Notes under the pieces: model-generated | The model's database searches: none | What the model saw: the letters and a program-made list of their open reading frames with translations, nothing else | What the model was told of the DNA's origin: nothing | Source: Gilliamella sp. ESL0405 | GTDB lineage: Bacteria; Pseudomonadota; Gammaproteobacteria; Enterobacterales; Orbaceae | DNA: 64,000 bases | Direction of reading: 5' to 3' | Assembly: GCF_019469205.1 (NCBI RefSeq) | Contig: NZ_CP048265.1 | Location: 1,054,001 to 1,118,000, forward strand | Shown here: one piece after another, positions 1-64,000 of the stretch | Numbering within the stretch: position 1 is the stretch's first letter | Layout: each line of letters begins with the position of its first letter | Translations under genes and position numbers: made by a program

Positions 1-35
1 TTTTTATTAAACAGTGAATAACGCCTTAATGCTTT

Positions 36-190
36 TTACAAGCTCTACAAGCTCTACATGCTTTACAAACTCTATAAGCTTTATACAAGCTCTATATGCT
101 CTACACGCTCTACATGCACTACACACCCTAAATCTACTACATGCTCTATAAGCTAGCTCTAAAAGTTTTGCAAGCTCGACAAGGCTCGAC
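36..190. repeat. Degenerate short tandem repeat, about 10-bp unit
   Basis: Imperfect repeats of a unit close to AAGCTCTACA (variants with ATGCTCTAC, AAGCTTTATA, AAACTCTATA) run for about 150 bases downstream of the amidohydrolase gene. No ORF or hairpin explains it. The unit drifts in both length and sequence, so this looks like an old or unstable low-complexity array. Confidence 0.7.
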
Positions 191-235
191 GATCATATCA
201 AGCAGAGCGCTTGTTATTGAGTATTTTAAAAACGA

Positions 236-1249
236 TTAAAGCCCTAATACCATTCGCCCATTTTTGGTTGCCACATTCACTACGTTATCTAAATCAGTAT
301 AACGGCAGCCAGTCACCAATAGTTTGAGTTCTTCCCACATATTTCCGGTTGAAAAAGGAAGCATATAATCACTAACGTTATCTGTGCCAATAGCAACCGG
401 AATGCCTGCCGCTGCCAGCTCGTCAACCGGCGTTAATGAGTTGCGAGTTGGTCCTTGTTCTTCACGGCGTGGGCTATCAATCCAGGCAAACGGGCAAGCA
501 ATAACCATCATTTTTGCTTCTTTCATTTTTTTATAGAGTTTTTGCCGATAGGCTAAGCTATGCGCAGTGATTGAGATACTGTGAATGGCAACAACTCTTC
601 CATGCATACCGTGTTCAAGCGTTTTATCGGTCAGTTGCTCTGTTTCAATCTCATCGGATGAGTTAAATTGGTCAACATGAACATGTACCATTTTGCCCAG
701 TGATTTACCTGTTTGCATGAGCACATCAAGATGAACAAGTCCCATACCTTCACCATGGTCACGTTCATCTCGGCGAGGTAATCCACCAATAATATCGACT
801 AAATCAGCGCCTTTATCAAACCAATAGCGAGCTTCTTTATCAATCACGCCTTTGAGTGTTTGGTTCACTAACTTTATGGTGATGTCATTTTTATAGGTTT
901 CACGGGCTCGTAATGCGCCTTTAATTGCTCTTTCTTGAGCGATAGGATCGATGTCAACAAACGATCCCATGGCACTTACACCTTGTTCAATCATTCGTTC
1001 AACTGCCATGCTAAAATGACGGTAGTAATCATCTTCACTCATGGCGGCTTTAACTTTATCTAAGGTATCCCATTTTTCAATTAATGATTGTTTTTGATAC
1101 ACATCAAAGCTATCAACGTTAATCGTAAAAGCTCGGTCAGCATGCATATGAGCATTAACCCAACCACCATTTTGCTTAATTTTGTTCATTAAAAATGCTT
1201 TTAAACTTTGATCTCGACTGGTTAATAACATTTTTTTATTATCTGTCAT
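236..1249 (-). CDS. Amidohydrolase family protein (cytosine deaminase-like)
   Basis: Predicted metal-dependent hydrolase of the amidohydrolase superfamily. The metal ligands are visible: HxH at H34/H36 (NAHMHADRAF), a second HVH at H189/H191 followed by DQ, H223, and the late aspartate D290 in GTDN. This pattern is close to the CodA/AtzC branch, which hydrolyses amino groups or ring amides of pyrimidines and triazines; the actual substrate cannot be read from sequence. At 337 residues it is shorter than CodA (about 426) because the N-terminal beta-sandwich strand region is nearly absent and the protein starts just before the first HxH. Transcribed alone; pbpC lies about 400 bp upstream on the same strand. 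No permease partner (CodB-like) is visible in the window. Cytosolic, no signal peptide. Confidence 0.75.
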   Translation of the reverse strand: MTDNKKMLLTSRDQSLKAFLMNKIKQNGGWVNAHMHADRAFTINVDSFDVYQKQSLIEKWDTLDKVKAAMSEDDYYRHFSMAVERMIEQGVSAMGSFVDIDPIAQERAIKGALRARETYKNDITIKLVNQTLKGVIDKEARYWFDKGADLVDIIGGLPRRDERDHGEGMGLVHLDVLMQTGKSLGKMVHVHVDQFNSSDEIETEQLTDKTLEHGMHGRVVAIHSISITAHSLAYRQKLYKKMKEAKMMVIACPFAWIDSPRREEQGPTRNSLTPVDELAAAGIPVAIGTDNVSDYMLPFSTGNMWEELKLLVTGCRYTDLDNVVNVATKNGRMVLGL

Positions 1250-1304
1250 AATGTGCCTCTACGATGAAATGACTTAAACAAGTGTTACTGATAAGATGAA
1301 AAAA

Positions 1305-1338
1305 AGACAAAAAAAATCCCCCAAAAAGGAGGATATAA
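1305..1338 (-). terminator. Possible weak hairpin with T-run before the amidohydrolase gene
   Basis: On the minus strand ATCCTCC, a TTTTT loop, and GGGGGAT pair with one mismatch and are followed by a long T-run. It lies between pbpC and the amidohydrolase gene, so it could stop pbpC transcripts or act in the amidohydrolase leader. The rest of the 1250-1646 gap holds only an 8-bp hairpin (1546-1567, TTATCGGT/ACCGATAA) and no ORF. Confidence 0.3.
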
Positions 1339-1646
1339 AAGGTGCTTAAAAGTTTATTGTTAAGGATAACTAAATTGTGATTTGTCATGGTTTGTTACGC
1401 TTTACCTATGCAATAAATTGCAAGAATTCTAACCAAATCACGGGTAATAGCAAGTGTTATAATTATAAAAATATTTAAATAAATGATATAGTTAAAGTAT
1501 TATTTTTTAGATTTTTACGGTGAGGAATCAAATTTTAATCAACTCTTATCGGTAATGAAACCGATAAAAATAGATAACTCATTATGATATCGAGTGATTT
1601 TGTGTCGCAAAAATGAGACAAAGCAAAGAAGCGTGGCAAAATAGGT

Positions 1647-3986
1647 TTAATTTAATAGTTCTACTTTAATTGTTCTTGAATCACTTCTTCCCAGGTCGTC
1701 AAGTACAAGTACTTTAAACGATCCACTTTGGGTTGGTATCCAGCTTAGTGATGTGTGCGGCTCAGATTGCCCAATGAAGGTATCATTAACAAACCAATAG
1801 AGTGTTTTAACATCGCCGTCACTATTGGCTGTGAAACTGATTCGCTCACTTTTTTGCTTACTTTGTCTAAACTGATAAACGACATTTTTAAGCGGTGAAG
1901 TTATTTTAGGGGGTTCGCCATTTAGACTTTGCACCGTCTGGCAATGTTGGGTTGTCGGTGGCGTTTTTTTCGGTAATCCGGCTTTTGCAAAAATAGCGGC
2001 TAAATCTGAAGGCCAAAATTCAAAAACTTCAATATGCGAATTTTCCATATCATAAGGCGGGCAGACCGCTTTGCCAGTTTGATTATCAACCCTTACTGGT
2101 CTGAAAATGGTATCGGGTTTAATCGGTGATACGCCTGGAATAAACCATGTTTTACCTTTTGCTTTACACCATTGGGTCATTAAGTTACCACTGGTTAAAC
2201 AAATATCGACACGCTTCAAATTTGGCGGTATACGGTGCTTTTCTTTGCGTATATTAGGATAATAGGCATTGATGCTGTCAACAATATTAAAAAATAGTGG
2301 GGTTGCTGCATCAATTCCAACAAAGGCATTGTTACCTTGATTATTAAAATTGCCTAACCATACTACCATGGCATAATGACCAAAATTGCCGGCAGTCCAA
2401 GCATCACGGAATCCCCACGAGGTGCCGGTCTTCCACGCAACCGGAATCATTTTCTTTTGCATTTTGCTCAGTATATCTTGTGGGCGAGTATTTTTTTTCA
2501 GCATATCAAGCGTCATAAATGCGGCTTCTTCACTTAACTGTCGTTCTGGCTCCACTTGATTATCGTGTTTAATAAATTTTAATGGTTGCCAGTTACCACC
2601 GTTGTCCAACATTGCATATAAGCTCACTAACTCTTGAGCAGTTATCTCGCCACCACCCAACACCAAAGCTAAGCCATAATGCGCTTCATCAGCTAAATTT
2701 TGTATATGCGTATTAACTAAAAATTCATAAAAAGAGGGTTTTTTTAATTTTTGCGCAATAGCCACAGCGGGGATATTGCGGCTGTGAATTAAAGCATCAG
2801 TTGCAGAAATTGGGCCTCGAAAGTTACGGTCGAAGTTTTCCGGAGTATAGGCACCAAAATTGGTTGCGACATCTTTAAGGATTGTTTGAGGATGCAATAA
2901 ACCTTGATCGATACCAAGTGCGTAGATAAATGGTTTTAGCGTTGAACCGGGTGACCGTTTGGCATTCGTTCCGTTAACTTGCCCTTCAATGGCTTGATTA
3001 AAATAGTCAGCAGACCCGATCAGCGCTTTAATTTCCATTGATTGGGTATCAACTAATATAACAGCTGCATTATTGATGCCTTTTATGCTGTTTCGTTCAA
3101 TAAATGCTTCAACCTGTGTGGTGATAATTTTTTGTAATTGGCTATCTAATGTGGTGTGGACTTCCAGATCATTACTGACATGGTCTTGCATGATTTGATT
3201 AACAAAGTGAGGTGCGACAAATGGTAGTTTTTCTGGTTGGCGTAAAACCAATTTTTGATCGAAAAGTGCAGCGATATTACTATCAACCGGGTATTTTTCT
3301 TGCCAACGTTGAAAAAGCATGTTTCTTGCTTTAATCAGTGCCGGGCCAGCTATGCCGGTTTTGCGATCAGTTCGATAGGTTGGTGATTGCGGTAATACAA
3401 CTAATGTTAAGGCTTCCGGTAGATTGACTTCTGAAGGCGGTTTATTGAAATAGATTAATGATGCCGCCCCGATACTTTCAATATTTCGTCCAAACGGTGC
3501 ATAGTTGAGATAAGCTTCTAAAATATCATGTTTGGAATACATTAATTCTAGCTGGATAGCTCTGGCAATTTGGGTGAGTTTTCCGCCTATCGTTTTGGTA
3601 TTTAATCGCCAGTGCATGCGAGCCAGTTGCATGGTAATGGTTGATGCGCCTTGTCGATTCCCGCCGCTCACGAACGTTTGCCAAAATGCTCGGCTTAAGC
3701 TAAATGGATTAAAGCCGGTATGATAATAAAACCATTGGTCTTCATGCAGTAATAAGCCGTTAATAATATCTGGCGATATCTCTTCAAGCGGTGTCCAAAG
3801 CCGATACCGGTCATCGTCGGCTAAAGTCATTCTGATTAATTGATTGTTATCATCGTAAAAACGTTTAGAAAAAGAGAGAGATTCGGATAGAGGAGGATGA
3901 GGAAATAAGCGAATTGCAACGAGTGTTAGCAAGATTAATACAATTGCCATTAATTTATTTTGTTGCCGAACAATAAATCCAATCAT
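1647..3986 (-). CDS. pbpC: Penicillin-binding protein 1C, bifunctional glycosyltransferase/transpeptidase
   Basis: Class A PBP of the PBP1C type, 779 residues, acting at the periplasmic face of the inner membrane on lipid II and nascent peptidoglycan. Order: short cytoplasmic tail and one membrane segment (about 12-28), GT51 glycosyltransferase with catalytic E82 in HEDQWFYYHTG and the RQGASTITMQLA motif (111-122), then the transpeptidase with nucleophile S348 in SPGSTLK, SRN at 402-404 and KTGTS at 519-523. All catalytic residues are intact. The C-terminus (about 690-779) matches the extra BiPBP_C domain typical of PBP1C, with several cysteines just before it. In E. coli the gene follows yfhM, an alpha-2-macroglobulin-like partner; here the upstream gene is argS and no yfhM is in the window. 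Confidence 0.93.
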   Translation of the reverse strand: MIGFIVRQQNKLMAIVLILLTLVAIRLFPHPPLSESLSFSKRFYDDNNQLIRMTLADDDRYRLWTPLEEISPDIINGLLLHEDQWFYYHTGFNPFSLSRAFWQTFVSGGNRQGASTITMQLARMHWRLNTKTIGGKLTQIARAIQLELMYSKHDILEAYLNYAPFGRNIESIGAASLIYFNKPPSEVNLPEALTLVVLPQSPTYRTDRKTGIAGPALIKARNMLFQRWQEKYPVDSNIAALFDQKLVLRQPEKLPFVAPHFVNQIMQDHVSNDLEVHTTLDSQLQKIITTQVEAFIERNSIKGINNAAVILVDTQSMEIKALIGSADYFNQAIEGQVNGTNAKRSPGSTLKPFIYALGIDQGLLHPQTILKDVATNFGAYTPENFDRNFRGPISATDALIHSRNIPAVAIAQKLKKPSFYEFLVNTHIQNLADEAHYGLALVLGGGEITAQELVSLYAMLDNGGNWQPLKFIKHDNQVEPERQLSEEAAFMTLDMLKKNTRPQDILSKMQKKMIPVAWKTGTSWGFRDAWTAGNFGHYAMVVWLGNFNNQGNNAFVGIDAATPLFFNIVDSINAYYPNIRKEKHRIPPNLKRVDICLTSGNLMTQWCKAKGKTWFIPGVSPIKPDTIFRPVRVDNQTGKAVCPPYDMENSHIEVFEFWPSDLAAIFAKAGLPKKTPPTTQHCQTVQSLNGEPPKITSPLKNVVYQFRQSKQKSERISFTANSDGDVKTLYWFVNDTFIGQSEPHTSLSWIPTQSGSFKVLVLDDLGRSDSRTIKVELLN

Positions 3987-4028
3987 TTTATCTTGCTGTC
4001 TAATTGTTACTCAAGGAATAGGGATCAA

Positions 4029-4055
4029 TTACCACCGATATTATATCGGTGGTAA
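4029..4055 (-). terminator. Perfect 12-bp hairpin after argS
   Basis: TTACCACCGATA and TATCGGTGGTAA form an uninterrupted 12-bp stem with a 3-nt loop directly downstream of the argS stop and just before pbpC. There is no strong U-tract, so it may be a transcript-stabilising hairpin rather than a full intrinsic terminator. Confidence 0.5.
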
Positions 4056-4061
4056 GGAGTA

Positions 4062-5795
4062 TTACATTTTTTCAACGGTTTTAATGCCTAACATATCAAG
4101 TCCCGTTTTAAGGGTTTTTGCTGTTAATGAAGCCAGTTTTAAACGGCTGGTTTTTAGACTTTCATTTTCAGCAGATAAGATTGGGCAGTGTTCATAAAAA
4201 CTAGAAAATAGTGTAGCAATATCGTACAAATAAGCACACAGCACATGTGGTGTGCCTTCATTAGCAACGGTTGATATCGTTTCATCGAATTGGATTAAGC
4301 GCGTAGCTAATGCACGCTCTTTATCCGTTTCAAGACTGATAGTACCGGTTAAGCTATCTTCATTAATGTTTGATTTTCTGAAGATTGATAGTACACGAGT
4401 GTAAGCATATTGTAAATAGGGTGCGGTGTTGCCTTCAAACGACAGCATATTGTCCCAATCAAATACATAATCGGTTGTGCGGTTTTTTGATAGATCGGCA
4501 TATTTAACCGCACCGATAGCAACAGCATCAACCACTTGCGCCAGCTCTTGTTCGGTCAACTGTGGATTTTTACTGCGAATTAAAACGGTTGCACGTTCTG
4601 TCGCTTCATCAAGCAGATCATTTAATTTAACAGTATCGCCCGAACGAGTTTTAAATGGTTTTCCGTCTTTACCTAACATCATACCAAACATATGATGTTC
4701 AAGTTTTAGTGATTCCGGAACATATTTGGCTTTGTGTACAATTGCCCAAACTTGTTCAAGGTGTTGGTGTTGACGTGAATCGGTATAATAGAGTATACGG
4801 TCAGCATGCAATGTTTCGTAACGGTATTTGACACAAGCAATATCGGTTGTCGCATACAGGTAGCCGCCATCACGTTTTTGGATGATGACACCCATTGGCT
4901 CGCCTTCTTTGTTTTTATATTCATCTAAAAAGACAACGATTGCCCCGTCACTTTCAACCGCCAGTTTTTTATGTCTTAAATCAGCCACAATACCCGGTAG
5001 CATGCTGTTATAGATGCTTTCCCCCATGGTATCTTCTAATGATAGTGTGACATTAAGACGTTTATAGGTTGCTATATTTTGTGTCATAGTGATATCAACA
5101 AGTTTTCGCCACATTTCTCGGCAATACTCATCACCACCTTGTAATTTAACCACGTAATTACGGGCTTTTTCAGCAAATGCTTGGTCTTCGTCATAGTGTT
5201 TTTTAGCGGCACGATAAAATGATTCTAAATCTGACAAATCCATATCATTGGCATGCTCATTTTGCATCTTTTCAAGGTAAGCAATAAGCATACCGAATTG
5301 CGTGCCCCAATCACCGACATGGTTGGCTCGTATAACATTATGACCTAGAAAACTTAATACTCTGACAGTGGCATCACCAATAATCGTTGAACGTAAATGT
5401 CCTACATGCATCTCTTTGGCGACATTCGGTGCTGAATAGTCAACAACTATCGTTTGTGGTTTAGCCGGTAAAGTAATATTCAATTTATCACTACTTAAAG
5501 CAATTTCATTTTGTTGCGCAATCCAGCTATTTTTTAAAAAGATATTAATAAAGCCAGGGCCGGCAATCTCAACTTTATCAGCGATATCGTTGATATCAAG
5601 ATGTTGCAATACTTTTTCAGCAAGCTCTCTTGGTGGCATGCCTAACTTTTTAGCGGCAGACATAATGCCATTAGCTTGATAATCACCAAATTGTACTTTA
5701 GCAGATTGTTTGATTAGCGCGTCGCTGTTTTTATCGGCGCCTGCCATAATCATTGCTTGTGAAATGCGTTGCATTAATAATTGTTGAATATTCAC
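4062..5795 (-). CDS. argS: Arginyl-tRNA synthetase (GTG start)
   Basis: Class I aminoacyl-tRNA synthetase that charges tRNA-Arg in the cytoplasm. The HIGH motif appears as HVGH in [11 protein letters not shown]. The C-terminal anticodon-binding domain ends in [11 protein letters not shown], as in enteric ArgS. The open frame extends 28 codons further to 5879, but those residues do not resemble the family. Starting at the GTG at 5795 gives [15 protein letters not shown], which aligns with E. coli MNIQALLSEKVRQAM, and exactly 577 residues, the E. coli length. A weak TTAGGTTT precedes that GTG. It is the first gene of a minus-strand run and is divergent from the secreted protein at 5980. Confidence 0.95.
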
Positions 5796-5979
5796 ACTAA
5801 ACCTAATTGATTGTAATAAAATGCCCAATATAATACTGGTAAATTGATAAATTGTCACTGTGGGATTAGTTAAGGACAAGTAAATACAGCGTGTTTGTAT
5901 AAGATAAAATTATTGTAAATTAGCGTGACATAGATTACTTTATGTTCAAAATAAATTGCATAAATAAAGAGAGTGATAA

Positions 5980-6624
5980 ATGTTCCAAAAATTTGTTAAA
6001 TGGAGTGTAATTGTCAATATATTTTTATTTTTTTCTGCTTTAGTCTTTGCTCAAGCCCCCGACACTGTGCCAAACCTAAAACTCCCCATAACTTCTTCAC
6101 AATTTATAAAATACTATAAAAAAGATAATGATGGTTACGCTATCTTTTTGGACAAGTATTCAAAACTCACTCAACTCTTGAATGAGCAAGAAATCAATTT
6201 TCCGATTAAAAATGAGTCTTTTGGATATGATCGATTTACACAAGATATCCGCTATTACGTAGTAGGTGGCTTTGTTCAGGATAATTATCTCTATAAAGTG
6301 ATAATTTACAATGGTTATGGTGAAGCTGATACCCAGATGTTAAATATTCAACTAAATAGTTACGATGAACAAGGTAAATTGATTGATGCTTTGCTTTTAG
6401 ATAGTCAATATCGCTATGAAGATGTTAGTAGTTTTAATCAATTTTCTGTCAATGAAGATTTAACAATAAACCTAAAACAGTTTGTGACTTACTATTATGA
6501 TGAGGACTATGAATATATAGATCCTAAGCCGGAATTTTATAAAGAACAGGTATATCAGATTAATCAAGGGCAATTTAAATTAGTCTCTTCCAAAATGGCA
6601 GAGAAATTTGAATGGCAACAGTGA
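5980..6624 (+). CDS. Hypothetical secreted/periplasmic protein
   Basis: I do not recognise this family. The 214-residue product has a clear Sec signal peptide: a basic N-terminus (MFQKFVKW), a hydrophobic stretch (about 9-22) and a probable cleavage after LVFA. There is no lipobox cysteine. The mature part is rich in Tyr, Asp and aromatic residues and looks like a small beta-rich domain; it has no recognisable catalytic motif. A purine-rich AAAGAGAG ends seven bases before the ATG. It stands between divergent argS and the thiamine transport operon; the TPP riboswitch begins about 45 bases after its stop, so it may share a transcript, but nothing links it to thiamine. Confidence 0.7.
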   Translation: MFQKFVKWSVIVNIFLFFSALVFAQAPDTVPNLKLPITSSQFIKYYKKDNDGYAIFLDKYSKLTQLLNEQEINFPIKNESFGYDRFTQDIRYYVVGGFVQDNYLYKVIIYNGYGEADTQMLNIQLNSYDEQGKLIDALLLDSQYRYEDVSSFNQFSVNEDLTINLKQFVTYYYDEDYEYIDPKPEFYKEQVYQINQGQFKLVSSKMAEKFEWQQ

Positions 6625-6667
6625 AGGGTAACTATTTACAATTAAACCTTGAGCCTCTAAACTAATA

Positions 6668-6760
6668 TCGTTCTCAACGGGGTGCCGAGTTGGGCTGAGA
6701 ATGTTAACTTGCTAACATAACCCGTCGAACCTGAACTGGATCATGCCAGCGGAGGGATTT
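6668..6760 (+). promoter_or_regulatory. TPP riboswitch (THI element)
   Basis: Hallmark THI-box blocks appear in order: ACGGGGTGCC, GGGCTGAGA, a variable stem (GTTAACTTGCTAAC), then CCCGTCGAACCTGA, CTGGATCATGCCAGCG and GGAGGGA. These are the P2/P3 and P4/P5 signatures of the thiamine pyrophosphate riboswitch. It sits 56 bases before the thiB start codon, which carries its own GGAGG, so control may be at translation or by early termination. Expected effect: high TPP lowers thiBPQ expression. Confidence 0.96.
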
Positions 6761-6815
6761 GAGTTATAATATCTGCTCAAACCTTTTGTCTTTTACTTAC
6801 TATTTTGGAGGCAAA

Positions 6816-7814
6816 ATGTTTCGTCACAATCTGTTATTGTCTATTGTTTTTCCTTTATTGTGCTTTGCCGGCGCTGTCTTTGCTGAGCAGCCAACTTTAA
6901 CCGTCTATAGTTATAACTCTTTTATGTCACAGTGGGGTCCTGGTGAAGCGATCAAAAAAGGTTTTGAGGCGCAGTGTGACTGTCAACTTGATGTGATAAC
7001 ATTGGGAGACGGTGTATCGATTCTAAATCGTATTCGGCTTGAAGGTGATAAAACCAATGCTGATGTAATTTTGGGGTTAGATAACAATCTGATAGAACAA
7101 GCTAAACTTACCGATATCATTATACCTCATCAAATTGAGAAACCGGATAACTTAAATACCGATTGGTGGAATGAAGATTTTATGCCTTATGATTATGGTT
7201 ATTTTGCCTTTATTTATAATAAAGAGAAAATTAAACATCCACCTCAATCTTTACATCAATTAGTTGATAACAAGCCAAATTGGAAAATTATTTATCAAGA
7301 TCCCAGAACCAGTACACCCGGTTTAGGATTGCTTTTTTGGATGAAGAAAGTTTATGGTGATGATGCCGCCATAGCGTGGCAAAAAATAGCGAAAAATACC
7401 GTTACAGTAACCAAAGGTTGGAGCGAGTCTTACAATATGTTTTTGAAAGGCGAAGCTGATTTTGTGTTGAGTTATAACACTTCACCGGTTGCGCATATTT
7501 TAAATGATAACGATTATCGCTATGTAGCGGCCATTTTTGATGAAGGACATTATCGTCAAGTTGAGGTAGCCGGTATTATCAAATATAGCCAAGAAGTTCC
7601 ATTGGCTCGCCAATTTTTAAAATATCTATTAACACCTCAAGTGCAGCGTTTATTTGCTGAAAAAAATGTTATGTATCCAATTATCAAAACTGATTTACCT
7701 CCGGCTTTTGATCAAATTAAACCGATAGACAAGCCGCTGGAATTTGATGCAGAACAAGTTAGCAAGCATCAAAAAGCGTGGATTCGTGAATGGCAATCAG
7801 CGGTGATCAAATAA
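6816..7814 (+). CDS. thiB: Thiamine/TPP ABC transporter, periplasmic binding protein
   Basis: Periplasmic solute-binding protein (TbpA/ThiB) that captures thiamine, TMP and TPP and delivers them to ThiPQ. The chosen ATG at 6816 has GGAGG four bases upstream and gives 332 residues (E. coli 327); the frame runs back to a TTG at 6759, but that overlaps the riboswitch. The signal peptide ends at AVFA/EQP. The mature protein begins TLTVYSYNSFMSQWGPGEAIKKGFEAQ, typical of this iron/thiamine-binding fold, and keeps aromatic ligand regions such as WSESYNMFLKGEADFVLSY. It is first in the thiBPQ operon under the TPP riboswitch; thiP follows after 13 bases. Confidence 0.95.
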   Translation: MFRHNLLLSIVFPLLCFAGAVFAEQPTLTVYSYNSFMSQWGPGEAIKKGFEAQCDCQLDVITLGDGVSILNRIRLEGDKTNADVILGLDNNLIEQAKLTDIIIPHQIEKPDNLNTDWWNEDFMPYDYGYFAFIYNKEKIKHPPQSLHQLVDNKPNWKIIYQDPRTSTPGLGLLFWMKKVYGDDAAIAWQKIAKNTVTVTKGWSESYNMFLKGEADFVLSYNTSPVAHILNDNDYRYVAAIFDEGHYRQVEVAGIIKYSQEVPLARQFLKYLLTPQVQRLFAEKNVMYPIIKTDLPPAFDQIKPIDKPLEFDAEQVSKHQKAWIREWQSAVIK

Positions 7815-7827
7815 AACGGTTAATTTG

Positions 7828-9396
7828 ATGTTTAAAATAAAACCGCTAATGGCAGGTATTGGCGCCGCTAGTTTTATTTTTATGGTATTAGCAACGGCGC
7901 TTTTTGCACTAGTTCGCTTTGCCATAGAGTCTGATAATTTAACTGTCTATTTTGATAGTTATTTATTACATATTCTAGCAATAACGTTTTATCAATCACT
8001 GTTATCGACTGTTTTATCTATCGGCTTTGCATTATTAATGGCGAAAGCTTTATCAATGGTTGATTTTAAAGGCAAAGCACTGCTATTAAAGCTGATGCCG
8101 ATCACCTTTATTTTACCAACACTAGTGGTTGTTACCGGACTATTGTCGGTATATGGCAAGCAGGGTCTAATATCGGTTTTTTTTCAGTCTCTTAATTTAC
8201 CTTATTCGCTGTCGATTTATGGGTTACAGGGTATTTTATTGGCGCATGTTTTTTTGAATTTTCCCTATGCCTGCTGTTTATTTTATCGAACGTTAATAAG
8301 TGTGCCGGTCGAACATAAACAGTTAGCAGCGCAGCTTAATTTTTCTCATTTTGCCTTTGTTAAACTGATTGAATGGCCTTTGTTGCGCCGGCAAATCTTA
8401 CCTATGGCAGCATTAATTTTTATGCTTTGTTTTTCCAGTTTTGCCGTTGTGCTTGCGCTGGGTGGGGGACCAAAGTTTACCACAATTGAAGTGGCAATCT
8501 ATCAATCTATCCGTGATTTTGACATTATGCAAGCGGTTGTGCTTTCAGCGTTGCAGATTGTGTGCTGTATAACTTTTATTTTGTTGATGCAAAAATTGAA
8601 TCAACAAAAGAAACTTAGCATAAAATTTGTTAAAGCCGATTATCAACTCGCCATACCGGGTTATTTAGGTTTTTTATGTAGAATCATCATTTGGGTAGGT
8701 GTGCTATTTATTTTCCTTCCGATGCTGACGGTACTGGTTGAAGGGATTTATTATTTTCGCTTATCTGCGATTAATCAATCTTTTCTATCAGCGTTAATGT
8801 ACTCCATTTTGATTGCTTTAGGCTCAGCGATGATTGCTATGTTGTTAGGCTTGTCGCTACTTTGGACGAATAGCCGTTTACTTGTTTTCCAGCAGACAAA
8901 ATTGAGTAATTATTTAATGATGATCGGCTCGTTAATTTTGGTTATTCCCAGTATGGTTTTAGCATCGGGGCTTTTTTTACTGCTATTTCGTTACGCCGAA
9001 AATACGCTGTTTATTTGTCTGTTGGTTATGCTTTGTAATGGGCTTATGGCATTACCTTTTGTGCTTAAAAATCTTGCCGCACCCATGTATGATGTTACTT
9101 TGCGTTACTGGCAGCTTAGCCAATCGCTCAATATTACCGGTTTAAAGCATTTTTATTTAATCGAATTTAAAGCATTAAAAAAATTGATTATGATGAGTTT
9201 TGCATTTTCAATGATTTTATCGTTGGGCGATTTTGGTGTGATTGCGTTGTTTGGTGGGCAATCGGTGATCACATTACCTTATTATTTATACGAGCAAATA
9301 TCATATTATTATTATCATGATAGTATGGTTACTGCTGCTTTTCTATTAATCTTATCTTTAAGTATATTGGTTGTGATAGATGATGATCGAACTTAA
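7828..9396 (+). CDS. thiP: Thiamine/TPP ABC transporter, permease
   Basis: Inner-membrane permease built of two fused permease halves with about twelve membrane segments in total. The EAA-type cytoplasmic loops that contact the ATPase can be seen near HKQLAAQLNFSHFAFVKLIEWPLLRRQI in the first half and YWQLSQSLNITGLKHFYLIEFKALKK in the second. Length is 522 residues from the ATG at 7828; a TTG one codon earlier is a less likely start. The E. coli protein is 536. The 3' end overlaps thiQ by 17 bases, indicating translational coupling. Confidence 0.95.
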   Translation: MFKIKPLMAGIGAASFIFMVLATALFALVRFAIESDNLTVYFDSYLLHILAITFYQSLLSTVLSIGFALLMAKALSMVDFKGKALLLKLMPITFILPTLVVVTGLLSVYGKQGLISVFFQSLNLPYSLSIYGLQGILLAHVFLNFPYACCLFYRTLISVPVEHKQLAAQLNFSHFAFVKLIEWPLLRRQILPMAALIFMLCFSSFAVVLALGGGPKFTTIEVAIYQSIRDFDIMQAVVLSALQIVCCITFILLMQKLNQQKKLSIKFVKADYQLAIPGYLGFLCRIIIWVGVLFIFLPMLTVLVEGIYYFRLSAINQSFLSALMYSILIALGSAMIAMLLGLSLLWTNSRLLVFQQTKLSNYLMMIGSLILVIPSMVLASGLFLLLFRYAENTLFICLLVMLCNGLMALPFVLKNLAAPMYDVTLRYWQLSQSLNITGLKHFYLIEFKALKKLIMMSFAFSMILSLGDFGVIALFGGQSVITLPYYLYEQISYYYYHDSMVTAAFLLILSLSILVVIDDDRT

Positions 9397-10087
9397 CCAA
9401 ATCAGTTATCAGCACGATGATTTCAAAACCTATTTTGACTTCAACATCGCCGCTAAAGAGCGGGTGATTGTCGTTGGTCCTAGTGGCGCAGGTAAAAGTA
9501 CGCTATTAAATCTTATTGCCGGCTTTGTTTATCCTCAATGTGGAGATATCATTCTTAATCAACAAAATGTTACCCATTTGCCACCGAGCGAACGTCCGAC
9601 ATCTATGCTATTTCAGCATAATAATTTATTTAGCCATTTAACCATTGAACAGAATATTGCATTAGGCATCAAACCCTCTTTAAAATTGAGTGCTAATGAG
9701 CAGTCGTTGATAGGTCATATACTCGAGCAAATTGGGCTTAAAGGGTTTGCCGGACGTTTTCCTGAACAGCTTTCCGGTGGTCAGTCACAACGTGTGGCGC
9801 TTGCCCGATGTTTGATTCAACATCGTCCTATTTTACTATTAGATGAGCCTTTTTCGGCGTTAGATCAAGCGCTGCGATTTGAGATGTTAGCGCTGATAGA
9901 TCAGATCTGTAATCAATATGGTCTGACTTTGATGATGGTGTCACATTATCTGGATGAATCCCTAAGCTATTTTTCACGCTGTTTGGTTGTTGATAATGGG
10001 CAAATTATCTTTAATGATCATCCCGAAAAGTTGAAACTTTCTGAAAATCAGCATATAGCTAAAATATTAGGCTTAAAGATTGGCTAA
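9380..10087 (+). CDS. thiQ: Thiamine/TPP ABC transporter, ATPase
   Basis: ABC ATPase energising ThiBP, 235 residues (E. coli about 232). Walker A is GPSGAGKST at 33-41, the signature is LSGGQSQRVALAR, Walker B is ILLLDEPFSALD, and the H-loop histidine is in MMVSHYLDES. Two consecutive ATG codons (9380 and 9383) lie inside the end of thiP; either may serve. Last gene of the riboswitch-controlled operon. Confidence 0.95.
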   Translation: MMIELNQISYQHDDFKTYFDFNIAAKERVIVVGPSGAGKSTLLNLIAGFVYPQCGDIILNQQNVTHLPPSERPTSMLFQHNNLFSHLTIEQNIALGIKPSLKLSANEQSLIGHILEQIGLKGFAGRFPEQLSGGQSQRVALARCLIQHRPILLLDEPFSALDQALRFEMLALIDQICNQYGLTLMMVSHYLDESLSYFSRCLVVDNGQIIFNDHPEKLKLSENQHIAKILGLKIG

Positions 10088-10388
10088 ATTGGTGGCATTG
10101 GCCAATAGTGCTAATAGCAAATTTTAAATAGATGAATATTGCCAGTTTGACTGAGATTTTTAATTAAAGGAACAAATGGTTTAGTGGTTGTTATCAAAAT
10201 CCTACTGCATCGACTCGTTAACTAGAAAGTTTGGCTTTTTTCAGTCAATTCCATTATTGATCCCCGCCTGTTAACTTATTTGTTTAGCAAAGACTGCTGC
10301 ATAAATTGCGCCCATTGCGCCTTTAAGGTTTTATTAATTTAGGCTAGATAAAGTGTTATCACCTATTATTTAATATTGTTAGATATTC
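10088..10388 (+). other. Intergenic gap between thiQ and eptC
   Basis: About 300 bases without a supported gene. It holds a short ATTGGCCAAT palindrome soon after thiQ and a direct pair of ATTGCGCC near 10297-10321. No strong terminator, operator or ORF with a ribosome site was seen. Confidence 0.5.
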
Positions 10389-12095
10389 ATGCAAAAGTTA
10401 AAAGACAACCAAAAATTTAGCTGGTCTGCACTTATTTTTGTTATTCTATTTTTTTGTTACTTTTCCTGTGCGTTACAACTCTATATTGTGTTATCGGGTC
10501 ATTCGAATTTAATTGGGTTACGTGATGCGATAATTTATAGTTTAATTTGGCTGATACCAGTTCTGCTGTTTCCAAATCATACCCGGAAAATTGCCGCCGT
10601 TTATGGACTGATTATTGGCGCTTTGTCGCTTATCTCCATTGGTTACTTTGTGATTTATCGTCAAGAGTTTTCACAAAGTGTCTTTTTTGTTATGGCTGAA
10701 TCAAACTACAATGAATCTCATGAATTTATTCAACAATATTTTAGCTTTAAGTTATTAGCAGTATTAGTGATTTATATTTTAATCGGTATTTATCTTTGGC
10801 GAAAAGTAAAACCGATTTATGTTAAAAATTCGACCAAGTGGATCTGCTCGCTGTTAATTATCACTTATGCTTTAATGCCGTTATTTATTAGTATGGCAGT
10901 TAAAAAGACTTCATTTGAAAAAGCGACAGCGCACTTAATGTCTCGCATGGAAACAACCGTGCCATGGCAACTTTTAAATAGCTATTTAGCCTATCGTTCG
11001 CAATTAACTAATATGGAAAATATTTTGAATCATTTGCAAACGCTGCCTGCTTTTGAAAATTTAAAAGATGCTAATGGTGATACACCAAGAACATTGGTGC
11101 TGGTCATTGGTGAGTCAACGTCTCGTCAACGTATGGGCATTTACGGTTATGACAGGCCGACAACACCACAAATAGAGCAATTTAAAAAAGAGAATCCGGA
11201 ATTTTTGGTTTTCAATGACGTGGTATCATCAAGACCTTATACCATTGAGATATTGCAACAAGCTTTAACCTTTGCTGATGAACAGCATCCGGATCTCTAT
11301 TTGAAAAAACCGTCGTTAATACATTTAATGAAACAGGCTGGTTATAAAACTTTTTGGATAACTAACCAGCAAACTATGACCAAACGCAATACAATGCTAA
11401 CTATGTTTTCTAAGCAGGCCGATGAACAGTTTTATATGAATAACGATCGTAATCAAAGTTCAAGACAATATGACTCATCCGTTTTCGAACCCTTTAGAGA
11501 AGTGTTAAACGATCCGGCGCAGAAGAAATTTATTGTTATACACTTGCTTGGTACCCATATGAAATATTCCTTGCGTTATCCTAAAGATGAACAGTGGAAT
11601 CACTTTAAAGATAAAGACAAAATAGCATTTAAGATTGATGATGATAAGTTAGACTATTATAACAGTTATGATAATGCGATCAGATATAACGATTATGTCA
11701 CAACCACACTTTTTAACTTGTTTAAAAATAGTCAAGAAAACGGTTTTATGTTGTATTTTTCTGATCATGGGGAAGATGTTTACCAATCACCGCCACATGA
11801 TGTGTTAGGGCGCAATGAAAAAGCACCAACCCAAACAATGTATACGGTACCATTTATGCTTTGGCAGTCGCCTAAGTGGCGAGCAAGTCATCCTAATAAT
11901 TATCAAGCCTATGTAGGGCGTAAATTTAGTACTCAAGATTTGATTCACACATGGTCTGATTTAGCCGGTTTGAGTTATGATTCATACCAGCCGGAAAAAA
12001 GTATAGTGAACCCTAATTTTCATCAATCGATCCGCTGGATTGGCGATCCGTATGATAAAAATGGACTCATTGATTTCGATAAGTTGCTTAAGTAA
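10389..12095 (+). CDS. eptC: Phosphoethanolamine transferase for LPS core heptose (CptA/EptC)
   Basis: Inner-membrane enzyme that transfers phosphoethanolamine from phosphatidylethanolamine to LPS core heptose in E. coli and Salmonella. Five N-terminal membrane segments (about 12-170) precede a periplasmic sulfatase-fold domain. The nucleophile motif GEST is at 241-244, and metal-binding residues lie in FSDHGEDVYQSPPHD. Long stretches match E. coli CptA: RPYTIEILQQALTFA, KQAGYKTFWITNQQTMT and DLIHTWSDLAGLSYD. That makes CptA a much better fit than lipid A-specific EptA. Length is 568 (E. coli 577). Single gene; modification of this kind affects resistance to cationic peptides. One of two such transferases in the window, the other at 49808-51370. 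Confidence 0.9.
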   Translation: MQKLKDNQKFSWSALIFVILFFCYFSCALQLYIVLSGHSNLIGLRDAIIYSLIWLIPVLLFPNHTRKIAAVYGLIIGALSLISIGYFVIYRQEFSQSVFFVMAESNYNESHEFIQQYFSFKLLAVLVIYILIGIYLWRKVKPIYVKNSTKWICSLLIITYALMPLFISMAVKKTSFEKATAHLMSRMETTVPWQLLNSYLAYRSQLTNMENILNHLQTLPAFENLKDANGDTPRTLVLVIGESTSRQRMGIYGYDRPTTPQIEQFKKENPEFLVFNDVVSSRPYTIEILQQALTFADEQHPDLYLKKPSLIHLMKQAGYKTFWITNQQTMTKRNTMLTMFSKQADEQFYMNNDRNQSSRQYDSSVFEPFREVLNDPAQKKFIVIHLLGTHMKYSLRYPKDEQWNHFKDKDKIAFKIDDDKLDYYNSYDNAIRYNDYVTTTLFNLFKNSQENGFMLYFSDHGEDVYQSPPHDVLGRNEKAPTQTMYTVPFMLWQSPKWRASHPNNYQAYVGRKFSTQDLIHTWSDLAGLSYDSYQPEKSIVNPNFHQSIRWIGDPYDKNGLIDFDKLLK

Positions 12096-12130
12096 TTTTT
12101 TAGCGGTTTGCACAAGTTTTTAAGGTATGA

Positions 12131-12150
12131 TATTGTATATTTATACAGTT
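12131..12150 (+). promoter_or_regulatory. LexA (SOS) box upstream of dinB
   Basis: TATTGTATATTTATACAGTT matches the gammaproteobacterial consensus (CTGT, eight A/T-rich bases, ACAG) except for the first C. It lies 28 bases before the dinB start codon, the position expected for LexA repression of this SOS gene. Confidence 0.85.
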
Positions 12151-12178
12151 ATATTACCGATCTAGTTAAAAAGCCATT

Positions 12179-13234
12179 ATGCGAAAAATTATTCATGTCG
12201 ACATGGATTGTTTTTATGCCGCCGTTGAAATGCGAGATAATCCCCGTTACCGTAATATGCCAATTGCGGTAGGGGGTGATCCGCGTAAACGTGGCGTAGT
12301 TGCCACCGCAAATTATCAGGCTCGGCAATTTGGTATTCATAGTGCTATGTCAATGGCACAAGCGGTTAAGTTATGCCCTAATCTTAAGGTGATACCGGGC
12401 AGGCACGCTGTTTATAAAGAGGTATCAAATCAAATTCATCAAATTTTCCAGCGTTATACCAAAGCTATTGAAACACTATCGCTCGATGAGGCCTATTTAG
12501 ATGTTACCGATTGTAAGTTATGCCAAGGGTCGGCGACCTTAATTGCGCAAGATATTCGTCAAACGATTTACAATGAGCTTGAACTTACCGCATCAGCGGG
12601 AGTGGCTCCGCTGAAATTCTTAGCCAAAATTGCATCTGACATGAATAAACCTAACGGGCAATATGTGATTACACCCGATGCCGTAAATAATTTTATTCAG
12701 CAATTACCGTTGAAAAAAATTCCTGGTGTCGGCAAAGTGACTGAAAAGAAATTGACTGAGCTAGGACTTTATACCTGTAAAGATGTGCTCAATTATGATT
12801 TAAACAAACTGCTTAATCAATTTGGTAAATTTGGTCGAATCTTATATGAACGCTGTCAAGGTATTGATGAACGAGAAGTGTGTAATGATCGGCAACGAAA
12901 ATCAGTTGGGGTTGAGCGTACGTTGGTTAACGATATTCATAGTTGGGAAGAGTGCCTTATGCAGTTTGATCCTTTGTTTGATGAACTTGAAAAAAGATTA
13001 AGCAAAGTACGTTCTGATTTATCAATAGCCAGACAAGGGGTGAAATTCAAGTTTGATGATTTTCAGCTGACTACTCAAGAGCATGTGTGGTCGAAACTCG
13101 ATAAACAGGATTTGATTGAACAGGCTTATAAAGTTTGGCATGAGCGCAGACAAGATCGGGGTGTGCGCCTTATCGGTTTTCATGTCACGCTTATCGATCC
13201 ACAACTGGATAAACAATTGATTTTTAATTTTTGA
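12179..13234 (+). CDS. dinB: DNA polymerase IV (Y-family)
   Basis: Error-prone translesion polymerase of the SOS response, 351 residues, the same as E. coli. Catalytic carboxylates are in HVDMDCFYA (D8) and SLDEAYLDVT (about 103-104). The helix-hairpin-helix region is at IPGVGKVTEKKLTELG, and the little-finger domain follows. The C-terminus ends LDKQLIFNF, close to E. coli PLLERQLVLGL, where the beta-clamp binding motif sits. A LexA box precedes the gene. Confidence 0.96.
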   Translation: MRKIIHVDMDCFYAAVEMRDNPRYRNMPIAVGGDPRKRGVVATANYQARQFGIHSAMSMAQAVKLCPNLKVIPGRHAVYKEVSNQIHQIFQRYTKAIETLSLDEAYLDVTDCKLCQGSATLIAQDIRQTIYNELELTASAGVAPLKFLAKIASDMNKPNGQYVITPDAVNNFIQQLPLKKIPGVGKVTEKKLTELGLYTCKDVLNYDLNKLLNQFGKFGRILYERCQGIDEREVCNDRQRKSVGVERTLVNDIHSWEECLMQFDPLFDELEKRLSKVRSDLSIARQGVKFKFDDFQLTTQEHVWSKLDKQDLIEQAYKVWHERRQDRGVRLIGFHVTLIDPQLDKQLIFNF

Positions 13235-13297
13235 TTTTTGCTTAAGCAAAATTATCAAGTCTAAATAGAAGCACAATTAATGGTTAACAATAAAAGT

Positions 13298-13326
13298 AGG
13301 GGAGTGTTTAATCAAACCGCTCCCCT
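13298..13326. terminator. Bidirectional intrinsic terminator between dinB and bglA
   Basis: AGGGGAG and CTCCCCT pair with a 15-nt loop. A/T-rich tracts on both sides (TTATTTTA after, TAAAAGT before) allow use by dinB on the plus strand and the beta-glucoside operon on the minus strand. Confidence 0.8.
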
Positions 13327-13356
13327 TTATTTTAAATTGAGCGATAGCCTAAAAGC

Positions 13357-14808
<1,452 letters not shown>

Positions 14809-16683
14809 TTATTGCTTAATTATAAATACGATATCTTCAGGGGTAACCGGTTTATTTTCCGTTAATGTGATCTGTTGATATTGATCGGTATTGACGATAA
14901 TAATCGGCGTAATCAGTGGATAGCCTGCTTGTTTTATTTTGTCAGGATCGAAGCTGATAAGTAAATCCCCTTTATTGACTCTTTGGTTTAATGCTACATG
15001 GTAGCTAAATTCATTATTGGTTAAATTAACCGTATCAATTCCAACATGAATCAGCAATTCTACACCATTATCCAGTGTTAACCCGATAGCATGTTTAGAG
15101 CTTTCAAATACAGCGGTGACAATACCATTATCTGGTGCGTAAACATTGTTGTCAGTTGGCTCAATAGCAATACCTTCACCCATTAATTTTTGAGCAAAAG
15201 CTGGATCGGGTACTTCAGAAAGTGGTAAAGCACTGCCAGTCATAGGGCTTTGAATTTCAACTTCATCTAATATTACTTTAGGATTATCATTTTCAATGTT
15301 ATTGGCACTACCTTTTTCGGTTTCATTGGTGCCTAAAAATTGCATTAATAATACAGGACCAAACAAGGCGATAGCTGATCCCAATAGGACGCCAGTGAAG
15401 GATCCGGTATGTTCCGGATTAATCGCATTCACAATTGTTAACGGTCCCGGTAAAGCGGCGTAAGTATAGTAATATGGTGAGAAGAAGCCAGCAACAATTC
15501 CACCTAACGCACCACATAAACAACCGTAAATAAATGGACGTTTAAAGCGTAAGTTTACCCCATAAATCGCTGGTTCTGTTATGCCAAACAAACCGGTAAC
15601 AAATGCTGAAAGTGACACGCCTTTCATGTCTTTGCTTCTGGTTTTTAGATAAAAACCTAATGCCGCGCCCACTTGACCAATAACGGCAATAGTTTGGAAC
15701 GCTTGGAATGAGTCTTGACCATATTGATTAATGTTTTCGATGATAACTGGCGTAATCCCCCAATGCACACCAAAAATAACAAATACTTGCCATACAGCAC
15801 CAATAAGACCACCGGCAATCGAAGGCGCTAAATTAACCACCCAGTTATAACCGCTGGCAATATAGTGCGCTGCACCGGCGGTAATTGGACCAATTGCTAG
15901 TAGTGTAAGAGGTACCATAACAACTAAACAGATTAGTGGCATTAATAGTGGTTTAATGATGCTATGTAAGCGAGGCTCTAAAGCTCTTTCTAAATAAGAC
16001 AATAACCAAACTAAAAAAAGTGGAGGTAGGACAGTAGAAGTATAAGTGGTTTCAGATAATGCAATACCGAATAAATCAATTTCTTGTCCGGATTTGATTA
16101 GTGTGGCTAATTCAGCCCATGTTGGTGATAGCAGCGCCGCACAACAAGCAACGGCAATATAAATATTACAGCGGAAATGTTGAGAAGCGGTTATGGCAAT
16201 AAAGATTGGTAAAAAGGCAAAAGGAGCCCATGATATAAAGTTTAAAACTTGACAAGTACCGGTTGTCTCAAACGCCGGGTATGCTAATTTAATTAAAATC
16301 AGGATCCCTTGCAATATACCGGCAGCGGCCAAAACATACACAAATGGTGCAAATACCGCTGACATGGTAGCAATGATGCGATTAAGTACGCTGGCTTGGC
16401 TTTCATTGGTGACTTTATTATCGGTGTTGATAAGTTGAATAAAGGCGTTATAAACTTTTTCTACATTTGTTCCAATAACAATTTGTATTTGTCCTCCTTT
16501 TTCAACTACGGTGATCACACCGGGCATATTGGCAATATTGTCTTTTGCCTCAGGCGGTGTTTTCTCAGTTACTATACGCAAACGAGTAGTGCAACGAGCA
16601 ACGGTGACAATATTATTTTCACCACCCAGCTCGTTTAAAATATCGACCGCAAGTTTATTATAATCTCTTATTTTTGATGACAT
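14809..16683 (-). CDS. PTS beta-glucoside transporter EIIBCA
   Basis: Three-domain PTS permease, 624 residues, that imports and phosphorylates beta-glucosides. Order: IIB at the N-terminus with phospho-cysteine C31 in VARCTTRLRI; IIC membrane domain (about 100-460, around ten segments); and IIA with phospho-histidine H546 in LLIHVGIDTVNL. This is the BglF/BglP arrangement. A GAGCTTAAT-type purine-rich site precedes the ATG at 16683. It heads the operon with the phospho-beta-glucosidase. A GntR/UTRA regulator is divergent across a 176-bp promoter region, and no antiterminator (BglG) or RAT-hairpin was seen, so control is probably by the GntR protein. Confidence 0.93.
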   Translation of the reverse strand: MSSKIRDYNKLAVDILNELGGENNIVTVARCTTRLRIVTEKTPPEAKDNIANMPGVITVVEKGGQIQIVIGTNVEKVYNAFIQLINTDNKVTNESQASVLNRIIATMSAVFAPFVYVLAAAGILQGILILIKLAYPAFETTGTCQVLNFISWAPFAFLPIFIAITASQHFRCNIYIAVACCAALLSPTWAELATLIKSGQEIDLFGIALSETTYTSTVLPPLFLVWLLSYLERALEPRLHSIIKPLLMPLICLVVMVPLTLLAIGPITAGAAHYIASGYNWVVNLAPSIAGGLIGAVWQVFVIFGVHWGITPVIIENINQYGQDSFQAFQTIAVIGQVGAALGFYLKTRSKDMKGVSLSAFVTGLFGITEPAIYGVNLRFKRPFIYGCLCGALGGIVAGFFSPYYYTYAALPGPLTIVNAINPEHTGSFTGVLLGSAIALFGPVLLMQFLGTNETEKGSANNIENDNPKVILDEVEIQSPMTGSALPLSEVPDPAFAQKLMGEGIAIEPTDNNVYAPDNGIVTAVFESSKHAIGLTLDNGVELLIHVGIDTVNLTNNEFSYHVALNQRVNKGDLLISFDPDKIKQAGYPLITPIIIVNTDQYQQITLTENKPVTPEDIVFIIKQ

Positions 16684-16763
16684 CGATTAAGCTCCTTAGA
16701 CTAATTAATGAGCTTATCTTAAACCTAATTTTAAAATTGTTAATGACCAATTATATTGTTTGT

Positions 16764-16773
16764 GATCTAGATC
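16764..16773. promoter_or_regulatory. Candidate operator palindrome in the divergent promoter region
   Basis: A perfect GATCTAGATC palindrome, flanked by T and T/G-rich DNA, lies midway between the divergent EIIBCA and GntR genes. Its placement suits autoregulation by the GntR/UTRA protein. No second copy was found to define a motif, so this is an inference from position. Confidence 0.35.
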
Positions 16774-16859
16774 TGATTTTTAACCTAAACTGCTTACTAA
16801 TTACTTAAAACAAGTTACAATGAGAGCTATTTATTTATAAAAACAATAAAGAGAAATAA

Positions 16860-17564
16860 ATGCTAAAATATCAAGATGTTGCCGAAAAGATTAAACAAGA
16901 AATCTATCGGCAAAAATTGCCAAAAGACACTCAATTACCCAATATTGAAGGGTTAATTGCTCAATATCAAGTCAGTCGAACAACTATTATTAAGGCACTT
17001 AATCGATTAGAGCGGCATGGTGTTATCTATCAAATACAAGGTAGTGGCATCTTCGTACGACAACCTAAAAAGCAGGGGTTTCTTAATTTTCTAGAGAGTC
17101 ATGGTTTTAGTGTTGATTTAAATGATCTACCTGGCACATCACAAGTCTTTAATGTCGATTTAATGCAGCCGAATGCTAAAGTGAAAGAGACCTTACAGTG
17201 TGATGATACTGAGCAAGTTTATTATATAAAACGTTTGCGTTATGTTGATGGCAAAGTGTATGGTTTTGAGCAATCATATTATCGCAAAAAGCTCGTACCC
17301 TACCTTAATAAAGAAATTGCCGAACACTCAATTTTTAGCTATGTTCAAGATATTTATAAAATTAATATTGGTTTTTCTGATAAATATTTTAAGGCAATTA
17401 AGCTTAATGATGAAATCGCACAATACTTAGGTTTACAAGCTGGCGATCCTGCACTTTGCGTTGAAGAAATTTTTTATACTTCAGCGGGTGAGCCATTTGA
17501 TTTTTCAAAAATTATTTATCACTACGATAATGCAAAATTTTATGTACAAAGTCATTCTAAGTAA
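16860..17564 (+). CDS. GntR-family transcriptional regulator with UTRA domain
   Basis: 234 residues. The N-terminal winged helix (1-70) shows the GntR pattern: LPNIEGLIAQYQVSRTTIIKALNRLERHGVIYQIQGSGIFV. A UTRA effector domain follows (about 85-230), with LRYVDGKVYGFEQSYY and the C-terminal EPFDFSKIIYHYDNAKFYV. The HutC subfamily senses phosphorylated sugars among other ligands. Divergent position beside a beta-glucoside PTS and phospho-glucosidase makes it the likely repressor, induced by a phospho-beta-glucoside (inference). Confidence 0.9.
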   Translation: MLKYQDVAEKIKQEIYRQKLPKDTQLPNIEGLIAQYQVSRTTIIKALNRLERHGVIYQIQGSGIFVRQPKKQGFLNFLESHGFSVDLNDLPGTSQVFNVDLMQPNAKVKETLQCDDTEQVYYIKRLRYVDGKVYGFEQSYYRKKLVPYLNKEIAEHSIFSYVQDIYKINIGFSDKYFKAIKLNDEIAQYLGLQAGDPALCVEEIFYTSAGEPFDFSKIIYHYDNAKFYVQSHSK

Positions 17565-17602
17565 GATAAAGTCGTAAGGGAAAATCGAGCGGATAAAAAA
17601 TT

Positions 17603-17686
17603 TCTCCTTAATTAGTAGCGAACTATCTTAACTAACTATCACAACTAACTATTACAAACAACTATCACAACCACTAATTAAGGAGA
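17603..17686. repeat. 14-bp inverted repeat enclosing three 13-bp tandem repeats
   Basis: TCTCCTTAATTAGT (17603-17616) is perfectly inverted as ACTAATTAAGGAGA (17673-17686). The 56-base loop is almost wholly made of a 13-bp unit, AACTAACTATCAC, repeated three times with one or two changes and preceded by a partial copy. It lies between the convergent ends of the GntR gene and the SIMPL gene. It may end transcription, but a canonical U-tract is missing. Confidence 0.7.
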
Positions 17687-17758
17687 TTAAATTACTAATT
17701 ATTGTCAAGTAAAACATGTGGAACAAAGATATAAATCAATCTGGATCTAAACATAATA

Positions 17759-18907
17759 TTACTCATTAACTTTCTGCTTAAGCATTTCAAAAGTACCGGT
17801 TATGATTAACTGCATTTTCTGCTCCGATTGAATCGAAATATCGACGCCTTTTTTTAGGTATCTATCCATACCAATACCCATACGTATAGAACCTCTATCC
17901 TCGAAGGAGTAATTATTGTTTAATTTTTCAACGATAGCTAAGTCTGTGATATCAATTCGGGTAGGTGCACCTAAAATATATTTTTTCGATAAAAATGAGG
18001 TTGCTTTATCTTCCAACTTCTGGAGTAATAATGGTTCAACATCTTCAATTGCTTTTTGCTTAGCTTTTGTTGAAACGTCGTAACGGGCATCATTGTTAAC
18101 GATGATATCCAATTCTTGAGCTTTACCGATAATTTTACCTATTTCATCAATTTTATCTGTGCTAATCGCTAAACGGTGAGTGATCGTTTGATGTTTTTCT
18201 TTTAATCCGTCGGGGCTATAGGCGCTAACATCAGTAGCGGCAATTGAAGTAGTATCTAAGTTCAACTTATTTAATTTTTCAACAATGGCATAATAAATAT
18301 CCCTTGCTTTTTTATCGGCTTCTTTTTCACTATTGGCTATTGCATTGATGATAAAATTATACGAATCAGAGTTTGGAGTTTGAGACTCGCCTACCAGTTC
18401 ATAAATATTATGTTGACCTAATACTTCCTTTACTTTCATAAAACTATCATTATCTTCAATCGATATAAATATCGAATAGCGTGCTTTATATTGCCGCTCT
18501 ATCCCTGCAACTTTTTTATATACTATTTCCTCTTTCTCTTGGTTGTCATACCCCACAGAAGTTAAACTTTTATCTGACAACCCTAATTTAATTAAATAAT
18601 CTTTAAATTCTTTTATTTTCTTATCATTAATTTCTGATGCTTCGGTAAGTGTTAACCCTTCGCTATTGACTGTTACGCTAAAGTTTACAACATCCGGTTT
18701 CAATCTGATAATTTCTACATGTCTGACATCAATTGTTCCGACTGGAACTAAGCCATTTCCGTATTTAGATTTTTCAAGCTCAAGATAGGCATCAGTAACA
18801 TTTAAGTTGTTAGAATTTGGAAAGGAATGGACTGCCGAAGCAGCCCCTAAGTTCAGGAACATCGCTAACAAAATCCCTGTTTTTTTTGTTTTTATTATAT
18901 TTATCAT
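17759..18907 (-). CDS. SIMPL (DUF541) domain-containing periplasmic protein
   Basis: 382 residues with a signal peptide (hydrophobic ILLAMFLNLGAASA, probable cleavage before VHS). The middle, IIRLKPDVVNFSVTVNSEG followed by LTLTEASEINDKKI and GLSDKSLTSVGYD, follows the SIMPL/DUF541 pattern of a beta-strand with PD, an EA-containing helix and a G-L/I turn. A second helical section (205-240) and a further strand pair follow, as in YggE-like proteins. Function is unknown for most of this family (stress or envelope-related roles have been suggested). It is longer than typical YggE (about 246), mostly by a C-terminal extension. Alone on its strand. Confidence 0.65.
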   Translation of the reverse strand: MINIIKTKKTGILLAMFLNLGAASAVHSFPNSNNLNVTDAYLELEKSKYGNGLVPVGTIDVRHVEIIRLKPDVVNFSVTVNSEGLTLTEASEINDKKIKEFKDYLIKLGLSDKSLTSVGYDNQEKEEIVYKKVAGIERQYKARYSIFISIEDNDSFMKVKEVLGQHNIYELVGESQTPNSDSYNFIINAIANSEKEADKKARDIYYAIVEKLNKLNLDTTSIAATDVSAYSPDGLKEKHQTITHRLAISTDKIDEIGKIIGKAQELDIIVNNDARYDVSTKAKQKAIEDVEPLLLQKLEDKATSFLSKKYILGAPTRIDITDLAIVEKLNNNYSFEDRGSIRMGIGMDRYLKKGVDISIQSEQKMQLIITGTFEMLKQKVNE

Positions 18908-19115
18908 TGTTTTCTTATCGCCTTATGTTTTTTTGTTGTATTACTGGTCAGTATCTTGTTTAAGATTTTAACAAGTATACGTTTTATTGTATGAAAGAGA
19001 TTGTAATTCAAAAAAAATCAAATATGTCTTAAAAATGTATAAAGTTGTAAAAAGATGTAAAAACTTCGGAGTGATAAAATTGACAATAAATTGGGGGGTT
19101 AAAACAATAAATTGG

Positions 19116-19139
19116 CAAAAGCATCTTACGATGCTTTTG
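19116..19139 (-). terminator. Hairpin after pyrE
   Basis: CAAAAGCATC and GATGCTTTTG form a perfect 10-bp stem with a 4-nt loop 35 bases beyond the pyrE stop. The downstream tract on the minus strand (CCAATTTATTG) is only moderately T-rich. The remaining gap up to the SIMPL gene holds no convincing gene. Confidence 0.65.
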
Positions 19140-19173
19140 TTACTAACAATAGTTAAGTTATACGGGGTTGATT

Positions 19174-19821
19174 TTATTTGATTCCATACTCGGTACGGTA
19201 AGCTTCGACTTGATTTACTTGACCTTGTCTTGTTGGATCTTTGTAGAGATATTGAATAAGATCATCTAGAGTGATAATGGAAATGACATCACAATGATAG
19301 GTTTGTTTAATTTCTTGAATGGCAGATAAATCACCTCGTCCCTTTTCCTGACGATCTAAACAAATCAGGACACCCGCTAGTTTCGATTGATTATCTTCTA
19401 AAATGCGCATTGATTCACGAATCGCTGTACCGGCTGTAATTACATCGTCAACAAGCATAACACGTTGCTTATAGATTGAACTACCAACCAAGTTACCGCC
19501 TTCGCCATGGTCTTTAGCTTCTTTGCGGTTGAAGCAATAAGGAACATCTACATTATGGTGTTCTGATAAAGCAACAACCGTTGATGAAACAATTGGTATG
19601 CCTTTGTAGGCAGGTCCAAAAATAACATCGTATTTTAAGTTGGCATCCATCAATGCCGCAGCATAAAAACGGCCTAACAACGCTAAATCTTTACCGGTAT
19701 TGAATAATCCAGCATTAAAAAAATAGGGGCTTTTTCTACCTGATTTTAAGGTGAATTCGCCAAATTTTAATGCTTGCCGATCCAAAGCAAATTCAATAAA
19801 TTCACTTTTATATGATTTCAT
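19174..19821 (-). CDS. pyrE: Orotate phosphoribosyltransferase
   Basis: Converts orotate and PRPP to OMP in de novo pyrimidine synthesis. The PRPP-binding motif [16 protein letters not shown] is clear, together with the catalytic loop region [15 protein letters not shown], where K and H residues contact pyrophosphate. 215 residues (E. coli 213). It is the second gene of rph-pyrE, 13 bases after the rph stop. In E. coli a UTP-sensitive attenuator fills the longer rph-pyrE gap; here the gap is too short to hold one. Confidence 0.96.
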
Positions 19822-19834
19822 CGATTATCTCCAA

Positions 19835-20551
19835 TTAATCTTTTAAGGCCTGTTTTTGAGCTTTTATAATAGTTGCTATGCCATTTTTGGCTAAGTCTAA
19901 TAATTTTAATAACTCATCATGGCTAAATGGCTCACCTTCTGCTGTTCCTTGAATCTCAATTATGCGGCCATCGTCTGTCATAACGACATTCATATCAGTT
20001 TGCGCATTAGAATCTTCAATATATTCCAAATCACATATCGCTTCACCTTCTACAATGCCGACAGAAACAGCAGCAACTAAAGATTTAATCGGGTTTTGTT
20101 TGATTTGACCATTGGCTAACATGGTGTTAATAGCATCATTGAGTGCTACACAGGCGCCGGTAATCGATGCAGTTCGAGTACCACCGTCAGCTTGGATAAC
20201 GTCGCAATCTAAAGTGATTGTGTATTCACCCAGTACTTTAAGGTCGATCATCGCTCGCAATGAACGGGCAATAAGACGTTGAATTTCCATTGTTCGACCA
20301 GTTTGTTTACCTTTAGCGGCTTCACGTTGCGTTCTTGAATTAGTCGCTCGTGGTAACATACCATATTCGGCGGTTACCCAACCTTGATTTTGACCTTTTA
20401 AAAAGCGCGGTACAGTTTCATCAACTGTTGCATTACAAAGTACTTTTGTTTCACCAAACTCAACTAATACAGATCCTTCTGCATGCTTAGTATAATGACG
20501 GGTAATTTTGATAGGGCGGACTTGTTCCGCAGTTCGACCAGACGGGCGCAT
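19835..20551 (-). CDS. rph: Ribonuclease PH
   Basis: Phosphorolytic 3'-5' exoribonuclease trimming tRNA precursors, 238 residues, intact (unlike the frameshifted rph of E. coli K-12). It begins [41 protein letters not shown], the family signature. The phosphate-binding and catalytic residues fall in [15 protein letters not shown] and [22 protein letters not shown]. Located divergently from yicC and directly before pyrE, as in enterics. Confidence 0.97.
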
Positions 20552-20703
20552 GCAATTCTCCAGCAGTTTAAAAAAATGTCTTGATTATTCATTTAGGAGG
20601 ACACCAACCAGATAGCGTTGATGTTTAGCCTAAGCTAAGGGCACATTATACAGAATTTGTGATACAATGCCCAGCAACATTTTGCTAAAATTAGGACACA
20701 ATC

Positions 20704-21570
20704 ATGATTTCAAGTATGACCGCTTATGCAAGAAAAGAGTTAAACCAATCATGGGGAAATGCTTCTTGGGAACTGCGCTCGGTCAATCAACGCTATTTAG
20801 AGACTTATATTCGATTACCAGAACAGTTTCGTTCACTTGAACCGCTGATTCGTGAACGTTTACGAAACCGATTAACACGAGGTAAAGTCGAATGTAGTTT
20901 ACGATTCGAGTTAGACCCAGCTACTCAACATCAACAATTATCCTTAAATAAAGAGCTAGCTGAGCAAATATTAAATGCCGCTGATTGGATTGCCGCACAG
21001 CATCAATCCGGCGAAGTCAATCCGATTGATGTTTTACGTTGGCCTGGCGTTCTCTCCGCTAAAGAGCAAAATTTAGATACAATCTCACAAGAAATTTTAG
21101 CGTTATTAGAAACGGTATTAGATGAGTTTATTGCTGTTCGGGAACGTGAAGGACAAGCGTTAAGTCAACTCATCACTCAACGATTAGAAGGGATAAGCGC
21201 CGAAGTCGAGAAAATTCGTCTTTTCATGCCTCAAATACTTCAATGGCAAAAAGATCGGTTAAAAAGTAAGTTAGAAGAAGTAAATATTGACCTTGATAGT
21301 TCTCGATTAGAACAAGAGATAGTCCTGTTAGCTCAGCGAATTGATGTAGCTGAAGAGCTAGACCGTCTAATGACACATGTTAAAGAAACCTATTCAATCT
21401 TGAAGAAAAACGAAGCTGTCGGGCGTCGATTGGATTTTATGATGCAAGAATTTAACCGTGAGTCCAATACCATTGCCTCAAAATCAATTAATGCGCAAGT
21501 GACTGCTAGTGCAATTGAACTAAAAGTGTTGATAGAACAAATTAGAGAGCAAGTACAAAATATTGAGTAA
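20704..21570 (+). CDS. yicC: YicC family endoribonuclease
   Basis: 288 residues, starting MISSMTAYARKE and ending with the conserved acidic C-terminal part RLDFMMQEFNRESNTIASKS and SAIELKVLIEQIREQVQNIE. The YicC family has been described as metal-dependent endoribonucleases involved in small-RNA turnover and stationary-phase growth. Divergent from rph across about 150 bases, the same arrangement as in E. coli. Cytosolic, no membrane segments. Confidence 0.93.
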   Translation: MISSMTAYARKELNQSWGNASWELRSVNQRYLETYIRLPEQFRSLEPLIRERLRNRLTRGKVECSLRFELDPATQHQQLSLNKELAEQILNAADWIAAQHQSGEVNPIDVLRWPGVLSAKEQNLDTISQEILALLETVLDEFIAVREREGQALSQLITQRLEGISAEVEKIRLFMPQILQWQKDRLKSKLEEVNIDLDSSRLEQEIVLLAQRIDVAEELDRLMTHVKETYSILKKNEAVGRRLDFMMQEFNRESNTIASKSINAQVTASAIELKVLIEQIREQVQNIE

Positions 21571-22084
21571 GTTTAATTATTGCAGATACAAGTCATCAAT
21601 TATCAAACTTATGTGATCTTCTCGCTTTTATGTTAACTTGGGCACAACAGGTATTGTATTTTGTTTGCCCAGTAGTTATTGCATAGAGTTATTGCATGTA
21701 TTTATGTCTCTGTAGCTATTTTTCGTTAGTTTTCCCTGCCGATTTGACTCTTTTCTCCAATACCTTCATCCCTCAAAGTGAGAGCGTCTAGCGTGTTATT
21801 TGTCCTGACCTATCTAAATGTTATTTTGTAATTTCGTCAATCATCTTTAAATTGAGTTGAAATACCTTACCAATTCAGATCTTTACAATTTTTTGTTTAT
21901 TTATCTTTACTTTTAACTTAGCCTGTCTAGAATAACAGACCTTTTTATAATCAATATCTATCATTGTCTAATGAAAATAATAATTAATTGACAATTTTAA
22001 CGCTGACAGATGTTTACAAGTAGTCGTTTTTTGTATTTTGCTTCAACTTTTTAAATGTTTTAGAAATAAGTAAGGAATAGAATA
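21571..22084 (+). other. Intergenic gap after yicC
   Basis: About 510 bases with no supportable ORF, RNA gene or strong hairpin. A TTGACA near 21988 could be a -35 element for the membrane protein gene at 22085, which has AAGTAAGGAAT just before its start. The rest is AT-rich and unexplained. Confidence 0.5.
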
Positions 22085-22996
22085 ATGAACCTTTCAAACA
22101 GTCAATACCAATTATCGAAAAAATTTCAATTAATTCCAACCATTTTGTTTACTGTAGTTGGTATTTTCATTGCCATTTTTCTGGGTGTTTTATATTCAAT
22201 TATCTCAAGTTTTTCCCCGCTAATTCTGCTCGATATCGGCTTGGCTGTCGGGATGGCTTGGGTATTAACAACGATTACCAGTAATTTAACAAAGTTGGCA
22301 AAAGTAAGAAATGAGCTTGTCAGTTTTTTAATGGCGCTTATCATTTGTTTATTTGCTTACTATTCTGCGACGGTCACTTTTGAACTGTTGATCTTCGATA
22401 TGGATTATGAATATTGGTTAGATTTTTTCCTTTCTCCTGTAACTGTATTTGACATTATTATCAGTGATATTATTCCTAATCGTGTCATAACTATTACTAA
22501 AGGTAGTTCAAAATCTGGTTTAGAAATATCAGGTATCTTGCTTGGCATTGTCTATTTAGTTGAGTTGATTGTGTTTTTATGGCCAGCTGCGGTTACACTA
22601 AATATGGATGATTGTTTTTGTGAGGACTGTCAAAAATGGTATTCTAAATTTAATTTTTATTCAGCAAGTGACGATTCGTTAGTGACTAATATTAATACTT
22701 GCCAGTCAGGCCATTATGCCGACGTATTGTCTCAGGTTGTTTTTTATAAAAATTTAAATGAATTAGTTCAGCAGTCCGAACCAACATCCGAAGAAATAAC
22801 AGGATTGAATTACATTTACTGCCAATGTCCAAACTGTCATGAAAGAAACCTATTGAGTATTCTAAAAATCAAGCTGAAAAAAAATAAGAAAGAATATGAA
22901 GCGGTAACAGATTCTGACTCAATTCTAGTAAATAATAACTATATTGATGCAAAGACTGATGAAATTTTCCAAACTCAAAAACGAAATTTATATTAA
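22085..22996 (+). CDS. Membrane protein with cytosolic cysteine clusters (possible zinc ribbon)
   Basis: I do not recognise the family. 303 residues: hydrophobic segments at about 16-40, 46-63, 79-103 and 147-171, then a hydrophilic C-terminal half. That half carries seven cysteines in a pattern suited to metal binding: C177, C179 and C182 (CFCEDC), C206 with H210, and C246, C248 and C251 (CQCPNC) followed by H252. Similar paired CxxC knuckles occur in rubredoxin/zinc-ribbon tails of membrane proteins. No enzymatic motif is visible. Single gene, with a strong hairpin just after its stop and then the 60-bp repeat array. Its A/T-rich codon use does not differ obviously from that of its neighbours. 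Confidence 0.6.
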   Translation: MNLSNSQYQLSKKFQLIPTILFTVVGIFIAIFLGVLYSIISSFSPLILLDIGLAVGMAWVLTTITSNLTKLAKVRNELVSFLMALIICLFAYYSATVTFELLIFDMDYEYWLDFFLSPVTVFDIIISDIIPNRVITITKGSSKSGLEISGILLGIVYLVELIVFLWPAAVTLNMDDCFCEDCQKWYSKFNFYSASDDSLVTNINTCQSGHYADVLSQVVFYKNLNELVQQSEPTSEEITGLNYIYCQCPNCHERNLLSILKIKLKKNKKEYEAVTDSDSILVNNNYIDAKTDEIFQTQKRNLY

Positions 22997-23009
22997 TTTG
23001 CAAAAATAG

Positions 23010-23037
23010 AACAACAGGGACATCGCTCCCTGTTGTT
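23010..23037 (+). terminator. 11-bp hairpin at the edge of the repeat array
   Basis: AACAACAGGGA and TCCCTGTTGTT pair perfectly around a CATCGC loop, 14 bases after the stop of the membrane protein gene. No U-tract follows; instead the 60-bp array starts immediately, and the last bases of the stem (TTGTTGTC) match the end of the repeat unit. Confidence 0.55.
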
Positions 23038-23040
23038 GTC

Positions 23041-23664
23041 TGCCTGATATGGTAAAGAAAACCGTATCTTTAGACGGTAAGATCGCAATGGCTTGTTGTC
23101 TGCCTGATATGGTAAAGAAAACCGTATCTTTAGACGGTAAGATCGCAATGGCTTGTTGTCTGCCTAATATGGTGAAGAAAACCGTATCTTTGGACGGTAA
23201 GATCGCAATGACTTGTTGTATGCTTGATATGGCGAAGAAAATCGTATCTTTAGACGGTAAGATCGCAATGGCTTGTTGTCTGCTTGATATGGCGAAGAAA
23301 ACCGTATCTTTGGACGGTAAGATCGCAATGGCTTGTTGTATGCTTGATATAGCGAAGAAAACCGTATCTTTGGACGGTAAGATCGCAATGGCTTGTTGTA
23401 TGCTTGATATAGCGAAGAAAACCGTATCTTTAGACGGTAAGATCGCAATGGCTTGTTGTATGCCTGATATGGCGAAGAAAACCGTATCTTTGGACGGTAA
23501 GATCGCAATGGCTTGTTGTATGCTTGATATGGCGAAGAAAACCGTATCTTTAGACGGTAAGATCGCAATGGCTTGTTGTATGCTTGATATGGCGAAGGAA
23601 ACTGTATCTTTGGACGGTAAGATCGTAATGGCTTGTGATCTGCCTGATATGGTGAAGAAAACAA
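23041..23664 (+). repeat. Array of ten 60-bp tandem repeats plus a partial eleventh
   Basis: Ten consecutive units of exactly 60 bases begin TGCCTGATATGGTAAAG; a partial eleventh ends at about 23662. The first two copies are identical; the others differ at scattered single bases, almost all transitions, and no indels occur. Each unit contains ACCGT and ACGGT flanking an 8-nt loop, a small hairpin that is conserved in all ten full copies. Because 60 is a multiple of three and the unit has no stop, long frames are open on both strands (plus: 20-residue repeats like MVKKTVSLDGKIAMACC; minus: repeats like SSPYQAYNKPLRSYRPKIRF). Neither frame has a Shine-Dalgarno site, so I treat the array as probably non-coding. 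Confidence 0.9.
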
Positions 23665-23794
23665 ATTAAATTTTTAATATTTTTTTCAATCTTTTACTTT
23701 TGTAATAAAAGTAGAGGATATCTTGTTTTAATCTATCCACGGGGCGAACATGTCAATATTGTTAGCATAGAGATTAATTGCTATAGTCTTATAA

Positions 23795-23820
23795 AAAACG
23801 GCGCAAATCTGCGCCGTTTT
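23795..23820. terminator. Bidirectional intrinsic terminator after the MATE gene
   Basis: AAAACGGCGC and GCGCCGTTTT form a 10-bp GC-rich stem around AAATCT, with an A-run on one side and a T-run on the other. It ends transcripts of the MATE gene (minus strand) and any coming from the repeat array. Confidence 0.88.
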
Positions 23821-23845
23821 CACTATCTCTGAATTTAATCAATGA

Positions 23846-25228
23846 TTAGTCATTTAAACATTGTCGATTTTTAATTGATCTGAAATACCAAAACAGTACA
23901 AGATAAGCTGTTCCGGTTGAAAGCAGATCTGCGGTTGGTGATGCAGCCCAAACGCCATCAAAACCAAAAAATAGTGGCAAAATATATAAGGCAGGGAGCA
24001 AGATTAAAATTTGCCTTGAAAGGCTTAAAAGAATCGATATTTTTGCCATACCAATACATTGGAAAAAGCTAGTAGTTACCATTTGAAAGCCAACAAATGC
24101 AAAGGCTAAAGTAGTATAACGTAACGCAAGTGCTGATAGATCGACTAAATCTTTTTCGGAACTGAAGGCCCGGACTAAAATATCCGGGATAAAAAATCCT
24201 AATAGAAAACCGAATGTGGTTACTGCGGTTGCGACCTTAACTGCATAGATAAAAGTTTGCTTAACTCGAATATAATTTTTAGAGCCATAGTTGTAACCAA
24301 TAATTGGTTGCATACCTTGATTAATGCCGATTACGATCATGATGATTAATGTAATAAGCCGGTTGGCATTTGAATAAGCGGCAATGGCATCATCGCCGGA
24401 TTGATGTGCTGAAGATGCATAATGATTAAGTTGCCAGTTAATAAATACCACTACAATTGATGCGGCAACTTGCATAGCAAAAGGCGACATACCGATAGAT
24501 AGTATGGCTTTTACATATTGTAAATTAAGCGTGAAATTGCGACGGTATAATTTTATATTACTGTTTTTACTTAAAAAATGCTGCATAACAAATATAAAGC
24601 TTATCAACATTGACAATGTTGTTGCCAGTGCTGCTCCTCGCATTCCCCAACCCAGTCCAATAATAAAAATCGGGGCTAAGATAATATTGGCTATTACACT
24701 CACAAACATGGTTACCATGGCTTTAAATGGATAGCCACTTGCTCGCATCATATTGTTGTAGTTGAAAGTCAGTGTGGTAAATATGCTGCCGGGTAAGAAG
24801 ATCTCTAAAAATTCTTTTGCATAGGTATGATTGACCGGACTTGAGCCAACAAACCTTAAAACAGGATCAACAAAATAGAGCAACAGTGACAGCGTTATAC
24901 CGCTCAACACTGCGGTAAGCATAAAGGAGGTACCGGCAACTTTCTCGGCATTATCGTTTTCACCACGACCTAAAAATATCGAAATCCGGCTTGCTGAACC
25001 AATACCTACTAGCATACCAATTCCTGCAGCTAAATTCATTACCGGTAAAATTAATCCTGCTGCGCTGAGCGCTTCTCGACCAATCCAGTGACCAATAAAG
25101 ATGCCGTCAATAATATTATAAAGCGTATTAACAATAGTACCGATGATTGCCGGTAACGCATATTGCCAAAAGAGTAAGCTGATTTTTTTATTCTTAAAAT
25201 CTTGATAGATATCTTGAGAGTGAGCCAT
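23846..25228 (-). CDS. MATE family efflux transporter
   Basis: Polytopic inner-membrane exporter with about twelve membrane segments in two bundles. It starts MAHSQDIYQDFKNKKISLLFWQYALPAIIGTIVNTLYNIIDGIFIGHWIG, with the classic MATE helix 1-2 pattern (PAIIG, NIIDGIFIG). The second half repeats it (PFAMQVAASIVVVFINWQL and IIMIVIGINQGMQPIIGYNYGSKN). It resembles the DinF/MepA branch more than NorM/MdtK. Substrate unknown; family members export drugs or toxic metabolites using Na+ or H+. The frame extends five codons to a GTG at 25243; the ATG at 25228 gives 460 residues and is preferred. Second MATE gene of the window is mdtK at 51627. Confidence 0.88.
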   Translation of the reverse strand: MAHSQDIYQDFKNKKISLLFWQYALPAIIGTIVNTLYNIIDGIFIGHWIGREALSAAGLILPVMNLAAGIGMLVGIGSASRISIFLGRGENDNAEKVAGTSFMLTAVLSGITLSLLLYFVDPVLRFVGSSPVNHTYAKEFLEIFLPGSIFTTLTFNYNNMMRASGYPFKAMVTMFVSVIANIILAPIFIIGLGWGMRGAALATTLSMLISFIFVMQHFLSKNSNIKLYRRNFTLNLQYVKAILSIGMSPFAMQVAASIVVVFINWQLNHYASSAHQSGDDAIAAYSNANRLITLIIMIVIGINQGMQPIIGYNYGSKNYIRVKQTFIYAVKVATAVTTFGFLLGFFIPDILVRAFSSEKDLVDLSALALRYTTLAFAFVGFQMVTTSFFQCIGMAKISILLSLSRQILILLPALYILPLFFGFDGVWAASPTADLLSTGTAYLVLFWYFRSIKNRQCLND

Positions 25229-25252
25229 ATTATTTTTTCCCACTATTAGACG

Positions 25253-25295
25253 TTGTAAAGAAGTTTCAGAAATTGTATACGTTTGAGTATAAAAT
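25253..25295 (+). repeat. 43-nt dispersed intergenic element, copy A
   Basis: TTGTAAAGAAGTTTCAGAAA, eight variable bases, then ACGTTTGAGTATAAAAT. The same 43-nt frame recurs at 33779-33821 and 45774-45816, always on the plus strand. Here it lies in the divergent region between the MATE gene and yejK, with TATAAAA about 115 bases before yejK. Confidence 0.75.
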
Positions 25296-25409
25296 AGATA
25301 CTAATGATGCGTTAGTCTAACAGAGTTACAAATTGTTGATAGAACTTTTATAGAGCTTTGTTAGAATATAGCATAATTTAATACTTCGATCCAAATAGGA
25401 ATCCTTTCA

Positions 25410-26414
25410 ATGAGTGTGCAAATAGAACAAGTTATTTTACATAAATTAATCAGAAAAAGTGATACTGAAATTGAATTACAATTACGTGATTCATTGCTGA
25501 GCAATCAGCAAGCGGTGGTCAATCTCATCGAAGATATCAATCGTATTTACAACAACAAAAGCAAAGCTTATGGTCTATTTAATAGCGAAAGTTTATTTGA
25601 ACAATCTCTTAAAGAACTCCGCTTAGGGAATCAAGATTTTTTAAATTTTAGCCAAGAATCGACTAAGCAGTTACGTAATGAACTTGCCAAATACCCATTT
25701 GCTGAAGGCGGAACGGTGGTCTTTTGTCATTATCGTTATCTTGCTGTCGATTATTTAATTATTGCTGTGCTCAATAGTTGCTTTAGCATGTTGGTTAATG
25801 AACAATTAGATATTACTGAAACTCAATACTTAGATATTGATCATGCTGACATTATCGCTCGAATCGATATAACAGAATGGGAAACGGAAGCTGACTCTAA
25901 ACGTTATTTAACCTTCTTAAAAGGGCGAGTTGGGCGTAAAGTATCTGACTTTTTTATGGATTATTTAGGTGCCAGCGAAGGGTTAGATGCTAAAGCACAA
26001 AATAAAACGCTGGTGAAAGCGGTTGATGATTATTGTCAGGAAATGCAATTTGATAAACAAGACAAAGTTCACGCACGTGAAAATGTTTACAATTATTGCC
26101 AAGCTCAGTTGCAAGCCGGTGAAGAAATTGAGCTTAAAAATCTTGCTAATGAATTACCAACTAATGGCGATAACAATTTTATGGAATTTGTTAAAAACAG
26201 TGATTACGATTTGGAAGAAACGTTTCCGGTTGATCGTAGTGCATTGCGACAACTTAAAAAATTTTCAGGAAGTGGTGGGGGATTAACATTAAGCTTTGAT
26301 TCCGACCTATTGGGTGAACGTGTTAAATGGGATCCGCAAACCGACTCATTAGTCATAAAAGGTGTACCGCCTAATTTGCGTGATCAGTTGCAACGTAATA
26401 GTGGTTCAAACTAA
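25410..26414 (+). CDS. yejK: Nucleoid-associated protein YejK (NdpA)
   Basis: 334 residues (E. coli 335), a spermidine-nucleoid associated protein of the YejK/NdpA family. It begins [30 protein letters not shown], and the central [41 protein letters not shown] region is the family core. No enzymatic motif. In E. coli it is followed by yejL and yejM; here nfo follows 45 bases later. AGGAATCC precedes the start. Confidence 0.95.
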
Positions 26415-26459
26415 TTATAAGTTCCCTTTTTTTTAACACCATTATCAGGATTCACAAAT

Positions 26460-27308
26460 ATGAAATATGTCGGTGCGCATGTCAGCGCTTCTGGTGGGGT
26501 CGATAACGCCCCAATTAATGCTTATCAAATCGGCGCGACTGCATTTGCGCTATTTACCAAAAATCAACGTCAATGGCATGCTAAGCCGCTCGAAACCAGC
26601 ATGATTGATAGCTTTAAAAAGCGCTGTGAAAAATATGGTTTCACCAGCAAACAAATATTGCCACATGATAGTTACCTTATTAATTTAGGTCATCCGGATA
26701 GTGAACAACTTGAAAAATCACGCACCGCCTTTTTAGATGAAATGCAGCGCTGTGAGCAACTCGGATTAACCTTGCTTAATTTTCATCCGGGTAGCCACTT
26801 AAAGCAGATATCAGTTGATGAATGCCTCAGCCGTATTGCTCAATCCATTAACATGACTTTAGATAAAACTAGCAATGTCGTTGCAGTGATAGAAAATACC
26901 GCAGGTCAAGGCTCTAATTTAGGTTATAAATTTGAACATTTGGCTCAAATTATTGATCAGGTAGAAGATAAAAGTCGCGTCGGTGTCTGTATCGATACCT
27001 GTCACGCCTTTGCAGCTGGTTATGATTTACGTACTGAAAAAGCTTGTCAAGAAACCTTCGCCGAATTTGAAAAAATTGTTGGTTTTAAATATTTACGAGG
27101 CATGCATTTAAACGATGCCAAAAGTGAACTTGCCAGCCATGTTGACCGCCATAATAGTTTAGGAAAAGGAAACATTGGTGAAACGGCTTTTAAATATATT
27201 ATGCAAGATCCAAGAATTGATGAAATCCCGCTGATTCTCGAAACTATCGACCCGGATATTTGGGCGCAAGAAATTGCATGGTTAAAAGCACAGAGTAAAG
27301 AAAATTAA
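26460..27308 (+). CDS. nfo: Endonuclease IV (AP endonuclease)
   Basis: Base excision repair enzyme cleaving 5' to abasic sites, 282 residues (E. coli 285), TIM-barrel with three zinc ions. Metal-binding motifs are evident: [62 protein letters not shown] and LILETIDPD. It lies downstream of yejK in the same direction. Confidence 0.97.
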
Positions 27309-27316
27309 ATTAAAAA

Positions 27317-27453
27317 TACCATTGGAGAGAGCAACTATTCAAAGATTTACCTTTAGTGGTATTTTGCTTTGAATAGTTCGTATTTAGCTGTGAAGACTTC
27401 GATTTTATTTCCCTTACAATGACGGAATAACACCAAAGGTGATAATCGCCATT
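27317..27453 (+). pseudogene. Decayed 3' end of a second copy of the downstream lipoprotein gene
   Basis: Translation here reads QLFKDLPLVVFCFE, stop, FVFSCEDFDFIS, matching QLFKDLPPVVFGFEWFSFGCEGLDFIV near the C-terminus of the lipoprotein at 27626-28633. The conserved Trp codon TGG has become TAG, a frameshift follows, and the final GATAATCGCCATTAAATGG (Asp-Asn-Arg-His-stop) is intact. Only about the last 46 codons survive, starting a few bases after the nfo stop. This is a remnant of a tandem paralogue. Confidence 0.88.
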
Positions 27454-27570
27454 AAATGGAACGTTCAAGACATTGTCTGGTTGTAATTTAACCAAAGTAC
27501 ATTGGTATTTGAAAGAATTACAATAACAATAAAGGTAATAGGAAGGTACACAAAGTGTGCTAAAACAGTG
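27437..27570 (+). repeat. Direct repeat flanking the lipoprotein gene, upstream copy
   Basis: From GATAATCGCCATTAAATGG through AACCAAAGTACATTGG, TATTTGAAAGAATTACAAT and a GTGCTAAAA end, this stretch matches 28619-28738 with a few substitutions and small indels. It is the 3' untranslated part of the lost paralogue, now serving as the leader of the intact gene. Confidence 0.88.
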
Positions 27571-27625
27571 AACCAGACAACCAGTAGCCTAACGTTGTCT
27601 TATAAAAAAGTGCATAGGAAATAAA

Positions 27626-28633
27626 ATGAAAAAGCAGTTATATTTATTACTGATGAGTTTTATCGCATTGTTATTACTCAGCAATTGCAGCACCAACACC
27701 AAGTCGAATAAATCTGAAACTTCCAGATCGAATTTAAAGGTCATAAAAGATGTCGATATATATCATATGCTGATAATCGAAGATATCGACCCTGGTAGGG
27801 TATTTTTTCACGTATCGTTATCAGAAACTTTACCGCTCGATGCTGACAAAGAAATATTGCCTGCCAATCTAACTCAAAAAAAATATACATTAACCGACAA
27901 AGAACGTAAATTGTTTATGAAAATGGCAGGGATTGGAGAAGATGCGTATTTCTGGATTTATGATTACACAGACAATCAACTATACTCCTATCCAATTTTA
28001 TCTATGGAAGCAACGGCGATATTAGATTCTTATAGATCCGATCGTTCGCCTCCTTATGATACGAGAGATTATCGAATTGGATTCGAATTACCGCAAGAAT
28101 TATTGCCAAGGTTTCGTTCAGATTATGATTTATTGGTTTCTATAACAAAAGATAATCCTTTTGCACTAGAACGACTTACACCACTTGATTGGCGGTTAAT
28201 TCCAAATGCAAATTATCCGGATACAGGACCAGATAAATTATCAAATAGAAATTATGGAAATGTCCCAAAGTATCTAAAAAGTTACATGGCCAATGCGAAT
28301 AATTTGACTTTTTATGTTCAGGATTATGTAGATGAAAAAGAGCCAAAACAAAGGGATATTTATAAAATTTTTGAAAGAGAACTTGTAGTTGTTGATAAAT
28401 TAGGTAACACGCTTTTTAAAAGGCGCATGTACCAAGGTGAAGGTATGTCATTAGTTGGGTTGAATAATTACCATGATTATAAAAATGAAAAATTCCAATG
28501 GGCAGGACAATTATTCAAAGATTTACCACCAGTAGTATTTGGTTTTGAGTGGTTTTCATTTGGTTGTGAAGGCCTCGATTTTATTGTCCCTTACGAGGAA
28601 AGAATAGATTTTAAATGTGATAATCGCCATTAA
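27626..28633 (+). CDS. Hypothetical lipoprotein
   Basis: 335 residues, family not recognised. A type II signal peptide is clear: MKKQ, a hydrophobic run, and lipobox LLSNC with the acylated cysteine at C21. Next to it is a Ser/Thr/Lys-rich linker. The mature protein is rich in Tyr, Asp and Pro, with RDYRIGFELPQELLPRFRSDYDLLVSI in the middle and a conserved C-terminal WFSFGCEGLDFIVPY. The residue after Cys21 is Ser, so outer-membrane sorting is likely. GGAAATAAA precedes the ATG. A degraded partner just upstream and matching flanking repeats show the gene was once duplicated in tandem. No neighbour suggests a function. Confidence 0.75.
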   Translation: MKKQLYLLLMSFIALLLLSNCSTNTKSNKSETSRSNLKVIKDVDIYHMLIIEDIDPGRVFFHVSLSETLPLDADKEILPANLTQKKYTLTDKERKLFMKMAGIGEDAYFWIYDYTDNQLYSYPILSMEATAILDSYRSDRSPPYDTRDYRIGFELPQELLPRFRSDYDLLVSITKDNPFALERLTPLDWRLIPNANYPDTGPDKLSNRNYGNVPKYLKSYMANANNLTFYVQDYVDEKEPKQRDIYKIFERELVVVDKLGNTLFKRRMYQGEGMSLVGLNNYHDYKNEKFQWAGQLFKDLPPVVFGFEWFSFGCEGLDFIVPYEERIDFKCDNRH

Positions 28634-28738
28634 ATGGGACTTTCAAGACATTATCCAGTTAAAATTTAACCAAAGTACATTGGTATTTGAAAGAATTACA
28701 ATAAAAATGTAATAGAAAGGCACACTAAGTTTGCTAAA
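28619..28738 (+). repeat. Direct repeat flanking the lipoprotein gene, downstream copy
   Basis: Begins within the last codons of the lipoprotein gene and continues as its 3' untranslated region. It matches 27437-27570, including AACCAAAGTACATTGG and TATTTGAAAGAATTACAAT. Confidence 0.88.
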
Positions 28739-28767
28739 AAAATTAAAATAACAAATGTAACTAACGA

Positions 28768-28800
28768 TATTAAATCAGTTTTGATTAAACTGATTTAATA
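28768..28800. terminator. Long perfect hairpin overlapping the yccS stop
   Basis: TATTAAATCAGTTT and AAACTGATTTAATA form a 14-bp perfect stem with a TGATT loop. The yccS stop codon (28785-28787) falls in the loop. It probably ends both the lipoprotein (plus) and yccS (minus) transcripts, since both flanks are A/T-rich. Confidence 0.7.
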
Positions 28801-30950
28801 TCCAATTCCCCTATCAGGGAAACAATTTCTGGCAAAATATCCAAAATTAATGCTAATTGTTGTATAACCAGCAGATCATTATTGATTTGATCATCATTGT
28901 TTGAAATAGACTCAATATAATTAGCCACCGATTGCTTAATCGGTTGGTATTCGGTGTCTAATTGCTTTACAGTGAGCATATTGATGATATAAACCGTCAG
29001 ATCATCAAACAATTCCAAGGTTTGTTCGGAAACCTGTTTATCGCGATGTGCACCTAAAGTGGAAAGATAGCTGATCAGTGTATGGTTGAGTGTCAACAAC
29101 CGAAATCCGCTATCGATTACCGCTGGATTCATATGTGGCTCTTTGGTCATCAAACTAATCAATGACGACAGATCGGCATTGCTATCATGCGCAGCACGGC
29201 GAGCCACACGATATTGTGGATCATTACTTTTACCTGTTAGATATTGGTGGCCGATTAAGGCTAAATAATGACTGTCATCATGGCAAACACGATCAACTAA
29301 TTTCGATAAATTGCGAAATTTCCAGTCTGGCCAAATAAAACTGACCGCAAACCAAGCTATAAAACAACCAATTAGGGTTGCGATAATTCTTGAAACTGCA
29401 ACCTCGATACTACTTTCACCAATTAAGCTAAAGCTAAAAAATACCAATAGAGTTATAAAAGCAGTTGCATAAGCATATTGCGAATTTTTAAAGAGAAAAA
29501 ATAACCAACCGGTTAGAATTATTAATATCAGTTGCGCTTCAACAGTTGGAAATAAATAAGTTAACGGAATACCAACTATAATCCCTAAAATTGTTCCAAG
29601 TACCCGCAATTTCAATCGATATTTAGTGGTTGAATAGTTAGGTTGGCAGACAAAAAGGCTGGTTAAAATAATCCAATAACCGTGCGACAGATGCGAAAAA
29701 GCGATCACCATATAGCCAACAAAAAGTACCACACTCATTCGTATAGCATGCCGAAACAGCGCCGATTTAATGGTTAAGTTATGTTTAATTTTGGCAAAAA
29801 AATCATAAAAGCTGGTTAACTCTTCATCTACGAGTTGATTGTTTTCCTGCTCTTTGGAAAGGTGTTGTTCGGTATCGATATTGGCTAACAGTAGATCAAT
29901 AGACTGTAAATTTTGTAGTAGATTTTGCAATGATTTAATTAGTAAGCTATGGCTATGATTATTAGCTTGATATTGATTAATTGCCTCCTCAAGATATGCA
30001 AAATAGCGGGCAAATAATGGGTCGTGTTGATAAGTTTGATTTAATTTAATCGATAAGGCTAATTTTGCGCACGCTTTAGCTTGTAAATTCAAGATTCGAG
30101 CAAAACGAAATAAAATATCACTATGCTTAAATTGCTTACTCAATGCTTGATAATCACCATGAGAAGAGCTAGCTCTTTCATGAATATCTTGCGCAACGAA
30201 ATAGTAACTAAGCATCTTTCTTATATAGGATTGACCACGATAGCTTTTTAACCGATTAAATAGTGAGCGTTTGGCTTGATTAAAAACCGCAATTAATTGA
30301 TTATTACTTTCTGTTAATTCCAGCGTCTGTTTAGAAAATCTGTCTGTTTCATCAGGGTCAAACATTGCGGCTTTGGCATCCAAATATTGTGCTAACTTGA
30401 TAAAACAATCGGTCAATGTTTGCTGAGTGGTTCGGATTGGTTGAATAATCGATTCAATTAGTGCAACGACATTGTACCAAAGTGCTCCTAAGAGTAGAAA
30501 ACAGGGTAAGGTATAATTATCATTAAATAAATTATGCCCCAGCATGGTATAAGCGGCGATGAGCAACGAGCCAAAGGCAATAACACCATATCTTTGCCCT
30601 AAAGAGCCAAGCATAATAAAGATAAAGGTAGAGCAAACTAATCCAATAATAAATAACAACGGAAAATCGAATAACAGTTCGACTGAAAAAGTGGCAATGG
30701 CAAAGCAAACTAGGGTTAAAACAATATTGATACAGCGGCTTAATAGTCGGGTATCAATTTCTGATAATCCAGCAGCAACAACACCCAGCGTTAAAGGTAT
30801 GACTAATGACACATAGCCTAAATACCATGGCACTAACGTTGAGCCTGTTAAGCTAATTAACATACGAATACTGAAAATGAGATTACTGCTGTAAAAAACT
30901 TTACGTAAAGTTAAGAGAATTGTTTGCACGATTGTATATGTCAGTTGCAA
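28785..30950 (-). CDS. yccS: YccS/FUSC family inner-membrane protein
   Basis: 721 residues, matching E. coli YccS (about 717) throughout: SLTGSTLVPWYLGYVSLVIPLTLGVVAAGLSEIDTRL near the start, ASSSHGDYQALSKQFKHSDILFRF in the middle, and HGYWIILTSLFVCQPNYSTTKYRLKLRVLGTILG in the second membrane block. Two blocks of about six membrane segments (about 25-165 and 395-530) are separated by a cytosolic helical region, the FUSC architecture also found in aromatic acid exporters. No transport substrate is known for YccS. The frame opens with TTG at 30950 and has no clear ribosome site, so the true start is uncertain by several codons. Confidence 0.92.
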   Translation of the reverse strand: MQLTYTIVQTILLTLRKVFYSSNLIFSIRMLISLTGSTLVPWYLGYVSLVIPLTLGVVAAGLSEIDTRLLSRCINIVLTLVCFAIATFSVELLFDFPLLFIIGLVCSTFIFIMLGSLGQRYGVIAFGSLLIAAYTMLGHNLFNDNYTLPCFLLLGALWYNVVALIESIIQPIRTTQQTLTDCFIKLAQYLDAKAAMFDPDETDRFSKQTLELTESNNQLIAVFNQAKRSLFNRLKSYRGQSYIRKMLSYYFVAQDIHERASSSHGDYQALSKQFKHSDILFRFARILNLQAKACAKLALSIKLNQTYQHDPLFARYFAYLEEAINQYQANNHSHSLLIKSLQNLLQNLQSIDLLLANIDTEQHLSKEQENNQLVDEELTSFYDFFAKIKHNLTIKSALFRHAIRMSVVLFVGYMVIAFSHLSHGYWIILTSLFVCQPNYSTTKYRLKLRVLGTILGIIVGIPLTYLFPTVEAQLILIILTGWLFFLFKNSQYAYATAFITLLVFFSFSLIGESSIEVAVSRIIATLIGCFIAWFAVSFIWPDWKFRNLSKLVDRVCHDDSHYLALIGHQYLTGKSNDPQYRVARRAAHDSNADLSSLISLMTKEPHMNPAVIDSGFRLLTLNHTLISYLSTLGAHRDKQVSEQTLELFDDLTVYIINMLTVKQLDTEYQPIKQSVANYIESISNNDDQINNDLLVIQQLALILDILPEIVSLIGELDIKSV

Positions 30951-31370
30951 TGATTATGAGTAGCATACTATATTGTTCAAAGGAGTAAAAGAGTAAGGCC
31001 ACTGAGCAAAATTAACTGATTAATTATTAACATCACTCAATTTAACCCTATAAATTATTTTGAAAAAACAGTTGAAATGGCTGAATATTACTACTGGTTA
31101 TTTGTTGTTTAAAACTATTTATCACAAAAATAGGCAAAGCCTTTTAGTTGGCTATATCGTTGCTAAATTATCTTTGAAAAAATTATTATTGATTGATTTT
31201 TAGTAAGTTATCTCGTTTTAAATGTTTATATTTTGTGATTTGTTTTTCAACAATCGACCAGAGTTTAGGTTATACATCTAGCAAATGGAATTGATGAGAA
31301 TAGGACTGATTTAAAATCTACGTTAAAATAGAGCAAATTTTTGAAATATCATTAAAAGGAATCCATTTTT
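30951..31370 (+). other. Intergenic gap between yccS and grxD
   Basis: About 420 bases of A/T-rich DNA between divergent genes. It must hold both promoters, but no distinct operator, RNA structure or small ORF with a ribosome site was found. The grxD start is preceded by AAAAGGAATCC. Confidence 0.5.
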
Positions 31371-31712
31371 ATGACAACTGAAATGACAACGCTGGATAAA
31401 ATTAAAAAACAAATTGCCGACAATCCAATTATTCTTTATATGAAAGGATCGCCAAAATTGCCTAGTTGTGGTTTTTCGGCGCAAGCTGTGCAAGTTTTAT
31501 CGCAATGTGGCGTGCCATTTGCTTATGTTGATATTTTGCAAAATCCGGATATTCGTGCGCAATTGCCGGCATTTGCCAATTGGCCAACTTTCCCTCAATT
31601 ATGGGTAGAAGGTGAGTTAGTCGGTGGTTGTGATATTATGTTAGAGATGTATCAAACCGGTGAATTACAATCGCTAATTAAACAAACCGCGGAAAAACAT
31701 AAATCTGCATAA
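31371..31712 (+). CDS. grxD: Monothiol glutaredoxin Grx4
   Basis: 113 residues (E. coli 115). It has the monothiol active site CGFS at C33 (KLPSCGFSAQAV) and the glutathione-binding segments NWPTFPQLW and GGCDI. Grx4 carries a glutathione-ligated [2Fe-2S] cluster and works with BolA-type proteins in iron-sulfur trafficking. A second in-frame ATG lies four codons downstream; the first has AGGA about ten bases upstream. Next to rnt, as in E. coli. Confidence 0.96.
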   Translation: MTTEMTTLDKIKKQIADNPIILYMKGSPKLPSCGFSAQAVQVLSQCGVPFAYVDILQNPDIRAQLPAFANWPTFPQLWVEGELVGGCDIMLEMYQTGELQSLIKQTAEKHKSA

Positions 31713-31731
31713 TCATTTGATTATTCATTAA

Positions 31732-31753
31732 AAAGGGAGTATTCACTCCCTTT
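31732..31753 (+). terminator. Intrinsic terminator after grxD
   Basis: AAAGGGAGT and ACTCCCTTT form a 9-bp stem with a 4-nt loop followed by ATTATT. The sequence runs straight into a 16-bp tandem repeat. Confidence 0.85.
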
Positions 31754-31800
31754 ATTATTGGTGTTAACTATTATTGGTGTTAACTATTATTAGTGTTAAC
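31753..31800. repeat. Three 16-bp tandem repeats overlapping the rnt stop
   Basis: TATTATTGGTGTTAAC occurs three times head to tail, the third with one change (TTAGTG). The third copy contains the rnt stop codon (TTA at 31796-31798 on this strand). The unit starts in the T-rich tail of the grxD terminator. Confidence 0.92.
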
Positions 31801-32437
31801 TATGAAGCTGTTCATTTGGCATCAGTGGCCAGCCGCCTAGTCGTTTAAACCGATTGACCATTTCACAAAATAAGATAGCTGTTTTTTCTGTATCATAAAG
31901 CGCTGAATGGGCTTGTTTATGATCGAACGGAATATTTGCCGTTTCACATGCTTTAGCCAGAACTGTTTGCCCAAATACTAAACCACAAAGTGATGCGGTA
32001 TCAAAGGTGGCAAACGGGTGAAAAGGGTTGCGTTTAATGCCAGCTCTTTCAGCTGCAGTCATCAAAAAACTGTGATCAAAATGTGCATTATGTGCCACAA
32101 TCACCGCTCGGGTACAGTCATTGGCTTTGATTCCGCTGCGCACCATTTTAAAGATAGCTTCAAGTGCAACTTTCTCATCAACTGCGCCACGTAAAGGGTT
32201 GTCAGGATCAATGCCATTAAAAGCTAATGCAGTAGGCTCTAAAATCGCATCGGCAAAAGGATTAACATTAAATTGCAATGTTTGATCAGGCTCCAGCCAG
32301 CCGTCATCCGTCATTTTCAGCGTAATGGCTGCGATCTCTAAAATAGCATTGAGTTTTGGATCAAATCCGGAGGTTTCTATATCAATAACCACCGGATAGA
32401 ATCCACGAAAACGTTCACAGAGTTTAGTGTTAGGCAC
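31796..32437 (-). CDS. rnt: Ribonuclease T
   Basis: DEDD-family 3' exoribonuclease maturing tRNA and 5S/23S rRNA ends, 213 residues (E. coli 215). ExoI D19 and E21 are in [11 protein letters not shown]; ExoII is in [10 protein letters not shown]; the ExoIII histidine and aspartate are in [16 protein letters not shown]. Convergent with grxD, the enteric arrangement. The stop lies inside a 16-bp tandem repeat, so repeat changes could alter the last residues. Confidence 0.96.
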
Positions 32438-32559
32438 AATATTCGTCTTATCTATCTGAAATGAGAGTTATTATGCCAGTTTTTACGTTATTCGCCTAGT
32501 TTTACCTGAGTGACCTTAGCATTTTCGCTATAAATCAGTGATCACTTCAATTATATACT

Positions 32560-33315
32560 TTAGTTTAAACGTGATAGTTTTTGCTTTGATTGTTCTATCT
32601 CTTTAATCCATTGTGAATTAATTCGTTTCGAGTGTTTAGGCATATGTTTTAAACGTTGTTCAATGGTTTGTAATACTGCTCTAGCCTGATCAATTTCGTT
32701 CCAATTGATTAATGTTTGTAAATAATAGGAAATCGCTTCTAAACTTGGGTAGTAACTAATAAGCGCATCAAATTCTTGATTTGCCTGCTGTTTATCATCT
32801 AACGCAACCAAAATTTTAGTGTAAAGTAAATGACCTTCCTCAGAATTGTAATTTGGATTCTTTTCTCTCAGATAATCAAGCTGTTGTTTTGCTTTATTAA
32901 ATTGTTTATCTTCGTAAAGTGCATTAGCGTATTGCAACAAGATGTCCGGCGCAGTTTGATAAATACCGGTTAATGCTTCTTCATAAAAAGGTAATGCCTC
33001 GCTAGCACGATTGCTATCAACTAGTGCTTTAGCTAAGCTTAATTTTGCATCGACAGTGGGTGATAAATCATAATTTTTTTGTGCTTCACGTAGTGAACGC
33101 TGTGGATCAAGTGCTTTGCGCAATTTGGATTCAAATTGGTAACCAACGTGGGTAGCGCGAATATCGGAAAGATAGATTGCAAAAAAATAGACGACACTGC
33201 CTAGTATCGGGAAAAGAAATAGAATATAGAGCCATATACGATCTTGACCGTTTTTAACAGCATGAATGGCAAAAAATAATGCAATAACGATACTTATTAC
33301 AACTAATAGTGGCAT
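32560..33315 (-). CDS. Membrane-anchored TPR protein
   Basis: 251 residues. Two N-terminal membrane segments (about 2-18 and 27-49) resemble the short PLDc_N-type hairpin. A helical region with tetratricopeptide-like repeats follows: SPTVDAKLSLAKALVDSNRASEALPFYEEAL, then APDILLQYANALYEDKQFNKAKQQLDYL, then GHLLYTKILVALDDKQQANQEFDALI. Probably a scaffolding or assembly protein facing the cytoplasm; specific role unknown. Alone, about 120 bases upstream of rnt on the same strand. Confidence 0.75.
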   Translation of the reverse strand: MPLLVVISIVIALFFAIHAVKNGQDRIWLYILFLFPILGSVVYFFAIYLSDIRATHVGYQFESKLRKALDPQRSLREAQKNYDLSPTVDAKLSLAKALVDSNRASEALPFYEEALTGIYQTAPDILLQYANALYEDKQFNKAKQQLDYLREKNPNYNSEEGHLLYTKILVALDDKQQANQEFDALISYYPSLEAISYYLQTLINWNEIDQARAVLQTIEQRLKHMPKHSKRINSQWIKEIEQSKQKLSRLN

Positions 33316-33778
33316 ACTATATGTCCTTCAACTCCAAAAAAGTGCAAATTTAGCATAATAATCGGTTTGAATAAACTGTTTCGCAGTGTGTTTTAACTAA
33401 ATTTTAATCAGTAAATTACACCAAGTTTTTTAGTTTGTTGCGCCCTGCGTCAATTTTTCACAAGATTTAACTGGAAAACAAGTCAATCAGCAATTGATCA
33501 ATGTAAAAAGTGCTTTTATCCTAATTTGTTTAAAGTAACAGGTAGAATCTTTTTGTTGTGATTGGTTAAAGTCAATGGGTTAACGAGGCATTATTTTACA
33601 TCAAGATTTATCTTGAATCAGCAAAATGATAATGGGCTGCCAATCGTAGTGGATAAATGAGAATTAGGTTAATTATCACTTCAACATAATATCACGTGAG
33701 ATATTTTCAGAAAGCGTCTATAATTGGCGTCAATTAAAAGGACTCAACATTTTAAAGCTAATTTTAACGGTTAGCTGT
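33316..33778 (+). other. Intergenic gap before ybgI
   Basis: About 460 bases between divergent genes. The only structured signal is AATATC, ACGTGA, GATATT at 33688-33705, a 6-bp inverted repeat with an ACGTGA centre. No ORF with a ribosome site was found. Confidence 0.45.
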
Positions 33779-33821
33779 TTGTCAAAAAGTTTCAGATTTA
33801 CCCTATGTTTTAGTATAAAAA
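33779..33821 (+). repeat. 43-nt dispersed intergenic element, copy B
   Basis: TTGTCAAAAAGTTTCAGA, a variable stretch, then ATGTTTTAGTATAAAAA, in the same 43-nt register as copies at 25253 and 45774. The TATAAAA ends 15 bases before the ybgI GTG start and only five bases before its AGGAG site. Confidence 0.72.
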
Positions 33822-33835
33822 TAGCGAGGAGTATT

Positions 33836-34594
33836 GTGCATAATTTCGAACTTCAACACATTATTGATACTGAACTGCAAGTATTACGCTATCGTGACTA
33901 TGCCCCCAATGGATTACAAGTGCAAGGCCGAAGTGAAATTAAAAAAATTGTGACTGGGGTTACAGCTTGTCAACGCTTGTTAGATAAGGCGGTTGAATTG
34001 CAAGCCGATGCGGTATTAGTTCATCATGGCTATTTTTGGAAAAGTGAACCGCAAACCATTACCGGCATAAAATATCAACGACTCAAAACGCTACTCTCGA
34101 ATGACATTAACTTGTTTGGTTATCATTTACCATTAGACGGTCACCCAATCCTAGGAAATAATGCACAATTAGCCCAGCGATTAAATATCGAAATGGATAA
34201 GCGTGAAGATATAACCGATCTGCTGTTTAAAGGTAGCTTATCTGAAGCGATGACTGCATTAGAATTCAAAAATTTACTTGAAAAAATCTTACACAACAAT
34301 CAATCCTCCGTTCTGTTTTGTGGTGATAATGCCCCTGAGGTGATTCAACGTGTAGCTTGGTGTAGCGGCGGCGGACAAGATTTTATTGAAACCGCTGCCT
34401 TGCAAGGATTTGATGCTTTTTTTACTGGCGAAGTCTCTGAACGAACTATTCACATTGCACGTGAATACGGTATCAATTTTTATGCCTGTGGACATCATGC
34501 TACTGAGCGATATGGTATTAAAACGCTAGGTGAATGGTTAGCGCGAAACTATAACTTAGAAAATATTTTTATCGATATTGATAATCCTGCATAA
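33836..34594 (+). CDS. ybgI: Nif3-like dinuclear metal center protein YbgI
   Basis: 252 residues from a GTG start with AGGAG (33827-33831) five bases upstream; E. coli YbgI is 247. The open frame runs back to a TTG at 33779, but that part lies in a repeated intergenic element. Metal-binding residues are seen in VLVHHGYFWKSE and GYHLPLDGHPILGNNAQLA near the start, and in FTGEVSERTIHIAREYGINFYACGHHATERYG at the end. NIF3/DUF34 proteins bind two metals; the biological reaction is unsettled. Confidence 0.92.
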   Translation: MHNFELQHIIDTELQVLRYRDYAPNGLQVQGRSEIKKIVTGVTACQRLLDKAVELQADAVLVHHGYFWKSEPQTITGIKYQRLKTLLSNDINLFGYHLPLDGHPILGNNAQLAQRLNIEMDKREDITDLLFKGSLSEAMTALEFKNLLEKILHNNQSSVLFCGDNAPEVIQRVAWCSGGGQDFIETAALQGFDAFFTGEVSERTIHIAREYGINFYACGHHATERYGIKTLGEWLARNYNLENIFIDIDNPA

Positions 34595-34691
34595 CAAAAG
34601 TTGAATTTAAATAAGAAATATCGCATACTTATTCGCAGTTTTTTTATTCTTTTAAGTTGTTTTATAAACACATAATATGAGAGGTCGCTTT

Positions 34692-35570
34692 ATGTTTACA
34701 GGAAGTCTGGTCGCACTTGTCACCCCAATGGATACTAAAGGAAATGTCGACCATGTAAGCTTAAAAAAATTGGTAGAATATCATATTGCAAGCGGCACTT
34801 GTGCTATTGTTTCAGTTGGTACCACTGGCGAATCAGCAACGCTTGATCATCATGAACATATTGATGTCATCAAACGCACTATTGAGTACGCTGATGGTCG
34901 CATTGACATCATTGCCGGCACTGGCGCTAATGCAACTAAAGAAGCCATTGAATTAACCCGCCGGGTTGAAAATATTGGCGTAGTGGGATGTTTGACCGTT
35001 GCGCCATACTACAATAAGCCTACTCAAGAAGGCATGTATCAACATTTCAAAGCGATAGCCGAAAGCACAGCGCTACCCCAAATTCTTTATAATGTACCGG
35101 GCAGAACCAGCAGCGATATCAAACCTGAAACGGTAGGGCGATTAGCCAAAATTAAAAATATCGTGGCACTAAAAGATGCAACAGGTGACTTATCTCGAGT
35201 TTATAAAACCAGAAAATTAGTCGGCGATGATTTCAAACTGCTCAGCGGTGATGATTCAACCTTTTTAGATTTTATGATTTTAGGTGGCGATGGTGTCATT
35301 TCTGTTACCGCTAATGTGGCAGCAAAACAGGTCGCAACTGTTTGTGAACTTGCTGCGCAAAACAAAATTAAAGAAGCACGAATGTTGAATGATACACTAT
35401 TAGCTTTGCATAGTAATTTATTTATTGAACCAAACCCAACGCCAGTAAAATGGGCTTGTGCAAAATTAGGTTTAATGGAAAATGCAACAATCCGTTTACC
35501 ATTGGTATCGCTGAGCGAAGCTTCAATTCCTGTGGTTGAAAAAGCGTTAAAAGAAGCCAATTTACTGTAA
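34692..35570 (+). CDS. dapA: 4-hydroxy-tetrahydrodipicolinate synthase
   Basis: First committed step to lysine and diaminopimelate: condenses pyruvate with aspartate semialdehyde. Class I aldolase TIM barrel with Schiff-base K161 in ALKDATGD and Y133 in [10 protein letters not shown]; the TTGESATL motif is at 44-51. The ATG at 34692 gives 292 residues, identical to E. coli; the frame begins 5 codons earlier at 34677, but AGAGGT (34679-34684) then serves as the ribosome site for the inner ATG. First gene of the dapA-bamC unit. Confidence 0.96.
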
Positions 35571-35585
35571 TTTATGTATAACCTT
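34692..35585 (+). other. dapA-bamC junction context
   Basis: The dapA stop is at 35568-35570 and bamC starts at 35606, 35 bases later. No terminator separates them, so they probably share a transcript, as dapA-bamC (nlpB) do in E. coli. Confidence 0.5.
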
Positions 35586-35605
35586 TAATTAATAAGCAGA
35601 TATCT

Positions 35606-36352
35606 ATGTTTAATAAAACTTTATCTAAAAGTAATGCCATAAAAAAAATCGCTATTTTAACAACAATAGTTTCTGTATTTCTTGTTGGCTGTGGTAGTGA
35701 TCAAAATTACAAACGTGAAGTCGACGGTAATGAAGATTATCTTCAATCACCGGCACTAAAACCGTTAATCATTCCGCAAGGTGTCAGTGTTCCTGCTGAA
35801 ACGAATGATTATTACGTTGATAATAACGAGGTGCAAGGTGCATTGGGCAAAAAACTAGATATTAGACCGCCAGTTTTACCGATTCCTACTATTGCCGATG
35901 CATTTGCTGACTACAGTAATGGCGCAGTCACTTTTAATACGCCATTGAGTGATAATGTTTGGGGGCGAATTGGTAATGTTTTAACAAATAAAAACATCCC
36001 AATTAAACACAGTGATAATAAATCAATTACGACTGACAAAGCGTTTATTGTTCGGGCTGATGAAGATCAATCCATTGAAGCTTCCTTTGTTTTTAACAGA
36101 GAAGTGCTCGGTCAAACAGAAACAATTACGTTACGTTTAACTTCGTTAACACGTGGAAATGAAGATATCTTATCCCAACCAATTGAAGTTCAACGTTATG
36201 TAGTGGGCTTATTCAATGATATTATGGATGAAGTTGCCCCTGAATCTTTACGTGTGGTACCACGCAAAACAGATAATGATGAAAATTCAGGTGCAGAGCA
36301 AACAGAAAGATCATCACTAAGCCAAGAATTGAAAGAAGATCTTAAAAACTAA
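35606..36352 (+). CDS. bamC: Outer membrane assembly lipoprotein BamC, short form
   Basis: Accessory lipoprotein of the BAM complex. The lipobox FLVGC puts the acylated cysteine at C29; next is the extended N-terminal lasso that contacts BamD (YKREVDGNEDYLQSPALKPLIIPQGVSVP), then one helix-grip domain (about 105-220). E. coli BamC has about 344 residues and two helix-grip domains; this protein is 248 and ends in a hydrophilic tail, so the C-terminal domain is missing. No trace of it is found downstream, where a terminator starts 13 bases after the stop. Follows dapA, as in enterics. Confidence 0.88.
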   Translation: MFNKTLSKSNAIKKIAILTTIVSVFLVGCGSDQNYKREVDGNEDYLQSPALKPLIIPQGVSVPAETNDYYVDNNEVQGALGKKLDIRPPVLPIPTIADAFADYSNGAVTFNTPLSDNVWGRIGNVLTNKNIPIKHSDNKSITTDKAFIVRADEDQSIEASFVFNREVLGQTETITLRLTSLTRGNEDILSQPIEVQRYVVGLFNDIMDEVAPESLRVVPRKTDNDENSGAEQTERSSLSQELKEDLKN

Positions 36353-36364
36353 TTTCTGATAAAT

Positions 36365-36392
36365 AACCCGGTTGAGTCTTATCGGACGGGTT
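36365..36392 (+). terminator. Intrinsic terminator after bamC
   Basis: AACCCG and CGGGTT pair across a 16-nt loop that can form an inner CCG/CGG pairing, followed by TTTTTCG. It ends the dapA-bamC transcript. Confidence 0.75.
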
Positions 36393-36419
36393 TTTCGTTA
36401 AAGCTTAAAGGAGCAGGCA

Positions 36420-36497
36420 ATGTTGCTATTTCAAGTTATCTGTCTAATGAGTGCTAATCATAGCAACACTATAGTTTTGAATTTAAGGAGCGATTAG
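36420..36497 (+). CDS. Candidate 25-residue leader peptide before purC
   Basis: A short frame, MLLFQVICLMSANHSNTI and so on, has a strong ribosome site (AAAGGAGCAGGCA, then ATG). It ends with TAG at 36495-36497, inside the loop of the hairpin at 36483-36505. A ribosome stopping there would cover the hairpin. No amino acid is over-represented, so classic amino-acid attenuation is not obvious. Coding status is unproven. Confidence 0.35.
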   Translation: MLLFQVICLMSANHSNTIVLNLRSD

Positions 36498-36505
36498 CTC
36501 CTTAA
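36483..36505 (+). terminator. Hairpin in the purC leader (terminator or attenuator)
   Basis: TTAAGGAGC and GCTCCTTAA form a perfect 9-bp stem with a GATTA loop followed by TTATTTATT, 35 bases before purC. The small upstream ORF stops within the loop. Confidence 0.6.
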
Positions 36506-36539
36506 TTATTTATTGGCAATTTGATATAAGGTTATAAAG

Positions 36540-37250
36540 ATGAAAAAGTTGGTTGAGCTTTATCGTGGTAAAGCAAAAACGGTCTATACCACTGACAATC
36601 CTGAACTCTTAATTCTTGAGTTTAGAAATGATACATCTGCATTCGATGGACTACGAATTGAACAATTAGAACGTAAAGGTATGGTAAACAATAAATTTAA
36701 CTACTTTATTATGACGAAATTGCGTGAAGCGGGTATTCCAACCCAAGTTGAAGCTTTACTATCAGATAATGAAGTTATCGTAAAAAAACTTGAAATGTTG
36801 CCCGTTGAGTGCGTGGTACGCAATCGTGCGGCAGGGTCGTTAGTTAAGCGCTTAGGTATTGAAGAGGGCAGAGTACTCAATCCGCCAACATTTGAATTAT
36901 TTTTGAAGAACGATGCGTTACATGATCCAATGGTTAACCGCTCGCACTGCAAAACATTCGGCTTAGCCAGTGATGAACAGCTTGATGAAATGCAAGCGCT
37001 AAGCTTTAAAATCAATACCATATTAACTGAATTATTCGATAAAGCCGGATTAATTTTAGTTGATTACAAATTAGAGTTTGGCTTATTTGACGGCGAAATT
37101 ACCTTAGGCGATGAGTTTTCACCTGACGGATGTCGTTTATGGGAAAAAGAGACTTTGAAAAAAATGGATAAAGACCGTTTTCGTCAAGGATTGGGTGGCG
37201 TCATTGAAGCTTACGAAGAAGTCGCTAAGCGTATTGGTGTTCCATTGTAA
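36540..37250 (+). CDS. purC: SAICAR synthetase
   Basis: Phosphoribosylaminoimidazole-succinocarboxamide synthase of purine synthesis, 236 residues (E. coli 237). It begins [37 protein letters not shown]; the ATP-binding and substrate motifs [27 protein letters not shown] and [13 protein letters not shown] are intact. The last base of its TAA is the first base of the yeaL ATG, so the genes are translationally coupled. I saw no PurR box. Confidence 0.97.
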
Positions 37251-37705
37251 TGTTTGCTCAGTTTGATATCTCTTTTTTTCTACTATTGGGATTAGCAGCG
37301 CTGTGTTATTTAACCCATAATAACACAGTGACGTTTGCCGTTTTACTGTTGTTACTTTTCAAACTTACACCCCTTATCAGCTATTTCCCATTTCTGAATA
37401 AATATGGTTTAACCATTGGCATTGTTATTTTAACCGCGGCAATGATGGTACCTTTAGCCGACGGATCATTAAAGATTAGTGACATTGTTAAATCATTTAC
37501 CACATGGCAATCTTTGCTGGCGATTTTAGTGGGTATATTGGTTTCATGGCTTGGCACCCGTGGCATTTCGTTAATTGGTGCTCAGCCAACTATAATCAAT
37601 GGCTTAATTATTGGTACGCTAATTGGCGTTGCCTTCTTTAAAGGTATTCCTGTTGGTCCTTTGATTGCCGCCGGCATATTATCCTTGCTGATTGGAAAAA
37701 GTTAA
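37250..37705 (+). CDS. yeaL: YeaL/DUF441 family membrane protein
   Basis: 151 residues, about four hydrophobic segments, beginning [27 protein letters not shown] and containing IGIVILTAAMMVPLADGSLKISD and GTRGISLIGAQPTIINGLIIGTLIGVAFFKGIPVGPLIAAG, the DUF441 signature. Function unknown. Starts on the last base of purC and ends three bases before tmcA. In E. coli yeaL is elsewhere, so its place in this cluster is lineage-specific. Confidence 0.9.
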   Translation: MFAQFDISFFLLLGLAALCYLTHNNTVTFAVLLLLLFKLTPLISYFPFLNKYGLTIGIVILTAAMMVPLADGSLKISDIVKSFTTWQSLLAILVGILVSWLGTRGISLIGAQPTIINGLIIGTLIGVAFFKGIPVGPLIAAGILSLLIGKS

Positions 37706-37708
37706 GCT

Positions 37709-39631
37709 ATGAATCCTAATAGCACCAGAAAGCTATGGGTGTTACATGGTGAGGCAAAGCAACTAATTAACCAATTAAGTAACACAATCGATAAGCATCA
37801 AGGCGATTGGATAACAGTTACTGCGCAGTCCGGCTTGCCCGATTATCTCCCGAATATTGTTGAGCCAACTAAAACCAAAGCTTTGCTCGGTCAACAATAT
37901 TTGCATGCCATTTTTGATGCCACCGAAGCATTTAATCTTGATGCTTTTGCTATGTTGGTTGGTACACTGGTGAAAGGCAGTGTATTAATATTACTGTTAC
38001 CGCAGAATTTTAATGATTGGCAAGATCAGGACAGTTTACGGTGGAATGAAAGTTGCTTACCTATTGGTGTGCCTAACTTTGTTGCGCATTTGCAACAAAC
38101 GTTAGCTGAGTTTGCCGGCTTTCTCAGTCAAGATTTTCCACCAATAGATACGCTCGCAATTGACGTGTCTGAGCAGCAAAAAGTACTCACACAGCTTTTA
38201 GAGAGTGATAAACGCATTAATGTTTTGCTTGCTAAAAGAGGGCGTGGCAAATCCGCTTTAGCCGGTCTATTTAGCCATCATCAACCTTGTCAAGTAACTG
38301 CTCCAAACAAGGGTGCGCTGGCCACTTTTTTTGAATTTGCTAAGCCCGATATCCGGTTTGATGCGCCCGATGACTTAATTGAAAACGCTACCGAACTGGT
38401 AGCCGATTACTTGATTATTGACGAAGCTGCCATGATCCCATTACCGATGCTCGACAAATTACTAAATTTAGCATTAGCGCAAAATCGTCGGGTATTATTA
38501 ACCACCACCGTTGAAGGCTATGAAGGTACCGGTCAGGGTTTTTTACTAAAACTTTTACACGATAAATCCTATCAAATTTTTGCGCTTAACACGCCAATTC
38601 GCTGGCAAGCTGGGGATGTGGTTGAGCAATTTACCGATCGTCTATTACTAAACGGTGGCTTGAGCCAAGCAGATTCTTCACCTAGCTATTCACAATCAGT
38701 GAGTTACTCAAAGGTAAATAGATCGAATATTAGCCTATTAAGGTCGATCTTTTATTTGTTAAAAATGGCGCATTATCAAACCACATTAATCGATTTAAGG
38801 CGCCTGTTTGATGCGCAAAACTTAAGCGTATTTCAAGCTACTATGGCTGATAAAACCATTGCCGCCGCTGTCACCATTGATGAGGGTAATTTGCCCGATG
38901 AGCTGATCGAACAAGTATGGCAAGGTAGCCGTCGACCTAAAGGTAATTTAGTGGCGCAATCCTTAGTTGCTCATGCCGGTGAAAAACAAGCCGGTCAGTT
39001 ACACTCTTTAAGGATTAATCGTATCGTGGTTGCCAGTGATTATCGTCGACAACATATTGCCAGGCAATTAATCGAAACGATTATGGCAAAAGCAATCAAT
39101 CAGCATCATGATTTTTTATCTGTAAGCTTTGCCTACAGTGAAGAAAATTATCGGTTTTGGCTAGCTTGTGGTTTTACGCCAGTCCATATTGCGAGCCATA
39201 AACAAGCCAGTAGTGGTAGTTACTCTGTTATGGCATTGCGACCTTTGACCGAACAAGGGCAGGCATTAACTGACAAATTACAGCGAAAACTTGCCCGCAA
39301 TGCGTTTTGGCTTAAAAATATTATCGATTTACCTTTTGATACAATGTTAAACATCGATGATAACCAACATTTATCAATACAAGATATAGATGAACTTTAT
39401 GGATTTTGCTGCTATCATCGTCCTTTTCAAGCAACTTATGCTGCACTTTGCCGATTATGTCAGCACCATGAGCAACAATTACCCTTAGTAAAATTAACCA
39501 TTTTAAAAACGTTACTGCAAAATCCTCAAAGTGAGCAACAAGTGATAAAACAGTATCACTTAACCGGCCGAAATGACTTAATGAAGGCGATTAAGCAAGA
39601 AGTTAAACAGTGCCTTAAATCATTATCTTAA
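37709..39631 (+). CDS. tmcA: tRNA(Met) cytidine acetyltransferase
   Basis: Makes N4-acetylcytidine at the wobble position of elongator tRNA-Met, using acetyl-CoA and ATP. 640 residues (E. coli 671). Order: N-terminal DUF1726-like domain; RecA-like ATPase with Walker A AKRGRGKSAL (about 175-184) and DEAAMIPLPML; GNAT acetyltransferase with LRINRIVVASDYRRQHIARQLIE; and C-terminal tRNA-binding region (FCCYHRPFQATYAALCRL). Third gene of the tight purC-yeaL-tmcA unit. Confidence 0.95.
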   Translation: MNPNSTRKLWVLHGEAKQLINQLSNTIDKHQGDWITVTAQSGLPDYLPNIVEPTKTKALLGQQYLHAIFDATEAFNLDAFAMLVGTLVKGSVLILLLPQNFNDWQDQDSLRWNESCLPIGVPNFVAHLQQTLAEFAGFLSQDFPPIDTLAIDVSEQQKVLTQLLESDKRINVLLAKRGRGKSALAGLFSHHQPCQVTAPNKGALATFFEFAKPDIRFDAPDDLIENATELVADYLIIDEAAMIPLPMLDKLLNLALAQNRRVLLTTTVEGYEGTGQGFLLKLLHDKSYQIFALNTPIRWQAGDVVEQFTDRLLLNGGLSQADSSPSYSQSVSYSKVNRSNISLLRSIFYLLKMAHYQTTLIDLRRLFDAQNLSVFQATMADKTIAAAVTIDEGNLPDELIEQVWQGSRRPKGNLVAQSLVAHAGEKQAGQLHSLRINRIVVASDYRRQHIARQLIETIMAKAINQHHDFLSVSFAYSEENYRFWLACGFTPVHIASHKQASSGSYSVMALRPLTEQGQALTDKLQRKLARNAFWLKNIIDLPFDTMLNIDDNQHLSIQDIDELYGFCCYHRPFQATYAALCRLCQHHEQQLPLVKLTILKTLLQNPQSEQQVIKQYHLTGRNDLMKAIKQEVKQCLKSLS

Positions 39632-39725
39632 ACTATTTAAACGTGAATTAAATGACCACAGTGTTATCACTGATCGTTTTAATATAACTATTTTCGGCAC
39701 TAAATTTAAATTAAAGGAACTGAAT

Positions 39726-40544
39726 GTGAATTCAAACAAACTAGAAGATAAAAATGACAATCGACATTTTAATCAACCTCAATTACATAGAAAATCGGGG
39801 TTTGATTATTTTATGCAAGGTTGGTCTTTGGCGTTTAGTCCCGGTATTAAGCGCTATGTTTTTTTACCGCTGATTGCAAATATTGTGATTATGTCAGCGC
39901 TATTTTATTGGTTTTTCACCTCGATTACCGGCTTTGTGGATTGGGGATTATCTTTCGTACCTAGCTGGCTGCATTGGCTCGGCTACATTATCGGTTTTAT
40001 TGTGATTATAATGCTGGTGATACTCTTTTGTTACTTTTTCAGTACCGTAGCCAACCTGATTGCTGCGCCATTTAATGGTTTGCTTGCTGAGCAAGTTGAA
40101 GCGCAATTAACCGGTATTACATCCCCCGATACCTCGTGGTTAAGTTTAATCAAAGATCTACCTAGGATTTTTCGTCGTGAACTGCAAAAATTAGGTTATT
40201 ATTTACTGTGGGCAATTCCAATTCTACTTAGCTATTTTATTCCGGTTTTTGGGCAATCGGTAACGCCGGTGATCTGGTTTTTATTTACCGCATGGCAAGT
40301 TAATATCCAATATGCTGATTATGCATTTGATAATCATAAGATCACCTTTGACCGAATGCGACAACTACTTCGACAAGACCGTGCAGATAATTTAATCTTT
40401 GGCAGTTTAGTCAGCCTTTTTACCATGGTGCCATTGTTAAATTTAATTATTATGCCAATTGCTGTTTGTGGTTCGACAGCAATGTGGGTCGATCGTTATC
40501 GTCATCCGGCGCTGTTTTCAAGCAATAAGGAAGATTTTCGCTAA
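39726..40544 (+). CDS. cysZ: Sulfate transporter CysZ (GTG start)
   Basis: Inner-membrane protein for sulfate uptake. It starts with GTG, preceded by AAAGGAACTGAAT; an overlapping ATG at 39724 is out of frame and runs into a stop at once. The sequence matches E. coli CysZ in SGFDYFMQGWSLAFSPGIKRYVFLPL, YFFSTVANLIAAPFNGLLAEQVEAQLTG and SLFTMVPLLNLIIMPIAVCGSTAMWVDRYR. 272 residues against about 253, the extra at the N-terminus. Hydrophobic regions at about 45-65, 80-110, 155-190 and 225-250. In E. coli it precedes cysK; here it stands between tmcA and ypfN. Confidence 0.93.
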   Translation: MNSNKLEDKNDNRHFNQPQLHRKSGFDYFMQGWSLAFSPGIKRYVFLPLIANIVIMSALFYWFFTSITGFVDWGLSFVPSWLHWLGYIIGFIVIIMLVILFCYFFSTVANLIAAPFNGLLAEQVEAQLTGITSPDTSWLSLIKDLPRIFRRELQKLGYYLLWAIPILLSYFIPVFGQSVTPVIWFLFTAWQVNIQYADYAFDNHKITFDRMRQLLRQDRADNLIFGSLVSLFTMVPLLNLIIMPIAVCGSTAMWVDRYRHPALFSSNKEDFR

Positions 40545-40549
40545 ACGTA

Positions 40550-40741
40550 TTAATTTTTATGCGGTTTATTGTTTGACGGCCAATCATCGTCATCATCATC
40601 TTGATAAGGGATAGGTTTTATCCCTTTCTTTTTTTCAAGATAGTGTTTATAGCTAAGTTTGTTTAACGCTTTAATGGTGTTAATAAAGATACCAATTAAG
40701 ATGATTAAAATAATCCACCAATAATCTTTTAGCCATTCCAT
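40550..40741 (-). CDS. ypfN: UPF0370 family small membrane protein YpfN
   Basis: 63 residues from the ATG at 40741, which has an excellent AAGGAGATAAC site; the open frame's 8 earlier codons are not needed. Starts MEWLKDYWWIILIILIGIFINTIKALNKL (one membrane segment) and ends in an acidic DDDDDDWPSNNKP tail, as in E. coli YpfN. Function unknown. Convergent with cysZ, with a 5-base gap, and upstream of dapE's 3' end, keeping the enteric dapE-ypfN neighbourhood. Confidence 0.9.
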   Translation of the reverse strand: MEWLKDYWWIILIILIGIFINTIKALNKLSYKHYLEKKKGIKPIPYQDDDDDDWPSNNKPHKN

Positions 40742-40837
40742 GTTATCTCCTTTTGCAAAGGTCATGTGCTTGATATCAAGCGGAGTGATAAACTACCGCT
40801 TTATGATCAGTTTAAAAACGCTGAAATTAAATAGCTG

Positions 40838-41977
40838 TTAGGTCAATAATAACTGTTCAAGTATGTTTTGATAGATAGCAGTTAAAGTAATGATATCCTG
40901 ACAATTAGCATTTTCATTGACTTTATGAATGGTTTTATTAAGCACGCCTAATTCGATAACCTGACATCCCATTTTGGCAATAAAACGGCCGTCCGATGTG
41001 CCACCACTGGTCGATAATTGTGTGTCAATTTGAGTAAATTGTTTAATTGCTTTCGCCGCAGCGTTAGTTAATTCACCTTGTGGTGTTAAAAATGGGTGAC
41101 CCGATAGTCGCCAAGTTAAGGTATAGTTCAAATGGTGTTTTTGTAAAATTTGCTCAACACGAGATTTGATGATGTCATCAGTCAGTTCACTACTATAACG
41201 AAAATTAAATTGTACAGACAACTCACCGGGAACAACATTTTCTGCACCTGTTCCACCATTGATATTAGCTACTTGCATGGTAGTTTGCGGAAAATATTGA
41301 TTGCCGTTATCCCAAACTGTGGTAACAAGTTCATGTAAAGCTGGTGCAAAACGGTGTACCGGGTTATCAGCAAGGTGAGGATAGGCAACGTGGCCTTGAA
41401 TACCGTGTACCACTAAATTGGCTGTTAATGAGCCTCGACGACCATTTTTGATTTGATCACCCAGCACACTATCACTTGACGGCTCGCCAACGATACAATA
41501 ATCCACTCGTTCGTGTCGTTTCATTAATAAATCCACAACTTTAGTGGTTCCGTCGGTGGCATCGGCCTCTTCATCAGAAGTCAGTAAAAAAGCAACACAG
41601 CCACTATGGTTAGGGTACTTTTTAACAAACGCTTCAGCGGCACACACCATGGCGGCAACGCCGCTTTTCATATCCGAAGCGCCGCGCCCGTAAAGTACGC
41701 CATTTTGATCTATGGTCGGTTCAAAAGGTGGGTATTGCCATTTACTTTCGTCGCCCGCTGGCACAACATCGGTATGACCGGCAAACATCAACGTTTTAGC
41801 CTGACGATCACCATGATAAGCCCATAAATTTTTCGTCTGGCCGATATTGACTTCTTCAATCGTAAATCCCAGCGGTTTTAATCGTTCGATAATGATTTTC
41901 TGACAATTTTTATCATCAGGGCTTATCGATTTTTCGGCAATCAGTGCTTTAGTTAAGGCAATAACAGATTCATTCAT
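40838..41977 (-). CDS. dapE: Succinyl-diaminopimelate desuccinylase
   Basis: Zinc enzyme of the lysine/diaminopimelate pathway, M20 peptidase family. Metal ligands are in [35 protein letters not shown] and the late H of [11 protein letters not shown]. The ATG at 41977 has GAGA upstream and gives 379 residues (E. coli 375); the frame runs 11 codons further to 42010, which would reach into the yffB end. Operonic with yffB, 13 bases after its stop. Together with dapA this window carries two steps of one pathway. Confidence 0.95.
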
Positions 41978-41990
41978 GGTGATCTCAATC

Positions 41991-42347
41991 TTATTTTGGT
42001 TGGCTGACAAATTGTGAATAACTTTCGTCGGAAAATCCTAACAACGCTCGTTGCCCATTTATCAATAAAGGGCGTTTTAAAATCGAAGGATTGTCTAACA
42101 TAATTTTAATGGCTGCTTGTTCGTTATCTATTTTTGCTCGAACGGACTCATCAAGTTTACGCCATGTTGTGCCACGGGTATTAAGCAAACTTTGCCAATC
42201 GACTAATTTCAGAAAAGATTGTAAAAGCTCTGCCGAAAGGCCGTCTGTTTTGTAGTTATGAAATTGATAATCAATCTGATGTTCATCTAACCAAGTAAAG
42301 GCTTTTTTCATGGTATTACAATTTTTAATACCGTAGATTTTATACAT
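41991..42347 (-). CDS. yffB: ArsC/Spx family protein YffB
   Basis: 118 residues, the same as E. coli YffB, thioredoxin-like ArsC fold. Starts [37 protein letters not shown] with a single N-terminal cysteine C10, and has the [17 protein letters not shown] segment near the end. Thought to act as a glutathione-dependent thiol reductase rather than a true arsenate reductase. First gene of yffB-dapE. Confidence 0.92.
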
Positions 42348-42685
42348 AAAAATAGTTCCAAATAGGCGAAGAATAAAATGATTATAACAGTTAACAGCTT
42401 AACACAGCAATGAAGATAATTAACCTATTTAGCGGTTTACGCTTTTGATTGATAATCAATTTATTGGCTCAACTAAGCTAATTCTTAGTATGGTGGAAAC
42501 AGCTAGTAATAAGTAAAAATCAGGGTGATTTTTAAACGACAAGTATTAGCAGAAAAGTAAAATTAGCCTATCGATCCATTTAGTAAAAAAATTATTAAAA
42601 ATTGATGTTTTTTCACCATTATACTGACAATCATTTCCATTTTTTTAATATTGCCTTTATTTTTTTCTCATTAGATGTGTATTAA

Positions 42686-42707
42686 TATTGCGAATCGTTC
42701 GCATTAT
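42686..42707 (+). promoter_or_regulatory. Fur box upstream of feoABC
   Basis: TGCGAATCGTTCGCA (42689-42703) is a perfect 6-3-6 inverted repeat flanked by AT and TTAT, fitting the Fur pattern TGxxAATxxTTxxCA. It is 45 bases before the feoA start. A second, weaker ACAATCATTTCCATT site is at about 42627-42641. The remainder of the 42348-42747 gap holds nothing else I can name. Confidence 0.8.
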
Positions 42708-42747
42708 TAAATAGATCTTTCAAAATCGAATCAACCTAGGAAATTTA

Positions 42748-42990
42748 ATGTCTGTCCTAACACTCAATCACCTCGCTATAGGTCAAGAGGCGGTTATCTA
42801 TCGGCTTTTGCCGGATTGTTCTCCTTTTCGTCGTAAACTACTCGCTATGGGGATCACACCCGGTTGTAAAGTAACCGTAGTACGTATAGCGCCGCTGGGT
42901 GATCCTATCGAAATTAAAATACGAGGATTTTTTCTTTGCCTACGTCGGCTTGAAGCATCATCAATTCAAGTTCAGGAGATTAAACCATGA
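42748..42990 (+). CDS. feoA: Ferrous iron transport protein A
   Basis: 80 residues with an SH3-like FeoA fold: LNHLAIGQEAVIYRLLPDCSPFRRKLLAMGITPGCKVTVVRIAPLGDPIEIKIRGFFLCLRRLEAS, with the conserved LLAMGITPG turn. Cytosolic partner of FeoB. The ATGA overlap with feoB couples their translation. Under a Fur box, so repressed by iron. Confidence 0.96.
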   Translation: MSVLTLNHLAIGQEAVIYRLLPDCSPFRRKLLAMGITPGCKVTVVRIAPLGDPIEIKIRGFFLCLRRLEASSIQVQEIKP

Positions 42991-45311
42991 AGGTGGCACT
43001 GATAGGCAATCCTAATAGCGGTAAAACCACACTATTTAATTTACTCACCGGCGCCAAACAGCGAGTAGGTAATTGGCCTGGGGTCACTGTTGAGCGTAAA
43101 AGTGGGATATTAACGATTGAAAATCAACAATATGAGATTATTGATCTTCCCGGTACTTATTCGATTGAAACTGATCCACAGCGTGTTTCGCAAGATGAGT
43201 TAATCGCCCGTGAATTTGTATTAACAAATCAAGACAGTGTGATCGTTAATATTATTGATGTAACAAATTTGCAGCGTAGTTTATATCTCACCATGCAGCT
43301 AATAGATTTACAAGTTCCTATGTTGGTTGTGCTTAATATGACCGATGCGCTTAAGGCTATGGGTGAGTCAATTAATATTGGAAAATTATCAGATTTGCTG
43401 GGCTGTCCGGTTGTGGCTATCTCATCGAAACGTAAAACGGGTATTGATTTACTTCATTCACTCATAAAAAAAATGGTTAACACCCGACAAGTGGCAAAAC
43501 CAACGATCGATACGTTAGGTGACGAGCAACATAGCATTATCAACCGTTTTATTAGTCAATTACCCGATAAGAGTATTGTGCACCAGTTTAATCGCTGGCA
43601 ACTTATCGATGCGTTATTAGATAGTGCGCATTATGCGTTAAATGATTATGAAAATGAAAAGCTTGAAAACTGCCGACATTCACTATCAGCATGGTGCGAT
43701 AATCAAATCGATGTGGCGTTAGCCAGTGCTCGTTATGAAACTATCGATTGGTTATGTAAATCCGTGATTGATAAACCGCGGGAGCTAAGTATCAGCTTTA
43801 CTGAAAAACTCGATAAATGGGTTTTAGGGCGACTAAGTGGCATTCCGTTTTTTCTCTTTGCGATGTACGCCATGTTTTTTGTTGCGATCAATTTTGGCTC
43901 CGTGTTTATCGACTTTTTCGAAGGGGTATTTACAACAATCTTTGTTGGTGGCGTCTCTTATTTACTCCACTCAATTAATGCTCCGTTGTGGTTAAATGTG
44001 CTATTGGCTGACGGTATTGGTACCGGCATTACCACTGTCTCGACCTTTGTGCCGGTTATTGCTGCCATGTTTTTTGTCCTCTCTTTTTTAGAAGACAGTG
44101 GTTATTTAGCTCGCGCCGCATTGATTGTCGATCGGGCTATGCGAGCTATCGGGTTACCGGGTAAAGCTTTTGTACCGATGTTAGTTGGCTTTGGCTGTGG
44201 TGTACCGGCCATTATGGGCACACGAACGCTGGAAAGCACTCGTGACCGCATTATGTCAATTTGCATGATCCCTTTTATGTCCTGTGGTGCTCGTTTACCG
44301 GTTTATACCCTGTTTGCTGTTATCTTTTTTCCGCATTATGCATCAACCGTGGTATTTATTTTATATTTACTGGGCATTGTGGTAGCGATTATTACGGGAT
44401 TTATTCTAAAAATTACTTTATTAAAAGGCGAATTAACCCCTTTTATTATGGAAATGCCGGTCTATCGAATACCCACCTTAAGCAGTATGCTGAAATTAAC
44501 CTGGCAACGCCTTAAGGGGTTTATGGTGCGGGCTGGTAAAGCGATTGTGATTATGGTTACGGTGCTTAGCGTGCTCAATTCATGGGGGACAGATAACGCA
44601 TTTGGTCATCAAAATTCTGATAATTCGGTGCTATCACTAATCGGTAAAAAGGTCACACCGGTATTTGAACCTATGGGGATTGATAAGCAAAACTGGCCGG
44701 CAACTGTGGGTATTTTTACCGGGGTATTTGCTAAAGAAGCTGTTATTGCAACACTCAATTCACTCTATTCAATGGATAGTGAGGATAGCGATGTCGACCA
44801 ATATGACTTTGTTGGTGGCATTAAATCGGCTGTGGCAACAATACCGGAAAATTTGAGCCATTTGTCTGATGCACTTGTCGATCCGTTAGGACTGACAACG
44901 GTAGATCAAGATCTGGAGAGTATTGAAAATAATTTAGATGTCAATTTGCAAACCGTTTCAAAAATCAAATTGTCATTTGTCAGCGCAACTTCAGCAATGG
45001 CTTATCTCATTTTTATTTTACTTTATACCCCTTGTGCCGCTGCGTTAGGGGCGGTTTATCGTGAAGCGGGTAGCAAATGGATGCTGTTTATTGCAAGTTG
45101 GACATTTATTATTGGGTGGTTGATTGCGACCATGTTTTATCAATGTACTTTGTTAGGGCAAACCAATTCTGCCATTTACTGGTTGATTGGTTGTGGTTTA
45201 TTTATCGGCATTTTATTGGCGTGCTTGCGTAAGTTAGGTCAGTTAGCGCTATTTAATCATTTGGCATTACCAAAATGCCCGACAACAAAAGATACCGGTT
45301 GTTGTAACTAG
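42987..45311 (+). CDS. feoB: Ferrous iron transporter FeoB
   Basis: Main Fe(II) permease, 774 residues (E. coli 773). N-terminal G domain with G1 GNPNSGKTTL (8-17), G3 DLPGTYSIE, G4 NMTD and G5 SSKR, followed by the GDI helices. The membrane domain begins around residue 290 and contains the cysteine/Gate motifs LVGFGCGVPAIMGTRTLES and MIPFMSCGARLPVY, each with a conserved Cys. It ends with two cysteines (TGCCN). Overlaps feoA by four bases. Confidence 0.97.
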   Translation: MKVALIGNPNSGKTTLFNLLTGAKQRVGNWPGVTVERKSGILTIENQQYEIIDLPGTYSIETDPQRVSQDELIAREFVLTNQDSVIVNIIDVTNLQRSLYLTMQLIDLQVPMLVVLNMTDALKAMGESINIGKLSDLLGCPVVAISSKRKTGIDLLHSLIKKMVNTRQVAKPTIDTLGDEQHSIINRFISQLPDKSIVHQFNRWQLIDALLDSAHYALNDYENEKLENCRHSLSAWCDNQIDVALASARYETIDWLCKSVIDKPRELSISFTEKLDKWVLGRLSGIPFFLFAMYAMFFVAINFGSVFIDFFEGVFTTIFVGGVSYLLHSINAPLWLNVLLADGIGTGITTVSTFVPVIAAMFFVLSFLEDSGYLARAALIVDRAMRAIGLPGKAFVPMLVGFGCGVPAIMGTRTLESTRDRIMSICMIPFMSCGARLPVYTLFAVIFFPHYASTVVFILYLLGIVVAIITGFILKITLLKGELTPFIMEMPVYRIPTLSSMLKLTWQRLKGFMVRAGKAIVIMVTVLSVLNSWGTDNAFGHQNSDNSVLSLIGKKVTPVFEPMGIDKQNWPATVGIFTGVFAKEAVIATLNSLYSMDSEDSDVDQYDFVGGIKSAVATIPENLSHLSDALVDPLGLTTVDQDLESIENNLDVNLQTVSKIKLSFVSATSAMAYLIFILLYTPCAAALGAVYREAGSKWMLFIASWTFIIGWLIATMFYQCTLLGQTNSAIYWLIGCGLFIGILLACLRKLGQLALFNHLALPKCPTTKDTGCCN

Positions 45312-45337
45312 TTTTCTCAAATTAATGTCATAAAAGG

Positions 45338-45362
45338 GAGCGCAATAATTAAGATATTGCGC
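45338..45362 (+). terminator. Hairpin between feoB and feoC
   Basis: AGCGCAATA and TATTGCGCT form a 9-bp stem with a 7-nt loop, 12 bases before the feoC start and so over or just before its ribosome site. It may reduce feoC expression relative to feoAB. Confidence 0.55.
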
Positions 45363-45373
45363 TTTAAGTAAGT

Positions 45374-45625
45374 ATGTTAATAACCTCAATTCGTGATTAT
45401 GTTCAGTTAAAAGGGCGGGTGAGCTTGCAAGATATTGCCCGTCATTTTCGCTTACCGGAAAGCGCGGTAAGCCAAATGCTCAGCTTTTGGGTCAATAAAG
45501 GTATCATCAGTGTTATGACCAACGAAACTAACACAGTCTGTCAATCAACCAAATGTAGCACTTGTGTCGGGTGTGATTTACTATCCCAACCGATTTATAG
45601 CTGGATTCTACCGCCAGCAAGCTAA
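45374..45625 (+). CDS. feoC: FeoC-like iron-sulfur winged-helix protein
   Basis: 83 residues: a winged-helix part (MLITSIRDYVQLKGRVSLQDIARHFRLPESAVSQMLSFWVNKGIISV) and four cysteines, C56, C61, C64 and C67 (CX4CX2CX2C), which bind a [4Fe-4S] cluster in relatives. FeoC protects FeoB from proteolysis or tunes it. Third gene of the Feo operon, separated by 62 bases and a hairpin. No clear Shine-Dalgarno site is seen. Confidence 0.9.
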   Translation: MLITSIRDYVQLKGRVSLQDIARHFRLPESAVSQMLSFWVNKGIISVMTNETNTVCQSTKCSTCVGCDLLSQPIYSWILPPAS

Positions 45626-45773
45626 CGGATATTGCGACAATCGATTGCGCTTGATTTATATCAGTTCAATCTATTAGCTTATCATTGCTCAATAACCAAA
45701 CATTGTTTTTACCCTAATCATTACGCTTGTCTCTTTTAATCAAATGTTTTGTGTTGTAACCTTTGAATAATTC

Positions 45774-45816
45774 TTGTCAAGAAGTTTCAGAAAATACCTA
45801 CGTTTAAGTATAAAAT
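45774..45816 (+). repeat. 43-nt dispersed intergenic element, copy C
   Basis: TTGTCAAGAAGTTTCAGAAA, ATACCT, ACGTTTAAGTATAAAAT. Same length and register as the copies at 25253 and 33779. A second TATAAAAT follows at about 45828 and leads into TGGCGG. It lies within the 336-base gap before the isomerase gene. Confidence 0.75.
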
Positions 45817-45928
45817 CATTTTTTATGTATAAAATGGCGGTTTGTTTCCTTAAAAAAAAATTCTATTTTCGAGACTTATGTCACATAACTGAATTTATTT
45901 ATATCGAAAAATAACAAATGATATTAAT

Positions 45929-45944
45929 ATGAACTTATGTTCAT
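45929..45944. promoter_or_regulatory. Inverted repeat, candidate operator for the isomerase gene
   Basis: ATGAAC, TTAT, GTTCAT is a perfect 6-bp inverted repeat 30 bases before the isomerase start codon, at a position suited to a repressor. No regulator gene is adjacent. Confidence 0.4.
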
Positions 45945-45973
45945 TTTTCGTGATTTAAGGAGTGGGAATTAAT

Positions 45974-46429
45974 ATGAAAACTATCGCAATCGGCGCGGAT
46001 GATGCCGCTTTTGAGTTCAGAAATAGTATTGTTGAATATTTGACTAAACAAGGGATTGAAACGGTTGATTATAGCAGTGATAAACAGCCAACAAATCCTT
46101 TATATCCCGATGTGGCTAATGCTGTTGCTTGTTCAATAAAAGAGGGTAAGCATGAACGTGGGATTTTAATTTGTGGTACAGGGATTGGGGTTGCGATCGC
46201 CGCCAATAAAGTACCGGGAATTCGAGCCGCTCAGTGCCATGATGTCTTTTCTGCTGAACGAGCAAGAAAGAGTAACAATGCCCAGATTATGACCATGGGT
46301 GCCAGAGTCATTGGCGTTGAACTGGCCAAAAAACTGGTACAAGCATGGCTAGAATCAGAGTTTGAGGGCGGGGGTTCAACACCTAAAGTTGAACGTATTA
46401 ATTATTATGATGAATTATATAGCAAATAA
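45974..46429 (+). CDS. RpiB/LacA/LacB family sugar-phosphate isomerase
   Basis: 151 residues from ATG at 45974 (AAGGAG upstream; an in-frame GTG at 45962 overlaps that site). The family active-site cysteine is C67 in ILICGTGIGVAIAANK. E. coli RpiB has Asp-His after the first strand (GCDH) and His99, proposed to open the ribose ring; here these are D9-D10 (GADDAAFEFR) and S100 (ARKSNNAQ). Loss of both histidines argues against ordinary ribose-5-phosphate isomerisation and fits substrates that stay open-chain, such as erythrulose-4-phosphate, as in DerI-type enzymes (inference). talB and tkt, which both use erythrose-4-phosphate, follow. Confidence 0.8.
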   Translation: MKTIAIGADDAAFEFRNSIVEYLTKQGIETVDYSSDKQPTNPLYPDVANAVACSIKEGKHERGILICGTGIGVAIAANKVPGIRAAQCHDVFSAERARKSNNAQIMTMGARVIGVELAKKLVQAWLESEFEGGGSTPKVERINYYDELYSK

Positions 46430-46452
46430 CCTTGAATAACTGTTTTATTCAA

Positions 46453-46559
46453 TAATTATGCCGCCAAAACTAGGAGAATAATATCACTCAACGTTGATAT
46501 TAGCCGTTGTTTTCAATCTGTTTTTAATCGTTTTTTGTTGTAAAATGGCGGCATAATTA
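46453..46559. repeat. Nested inverted repeats between the isomerase gene and talB
   Basis: TAATTATGCCGCCA (46453-46466) is perfectly inverted as TGGCGGCATAATTA (46546-46559). Inside lies AATATCA (46480-46486) with TGATATT (46495-46501) around CTCAACGT. The outer arm shares TAAAATGGCGG with the isomerase leader at about 45831. Confidence 0.6.
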
Positions 46560-46641
46560 ACGGCTTGAACAGTCGTTTTATTATAGAAAAAATGCTATTA
46601 TAATCGTGTTTAACACCTAAAGTTCTAGAGGATACAGAAGT

Positions 46642-47592
46642 ATGAGTCAATTAGATGAATTTAAAAAACTAACCGTCGTTGTGGCCGATACCGGTGATAT
46701 CGATTCGATTAAACAGTTTTCCCCAGAAGATGCAACTACCAATCCTTCTTTAGTTCTCAAAGCCGCTCAACTTCCTCAATACCGTTATCTAATTGATTCA
46801 GCTATTGAAACCGCCAAAAAGATCGGTGGAAGCAAACAACAACAATTAATTAATGCTTGTGATCAAGTCGCTGTTAATATTGGTGCGGAAATTTTAAAAA
46901 TCGTTCCCGGACGCATTTCAACCGAAGTTGATGCGCGTTTATCATTTGATAAGCAAGGCTGTATTGATAAAGCCCGTCGTCTTATCGAACTTTATCAAGA
47001 GAAAGGCATTGATAAATCCAGAATCTTAATCAAAATCGCTTCAACGTGGGAAGGTATTAAAGCTGCGGAAGTTTTAGAAAAAGAAGGCATTAACTGTAAC
47101 TTAACGTTGTTATTCTCATTTGCCCAAGCACGAGCTTGTGCCGAAGTGAATGCTTTTTTAATTTCTCCTTTTGTTGGTCGCATTTATGATTGGTATCAAG
47201 CTAAAAAACCTATCGACCCTTATATTGCTGATGAAGATCCGGGTGTGGTTTCAGTTCGTAATATCTATAATTATTACAAACAACATGGCTATAAAACGAT
47301 TGTTATGGGAGCAAGTTTCCGTAAAGTGGATCAAATCTTAGCGCTAGCGGGCTGTGACAGACTAACAATTTCACCTAATTTACTGGCCGAAATGCAACAA
47401 TCTGATGCGCCGGTGGTTCAAAAACTTAACCCGAATCAACCTATCGTTGCTCGCCCTGAATTAATGAGCGAAGCAGAGTTTAGATGGCAACACAATAGCG
47501 ATGCAATGGCGGTTGAAAAACTGGCTGAAGGTATCCGTGCTTTTGCCGTTGACCAAGGTAAATTAGAACAAATGATTGGTGAACTTTTATAA
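46642..47592 (+). CDS. talB: Transaldolase
   Basis: Moves dihydroxyacetone units between sedoheptulose-7-phosphate and glyceraldehyde-3-phosphate in the non-oxidative pentose phosphate pathway. 316 residues (E. coli TalB 317). Schiff-base lysine K131 in [25 protein letters not shown] and MGASFR are the other family motifs. AGAGGATACAGAAGT provides the ribosome site. Preceded by a structured gap and closed by its own terminator, so it is transcribed separately from tkt. Confidence 0.97.
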
Positions 47593-47596
47593 CAAT

Positions 47597-47614
47597 TGGG
47601 GAGCTTGCTCCCCT
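47597..47614 (+). terminator. Intrinsic terminator after talB
   Basis: TGGGGA, GCTTGC, TCCCC: a compact GC-rich hairpin five bases after the talB stop, followed by TTTAATTTTC. Confidence 0.85.
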
Positions 47615-47711
47615 TTAATTTTCTTTTTCTTTCGTTAATTTGATTAACGAATCTGCACAGTCAACTACTGTAGCGGCAATAACGAATATTAATTAAATTT
47701 TTTTGGAGATC

Positions 47712-49724
47712 ATGAACATGAATGCAACGACACTATCTCACCGCGAACTGGCGAATGCGATAAGGGCATTAAGCATGGATGGCGTACAAAAAGCGAAATC
47801 CGGCCACCCAGGCGCACCTATGGGAATGGCGGATATGGCTGAAGTACTATGGCGAGGATTCTTAAAACACAATCCAACAAACCCAAACTGGGCTGATCGT
47901 GACCGCTTTGTTTTATCAAATGGCCATGCGTCTATGTTGATTTATAGTCTATTGCACTTAACCGGTTATAACGTCACTCTCGACGATTTAATTAACTTCC
48001 GTCAATTAAATGCAAAAACCGCAGGCCACCCCGAATATGGTCATGTGCCGGGTGTTGAAACGACAACCGGACCTTTAGGCCAAGGTATTGCTAACGCAGT
48101 GGGTATGGCGATTGCTGAGCGAACATTAGCGGCACAATTTAACAAACCCGGTCACACTATTGTAGACCACTTCACTTATGTGTTTATGGGTGACGGATGT
48201 ATGATGGAAGGCATTTCTCATGAAGTGTGTTCACTAGCCGGTACCCTTAAATTAGGTAAACTTATCAGCTTCTATGATGATAATGGTATCTCAATTGACG
48301 GTGAAATCGACGGTTGGTTTACTGATGATACCGCTAAACGTTTTGAGGCTTATGGTTGGCATGTTATTCGTGGCATTGACGGTCACGATGCTAAAGCGAT
48401 CAGTGTTGCCATTGAAGAGGCGCAAGCGGTCACCGATAAGCCGTCGCTTTTAATGTGTAAAACCGTTATCGGATTTGGCTCACCAAATAAAGCCGGTAGT
48501 CATGATAGTCATGGTGCGCCACTAGGTGAAGCTGAAATTGAAGCAACGCGTAAAGCACTGGGCTGGTCGTATGGCGCATTTGAAATTCCAAAAGCCTATT
48601 ATGATGCATGGGATGCAAAAGCAAAAGGTAAACAAATTGAAGACGAATGGAATAGCCGTTTTGATGCTTATGCAAAAGCGTATCCGGAACTAGCCAAAGA
48701 GTTTAAACGTCGAGCCAATGGTGATTTACCAACTAACTGGCAACAAACAGCTAAAGATTTTATCGCTAAATTACAAGCAAATCCGGCGACGATTGCAACG
48801 CGTAAAGCATCACAAAATGCGATCGAAGCTTTTGCCCCTGTTCTTCCGGAATTTTTAGGCGGATCGGCTGACTTAGCACCGAGTAATTTAACCATGTGGT
48901 CAGGATCGAAAGAAATTTTAGCCAATCCGGATGGTAATTATATCCATTATGGTGTACGTGAATTTGGTATGTCAGCAATCATGAATGGTATTGCCCTTCA
49001 TGGTGGATTTATCCCTTATGGTGCGACTTTCTTAATGTTTATGGAATACGCGCGTAATGCGATTCGTATGGCTGCATTAATGAAAATTCGTTCACTGTTT
49101 GTTTATACCCATGATTCTATCGGTTTGGGTGAAGATGGACCAACACATCAACCTGTTGAGCAAATGGCAAGTTTACGTGTTACACCAAATGTCAGCACAT
49201 GGCGCCCATGTGATCAGGTTGAATCGGCTATTGCTTGGCAATATGCTGTTGAACGCAAAGATGGCCCAACAGCATTAATCTTCTCAAGACAAAATCTTAA
49301 ACAACAAGATCGCACCGCTGAGCAATTAGCTAATGTTTATCGTGGTGGCTATATCTTAAATGATTGCGAAGGTACACCAGAATTAATTCTTATCGCTACC
49401 GGCTCTGAAGTTGAACTTGCGGTTGAAGCTTATCACCAATTAACGCAAGCAGGTCGAAAAGTGCGAGTTGTTTCCATGCCATGTACTGATGCGTTTGATA
49501 AACAAGATAGCGCTTATAAAGAATCAGTTTTACCTTCAACAGTAACTGCTCGTGTTGCTATTGAAGCAGGCATTAGTGACTACTGGTATAAATATGTGGG
49601 TCTGAATGGTAAAGTAGTGGGTATGACAACCTTTGGTGAGTCAGGCCCGGCAGAACAACTCTTTGAGAAATTTGGTTTCACTGTTAAAAACGTTGTTGAA
49701 AAAGCTTCCAGTTTATTGAAGTAA
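47712..49724 (+). CDS. tktA: Transketolase
   Basis: TPP-dependent enzyme moving two-carbon units in the pentose phosphate pathway, about 670 residues (E. coli TktA 663). It has the family start [42 protein letters not shown]-binding [19 protein letters not shown] with FYDDN, and the transketolase motif [17 protein letters not shown]. Two ATG codons at 47712 and 47718 follow GGAG; the second has better spacing, but the difference is two residues. It depends on TPP, as supplied by thiBPQ import elsewhere in the window. Confidence 0.96.
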
Positions 49725-49740
49725 GACGTTTCTGACATTT

Positions 49741-49778
49741 AAAACGCTATGGTTAATCATTTAGCCATAGCGTTTTTT
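49741..49778. terminator. Bidirectional intrinsic terminator after tktA
   Basis: AAAACGCTATGG and CCATAGCGTTTT form a 12-bp stem followed by TTTATT, placed between the convergent tkt and phosphoethanolamine transferase genes. Confidence 0.9.
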
Positions 49779-49807
49779 ATTGATATCAAGATTAATAAAC
49801 TAACCAA

Positions 49808-51370
49808 TTAATACGGGTTAGGATCTTTTTTCAAATTATCAAACTGATAAAGTTTGTTGCTTTGCCAGTCTTTTATCTTAATATCGTTCTGTTCTGAAAT
49901 ATCCATTAATTCGTTTTGCATATAGTCGTGCTTAACATCTAACTCTATTCCTAACCAGTGGCTTAATAGATAGACAAACTGAAAGCCGGATATCGTTCTA
50001 TTGATTCTTTGTTGTTGAGTGCGATTGGAATCAAAAAAGATTAAAGGCACTTGATAACTATTTTGATAACTCGCATTGTGTCTTAAGTCTTGATAATTAT
50101 CAGTATGAGCAAGACCATGATCGGAAAAATAGACCAGCGCATAATCTTCATGATGTTTCTGTAAAGATTCAATCGTTGCTTTTATTAAATCGTCGGTTTC
50201 TTTAATACTACTGACGTAGCAGGAAATATTTTTATTATTCAGATTAAACTGTACATCAAACTCTAACCGTTTGCAAAAGTGGGGATGCGAGCCAATTAAG
50301 TGCATAACAATCAATCTTGGTCGAGTTTGTTCGGTCGATAAAATAGTGTCTAATTCGGGTAACAGCAAAGTATCATGTTTTCCACGGGAATTTTTACCAT
50401 TGTATTCGCCTTTTTTGGTATAAAAACTATGTTTTGAGTAGGCGGCAATTCGAGGTACGGTAATTTCCATTTTACCTAATCGCCCTTGATTAGACAGCCA
50501 ATAAGTTTCAAACCCCGCTGCATTTGCAATACTAATTATATTGTTATTTATTTGCGTGGTGACTTTTTTATCATCGATAAAAACTGATTGGCTAATAAAG
50601 TGAGGGATTGATGATTGTGTATTAGGCGCTGGTGCGATAAGTCCATCCCAAATGATACTGGCATTATGATTAGCAAAAGGCGTATTGTCATATTTAAAGC
50701 CATAAGCACTCATATAATCTTTGCGCACACTTTCACCAATCATTATCACGTAAGTTTTATGTTTTGGGCTGACCGAGTTAATCGGAATAGTATTTGCGTA
50801 CTTAATCTGCTCAAGTTGCTCCTGCTTTTCAGTGGTATAGATTTTTATACTGGTATATAAATCTGTAAAAAATTCAAAAAAAGGATATTTGAAATTATCA
50901 ATCACAAATGTAGCGGGCAAATTAGCATTGCTTTTACATAATATTTTAACCGGTTTATAAAGACAGACTGCCAGAGCAAAGAGAATAAAATATTTGTTAT
51001 TAATCTTCGGAAATTGAAGTTTGGTAAATGTGAAGATAAAAACTAAGATTAAAAATATTGGCGCAACAAGTAATAGTGGGGGTAATTGGCTGAAGTATTC
51101 ACTCGATTCATCTAAATTTGTTTCCAAAAGCGCACTGATAACCGCAACATTCGGCGAACCATAATAATAAGAGGTTGGAAAGTAGATCGCAGCTAAAATA
51201 AATAGAAAACCAAAAATAAATTTGCCTGGCGTAAAGTGAGCAAAAAATATCAATGAAAAATAAGTGAGTAAAATGCGATCAACTCTTAAAGGATACCCTA
51301 ACAAATATACCAATAAAGCTGAAAGGACAATACAAACTAGGTGGGGAAAAATAGTTTTTTTAAATAACAT
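49808..51370 (-). CDS. Phosphoethanolamine transferase, sulfatase family
   Basis: 520 residues: about five N-terminal membrane segments (about 8-180), then a periplasmic sulfatase-like domain. The nucleophile region is GESVRKDYMSAYGF with G212-E213-S214, so a Ser stands where EptA has Thr. Metal-binding residues are in VYFSDHGLAHTD and RHNASYQNSYQVPLIFFDS. It lies closer to YhbX-like and other uncharacterised members than to EptA or EptC. Probably decorates an LPS or other envelope glycan with phosphoethanolamine; acceptor unknown. Convergent with tkt, single gene. Confidence 0.82.
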   Translation of the reverse strand: MLFKKTIFPHLVCIVLSALLVYLLGYPLRVDRILLTYFSLIFFAHFTPGKFIFGFLFILAAIYFPTSYYYGSPNVAVISALLETNLDESSEYFSQLPPLLLVAPIFLILVFIFTFTKLQFPKINNKYFILFALAVCLYKPVKILCKSNANLPATFVIDNFKYPFFEFFTDLYTSIKIYTTEKQEQLEQIKYANTIPINSVSPKHKTYVIMIGESVRKDYMSAYGFKYDNTPFANHNASIIWDGLIAPAPNTQSSIPHFISQSVFIDDKKVTTQINNNIISIANAAGFETYWLSNQGRLGKMEITVPRIAAYSKHSFYTKKGEYNGKNSRGKHDTLLLPELDTILSTEQTRPRLIVMHLIGSHPHFCKRLEFDVQFNLNNKNISCYVSSIKETDDLIKATIESLQKHHEDYALVYFSDHGLAHTDNYQDLRHNASYQNSYQVPLIFFDSNRTQQQRINRTISGFQFVYLLSHWLGIELDVKHDYMQNELMDISEQNDIKIKDWQSNKLYQFDNLKKDPNPY

Positions 51371-51626
51371 TACAATTTATTAAATAATTTACAGAATTTC
51401 AAAAAAATACATTATATAAATAATCGAACTTTACGCAATTATTAGTTGTAAAAGTCAGTTTAGCTGAAAGGTTTATTGTTGGTTTTCAACCGATGATCCA
51501 CCAATTTATTAAGTTGTGTATGGCAAGATAATAGGTATAGAGCGATGATAGTATTGAAAAGAAAATAGAGAACATAGCCTTAAAACTGAGAAATGCATTT
51601 TTATTCAGCTTAAGGCTATTATGGGC

Positions 51627-53015
51627 TTATTTTGAAGCCCGTTTTAAAATCAATTCGGTTGGTTGTTTTTGTAGATAGATCATTCTGCCAATCAGGAGTA
51701 CCGCAGCAACTGCCAGTCCGGAAATAATCCCAATCCAAAAACCGGCAGCCCCCAATGGCTGCATAACCAGATCGGTCAAAGCTAAAATATATCCAACTGG
51801 CAAGCCGACAACCCAATAAGAGAGCAGAGTAATAAAAAAGATGCTTTGGGTATCTTTATAACCACGAAGCACATTACTGGCTACCACTTGCAAATAATCA
51901 GAAGCTTGATAAATGGCTAATAAAATAATCAGGTGCATACAAATAGCAATAACCGCCGTCTCTTTGGTAAACAATTCGATAATTGGCGTTCTGAAGATCA
52001 CCAAAATCAGTGCCACAACAACGGCTATCGCAAATGAAATTGCCAGACTGATATAAGCGGTTTGTTTGGCTAATGAAGGCTTTTGTTTACCCAGTAAATA
52101 TCCAACACGAATACTGGTTGCAACCCCAAGTGATAAAGGGATAGCAAAAGTTAAACTGCTGATTGTGAAGATAATTTGATGAGCAGCTACCGTTATTTGT
52201 CCGAGTGGGGCAATTAACAGGGCGATAACCGCAAACAAGCTCATTTCAAAGAAATACGCCAATGCCAACGGCGTGCCCAGCACAATCACTTTTTTGATGA
52301 TCGCAAAGTCGACCAGTTTAGTGACAGGCGTGTTACGAATATCCTTTTGGCTTGCTGTGGTTAAAGTATAAAGGCGCATTAAAATAAACATCAACCAAAA
52401 GATAATTGCCGCCGTGATACCGCATCCAACACCACCAAAAGCCGGCAAACCTAGCTTGCCGTAAATTAAAATGTAGTTGATTGGAATATTAGCAAGCAAA
52501 GCAATAAAGATTATCACCATTGCCGGTTTAGTATTGGATAGCCCTTCGCACTGATTACGATAGACTAAAAACAGCAAGAATGCAGGAACGCCCCACATTA
52601 TGGCGCGTAAAAATGAGACAGCAACCTCGACCATTTGCGGATCAATAGGGTGCTCAGCTGAGCTTCTTAAGCTGATGATTTTATCGGAATGATATAAAAT
52701 CAGCATCATCATTACCGACAAAATCAGTGCAATAACCACACCTTGACGGGTGTGGTCAGCGACCAAATTACGCTTAGCAGCACCATTTAAGTTTGAAATG
52801 ATAGGGGTTAAAACGGTGAGCAACCCTTGCCCAAATAAGATTGTCGGCAGCCAAATAGAGACAGCAATGGCGACGCCAGATAGCGCCGTTTTACTATAGT
52901 TGCCAGCCATAATGGTATCAACAAACGTAATGGCGGTTTGTGATATTTGGGCAATCATTACCGGTATTGCAAGTGTAATGATATGTTTAATTTCGTGTCG
53001 ATAATGTAGCTTCAT
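51627..53015 (-). CDS. mdtK: Multidrug efflux MATE transporter MdtK/NorM
   Basis: 462 residues, twelve membrane segments. Matches E. coli MdtK in LAIPVMIAQISQTAITFVDTIMAGNYS, NQCEGLSNTKPAMVIIFIALLANIPINYILIYGKLGLPAFGGVGCGI and GYKDTQSIFFITLLSYWVVGLPVGYILALTDLV. Exports cationic drugs, fluoroquinolones and similar compounds by ion antiport. Starts 9 bases after the rimO stop, so it is probably co-transcribed. In the gap after it, AGCCTTAA and TTAAGGCT (51576-51616) can pair as a weak terminator. Confidence 0.94.
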   Translation of the reverse strand: MKLHYRHEIKHIITLAIPVMIAQISQTAITFVDTIMAGNYSKTALSGVAIAVSIWLPTILFGQGLLTVLTPIISNLNGAAKRNLVADHTRQGVVIALILSVMMMLILYHSDKIISLRSSAEHPIDPQMVEVAVSFLRAIMWGVPAFLLFLVYRNQCEGLSNTKPAMVIIFIALLANIPINYILIYGKLGLPAFGGVGCGITAAIIFWLMFILMRLYTLTTASQKDIRNTPVTKLVDFAIIKKVIVLGTPLALAYFFEMSLFAVIALLIAPLGQITVAAHQIIFTISSLTFAIPLSLGVATSIRVGYLLGKQKPSLAKQTAYISLAISFAIAVVVALILVIFRTPIIELFTKETAVIAICMHLIILLAIYQASDYLQVVASNVLRGYKDTQSIFFITLLSYWVVGLPVGYILALTDLVMQPLGAAGFWIGIISGLAVAAVLLIGRMIYLQKQPTELILKRASK

Positions 53016-53024
53016 TTGATTTGT

Positions 53025-54347
53025 TTACTGTTTAACAGTTCCCCATAGATCATATTCATCAGAGTGTTCAATTTCAACTTGAACAATATCGCCCACTTTA
53101 ACACTATTTTCATCATTAAGATAAACAACACCGTCAATTTCGGGTGCATCTGCCATACTGCGACCAATGGCACCTTCGGCATCCACTTCATCAATGATAA
53201 CTGATAATGTTTGACCAACTTTATTACGAAGTTTTTTGCTTGAGATAGTTTGTTGTAATTGCATAAAGCGATGAAAACGCTCTTGTTTGATCGCTTCCGG
53301 AATCTGATTTGCGAGCGCATTGGCTTGTGCGCCTTCAACCGGACTATAAGGAAAGCAACCCACTCGATCAAGTTCGGCTTTAGTTAAAAAGTCGAGCAGT
53401 AACTCAAAGTCTTGCTCGGTTTCACCCGGATAACCGACAATAAAGGTTGAACGTAATGTTATATCGGGGCAAATATCTCGCCATTTATGTATTCGTTCAA
53501 GCGTTCGGTCAATGGTTCCCGGTCGTTTCATCGATTTTAAAACGGTTGGGCTGGCATGTTGCAGTGGTACATCTAAATAAGGCAAGATTTTACCTTCAGC
53601 CATTAACGGGATTAAATTATCGACGCTAGGGTAAGGATACATGTAATGCAGTCTCACCCAAATGCCTAACGTAGCTAACTGCTCACACAAAGTTTGGATA
53701 TCGGTTTTCAAAGGCATGCCGTTCCAAAAATTGGTGCGATTTTTAATATCAACTCCATAAGCTGAAGTATCTTGAGCAATAACCAATAACTCTTTTACGC
53801 CGCTTTCAGCTAATCTTTTTGCCTCATCAAGCACATTTCCAATTGGTCTACTGACCATTTCGCCCCGCAATGAAGGAATAATACAAAAGGTGCAGCTATG
53901 ATTACAGCCTTCAGATATTTTTAAATAGGCATAATGTTTTGGTGTCAATTTAACACCTTGCTCCGGCACTAAGCTGGTAAACGGATTATAAGCCGGTTTT
54001 GGTGCATATTTATTGACATGAGTCAGTACCGCTTCATAGCTGTGCGGACCAGATATTTCCAACACTTTCGGATGAACATTACGTATTTGATCTTCTTTCG
54101 CACCAAGACAGCCGGTCACAATGACTTTACCATTTTCATTTAATGCTTCGCCGATCGCTTCTAACGATTCTTGTACAGCGCTATCGATAAAGCCACAGGT
54201 ATTGACGATCACTAAATCGGCATTATCGTAACTGGGTACCACACGATAACCTTGCGTGCGCAATTCGGTTAAAATTCGCTCTGAGTCAACTAAATTTTTA
54301 GGACAACCAAGGCTCACAAATCCAATAGTAGGGGATGACATATTCAT
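53025..54347 (-). CDS. rimO: Ribosomal protein S12 methylthiotransferase
   Basis: Radical SAM enzyme adding a methylthio group to an aspartate of S12. 440 residues (E. coli 441). The N-terminal MTTase domain has cysteines in [20 protein letters not shown] and [10 protein letters not shown]; the radical SAM cluster motif is [13 protein letters not shown]; a C-terminal TRAM domain closes it ([25 protein letters not shown]). Two iron-sulfur clusters expected. Upstream of mdtK in one unit. Confidence 0.97.
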
Positions 54348-54514
54348 AGTATTTATAATAGTGTTAAATATTTAAGGGGTATAAAGTTGAGAATTAATAA
54401 ACTTTTACTGCTTAATGTTGATTATTAAAAAAACGACGGCATTTTATCACATTTGAATTTTGTTGAAACAGCGATTTTTGATTTGCTTTTATTTGTTAAC
54501 AATTTTCAGTTGAT

Positions 54515-54549
54515 TTGATTGTTATATTGTGCAAGCAAATAACAATCAA
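54515..54549. other. 11-bp inverted repeat upstream of rimO
   Basis: TTGATTGTTAT and ATAACAATCAA pair perfectly around ATTGTGCAAGCAA, which can add an inner TTG/CAA pairing. It is 170 bases before the rimO start, between rimO and the siderophore-binding gene. Either an operator or an RNA structure; a TTGTTAACAA-like palindrome lies just before it. Confidence 0.5.
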
Positions 54550-54603
54550 TCACCAATTTAGATGAATGTAATCAGTCAATCTTGTTTGAGGATAATAACA
54601 AGG

Positions 54604-54623
54604 CCCTCACGTACGTGAGGGCA
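54604..54623 (-). terminator. Perfect 20-bp palindrome, terminator of the siderophore-binding gene
   Basis: GCCCTCACGTACGTGAGGGC is fully self-complementary, GC-rich against its surroundings, and followed on the minus strand by CTTGTTATTATCC. About 52 bases after the stop of the binding-protein gene. Confidence 0.75.
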
Positions 54624-54675
54624 GGTGGAGTTAGGATAAGATACAAACTGCAATCATCATGCTTTTATATAAGAT

Positions 54676-55602
54676 TTATTTTAGCCCATTGATAACTTCG
54701 TCAATTTGGCGCTCTAAACTTTCTGCACCGCCACCGGATAGGTACCAAAGATCAGGTGTTAAATAAACAACTTGTGTTTTGCTATTTTTTAGCACTTTTG
54801 AATCGAAAAAGTTCTCTTTCATCGCTGTATTACCAATTGCTTTACTGCGATCGACAACGTAAATAATGTCAGGTTTAACCGATTTTATATAGTTATTATC
54901 AATAAATACTGGTTTAGGTTTTTCGCCAATTTGTGTGATTTTGTTACTTTCCACAGGAACAGCACGTTTAACGTTTAACACATCATGAATAAGGGCTGCG
55001 CTTGAACTGTTATTAATAAGAATTACTTTTCCGTCATTATGGATAGCAACAATGGCTTTTTTATGGCTATTATGACTGATTGCTTGCGCTTGTTGAAGTT
55101 TAACATCCAGCGACTCGATGATCGCTTTACCTTTACTTTCTGTACCGGTGATAGAGGCTAAAGCATAGATATGATTTCGGGTGGAATCATAGTAATTTTT
55201 GGCATTAACACTTAAATTCAGAACAGGGGCAATTTGTCTTAATTGGGCATCTTTACTGGCTTGTCGACCGTCAATAATAATTAAATCGGGTTTAAGGTTT
55301 TTTATTGCGTCTATATTGGGTTCTTTCATATTGCCGGTATCAGCAATACCATTATTATTATATTTTTGTAGATAAGAAGGGATCACCGATTGTGGTACAG
55401 CGGTAACTATTGAGCCTTTACCTAATGCATCTAAAGTATCAAGAGCACCATAATTCATAACCACCACTTTTTTAGGTGATTTAGGCACTTCAATACTATT
55501 ATTATCAACTACCACATTCATTTTTGAGGTTGATTGGCAACCTGTAAGACCTAAAATCACAGCAGCTAGCGTGCTTAAAAGTAGTTTTTTATTTCTGTTC
55601 AT
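54676..55602 (-). CDS. Siderophore ABC transporter substrate-binding lipoprotein
   Basis: 308 residues from ATG at 55602 (AGGAAATTATC upstream; the open frame goes 12 codons further). Lipobox LTGC with acylated C22. The mature protein has the periplasmic-binding fold of the FatB/CeuE/FepB type: PKKVVVMNYGALDTLDALGKG, KNLKPDLIIIDGRQASKDAQLRQIAPV, KPDIIYVVDRSKAIGN and DLWYLSGGGAESLERQIDEVIN, a typical ending of catecholate-binding members. It is alone: no permease or ATPase genes adjoin. Divergent TonB receptor and shared Fur-like boxes indicate iron-repressed expression. Confidence 0.88.
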   Translation of the reverse strand: MNRNKKLLLSTLAAVILGLTGCQSTSKMNVVVDNNSIEVPKSPKKVVVMNYGALDTLDALGKGSIVTAVPQSVIPSYLQKYNNNGIADTGNMKEPNIDAIKNLKPDLIIIDGRQASKDAQLRQIAPVLNLSVNAKNYYDSTRNHIYALASITGTESKGKAIIESLDVKLQQAQAISHNSHKKAIVAIHNDGKVILINNSSSAALIHDVLNVKRAVPVESNKITQIGEKPKPVFIDNNYIKSVKPDIIYVVDRSKAIGNTAMKENFFDSKVLKNSKTQVVYLTPDLWYLSGGGAESLERQIDEVINGLK

Positions 55603-55624
55603 GATAATTTCCTTTCTGCAAATA

Positions 55625-55710
55625 AAAATGATAACCATTATTATTTAAAAAATTGCTCTTTGTCTACTAATAAATAATTTTTATTAAAGATATTGATAAT
55701 TATTCTCATC
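55625..55710. promoter_or_regulatory. Two Fur-like boxes in the divergent promoter
   Basis: ATGATAACCATTATTATT (from 55628) and TATTGATAATTATTCTCAT (55691-55709) both fit the GATAATGATAATCATTATC Fur consensus. One is close to each divergent gene (binding protein on the minus strand, TonB receptor on the plus). Confidence 0.8.
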
Positions 55711-55771
55711 TACTGTAGTGTTACCTGAGGGGAAGTCTAAAATATCATTATAAATAATGGGGTTATAAAAA

Positions 55772-57748
55772 ATGGAGATAAAGCGAAAATTGAAGTTAGC
55801 GACTCACGTCATTAACACTAGCCTTTTATTATTGTCAAGTGCTGCTATGGCCGACACCAATTCTGAAACTGAAACTATGGTCGTTACAGCTTCGGGATTT
55901 GCTCAACAAGTCAAGGAAGCGCCAGCCACGATATCGGTTATTACACCAGAAGAGATCAGCAACAAACCTTATCGAGATGTAACAGATGCCTTGAAAGATA
56001 TTCCCGGCGTTACAATTACTGGTGGTGGTGATTCTACCGATATCAGTATTCGTGGTATGGATTCAAAATATACAATGATTCTCGTTGACGGTAAAAAAAT
56101 CAGTACTCGTGAGACCAGACCAAATAGCGATAATTCGGGTTTTGAGCAAGGTTGGTTGCCGCCGTTAACCGCTATTGATCGCATCGAAGTGGTTCGGGGT
56201 CCAATGTCTTCATTATATGGATCTGATGCGATGGGTGGGGTAATTAACATTATCACCAAAAAAGTCTCGGATGAATGGCATGCCGGATTACGTTTTGAGT
56301 CTGTTATACCGTATCGTTCAAGCGAAAAAAATACTTATGTAACCAGTTTTTCAACAATGGGACCCATTATTGAAGATATCTTAGGTATTCAACTTTACGG
56401 CCAATATTCGAAACGGCATGAAGATAAATTTCTCAACGGTCATGCACAGCAACAGTTACAAAGTTTGAATGGTAAGCTATCGTTAAATGCCAGCGATACC
56501 CAAAGGTTTGATTTGGATTTTGGCCGTTCTTTACAAAAAAGTAAAGCCAGCGCCGGAAAAACTCGCCCAACTAATCGAGGCGACTTCCCACGTGATAATC
56601 ATCGAAGTAGCTTTGCTTTAACACATAACGGCATGTTTGGCGATATCTCGACCACAAGCTTTGTGGCTTATGAAGGCAACAACAATCCTGAAAGAAAAAT
56701 GAAGATTCGAAATACCGATGCCGATACACGAATAACCATTCCGTTTTCAATTAATATGTTAACTGTTGGTGGAAAGTATAACTATCAAGAGTTGCATGAT
56801 AAAGGTAACCAATTAAATACTCGATTAACTAAAATTGACCGTTGGAACTACGCTTTATTTGCCGAAGATGAGGTGCGGGTTTTAGATAATTTAAGTTTCA
56901 CCTTTGGATTACGTTTTAATAAAGATGAGAATTATGGCAGTAACTGGAATCCACGTATTTATAGTGTTTGGAATATCGATGATAACTTCACTTTAAAAGG
57001 CGGTTATTCAACAGGATTTGCTGCCCCACAATTGCGTCAAGTTGTTGCAGATTGGGGACAAGTGACCGGCGGTTCCGGTACCGGTAATAAAGGGATGATT
57101 ATGGGTAACCCGGATTTGAGACCTGAGAAAACCCAAAATTTCGAAATTGGCTTAGGTTATACCAATGATTATGGTGTGGATGCGTCGGCAACAGCGTTCT
57201 ACACTAAATATAAAGATAAAATTCAATCCTATTATATTTGCCGTGGTGAAGCAGGATCGCGTAAATGTCAAATCAATGGCTATAGAGAAAAATTTGATTT
57301 TGTTCAAGGGCGTGAAAACGTCGATAAAGCTGATCTTAAAGGGCTGGAATTAACCTTTAAAACACCGTTATTTGATCGATTCTTATTAAGCACTAACTAT
57401 GCCTGGACGAAGACCGAACAAAAGACCGGTAAAAATAAAGGTAAACCATTAAATCGTACGCCTAAACAAAAGTTCAATACTCAACTTGACTGGAACGTCA
57501 CAGATCAATGGGATTTATGGGCTAAAATGGCATACTACGGTGTAGAAAGCACCACTAACCGTACCGGTAAGAAGATTGAATACCCGGGATACACTTTCTG
57601 GGATATTGGCGCGGCTTATAAAGTGCATAAAAGTACTAAAGTGTTTGCCGGCGTTTATAATCTGTTTGATAAAGATGTCAGCAATCAAGATTATGGTAAA
57701 AAATTAGAAGGTCGACGCTATTTTGTCGGCGCTGAAATTAACTTCTAA
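55772..57748 (+). CDS. TonB-dependent catecholate siderophore receptor (CirA/IrgA-like)
   Basis: 658 residues. Signal peptide cleaved after AAMA (26-27); TonB box ETMVVTA at 34-40; plug domain with VTDALKDIPGVTITGGGDSTDISIRGMDSKYTMILVDGK and VVRGPMSSLYGSDAMGGVINIITKK; then a 22-strand barrel ending GRRYFVGAEINF with the terminal aromatic. The plug residues and length match the CirA/IrgA/FepA catecholate group. Surface receptor taking up iron-siderophore, then passed to the divergent lipoprotein. Fur-like boxes precede it. Exact ligand unknown. Confidence 0.93.
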   Translation: MEIKRKLKLATHVINTSLLLLSSAAMADTNSETETMVVTASGFAQQVKEAPATISVITPEEISNKPYRDVTDALKDIPGVTITGGGDSTDISIRGMDSKYTMILVDGKKISTRETRPNSDNSGFEQGWLPPLTAIDRIEVVRGPMSSLYGSDAMGGVINIITKKVSDEWHAGLRFESVIPYRSSEKNTYVTSFSTMGPIIEDILGIQLYGQYSKRHEDKFLNGHAQQQLQSLNGKLSLNASDTQRFDLDFGRSLQKSKASAGKTRPTNRGDFPRDNHRSSFALTHNGMFGDISTTSFVAYEGNNNPERKMKIRNTDADTRITIPFSINMLTVGGKYNYQELHDKGNQLNTRLTKIDRWNYALFAEDEVRVLDNLSFTFGLRFNKDENYGSNWNPRIYSVWNIDDNFTLKGGYSTGFAAPQLRQVVADWGQVTGGSGTGNKGMIMGNPDLRPEKTQNFEIGLGYTNDYGVDASATAFYTKYKDKIQSYYICRGEAGSRKCQINGYREKFDFVQGRENVDKADLKGLELTFKTPLFDRFLLSTNYAWTKTEQKTGKNKGKPLNRTPKQKFNTQLDWNVTDQWDLWAKMAYYGVESTTNRTGKKIEYPGYTFWDIGAAYKVHKSTKVFAGVYNLFDKDVSNQDYGKKLEGRRYFVGAEINF

Positions 57749-57757
57749 ATAGTTTTT

Positions 57758-57790
57758 CATCAAGTAGTTATCTTTTTTACCTACTTGATG
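57758..57790 (+). terminator. Hairpin after the TonB receptor
   Basis: CATCAAGTAG and CTACTTGATG form a 10-bp stem with a T-rich 13-nt loop, ten bases after the stop. Confidence 0.7.
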
Positions 57791-58453
57791 AAATCTCGCC
57801 TCAATGACGATTAACAAAGCGTTTAATCAACCTCAATTTGTTATCTTTTCGACAAGCAAAACTTTCTAAATTTACCCTAATTAAGTTTAAGGGATAGCAA
57901 TGGAAGAACTGCTAACTTGGCAATTTTGGCAAATAATCCACTTTTTTTGAAAAACTTCTGCTCGCTATCTTCGATTTTTTCCCTAAATTTTGCCGGATAA
58001 TAGTCAAATAAGCCTATTTTTTTGGCTATTAATTCAATAGATAACATGAATAAGCAATTTTATTTTGGAAAATATTTTAGTTAGGCATTAAGGTAATTTT
58101 CTTAAAAAATAAAGATAAAGTAATGACAAATCATAAAGATATGAATTTTTATTCTGAAAAAAAATTAATCAAGTTCATTTTTATTTTTGTGCTGTTGAAA
58201 AAGTGATCTGTACATTTGATAGTCAATCACCATTAATAGCGCATTGATTGATCGATTAATCCGATCGATAATGTGCTCAGTGTCTATTGATATGATGTTA
58301 AAAACTTAATTTAAATCAGTGAGTTTTACTTAACCATTTAGAGTTTAGTTGTTAACCAGTTTAGTAAGCTGAATTGTGAAAAATATCTGAAGGACATAAC
58401 AACATTATCAGTATTATTTGTTTTAGAAAATTATAATTATAAGGAGAGCAAAC
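57791..58453 (+). other. Long leader region of the first adhesin gene
   Basis: About 660 bases, A/T-rich, without an ORF. The part from about 58190 (GTACATTTGATAGTCAATCA, then ATTGATTG) is recognisably related to 60330-60420 before the second adhesin, so the promoter region was copied with the gene. An inverted GATCGATTAATCCGATCGAT-like stretch lies near 58251. Confidence 0.55.
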
Positions 58454-59998
58454 TTGAACTGGATGTCACCAATTGTTAAAAGGGGGTTAGACTTCTTATC
58501 TCAATCTTTTGACAATAAATTTAACACAAAAATTCATTGTTTGACTGCATTAATTGTTTTAGGTCATATCAATAGCGCCAATGCCGTTTTATCGATTTCA
58601 ACGCTCGAAAGAATTCATGGGCATTACCCTGCTATTGCCATTAATGATGAGTTAGTTGATTCATCCGGATTTTCCGATAAATTAACTGTGGTAAGGATGC
58701 CAGACGGTAAGTTACGTGATCGCCAAAGCGACATTCTAGATTTTAAAGTCGACCCGTCAACCACTTATAACGATATCAAATGGGTTTTACCCGCTAAGCA
58801 AGATTCAAACGAAGATAATAAAATTATCATTGAAGCCAACGGTCAAGAAGTGAAATTATCCGATATTGCAGCAAATTTAGGGGTCGGTATTTTCGATGAA
58901 GACGGTGATGAAGGGATACCACAAGGGGTATTATTTGCTACTTGGTATTACAGCTTTCCGGGTGGAAAAGGAAAAGGTGAGGCTCAATATAAACCGGTGC
59001 CTGAAAGTGAGTTAAACAGCAAAATGGAACCTTGCCGTGCGCCTTATAAATTAGTGTTATCAATCAAAAATATTAAAGCCCAAACCGAATATGGCTTGCC
59101 GTCAGAATCTGAAATTGACTATGCGGATGTGATACAAGAATATGTCTTTAAATCAAAGATTAATAAAATTTGTTACGCCCGAACTAACCCAATGATGAAT
59201 AGCAATAGATGGTCATGGACGCAATATAACGGCGATGAACCATATGGTTATGGCTGGAATAGTCGTAATATAAGTTCAACACCAGATCCAAAACACGGTG
59301 GCGGATATTTAAAATCAGAATGGGATCCAGAATTAGGATTTTTACTGGAAGATAATTACAACAATAGATTTCCTAGAACCATATTTAAAGGTGCAACTTT
59401 CCAACTTTGGATGAGTAATGATCAGCAAGATTATTTGTGGTCAACCGATGATGAAAATATATCGATAGATGAACTTGGCATTGTAACTTTTAACGCAAAG
59501 CCAAAAAGAGCGGCATTTCAAATTTTTGCTTGGCCAAAAGATGCTAAAGGTCTGGAAGATAGAGTTTTATTTTGGTCAGCATTTGACTTCTGGGCAAAAT
59601 ATGTAAAACAAACCAATAAATATTCTGAAGATCTGTGTGGTGGCATTCAAAATCAGTTAACCATCGCAGATTGGAATAATACCCCGCAAGCATTAGATCC
59701 AGCAACTGATAACAATGTTATGGCAACTAACGTGACCATGACAAGAAAAACGTATGGTGGATTAAATAGCGAATGGGGTCAACTTACAAAAGAATATTAT
59801 CCTAATTCTGATTTTCCAACTTCAGGATTCGTTAATGGTACAGAGCAACGACATGCATGGGTATCAGATACCAATGAGAATGGCTCTATACATAACGTAG
59901 TCACTATGTTAAATGGTGGTGTAAATAAAGTCCAAGGCACACAATGGACAGCCGTTCCATTTGCTATGGTACACGAAGTGTGTAAAGAGGGTTGGTAA
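58454..59998 (+). CDS. DUF823-type adhesin, first tandem copy (TTG start)
   Basis: 514 residues. TTG start with AAGGAG eight bases upstream, conserved in the second copy. A signal sequence with an extended n-region ends at HINSANA; the mature part begins VLSISTLERIHGHYPAI. The central block PCRAPYKLVLSIKNIKAQTEYGLP, then INKICYARTNPMM and WDPELGFL, RFPRT, follows the DUF823 pattern (CxAPYxLT, TxYGxP, ICYAKPN, WxPxxGFL, NFPTTG) of SinI/SivH-type enterobacterial adhesins. The C-terminus (LCGGIQNQLTIADW, EWGQ, HAWVSD, EVC) looks like the lectin-like end domain of those proteins. No anchor or barrel is visible, so it may be secreted or held by another protein. Family assignment is from memory of motifs. 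Confidence 0.7.
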   Translation: MNWMSPIVKRGLDFLSQSFDNKFNTKIHCLTALIVLGHINSANAVLSISTLERIHGHYPAIAINDELVDSSGFSDKLTVVRMPDGKLRDRQSDILDFKVDPSTTYNDIKWVLPAKQDSNEDNKIIIEANGQEVKLSDIAANLGVGIFDEDGDEGIPQGVLFATWYYSFPGGKGKGEAQYKPVPESELNSKMEPCRAPYKLVLSIKNIKAQTEYGLPSESEIDYADVIQEYVFKSKINKICYARTNPMMNSNRWSWTQYNGDEPYGYGWNSRNISSTPDPKHGGGYLKSEWDPELGFLLEDNYNNRFPRTIFKGATFQLWMSNDQQDYLWSTDDENISIDELGIVTFNAKPKRAAFQIFAWPKDAKGLEDRVLFWSAFDFWAKYVKQTNKYSEDLCGGIQNQLTIADWNNTPQALDPATDNNVMATNVTMTRKTYGGLNSEWGQLTKEYYPNSDFPTSGFVNGTEQRHAWVSDTNENGSIHNVVTMLNGGVNKVQGTQWTAVPFAMVHEVCKEGW

Positions 59999-60018
59999 CT
60001 ATAAAATCATTCCTATCT

Positions 60019-60046
60019 CACCAACGTTATTTCGATAGCGTTGGTG
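60019..60046 (+). terminator. Terminator of the first adhesin, with TTCG loop
   Basis: CACCAACGTTAT and ATAGCGTTGGTG form a 12-bp stem (one G-U) closed by TTCG, 20 bases after the stop. The same stem occurs after the second adhesin. Confidence 0.8.
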
Positions 60047-60580
60047 TGACTAAACTGTATTAGATATTATGAATATTTCAATAAGTTAGTTGATTTATCT
60101 GCATTTTAAAACAATGAAATAATTAAACTAATAAATGTTCATTTATTCTGTGTATCGAATTAATAGGTAAAATCTATTTAAGTTTTCTTGAATAAAAAAA
60201 TATATCGGTTTAGCGATTGATTTTATTTGTAAAAAATTAATTAAAATGATATTAATCAATAATATTTGTCAAAAATTTATAAATTTCTAAAAAAAGCCGG
60301 TCTATTTTTTTTTAATCGTCTAAATATCATCCTGTATATTTGATGATCAATCGCCATAATCACCATATTGATTGCTTAAAAAATTAGAACGATAATTCGC
60401 AAAATGTCTTAGATATCAAGTTAGATATTTAATGTTAGAGAAGTGATATTTATTTAATCAATTAGTGCAAATAATTACTAGCTTAGCTAATGTAACTATA
60501 AAACAAAAATATCACAAAAGGCATTTAAATAATTATGAAAATAATTTGTTATAAAAAATGAAATTATAAGGAGAGCCAAA
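60047..60580 (+). other. Intergenic region between the twin adhesin genes
   Basis: About 530 bases, very A/T-rich, no ORF. It shares patches with the leader of the first adhesin (GTATATTTGATGATCAATCG, ATTGATTG, and AAATTATAAGGAGAGCCAAA at the ribosome site). Separate promoters are therefore likely for each copy. Confidence 0.55.
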
Positions 60581-62128
60581 TTGAGCTGGATATCAATTTT
60601 TATTAAGAGAGGTATTAGTTTATTGCTGGTGTTAAAAAACAATAAATTAGTAAATTTGTTTAATTATTTGCCTGTTGTTTTTGTTTTAGGTTATGTCAAT
60701 TGCGCTAATGCCGTATTTTCGATTTCAACGATCGAAAAAATTCATGGTCATTTCCCGAGTATCTCAATCAATGGTGAGTTAGTTGATTCATCGGCTTTCG
60801 CCGAAAAACTCAGTATTGTAAGTATGCCGAACGGGCAGTTACGAGATAGTCAAAGCAATATTCAAGATTTTAAGATCAGCCCGTCAACCACTTATAACGA
60901 TATCAAATGGGTTTTGCCAGCTAAGCAAGATTCAAACGAAGATAATAAACTTATCATTGAAGCCAATGGTCAAGAAGTTAAATTATCCGATATTGCAGAA
61001 AATTTAGGCATGACGATTTTCGATGAAGACGGTGATGAGGGGATACCGGAGGGGGTATTGTCTGCCACTTGGTATTACAGCCTTCCGGGTGGAAACGGCA
61101 TGGGTGATAGTCGGTATAAGCAGGTGCCGGAAAATGAATTAAATAACACAATGGAACCTTGCCGGGCGCCTTATAAATTAGTGCTTTCAATCAAAAATAT
61201 AAAAGCGGCAACCCAATACGGCTTGCCTTTTGAATCGAATATTGATTATGCTGATGTTAAGCAAGAATATATCTTTAAATCATCCATTAATCAAATTTGC
61301 TACGCCCGACCTAACCCAATGATGAGTAGCAAAAATTGGTCATGGATTCAATATGACGGTGATATGCCTTATGGTTATGGCTGGAATAGTGATCATATCA
61401 GTGCAACGCCAAATACAAAACACGGTGGTGGATATATACAATCTCAGTGGCATCCGGAATTAGGATTTTTCTTAAATAATAATGGTTATAATAATAAATT
61501 TCCTAAAACTGCTTTCAAAGGTGCAACATTTCAACTTTGGCTGAGTAACGATCAGCAAGATTATCTGTTTTCAACCGATGATGATAATATATCTGTCAAT
61601 GAACTTGGTGTAGTCACCTTTAACGCGAAGCCACAAAGAAAAACATTTCAAGTTTTTATTTGGCCAAAAGACAGTAAGGGTATAGAAGATAGAATCGTAT
61701 TTTGGACGGATCTTAAATTCTGGGCAAAATATGTAAGAGAAACCAATGAGTATTCTGAAGATCTATGTGGTGGCATTCAAAATCAGTTAACTATCGCCGA
61801 TTGGAATAATACCCCGCAAGCATTAGACCCAACAGCTGATAGTGGGAATCTCGGTCACGGCGTTGCCATGACCAGAAAATTTGACGGTGGATTAAATGGC
61901 GAATGGGGACAAGTGGTAAAAGAATATTATCCTAAATCCGATTTCCTCACTTCAGGATTAGTCAATGGTACATCGCAACGACATGCATGGGTGTCCGATA
62001 CCACTGATAATGGCAATACGCATCATGTGGTATTTATGTTAAACAGTGGCGTGCATAAAGTTGTAGGTAACAAGTGGACAGCAGTTCCTTTTTCTACGGT
62101 ACATGAGGTGTGTAAAGAAGTTTGGTAA
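60581..62128 (+). CDS. DUF823-type adhesin, second tandem copy (TTG start)
   Basis: 515 residues, roughly three quarters identical by eye to the copy at 58454, with the same TTG start, ribosome site, signal (ending YVNCANA) and domain order: CRAPYKL, TQYGLPFES, ICYARPNPMM, WHPELGFF, then LCGGIQNQLTIADWNN, EWGQ, HAWVSD and EVCKEVW. Differences are concentrated in exposed-looking segments (226-300 and 420-450), while some DNA blocks are nearly identical (STTYNDIKWVLPAKQDSNED and DLCGGIQNQLTIADWNNTPQ regions). This suggests duplication followed by diversification or gene conversion. Confidence 0.7.
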   Translation: MSWISIFIKRGISLLLVLKNNKLVNLFNYLPVVFVLGYVNCANAVFSISTIEKIHGHFPSISINGELVDSSAFAEKLSIVSMPNGQLRDSQSNIQDFKISPSTTYNDIKWVLPAKQDSNEDNKLIIEANGQEVKLSDIAENLGMTIFDEDGDEGIPEGVLSATWYYSLPGGNGMGDSRYKQVPENELNNTMEPCRAPYKLVLSIKNIKAATQYGLPFESNIDYADVKQEYIFKSSINQICYARPNPMMSSKNWSWIQYDGDMPYGYGWNSDHISATPNTKHGGGYIQSQWHPELGFFLNNNGYNNKFPKTAFKGATFQLWLSNDQQDYLFSTDDDNISVNELGVVTFNAKPQRKTFQVFIWPKDSKGIEDRIVFWTDLKFWAKYVRETNEYSEDLCGGIQNQLTIADWNNTPQALDPTADSGNLGHGVAMTRKFDGGLNGEWGQVVKEYYPKSDFLTSGLVNGTSQRHAWVSDTTDNGNTHHVVFMLNSGVHKVVGNKWTAVPFSTVHEVCKEVW

Positions 62129-62165
62129 ACATTAAACCATTCATCGTTCAATAATAATTCATCCC

Positions 62166-62195
62166 AAACCAACGTTATTTTAATAGCGTTGGTTT
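62166..62195 (+). terminator. Terminator of the second adhesin
   Basis: AAACCAACGTTAT and ATAGCGTTGGTTT form a 13-bp stem (one G-U) with a 4-nt TTTA loop followed by TATTT. Homologous to the one after the first copy. Confidence 0.85.
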
Positions 62196-62787
62196 TATTT
62201 AAATATTGCTGCAATCCCCTTTCAAATCAAAAACCGTTAAGCAATATGATTTTCTGATAGCAACCAAAACATTGCAAAATCATCAATGAAATTAATAAAC
62301 AGTTTAGATGAGTGGTCTTATCGGCTTAAAACGCTTTCAACCTACATTCTTTTCACTCATTATTAAAGACGTATCTATTTGGCGATATTCGCTAAAAAAC
62401 TCAAACAAAAAGCGATCTGTTCATATTTTGATGGGTTGTTTTCATTTCTCAAAAATCAGTGCATTGCTTTGTCAATTAACGATAAACAAGTGTCTATCAC
62501 TTTGTTTTTTAACATGACCCAATCCATTAGGGCGATTTTTGTTGTTATTAAGTCAATGCTATGAACATTTGTCTGACATTTTAAAAAGCGTTCATTTTGT
62601 TAAAAGATCACAATAACAATAGTGAAATTTTGACTATTGGCATTTTCACCGTGATTTTCATCTGAAAAACAAAATGAATAAATATTTAGATCTTAGTCAC
62701 AAATTTATTATAAAACCATTTTCGCCAAAACTTTATTCGATATAATTGAACAAAAGATTATTAGGTAAACATTTGTTCGGAGGATTC
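62196..62787 (+). other. Gap before dhaM
   Basis: About 590 bases. Two overlapping short frames near 62308-62564 lack ribosome sites and are not supported as genes. An AATAGTGAAATTTTGACTATT inverted repeat lies at about 62618-62638, followed by GGCATTTTCAC (inverted GTGAAA); these could be regulatory sites for the dha operon. Confidence 0.45.
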
Positions 62788-63171
62788 ATGGTTAGTATCG
62801 TTTTAGTATCGCATAGTAGAAAAATTACCGATGGTTTAAAGGAGATGATAGAAGAGATGGTTGATTCAACCGGAGATGTAGAAATTCATTCCGCAGGCGG
62901 AACTGATGACGGGCGTTTGGGAACCGATGCAGTTGCGATTTACAACATTATTGAACAATCTAAAAATCATAAAAACATCCTAATTTTTGCTGATATTGGC
63001 AGTGCGATACTAAGTACTGAAACCGCTATTGACCTAATCGAAGATGAAGAGCTCAAAAGTAAAGTGACTTTAGTCGATGCGCCTTTGGTAGAAGGGGCGT
63101 TTGTTGCGTCTATACAAGCCATGGTAGATGACGATGTAGAAGGTATTTTAGCTGAATTACAAAATATTTAA
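62788..63171 (+). CDS. dhaM: PTS-dependent dihydroxyacetone kinase phosphotransferase subunit DhaM (single domain)
   Basis: 127 residues from ATG at 62788 with CGGAGG five bases upstream; the open frame begins 14 codons earlier. EIIA(Man)-like fold: MVSIVLVSHSRKITDGLKEMIEEM with phospho-acceptor His9, then IHSAGGTDDGRLGTDAVAIYNII, ILIFADIGSAILSTETAIDLI and VTLVDAPLVEGAFVASIQA, the DhaM signature. DhaM passes phosphate from HPr to the ADP bound on DhaL, driving DhaK. Here it is the one-domain form of Gram-positive bacteria; the E. coli protein also carries HPr- and EI-like domains. First gene of an operon running off the window. Confidence 0.9.
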   Translation: MVSIVLVSHSRKITDGLKEMIEEMVDSTGDVEIHSAGGTDDGRLGTDAVAIYNIIEQSKNHKNILIFADIGSAILSTETAIDLIEDEELKSKVTLVDAPLVEGAFVASIQAMVDDDVEGILAELQNI

Positions 63172-63186
63172 GAAGAGAGCATAGCG

Positions 63187-63660
63187 ATGAAATTTTTTCG
63201 TAGTTTTGTTGGTTACTGTATTGCTGGAATGATCGTTATGTCGGTATGGTCTCAATTAGGGACTTACGGGATTTTTGGTGGATTTTTAGCGGCAGTCATC
63301 ATCATTGGACCTATGTGGTATATGAATCACTACATTAATTTAACCGGCAACGAAGATGATGCCGCCTTTGTTGATATGGGGCTTGCGATTGCTGTATGCG
63401 GGATTATGCGAGATACCTTTATTCAAGGTGGTGAAGCGTTTGTATCTTCAATGCCAACAATCATTCTGGTGACTTGCGGCGCAACCTTAGGGGGAATTAC
63501 CGCAGCCTATATTGAAAAAGACATGGCGAAGAAGAAAGAGTTTACTAATGAAAATCCAAGAGAGCCAGGCTTACGCCGCACTGATTTTGAAAAATTGAAA
63601 GAGGCAAAAGAGAAGATTTTGCGCAATAAACAAATCAAAGTTTTTCAAAAGAAGAGATAA
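63187..63660 (+). CDS. Lin0368-like putative glycerol transporter subunit
   Basis: 157 residues with about four hydrophobic segments (MKFFRSFVGYCIAGMIVMSVWSQLG, IFGGFLAAVIIIGPMWYMNHYI, AAFVDMGLAIAVCGIMRD, TIILVTCGATLGGITAAYIE) and a basic C-terminal tail. I recall this type from Listeria dhaKLM clusters (Lin0368), where it is named a putative glycerol transporter subunit; no direct activity is known to me. Its position 15 bases after dhaM and before a related protein fits that. Role inferred. Confidence 0.65.
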   Translation: MKFFRSFVGYCIAGMIVMSVWSQLGTYGIFGGFLAAVIIIGPMWYMNHYINLTGNEDDAAFVDMGLAIAVCGIMRDTFIQGGEAFVSSMPTIILVTCGATLGGITAAYIEKDMAKKKEFTNENPREPGLRRTDFEKLKEAKEKILRNKQIKVFQKKR

Positions 63661-63685
63661 GTTACCGAATAAGGAGTAGTGAATC

Positions 63686-64000
63686 ATGTCAATAAAATTA
63701 GCGATTGCAACATTAATTGGGGGATTTATTTTTCCTTTCGTCATCCGAATGGCGTGGGGGCGAATGGTTGATAATTGGGGTCCAATTGGTGGTTGGATGG
63801 CCGCAGCCTTTATTGTTGGCACAGTTTGGTGCATTAATCATGGTATTGCAACGCCGATGATTACCCAAAGTGGATCCGTTTGGGTCGATCAGGGACTTGC
63901 GGCAGGTGTCGGTGTCTGGGTTGCCTCGGCGTTAACAGGTGGAAGCAAACGTAAATCAGTTAAAAATATCGTCGCTGCTGTGAGTGCAGGTATTGTCGGT
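63686..64000 (+). CDS. Lin0367-like putative glycerol transporter subunit (partial)
   Basis: Open frame to the window end, 105 codons seen. ATG at 63686 has AAGGAG (63671-63676) upstream. Reads MSIKLAIATLIGGFIFPFVIRMAWG, with GPIGGWMAAAFIVGTVWCINHG, DQGLAAGVGVWVASALTGG: hydrophobic segments in the same style as the preceding gene (IGG/FGG, then a WxxNH motif: WYMNHYI there, WCINHGI here). The two are probably paired subunits. The 3' end and the rest of the dha operon lie outside. Confidence 0.65.
   Translation, partial: MSIKLAIATLIGGFIFPFVIRMAWGRMVDNWGPIGGWMAAAFIVGTVWCINHGIATPMITQSGSVWVDQGLAAGVGVWVASALTGGSKRKSVKNIVAAVSAGIVG

Follow-up and report, generated by a model that had tools for sequence, protein, structure and literature searches.

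The tandem array at positions 23033–23662 of the analyzed window consists of 60-bp units, and every unit combines approximately 28 bp of one sequence, R, with approximately 32 bp, S, of the organism's own ribD gene. The window is a stretch of 64,000 nucleotides of the Gilliamella sp. ESL0405 genome (G000:C1:1054001–1118000), which is a single contig of 2.81 Mb and 99.97% complete. With the agent left aside, the origin of the array by capture of a fragment of the own ribD and tandem expansion is close to certain—as a matter of judgement and not of computation. As to the agent, the balance of the sequence evidence tips slightly toward a minisatellite that would have been seeded by off-target integration of the captured fragment by type I-F Cas1–Cas2/3 and would then have grown in tandem to ten units. 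The chances are about even that the locus represents the natural birth of a CRISPR-like locus, the type I-F integrase having written a 32-bp piece of ribD into intergenic DNA under duplication of 28 bp, and the product having become a tenfold minisatellite. The ribD content of the units and the agreement of their 60 bp with the unit length in the type I-F CRISPR arrays of the genome are both beyond what the first-pass annotation of the window could see.

Architecture of the array and its flanks

As judged by Tandem Repeats Finder, the array has a period of 60 bp, 10.5 copies, 94% matches, and no indels; no strand is assigned to it. The ten units without indels of the first-pass annotation are thereby confirmed, but the true start lies 8 bp farther to the left, and a last half unit of 30 bp follows the ten full ones. 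The units are arranged head-to-tail and are nearly identical, as in a minisatellite, and differ from each other by a mean of 4.0 per 60 bp (range 0 to 8). The variation is confined to 12 of the 60 columns. It had been described as transitions only, which holds for 11 of these columns but not for unit column 8, where C and A alternate by transversion. The hairpin arms ACCGT/ACGGT around an 8-nt loop, reported for every full copy, are exact in eight of ten; in units 4 and 10, a change from C to T leaves a G–U pair. The array is the only place in the window where repeats of at least 14 bp are spaced by 59 to 61 bp. Shorter tandem repeats occur at 37–154 (approximately 13 copies of the 9-bp unit TACAAGCTC, Tandem Repeats Finder), at 17621–17671 (13 bp, 3.9 copies), and at 31753–31803 (16 bp, 3.2 copies). 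At gathering scores, Rfam yields a single match in the window, a TPP riboswitch at 6668–6775 on the plus strand.

The array sits between two converging genes. The gene before it (22085–22996, plus strand) is an ORF of no named family that encodes a protein of 303 aa with a hydrophobic N-terminal part and Cys pairs, so that its earlier description as a cysteine-rich membrane protein agrees with the sequence as judged by eye. Searches with this protein found nothing in Pfam at E 1 or in NCBIfam at E 0.001. Matches to this orphan, membrane-like gene are found in 11 of the 34 other genus genomes (L007–L017), with 34 to 52% identity to the protein of the window. The 60-bp array is absent from the retrieved flanks of these 11 loci as judged by Tandem Repeats Finder, one of the flanks having only 48 bp past the gene; a related-loci scan seeded with the 303-aa protein returned no relatives. 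On the other side, a MATE family efflux transporter (23846–25243, minus strand; ORF with TIGR00797 over the cut-off) converges on the array.

Each of the two genes is followed by a hairpin, neither of which is assigned to a strand. The left one (23010–23037) has a perfect 11-bp stem and a 6-nt loop, exactly as annotated previously, and the likeness to the unit starts at 23033, that is, within its 3′ arm. A terminator-like hairpin GGGAC..GTCCC is found at the corresponding place in three of the relatives (L009, L010, and L014), and the hairpin of the window is probably the former terminator of the 303-aa gene. The right one (23794–23820, bounds set by eye) is paired in folds of the whole array, is not listed by the terminator scan, and is probably the terminator of the MATE gene.

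A ribD fragment in every unit

Searched against the own genome at the DNA level, the array found, besides itself, one strong match in ribD and one of 19 bp at C1:2455623 (E 0.8), the latter taken as chance. The match in ribD comprises 33 bp at 97% (G000:C1:2246033–2246065; E 2e-8), and at uniform base composition, the expected number of such 33-bp matches with all 60 starts counted is 4.6e-10. The gene at this place is an ORF of locus L004, and its family was confirmed by NCBIfam. From unit 1 to unit 10, the differences from the own ribD amount to 1, 1, 3, 2, 2, 2, 1, 2, 1, and 4 of 33 bases, which corresponds to an identity of 29 to 32 of 33, with 32 in four units. The strand of ribD found in the unit is the sense strand, and the reading frame is that of ribD. 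At E 1e-30, ribD was detected in 33 of the 35 genus genomes, and 30 loci were compared, the own one included. The 29 other genes differ from the form in unit 1 at 7 to 13 of the 33 positions and the own ribD at one, so the piece came from the ribD of this lineage. In the plus frame, the Pfam family RibD_C passes its cut-off; no single stretch does, and an unrelated family of 13 residues passes as well, so this was discarded as a weak echo of the DNA match.

Taken together, the unit, ribD, and both flanks delimit S to 30 to 33 bp and R to 27 to 30 bp. The ranges reflect an overlap with ribD of one base at one junction and two at the other, which can occur by chance, and two registers of 28 + 32 bp are permitted. 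In the register used here, the first copy of R (23035–23062, plus strand) is taken as the duplicated native target of 28 bp, on the basis of the ribD and flank boundaries and of the register of likeness to the own CRISPR repeats, and it recurs every 60 bp. The first copy of S (23063–23094, plus strand) is the 32-bp piece of ribD; its ten copies follow every 60 bp, the last at 23603–23634. The array closes with a lone copy of R (23635–23662, plus strand) that joins the right flank at 23662, where the likeness to the unit ends. This is as expected were R the native site and S the insert, and the last copy would then be the original native one.

In the own genome, R has no further copy at up to 3 mismatches. 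The site that results from joining the flanks without the insert was compared with orthologous intergenic DNA at eight of the 11 orthologue loci, which gave P 0.013, 0.02, and 0.037 for L009, L010, and L014 and P 0.43 to 0.94 for the five other relatives. The likeness stems mostly from the terminator: R alone yields P 0.22, and R with flank yields 0.24 and 0.09. As far as these comparisons go, R is likely native sequence; the flanking duplication measures 27 to 30 bp, and no empty site was found. The array has no match at E 0.01 in 59 relatives (34 of the same genus, one of the same family, and 24 of the same order) and none in phages or plasmids, collections from which near relatives of the own genome may be missing. 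A core pattern of R was not found in viral contigs and one of S not in a genome contig collection, where near relatives may be missing as well.

The resident type I-F CRISPR–Cas system

Cas1f, Cas3f, and Csy1–4 are encoded at one locus of the genome, all above NCBIfam cut-offs, and this Cas1 match is the only one in the genome. The adaptation genes are hence intact, Cas1f and Cas3f both lying over their cut-offs. The array leader occurs in 20 copies at up to 2 mismatches, of which 18 are followed by 5 to 16 repeats and two by a single repeat passing the cut-off. From these arrays, 138 repeats of 28 bp and 118 spacers were extracted, an undercount in which one 15-repeat array was read from a stretch holding eight; 108 spacers have 32 nt, five have 31, and five have 33. 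The own CRISPR unit therefore amounts to 28 + 32 = 60 bp, equal to the period of the array. A similar distribution is given for the type I-F system of Pectobacterium atrosepticum, with approximately 90% of spacers at 32 nt and approximately 10% at 33 nt (PMC5059440, in the portion available). No extracted spacer is duplicated within one array—four of the 118 occur in two arrays—so amplification of units is no visible habit of the own CRISPR loci.

The leader copies lie at C1 59–61 kb, 370–374 kb, 1642–1654 kb, 1668 kb, 1707–1710 kb, 2047–2048 kb, and 2136–2141 kb (L080–L085, L087, and L043), often about 1 kb apart, and the repeats behind 18 of them are drifting. For type I-F systems, the median is two arrays per Cas locus, and about ten are called rare (PMC12814883, in excerpt). 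Diverged matches to leader, trailer, and array stretches are present in 28 of the 30 other genus genomes compared, out of 34, for example in G005, G023, and G030; G005 and G030 hold 26 such matches each, some at a spacing of approximately 390 bp, as if array cassettes were multiplying across the genus. None of the 34 other genomes of the genus carries the exact leader motif when up to 2 mismatches are allowed. A trailer-like stretch of 32 to 36 bp is found six times at C1 2539917–2544290 (L086), in two groups with a spacing of approximately 455 bp, and no array was found there.

For the own arrays, no protospacer source was found in plasmids, and among the genus-genome matches listed none was traced to a protospacer. 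In a phage search with the own arrays, 47 of the 54 records matched at 60 to 80% via several joined pieces in ICP1-type phages, and the two rows examined are annotated as a CRISPR–Cas locus. The last spacer has 29-bp matches (E 0.08) in seven Salmonella and Escherichia phages; in the two of them that were examined it is not preceded by CC, and the matches are too weak for deriving a PAM. The PAM rule was thus taken from the literature and not from the own system.

Likeness of the array to a CRISPR locus

The array shares its composition of 28 + 32 bp with the own CRISPR arrays, and its insert is of spacer length and from a known source, 30 to 33 bp of ribD. In place of different spacers between the repeats, the same piece lies in all ten units. 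The hypothesis was formed after the 60-bp period had been seen, and four choices of register and strand were open to the analyst. A register with columns 1–28 as the repeat was tried first; it proved weak and was replaced by the registers that the boundaries of ribD and the flanks allow. Of all 120 registers of unit 1, the own repeat fits best at plus column 3 (R at columns 3–30, S at columns 31–62), a register allowed by the boundaries, with 14 of 28 positions alike, and 0.45% of the 28-mers of the window match it as well. Across the ten units the agreement is 11 to 15 of 28, and it is 15 for the inferred ancestor, which falls short of repeat identity. The majority unit reaches 12 of 28 in this register and 14 elsewhere on the minus strand. 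On a profile of the repeats from 20 arrays, the same register takes first place among the 120 for the majority unit and comes second, behind plus column 60, for unit 1, unit 3, and the inferred ancestor; the share of window 28-mers scoring as high is 0.15% for the inferred ancestor, 0.59% for unit 1, and 0.84% for the last copy. The stem of the own CRISPR repeat has no counterpart in the array as judged by eye.

Further elements of a CRISPR locus were sought around the array. None of the 20 leader copies found in the genome at up to 2 mismatches lies in the window, and the left flank is unlike the leader as judged by eye. Within 160 bp to the left, no fit to the IHF consensus has fewer than 2 mismatches, a level that random stretches of the window reach as well; on the right, IHF-like sites with 1 mismatch are present, and such sites are also frequent in random stretches. 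The 3′ GG of type I-F protospacers is presumably to be read as CC before the spacer on the other strand. In ribD, a CC on the spacer strand lies across the beginning of S, where a slip of one base from the type I-F PAM would place it; S is not directly preceded by CC. In P. atrosepticum, GG is found at the 3′ end of 90 to 93% of protospacers, and both acquisition slips and spacers from the chromosome occur (PMC5059440, same portion). The site of the array adjoins a perfect inverted repeat, the 11-bp hairpin. In one in vitro assay, the off-target site used most often was an inverted repeat (PMC9456107, in excerpt), and in vitro a type II-A integrase goes to off-target sites that resemble leader–repeat junctions (PMC6895254, in excerpt).

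Off-target integration as the proposed origin

In the proposed mechanism, type I-F Cas1–Cas2/3 would insert a 32-bp prespacer cut from ribD at a non-CRISPR site by the hairpin. The insertion would duplicate 28 bp of the target, as it does with the CRISPR repeat, and the resulting R–S–R would be a tandem repeat of period 60. Slippage or unequal exchange would then multiply the unit to ten, and the copies would drift. This reading is preferred because a 28-bp duplication around a 32-bp piece is the product of one integration, and the repeat-like sequence at the predicted register lends it moderate support. The lack of a leader and of a good IHF-like site on the left, the slipped PAM, the likeness of R at only 14 to 15 of 28 positions, and the microhomology-like junctions weigh against it. 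Very probably, the locus is not a working CRISPR array and does nothing as one.

Nivala, Shipman, and Church reportedly described off-target, that is, noncanonical, integration of spacers and spontaneous CRISPR loci in 2018. To our knowledge, off-target spacer integration is familiar mainly from experiments, and natural cases are few. The formation of new CRISPR-like loci by such integration is cited in PMC11788318 and PMC9456107, as far as their excerpts go, and ectopic spacers within type II arrays are reported in the part of the literature covered. Among titles and opening lines of abstracts in the open-licence literature, no natural case of type I-F off-target integration was recognized. 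The array resembles the described products in that a fragment the size of a spacer lies in non-CRISPR DNA between duplicated target sequence of about repeat length; it differs from them by its type I-F genome, the self fragment from ribD, and the tenfold amplification of the whole unit. With a type I-F CRISPR array it shares the unit size, next to a complete I-F system in the same genome, whereas the uniform spacer-like piece, the divergent repeat part, and the missing leader set it apart. With minisatellites and VNTRs it has in common head-to-tail units of equal length, high identity, and no match in the other species searched; unlike these, it carries in its unit a piece that can be traced to a housekeeping gene 1.17 Mb away. 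The reading of the first-pass annotation as a fast-changing VNTR accordingly fits in part, namely as a local tandem expansion without a match in 59 relatives.

Alternative explanations

The main rival is a template switch during replication. Templated insertion by microhomology-driven template switching places short inserts from distant loci, and in this case the polymerase would stall at the hairpin, copy approximately 30 nt of ribD, and rejoin approximately 29 nt upstream, so that a duplication with ribD sequence as filler would remain, whereupon slippage would expand the 60-bp unit; no Cas protein would take part, and the period of 60 would be coincidental. The insert and the duplication are explained equally well by this route and by integration. 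The combination of a short insert of distant origin with a local duplication beside a hairpin is what a template switch leaves behind, the overlaps of one and two bases at the ribD junctions fit it, and it needs no PAM, leader, or IHF-like site. It would not, however, fix the lengths at 28 and 32, and neither a split equal to the own CRISPR unit nor the resemblance between R and the CRISPR repeat in a permitted register is predicted by it, so that this route is a serious possibility that we nevertheless hold to be doubtful. A degenerate solitary array with a ribD self-spacer, decayed from a true I-F array, would likewise account for the period of 60; AAGAAA closes columns 1–28, and a gapped global alignment of these columns with the own repeat gives P 0.0012 for unit 1, 0.0018 for the last copy, and 0.025 for the majority unit. 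Against this, the local alignment of unit 1 gives P 0.26, and the ungapped one 11 of 28 at P 0.08; the spacer-like piece is identical in kind across all ten units, and a leader is lacking. A strongly diverged repeat beside a piece that is up to 32 of 33 identical to ribD makes decay not credible, and its probability is accordingly minute.

Two further readings ascribe a product to the array: an RNA, either with hairpins in each unit on the plus strand or as a minus-strand transcript serving as a tenfold antisense to ribD mRNA, and a protein of 20-residue repeats. For the RNA, all eight variable columns within the RNAalifold stems keep their pair on the plus strand, and an RNA from the minus strand would share 33 nt of complementarity with ribD mRNA. 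Nevertheless, the RNA with periodic hairpins that had been suggested finds no backing in the RNAalifold energy, which is no better than after random relocation of the same changes (P 0.58 plus, 0.78 minus). Five tests with fixed structures gave P 0.08, 0.56, and 0.70 for three consensus folds and P 0.031 (plus) and 0.006 (minus) for pairs kept in unit 1's own fold, the latter two being lenient because the fold came from one of the rows of the real data, toward which they lean. Covariation as high as observed was reached in 207 of 500 column shuffles, and the z-scores of the unit folds lie between 0 and −1.7; those of the whole array, −6.1 plus and −4.8 minus, were disregarded, since the repetition is itself lost on shuffling. 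Another hairpin within R (columns 9–12/19–22), in which all changes seemed to keep pairs, was dropped, as column shuffles and random placement did as well. The structure is thus read as being under no consistent constraint. Terminator-like sites on the minus strand number nine versus 0.7 in shuffles; they are the hairpins of eight units plus one of the flank and are taken as one chance hairpin repeated. No minus-strand promoter-like site lies in 22900–23900, and two promoter-like sites in all compare with 4.3 in shuffles. Together with the lack of a match in 59 relatives, this renders a functional RNA very improbable. The open frames noted earlier on both strands do exist, on the plus strand with 206 aa (23049–23669) and on the minus strand with 166 aa (23164–23664), and neither has a ribosome site by eye. 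The plus frame, which reads S in the frame of ribD, speaks for a protein; but a 60-bp unit free of stops remains open at any copy number, no start signal is seen by eye, and in each of the three open frames the number of synonymous changes is what chance would give (3, 4, and 4 of the 12 variable columns versus 3.0, 3.8, and 4.4 expected, the first pair belonging to the 206-aa frame). This frame is a mechanical one with no sign of being a gene, and a translated repeat protein is exceedingly unlikely. On this sequence evidence, the array probably has no specific function.

Implications

If off-target integration is the true origin, off-target CRISPR adaptation would be a source of bacterial minisatellites, marked by a unit of repeat-plus-spacer length and a self-derived insert. 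This suggests a simple computational test: a search for tandem units whose insert matches the own genome elsewhere and in which both lengths match the resident CRISPR type. A natural, amplified case of type I-F integration of self DNA would link CRISPR adaptation to minisatellites and to orphan CRISPR-like arrays and would be a rare record of the birth of an array.
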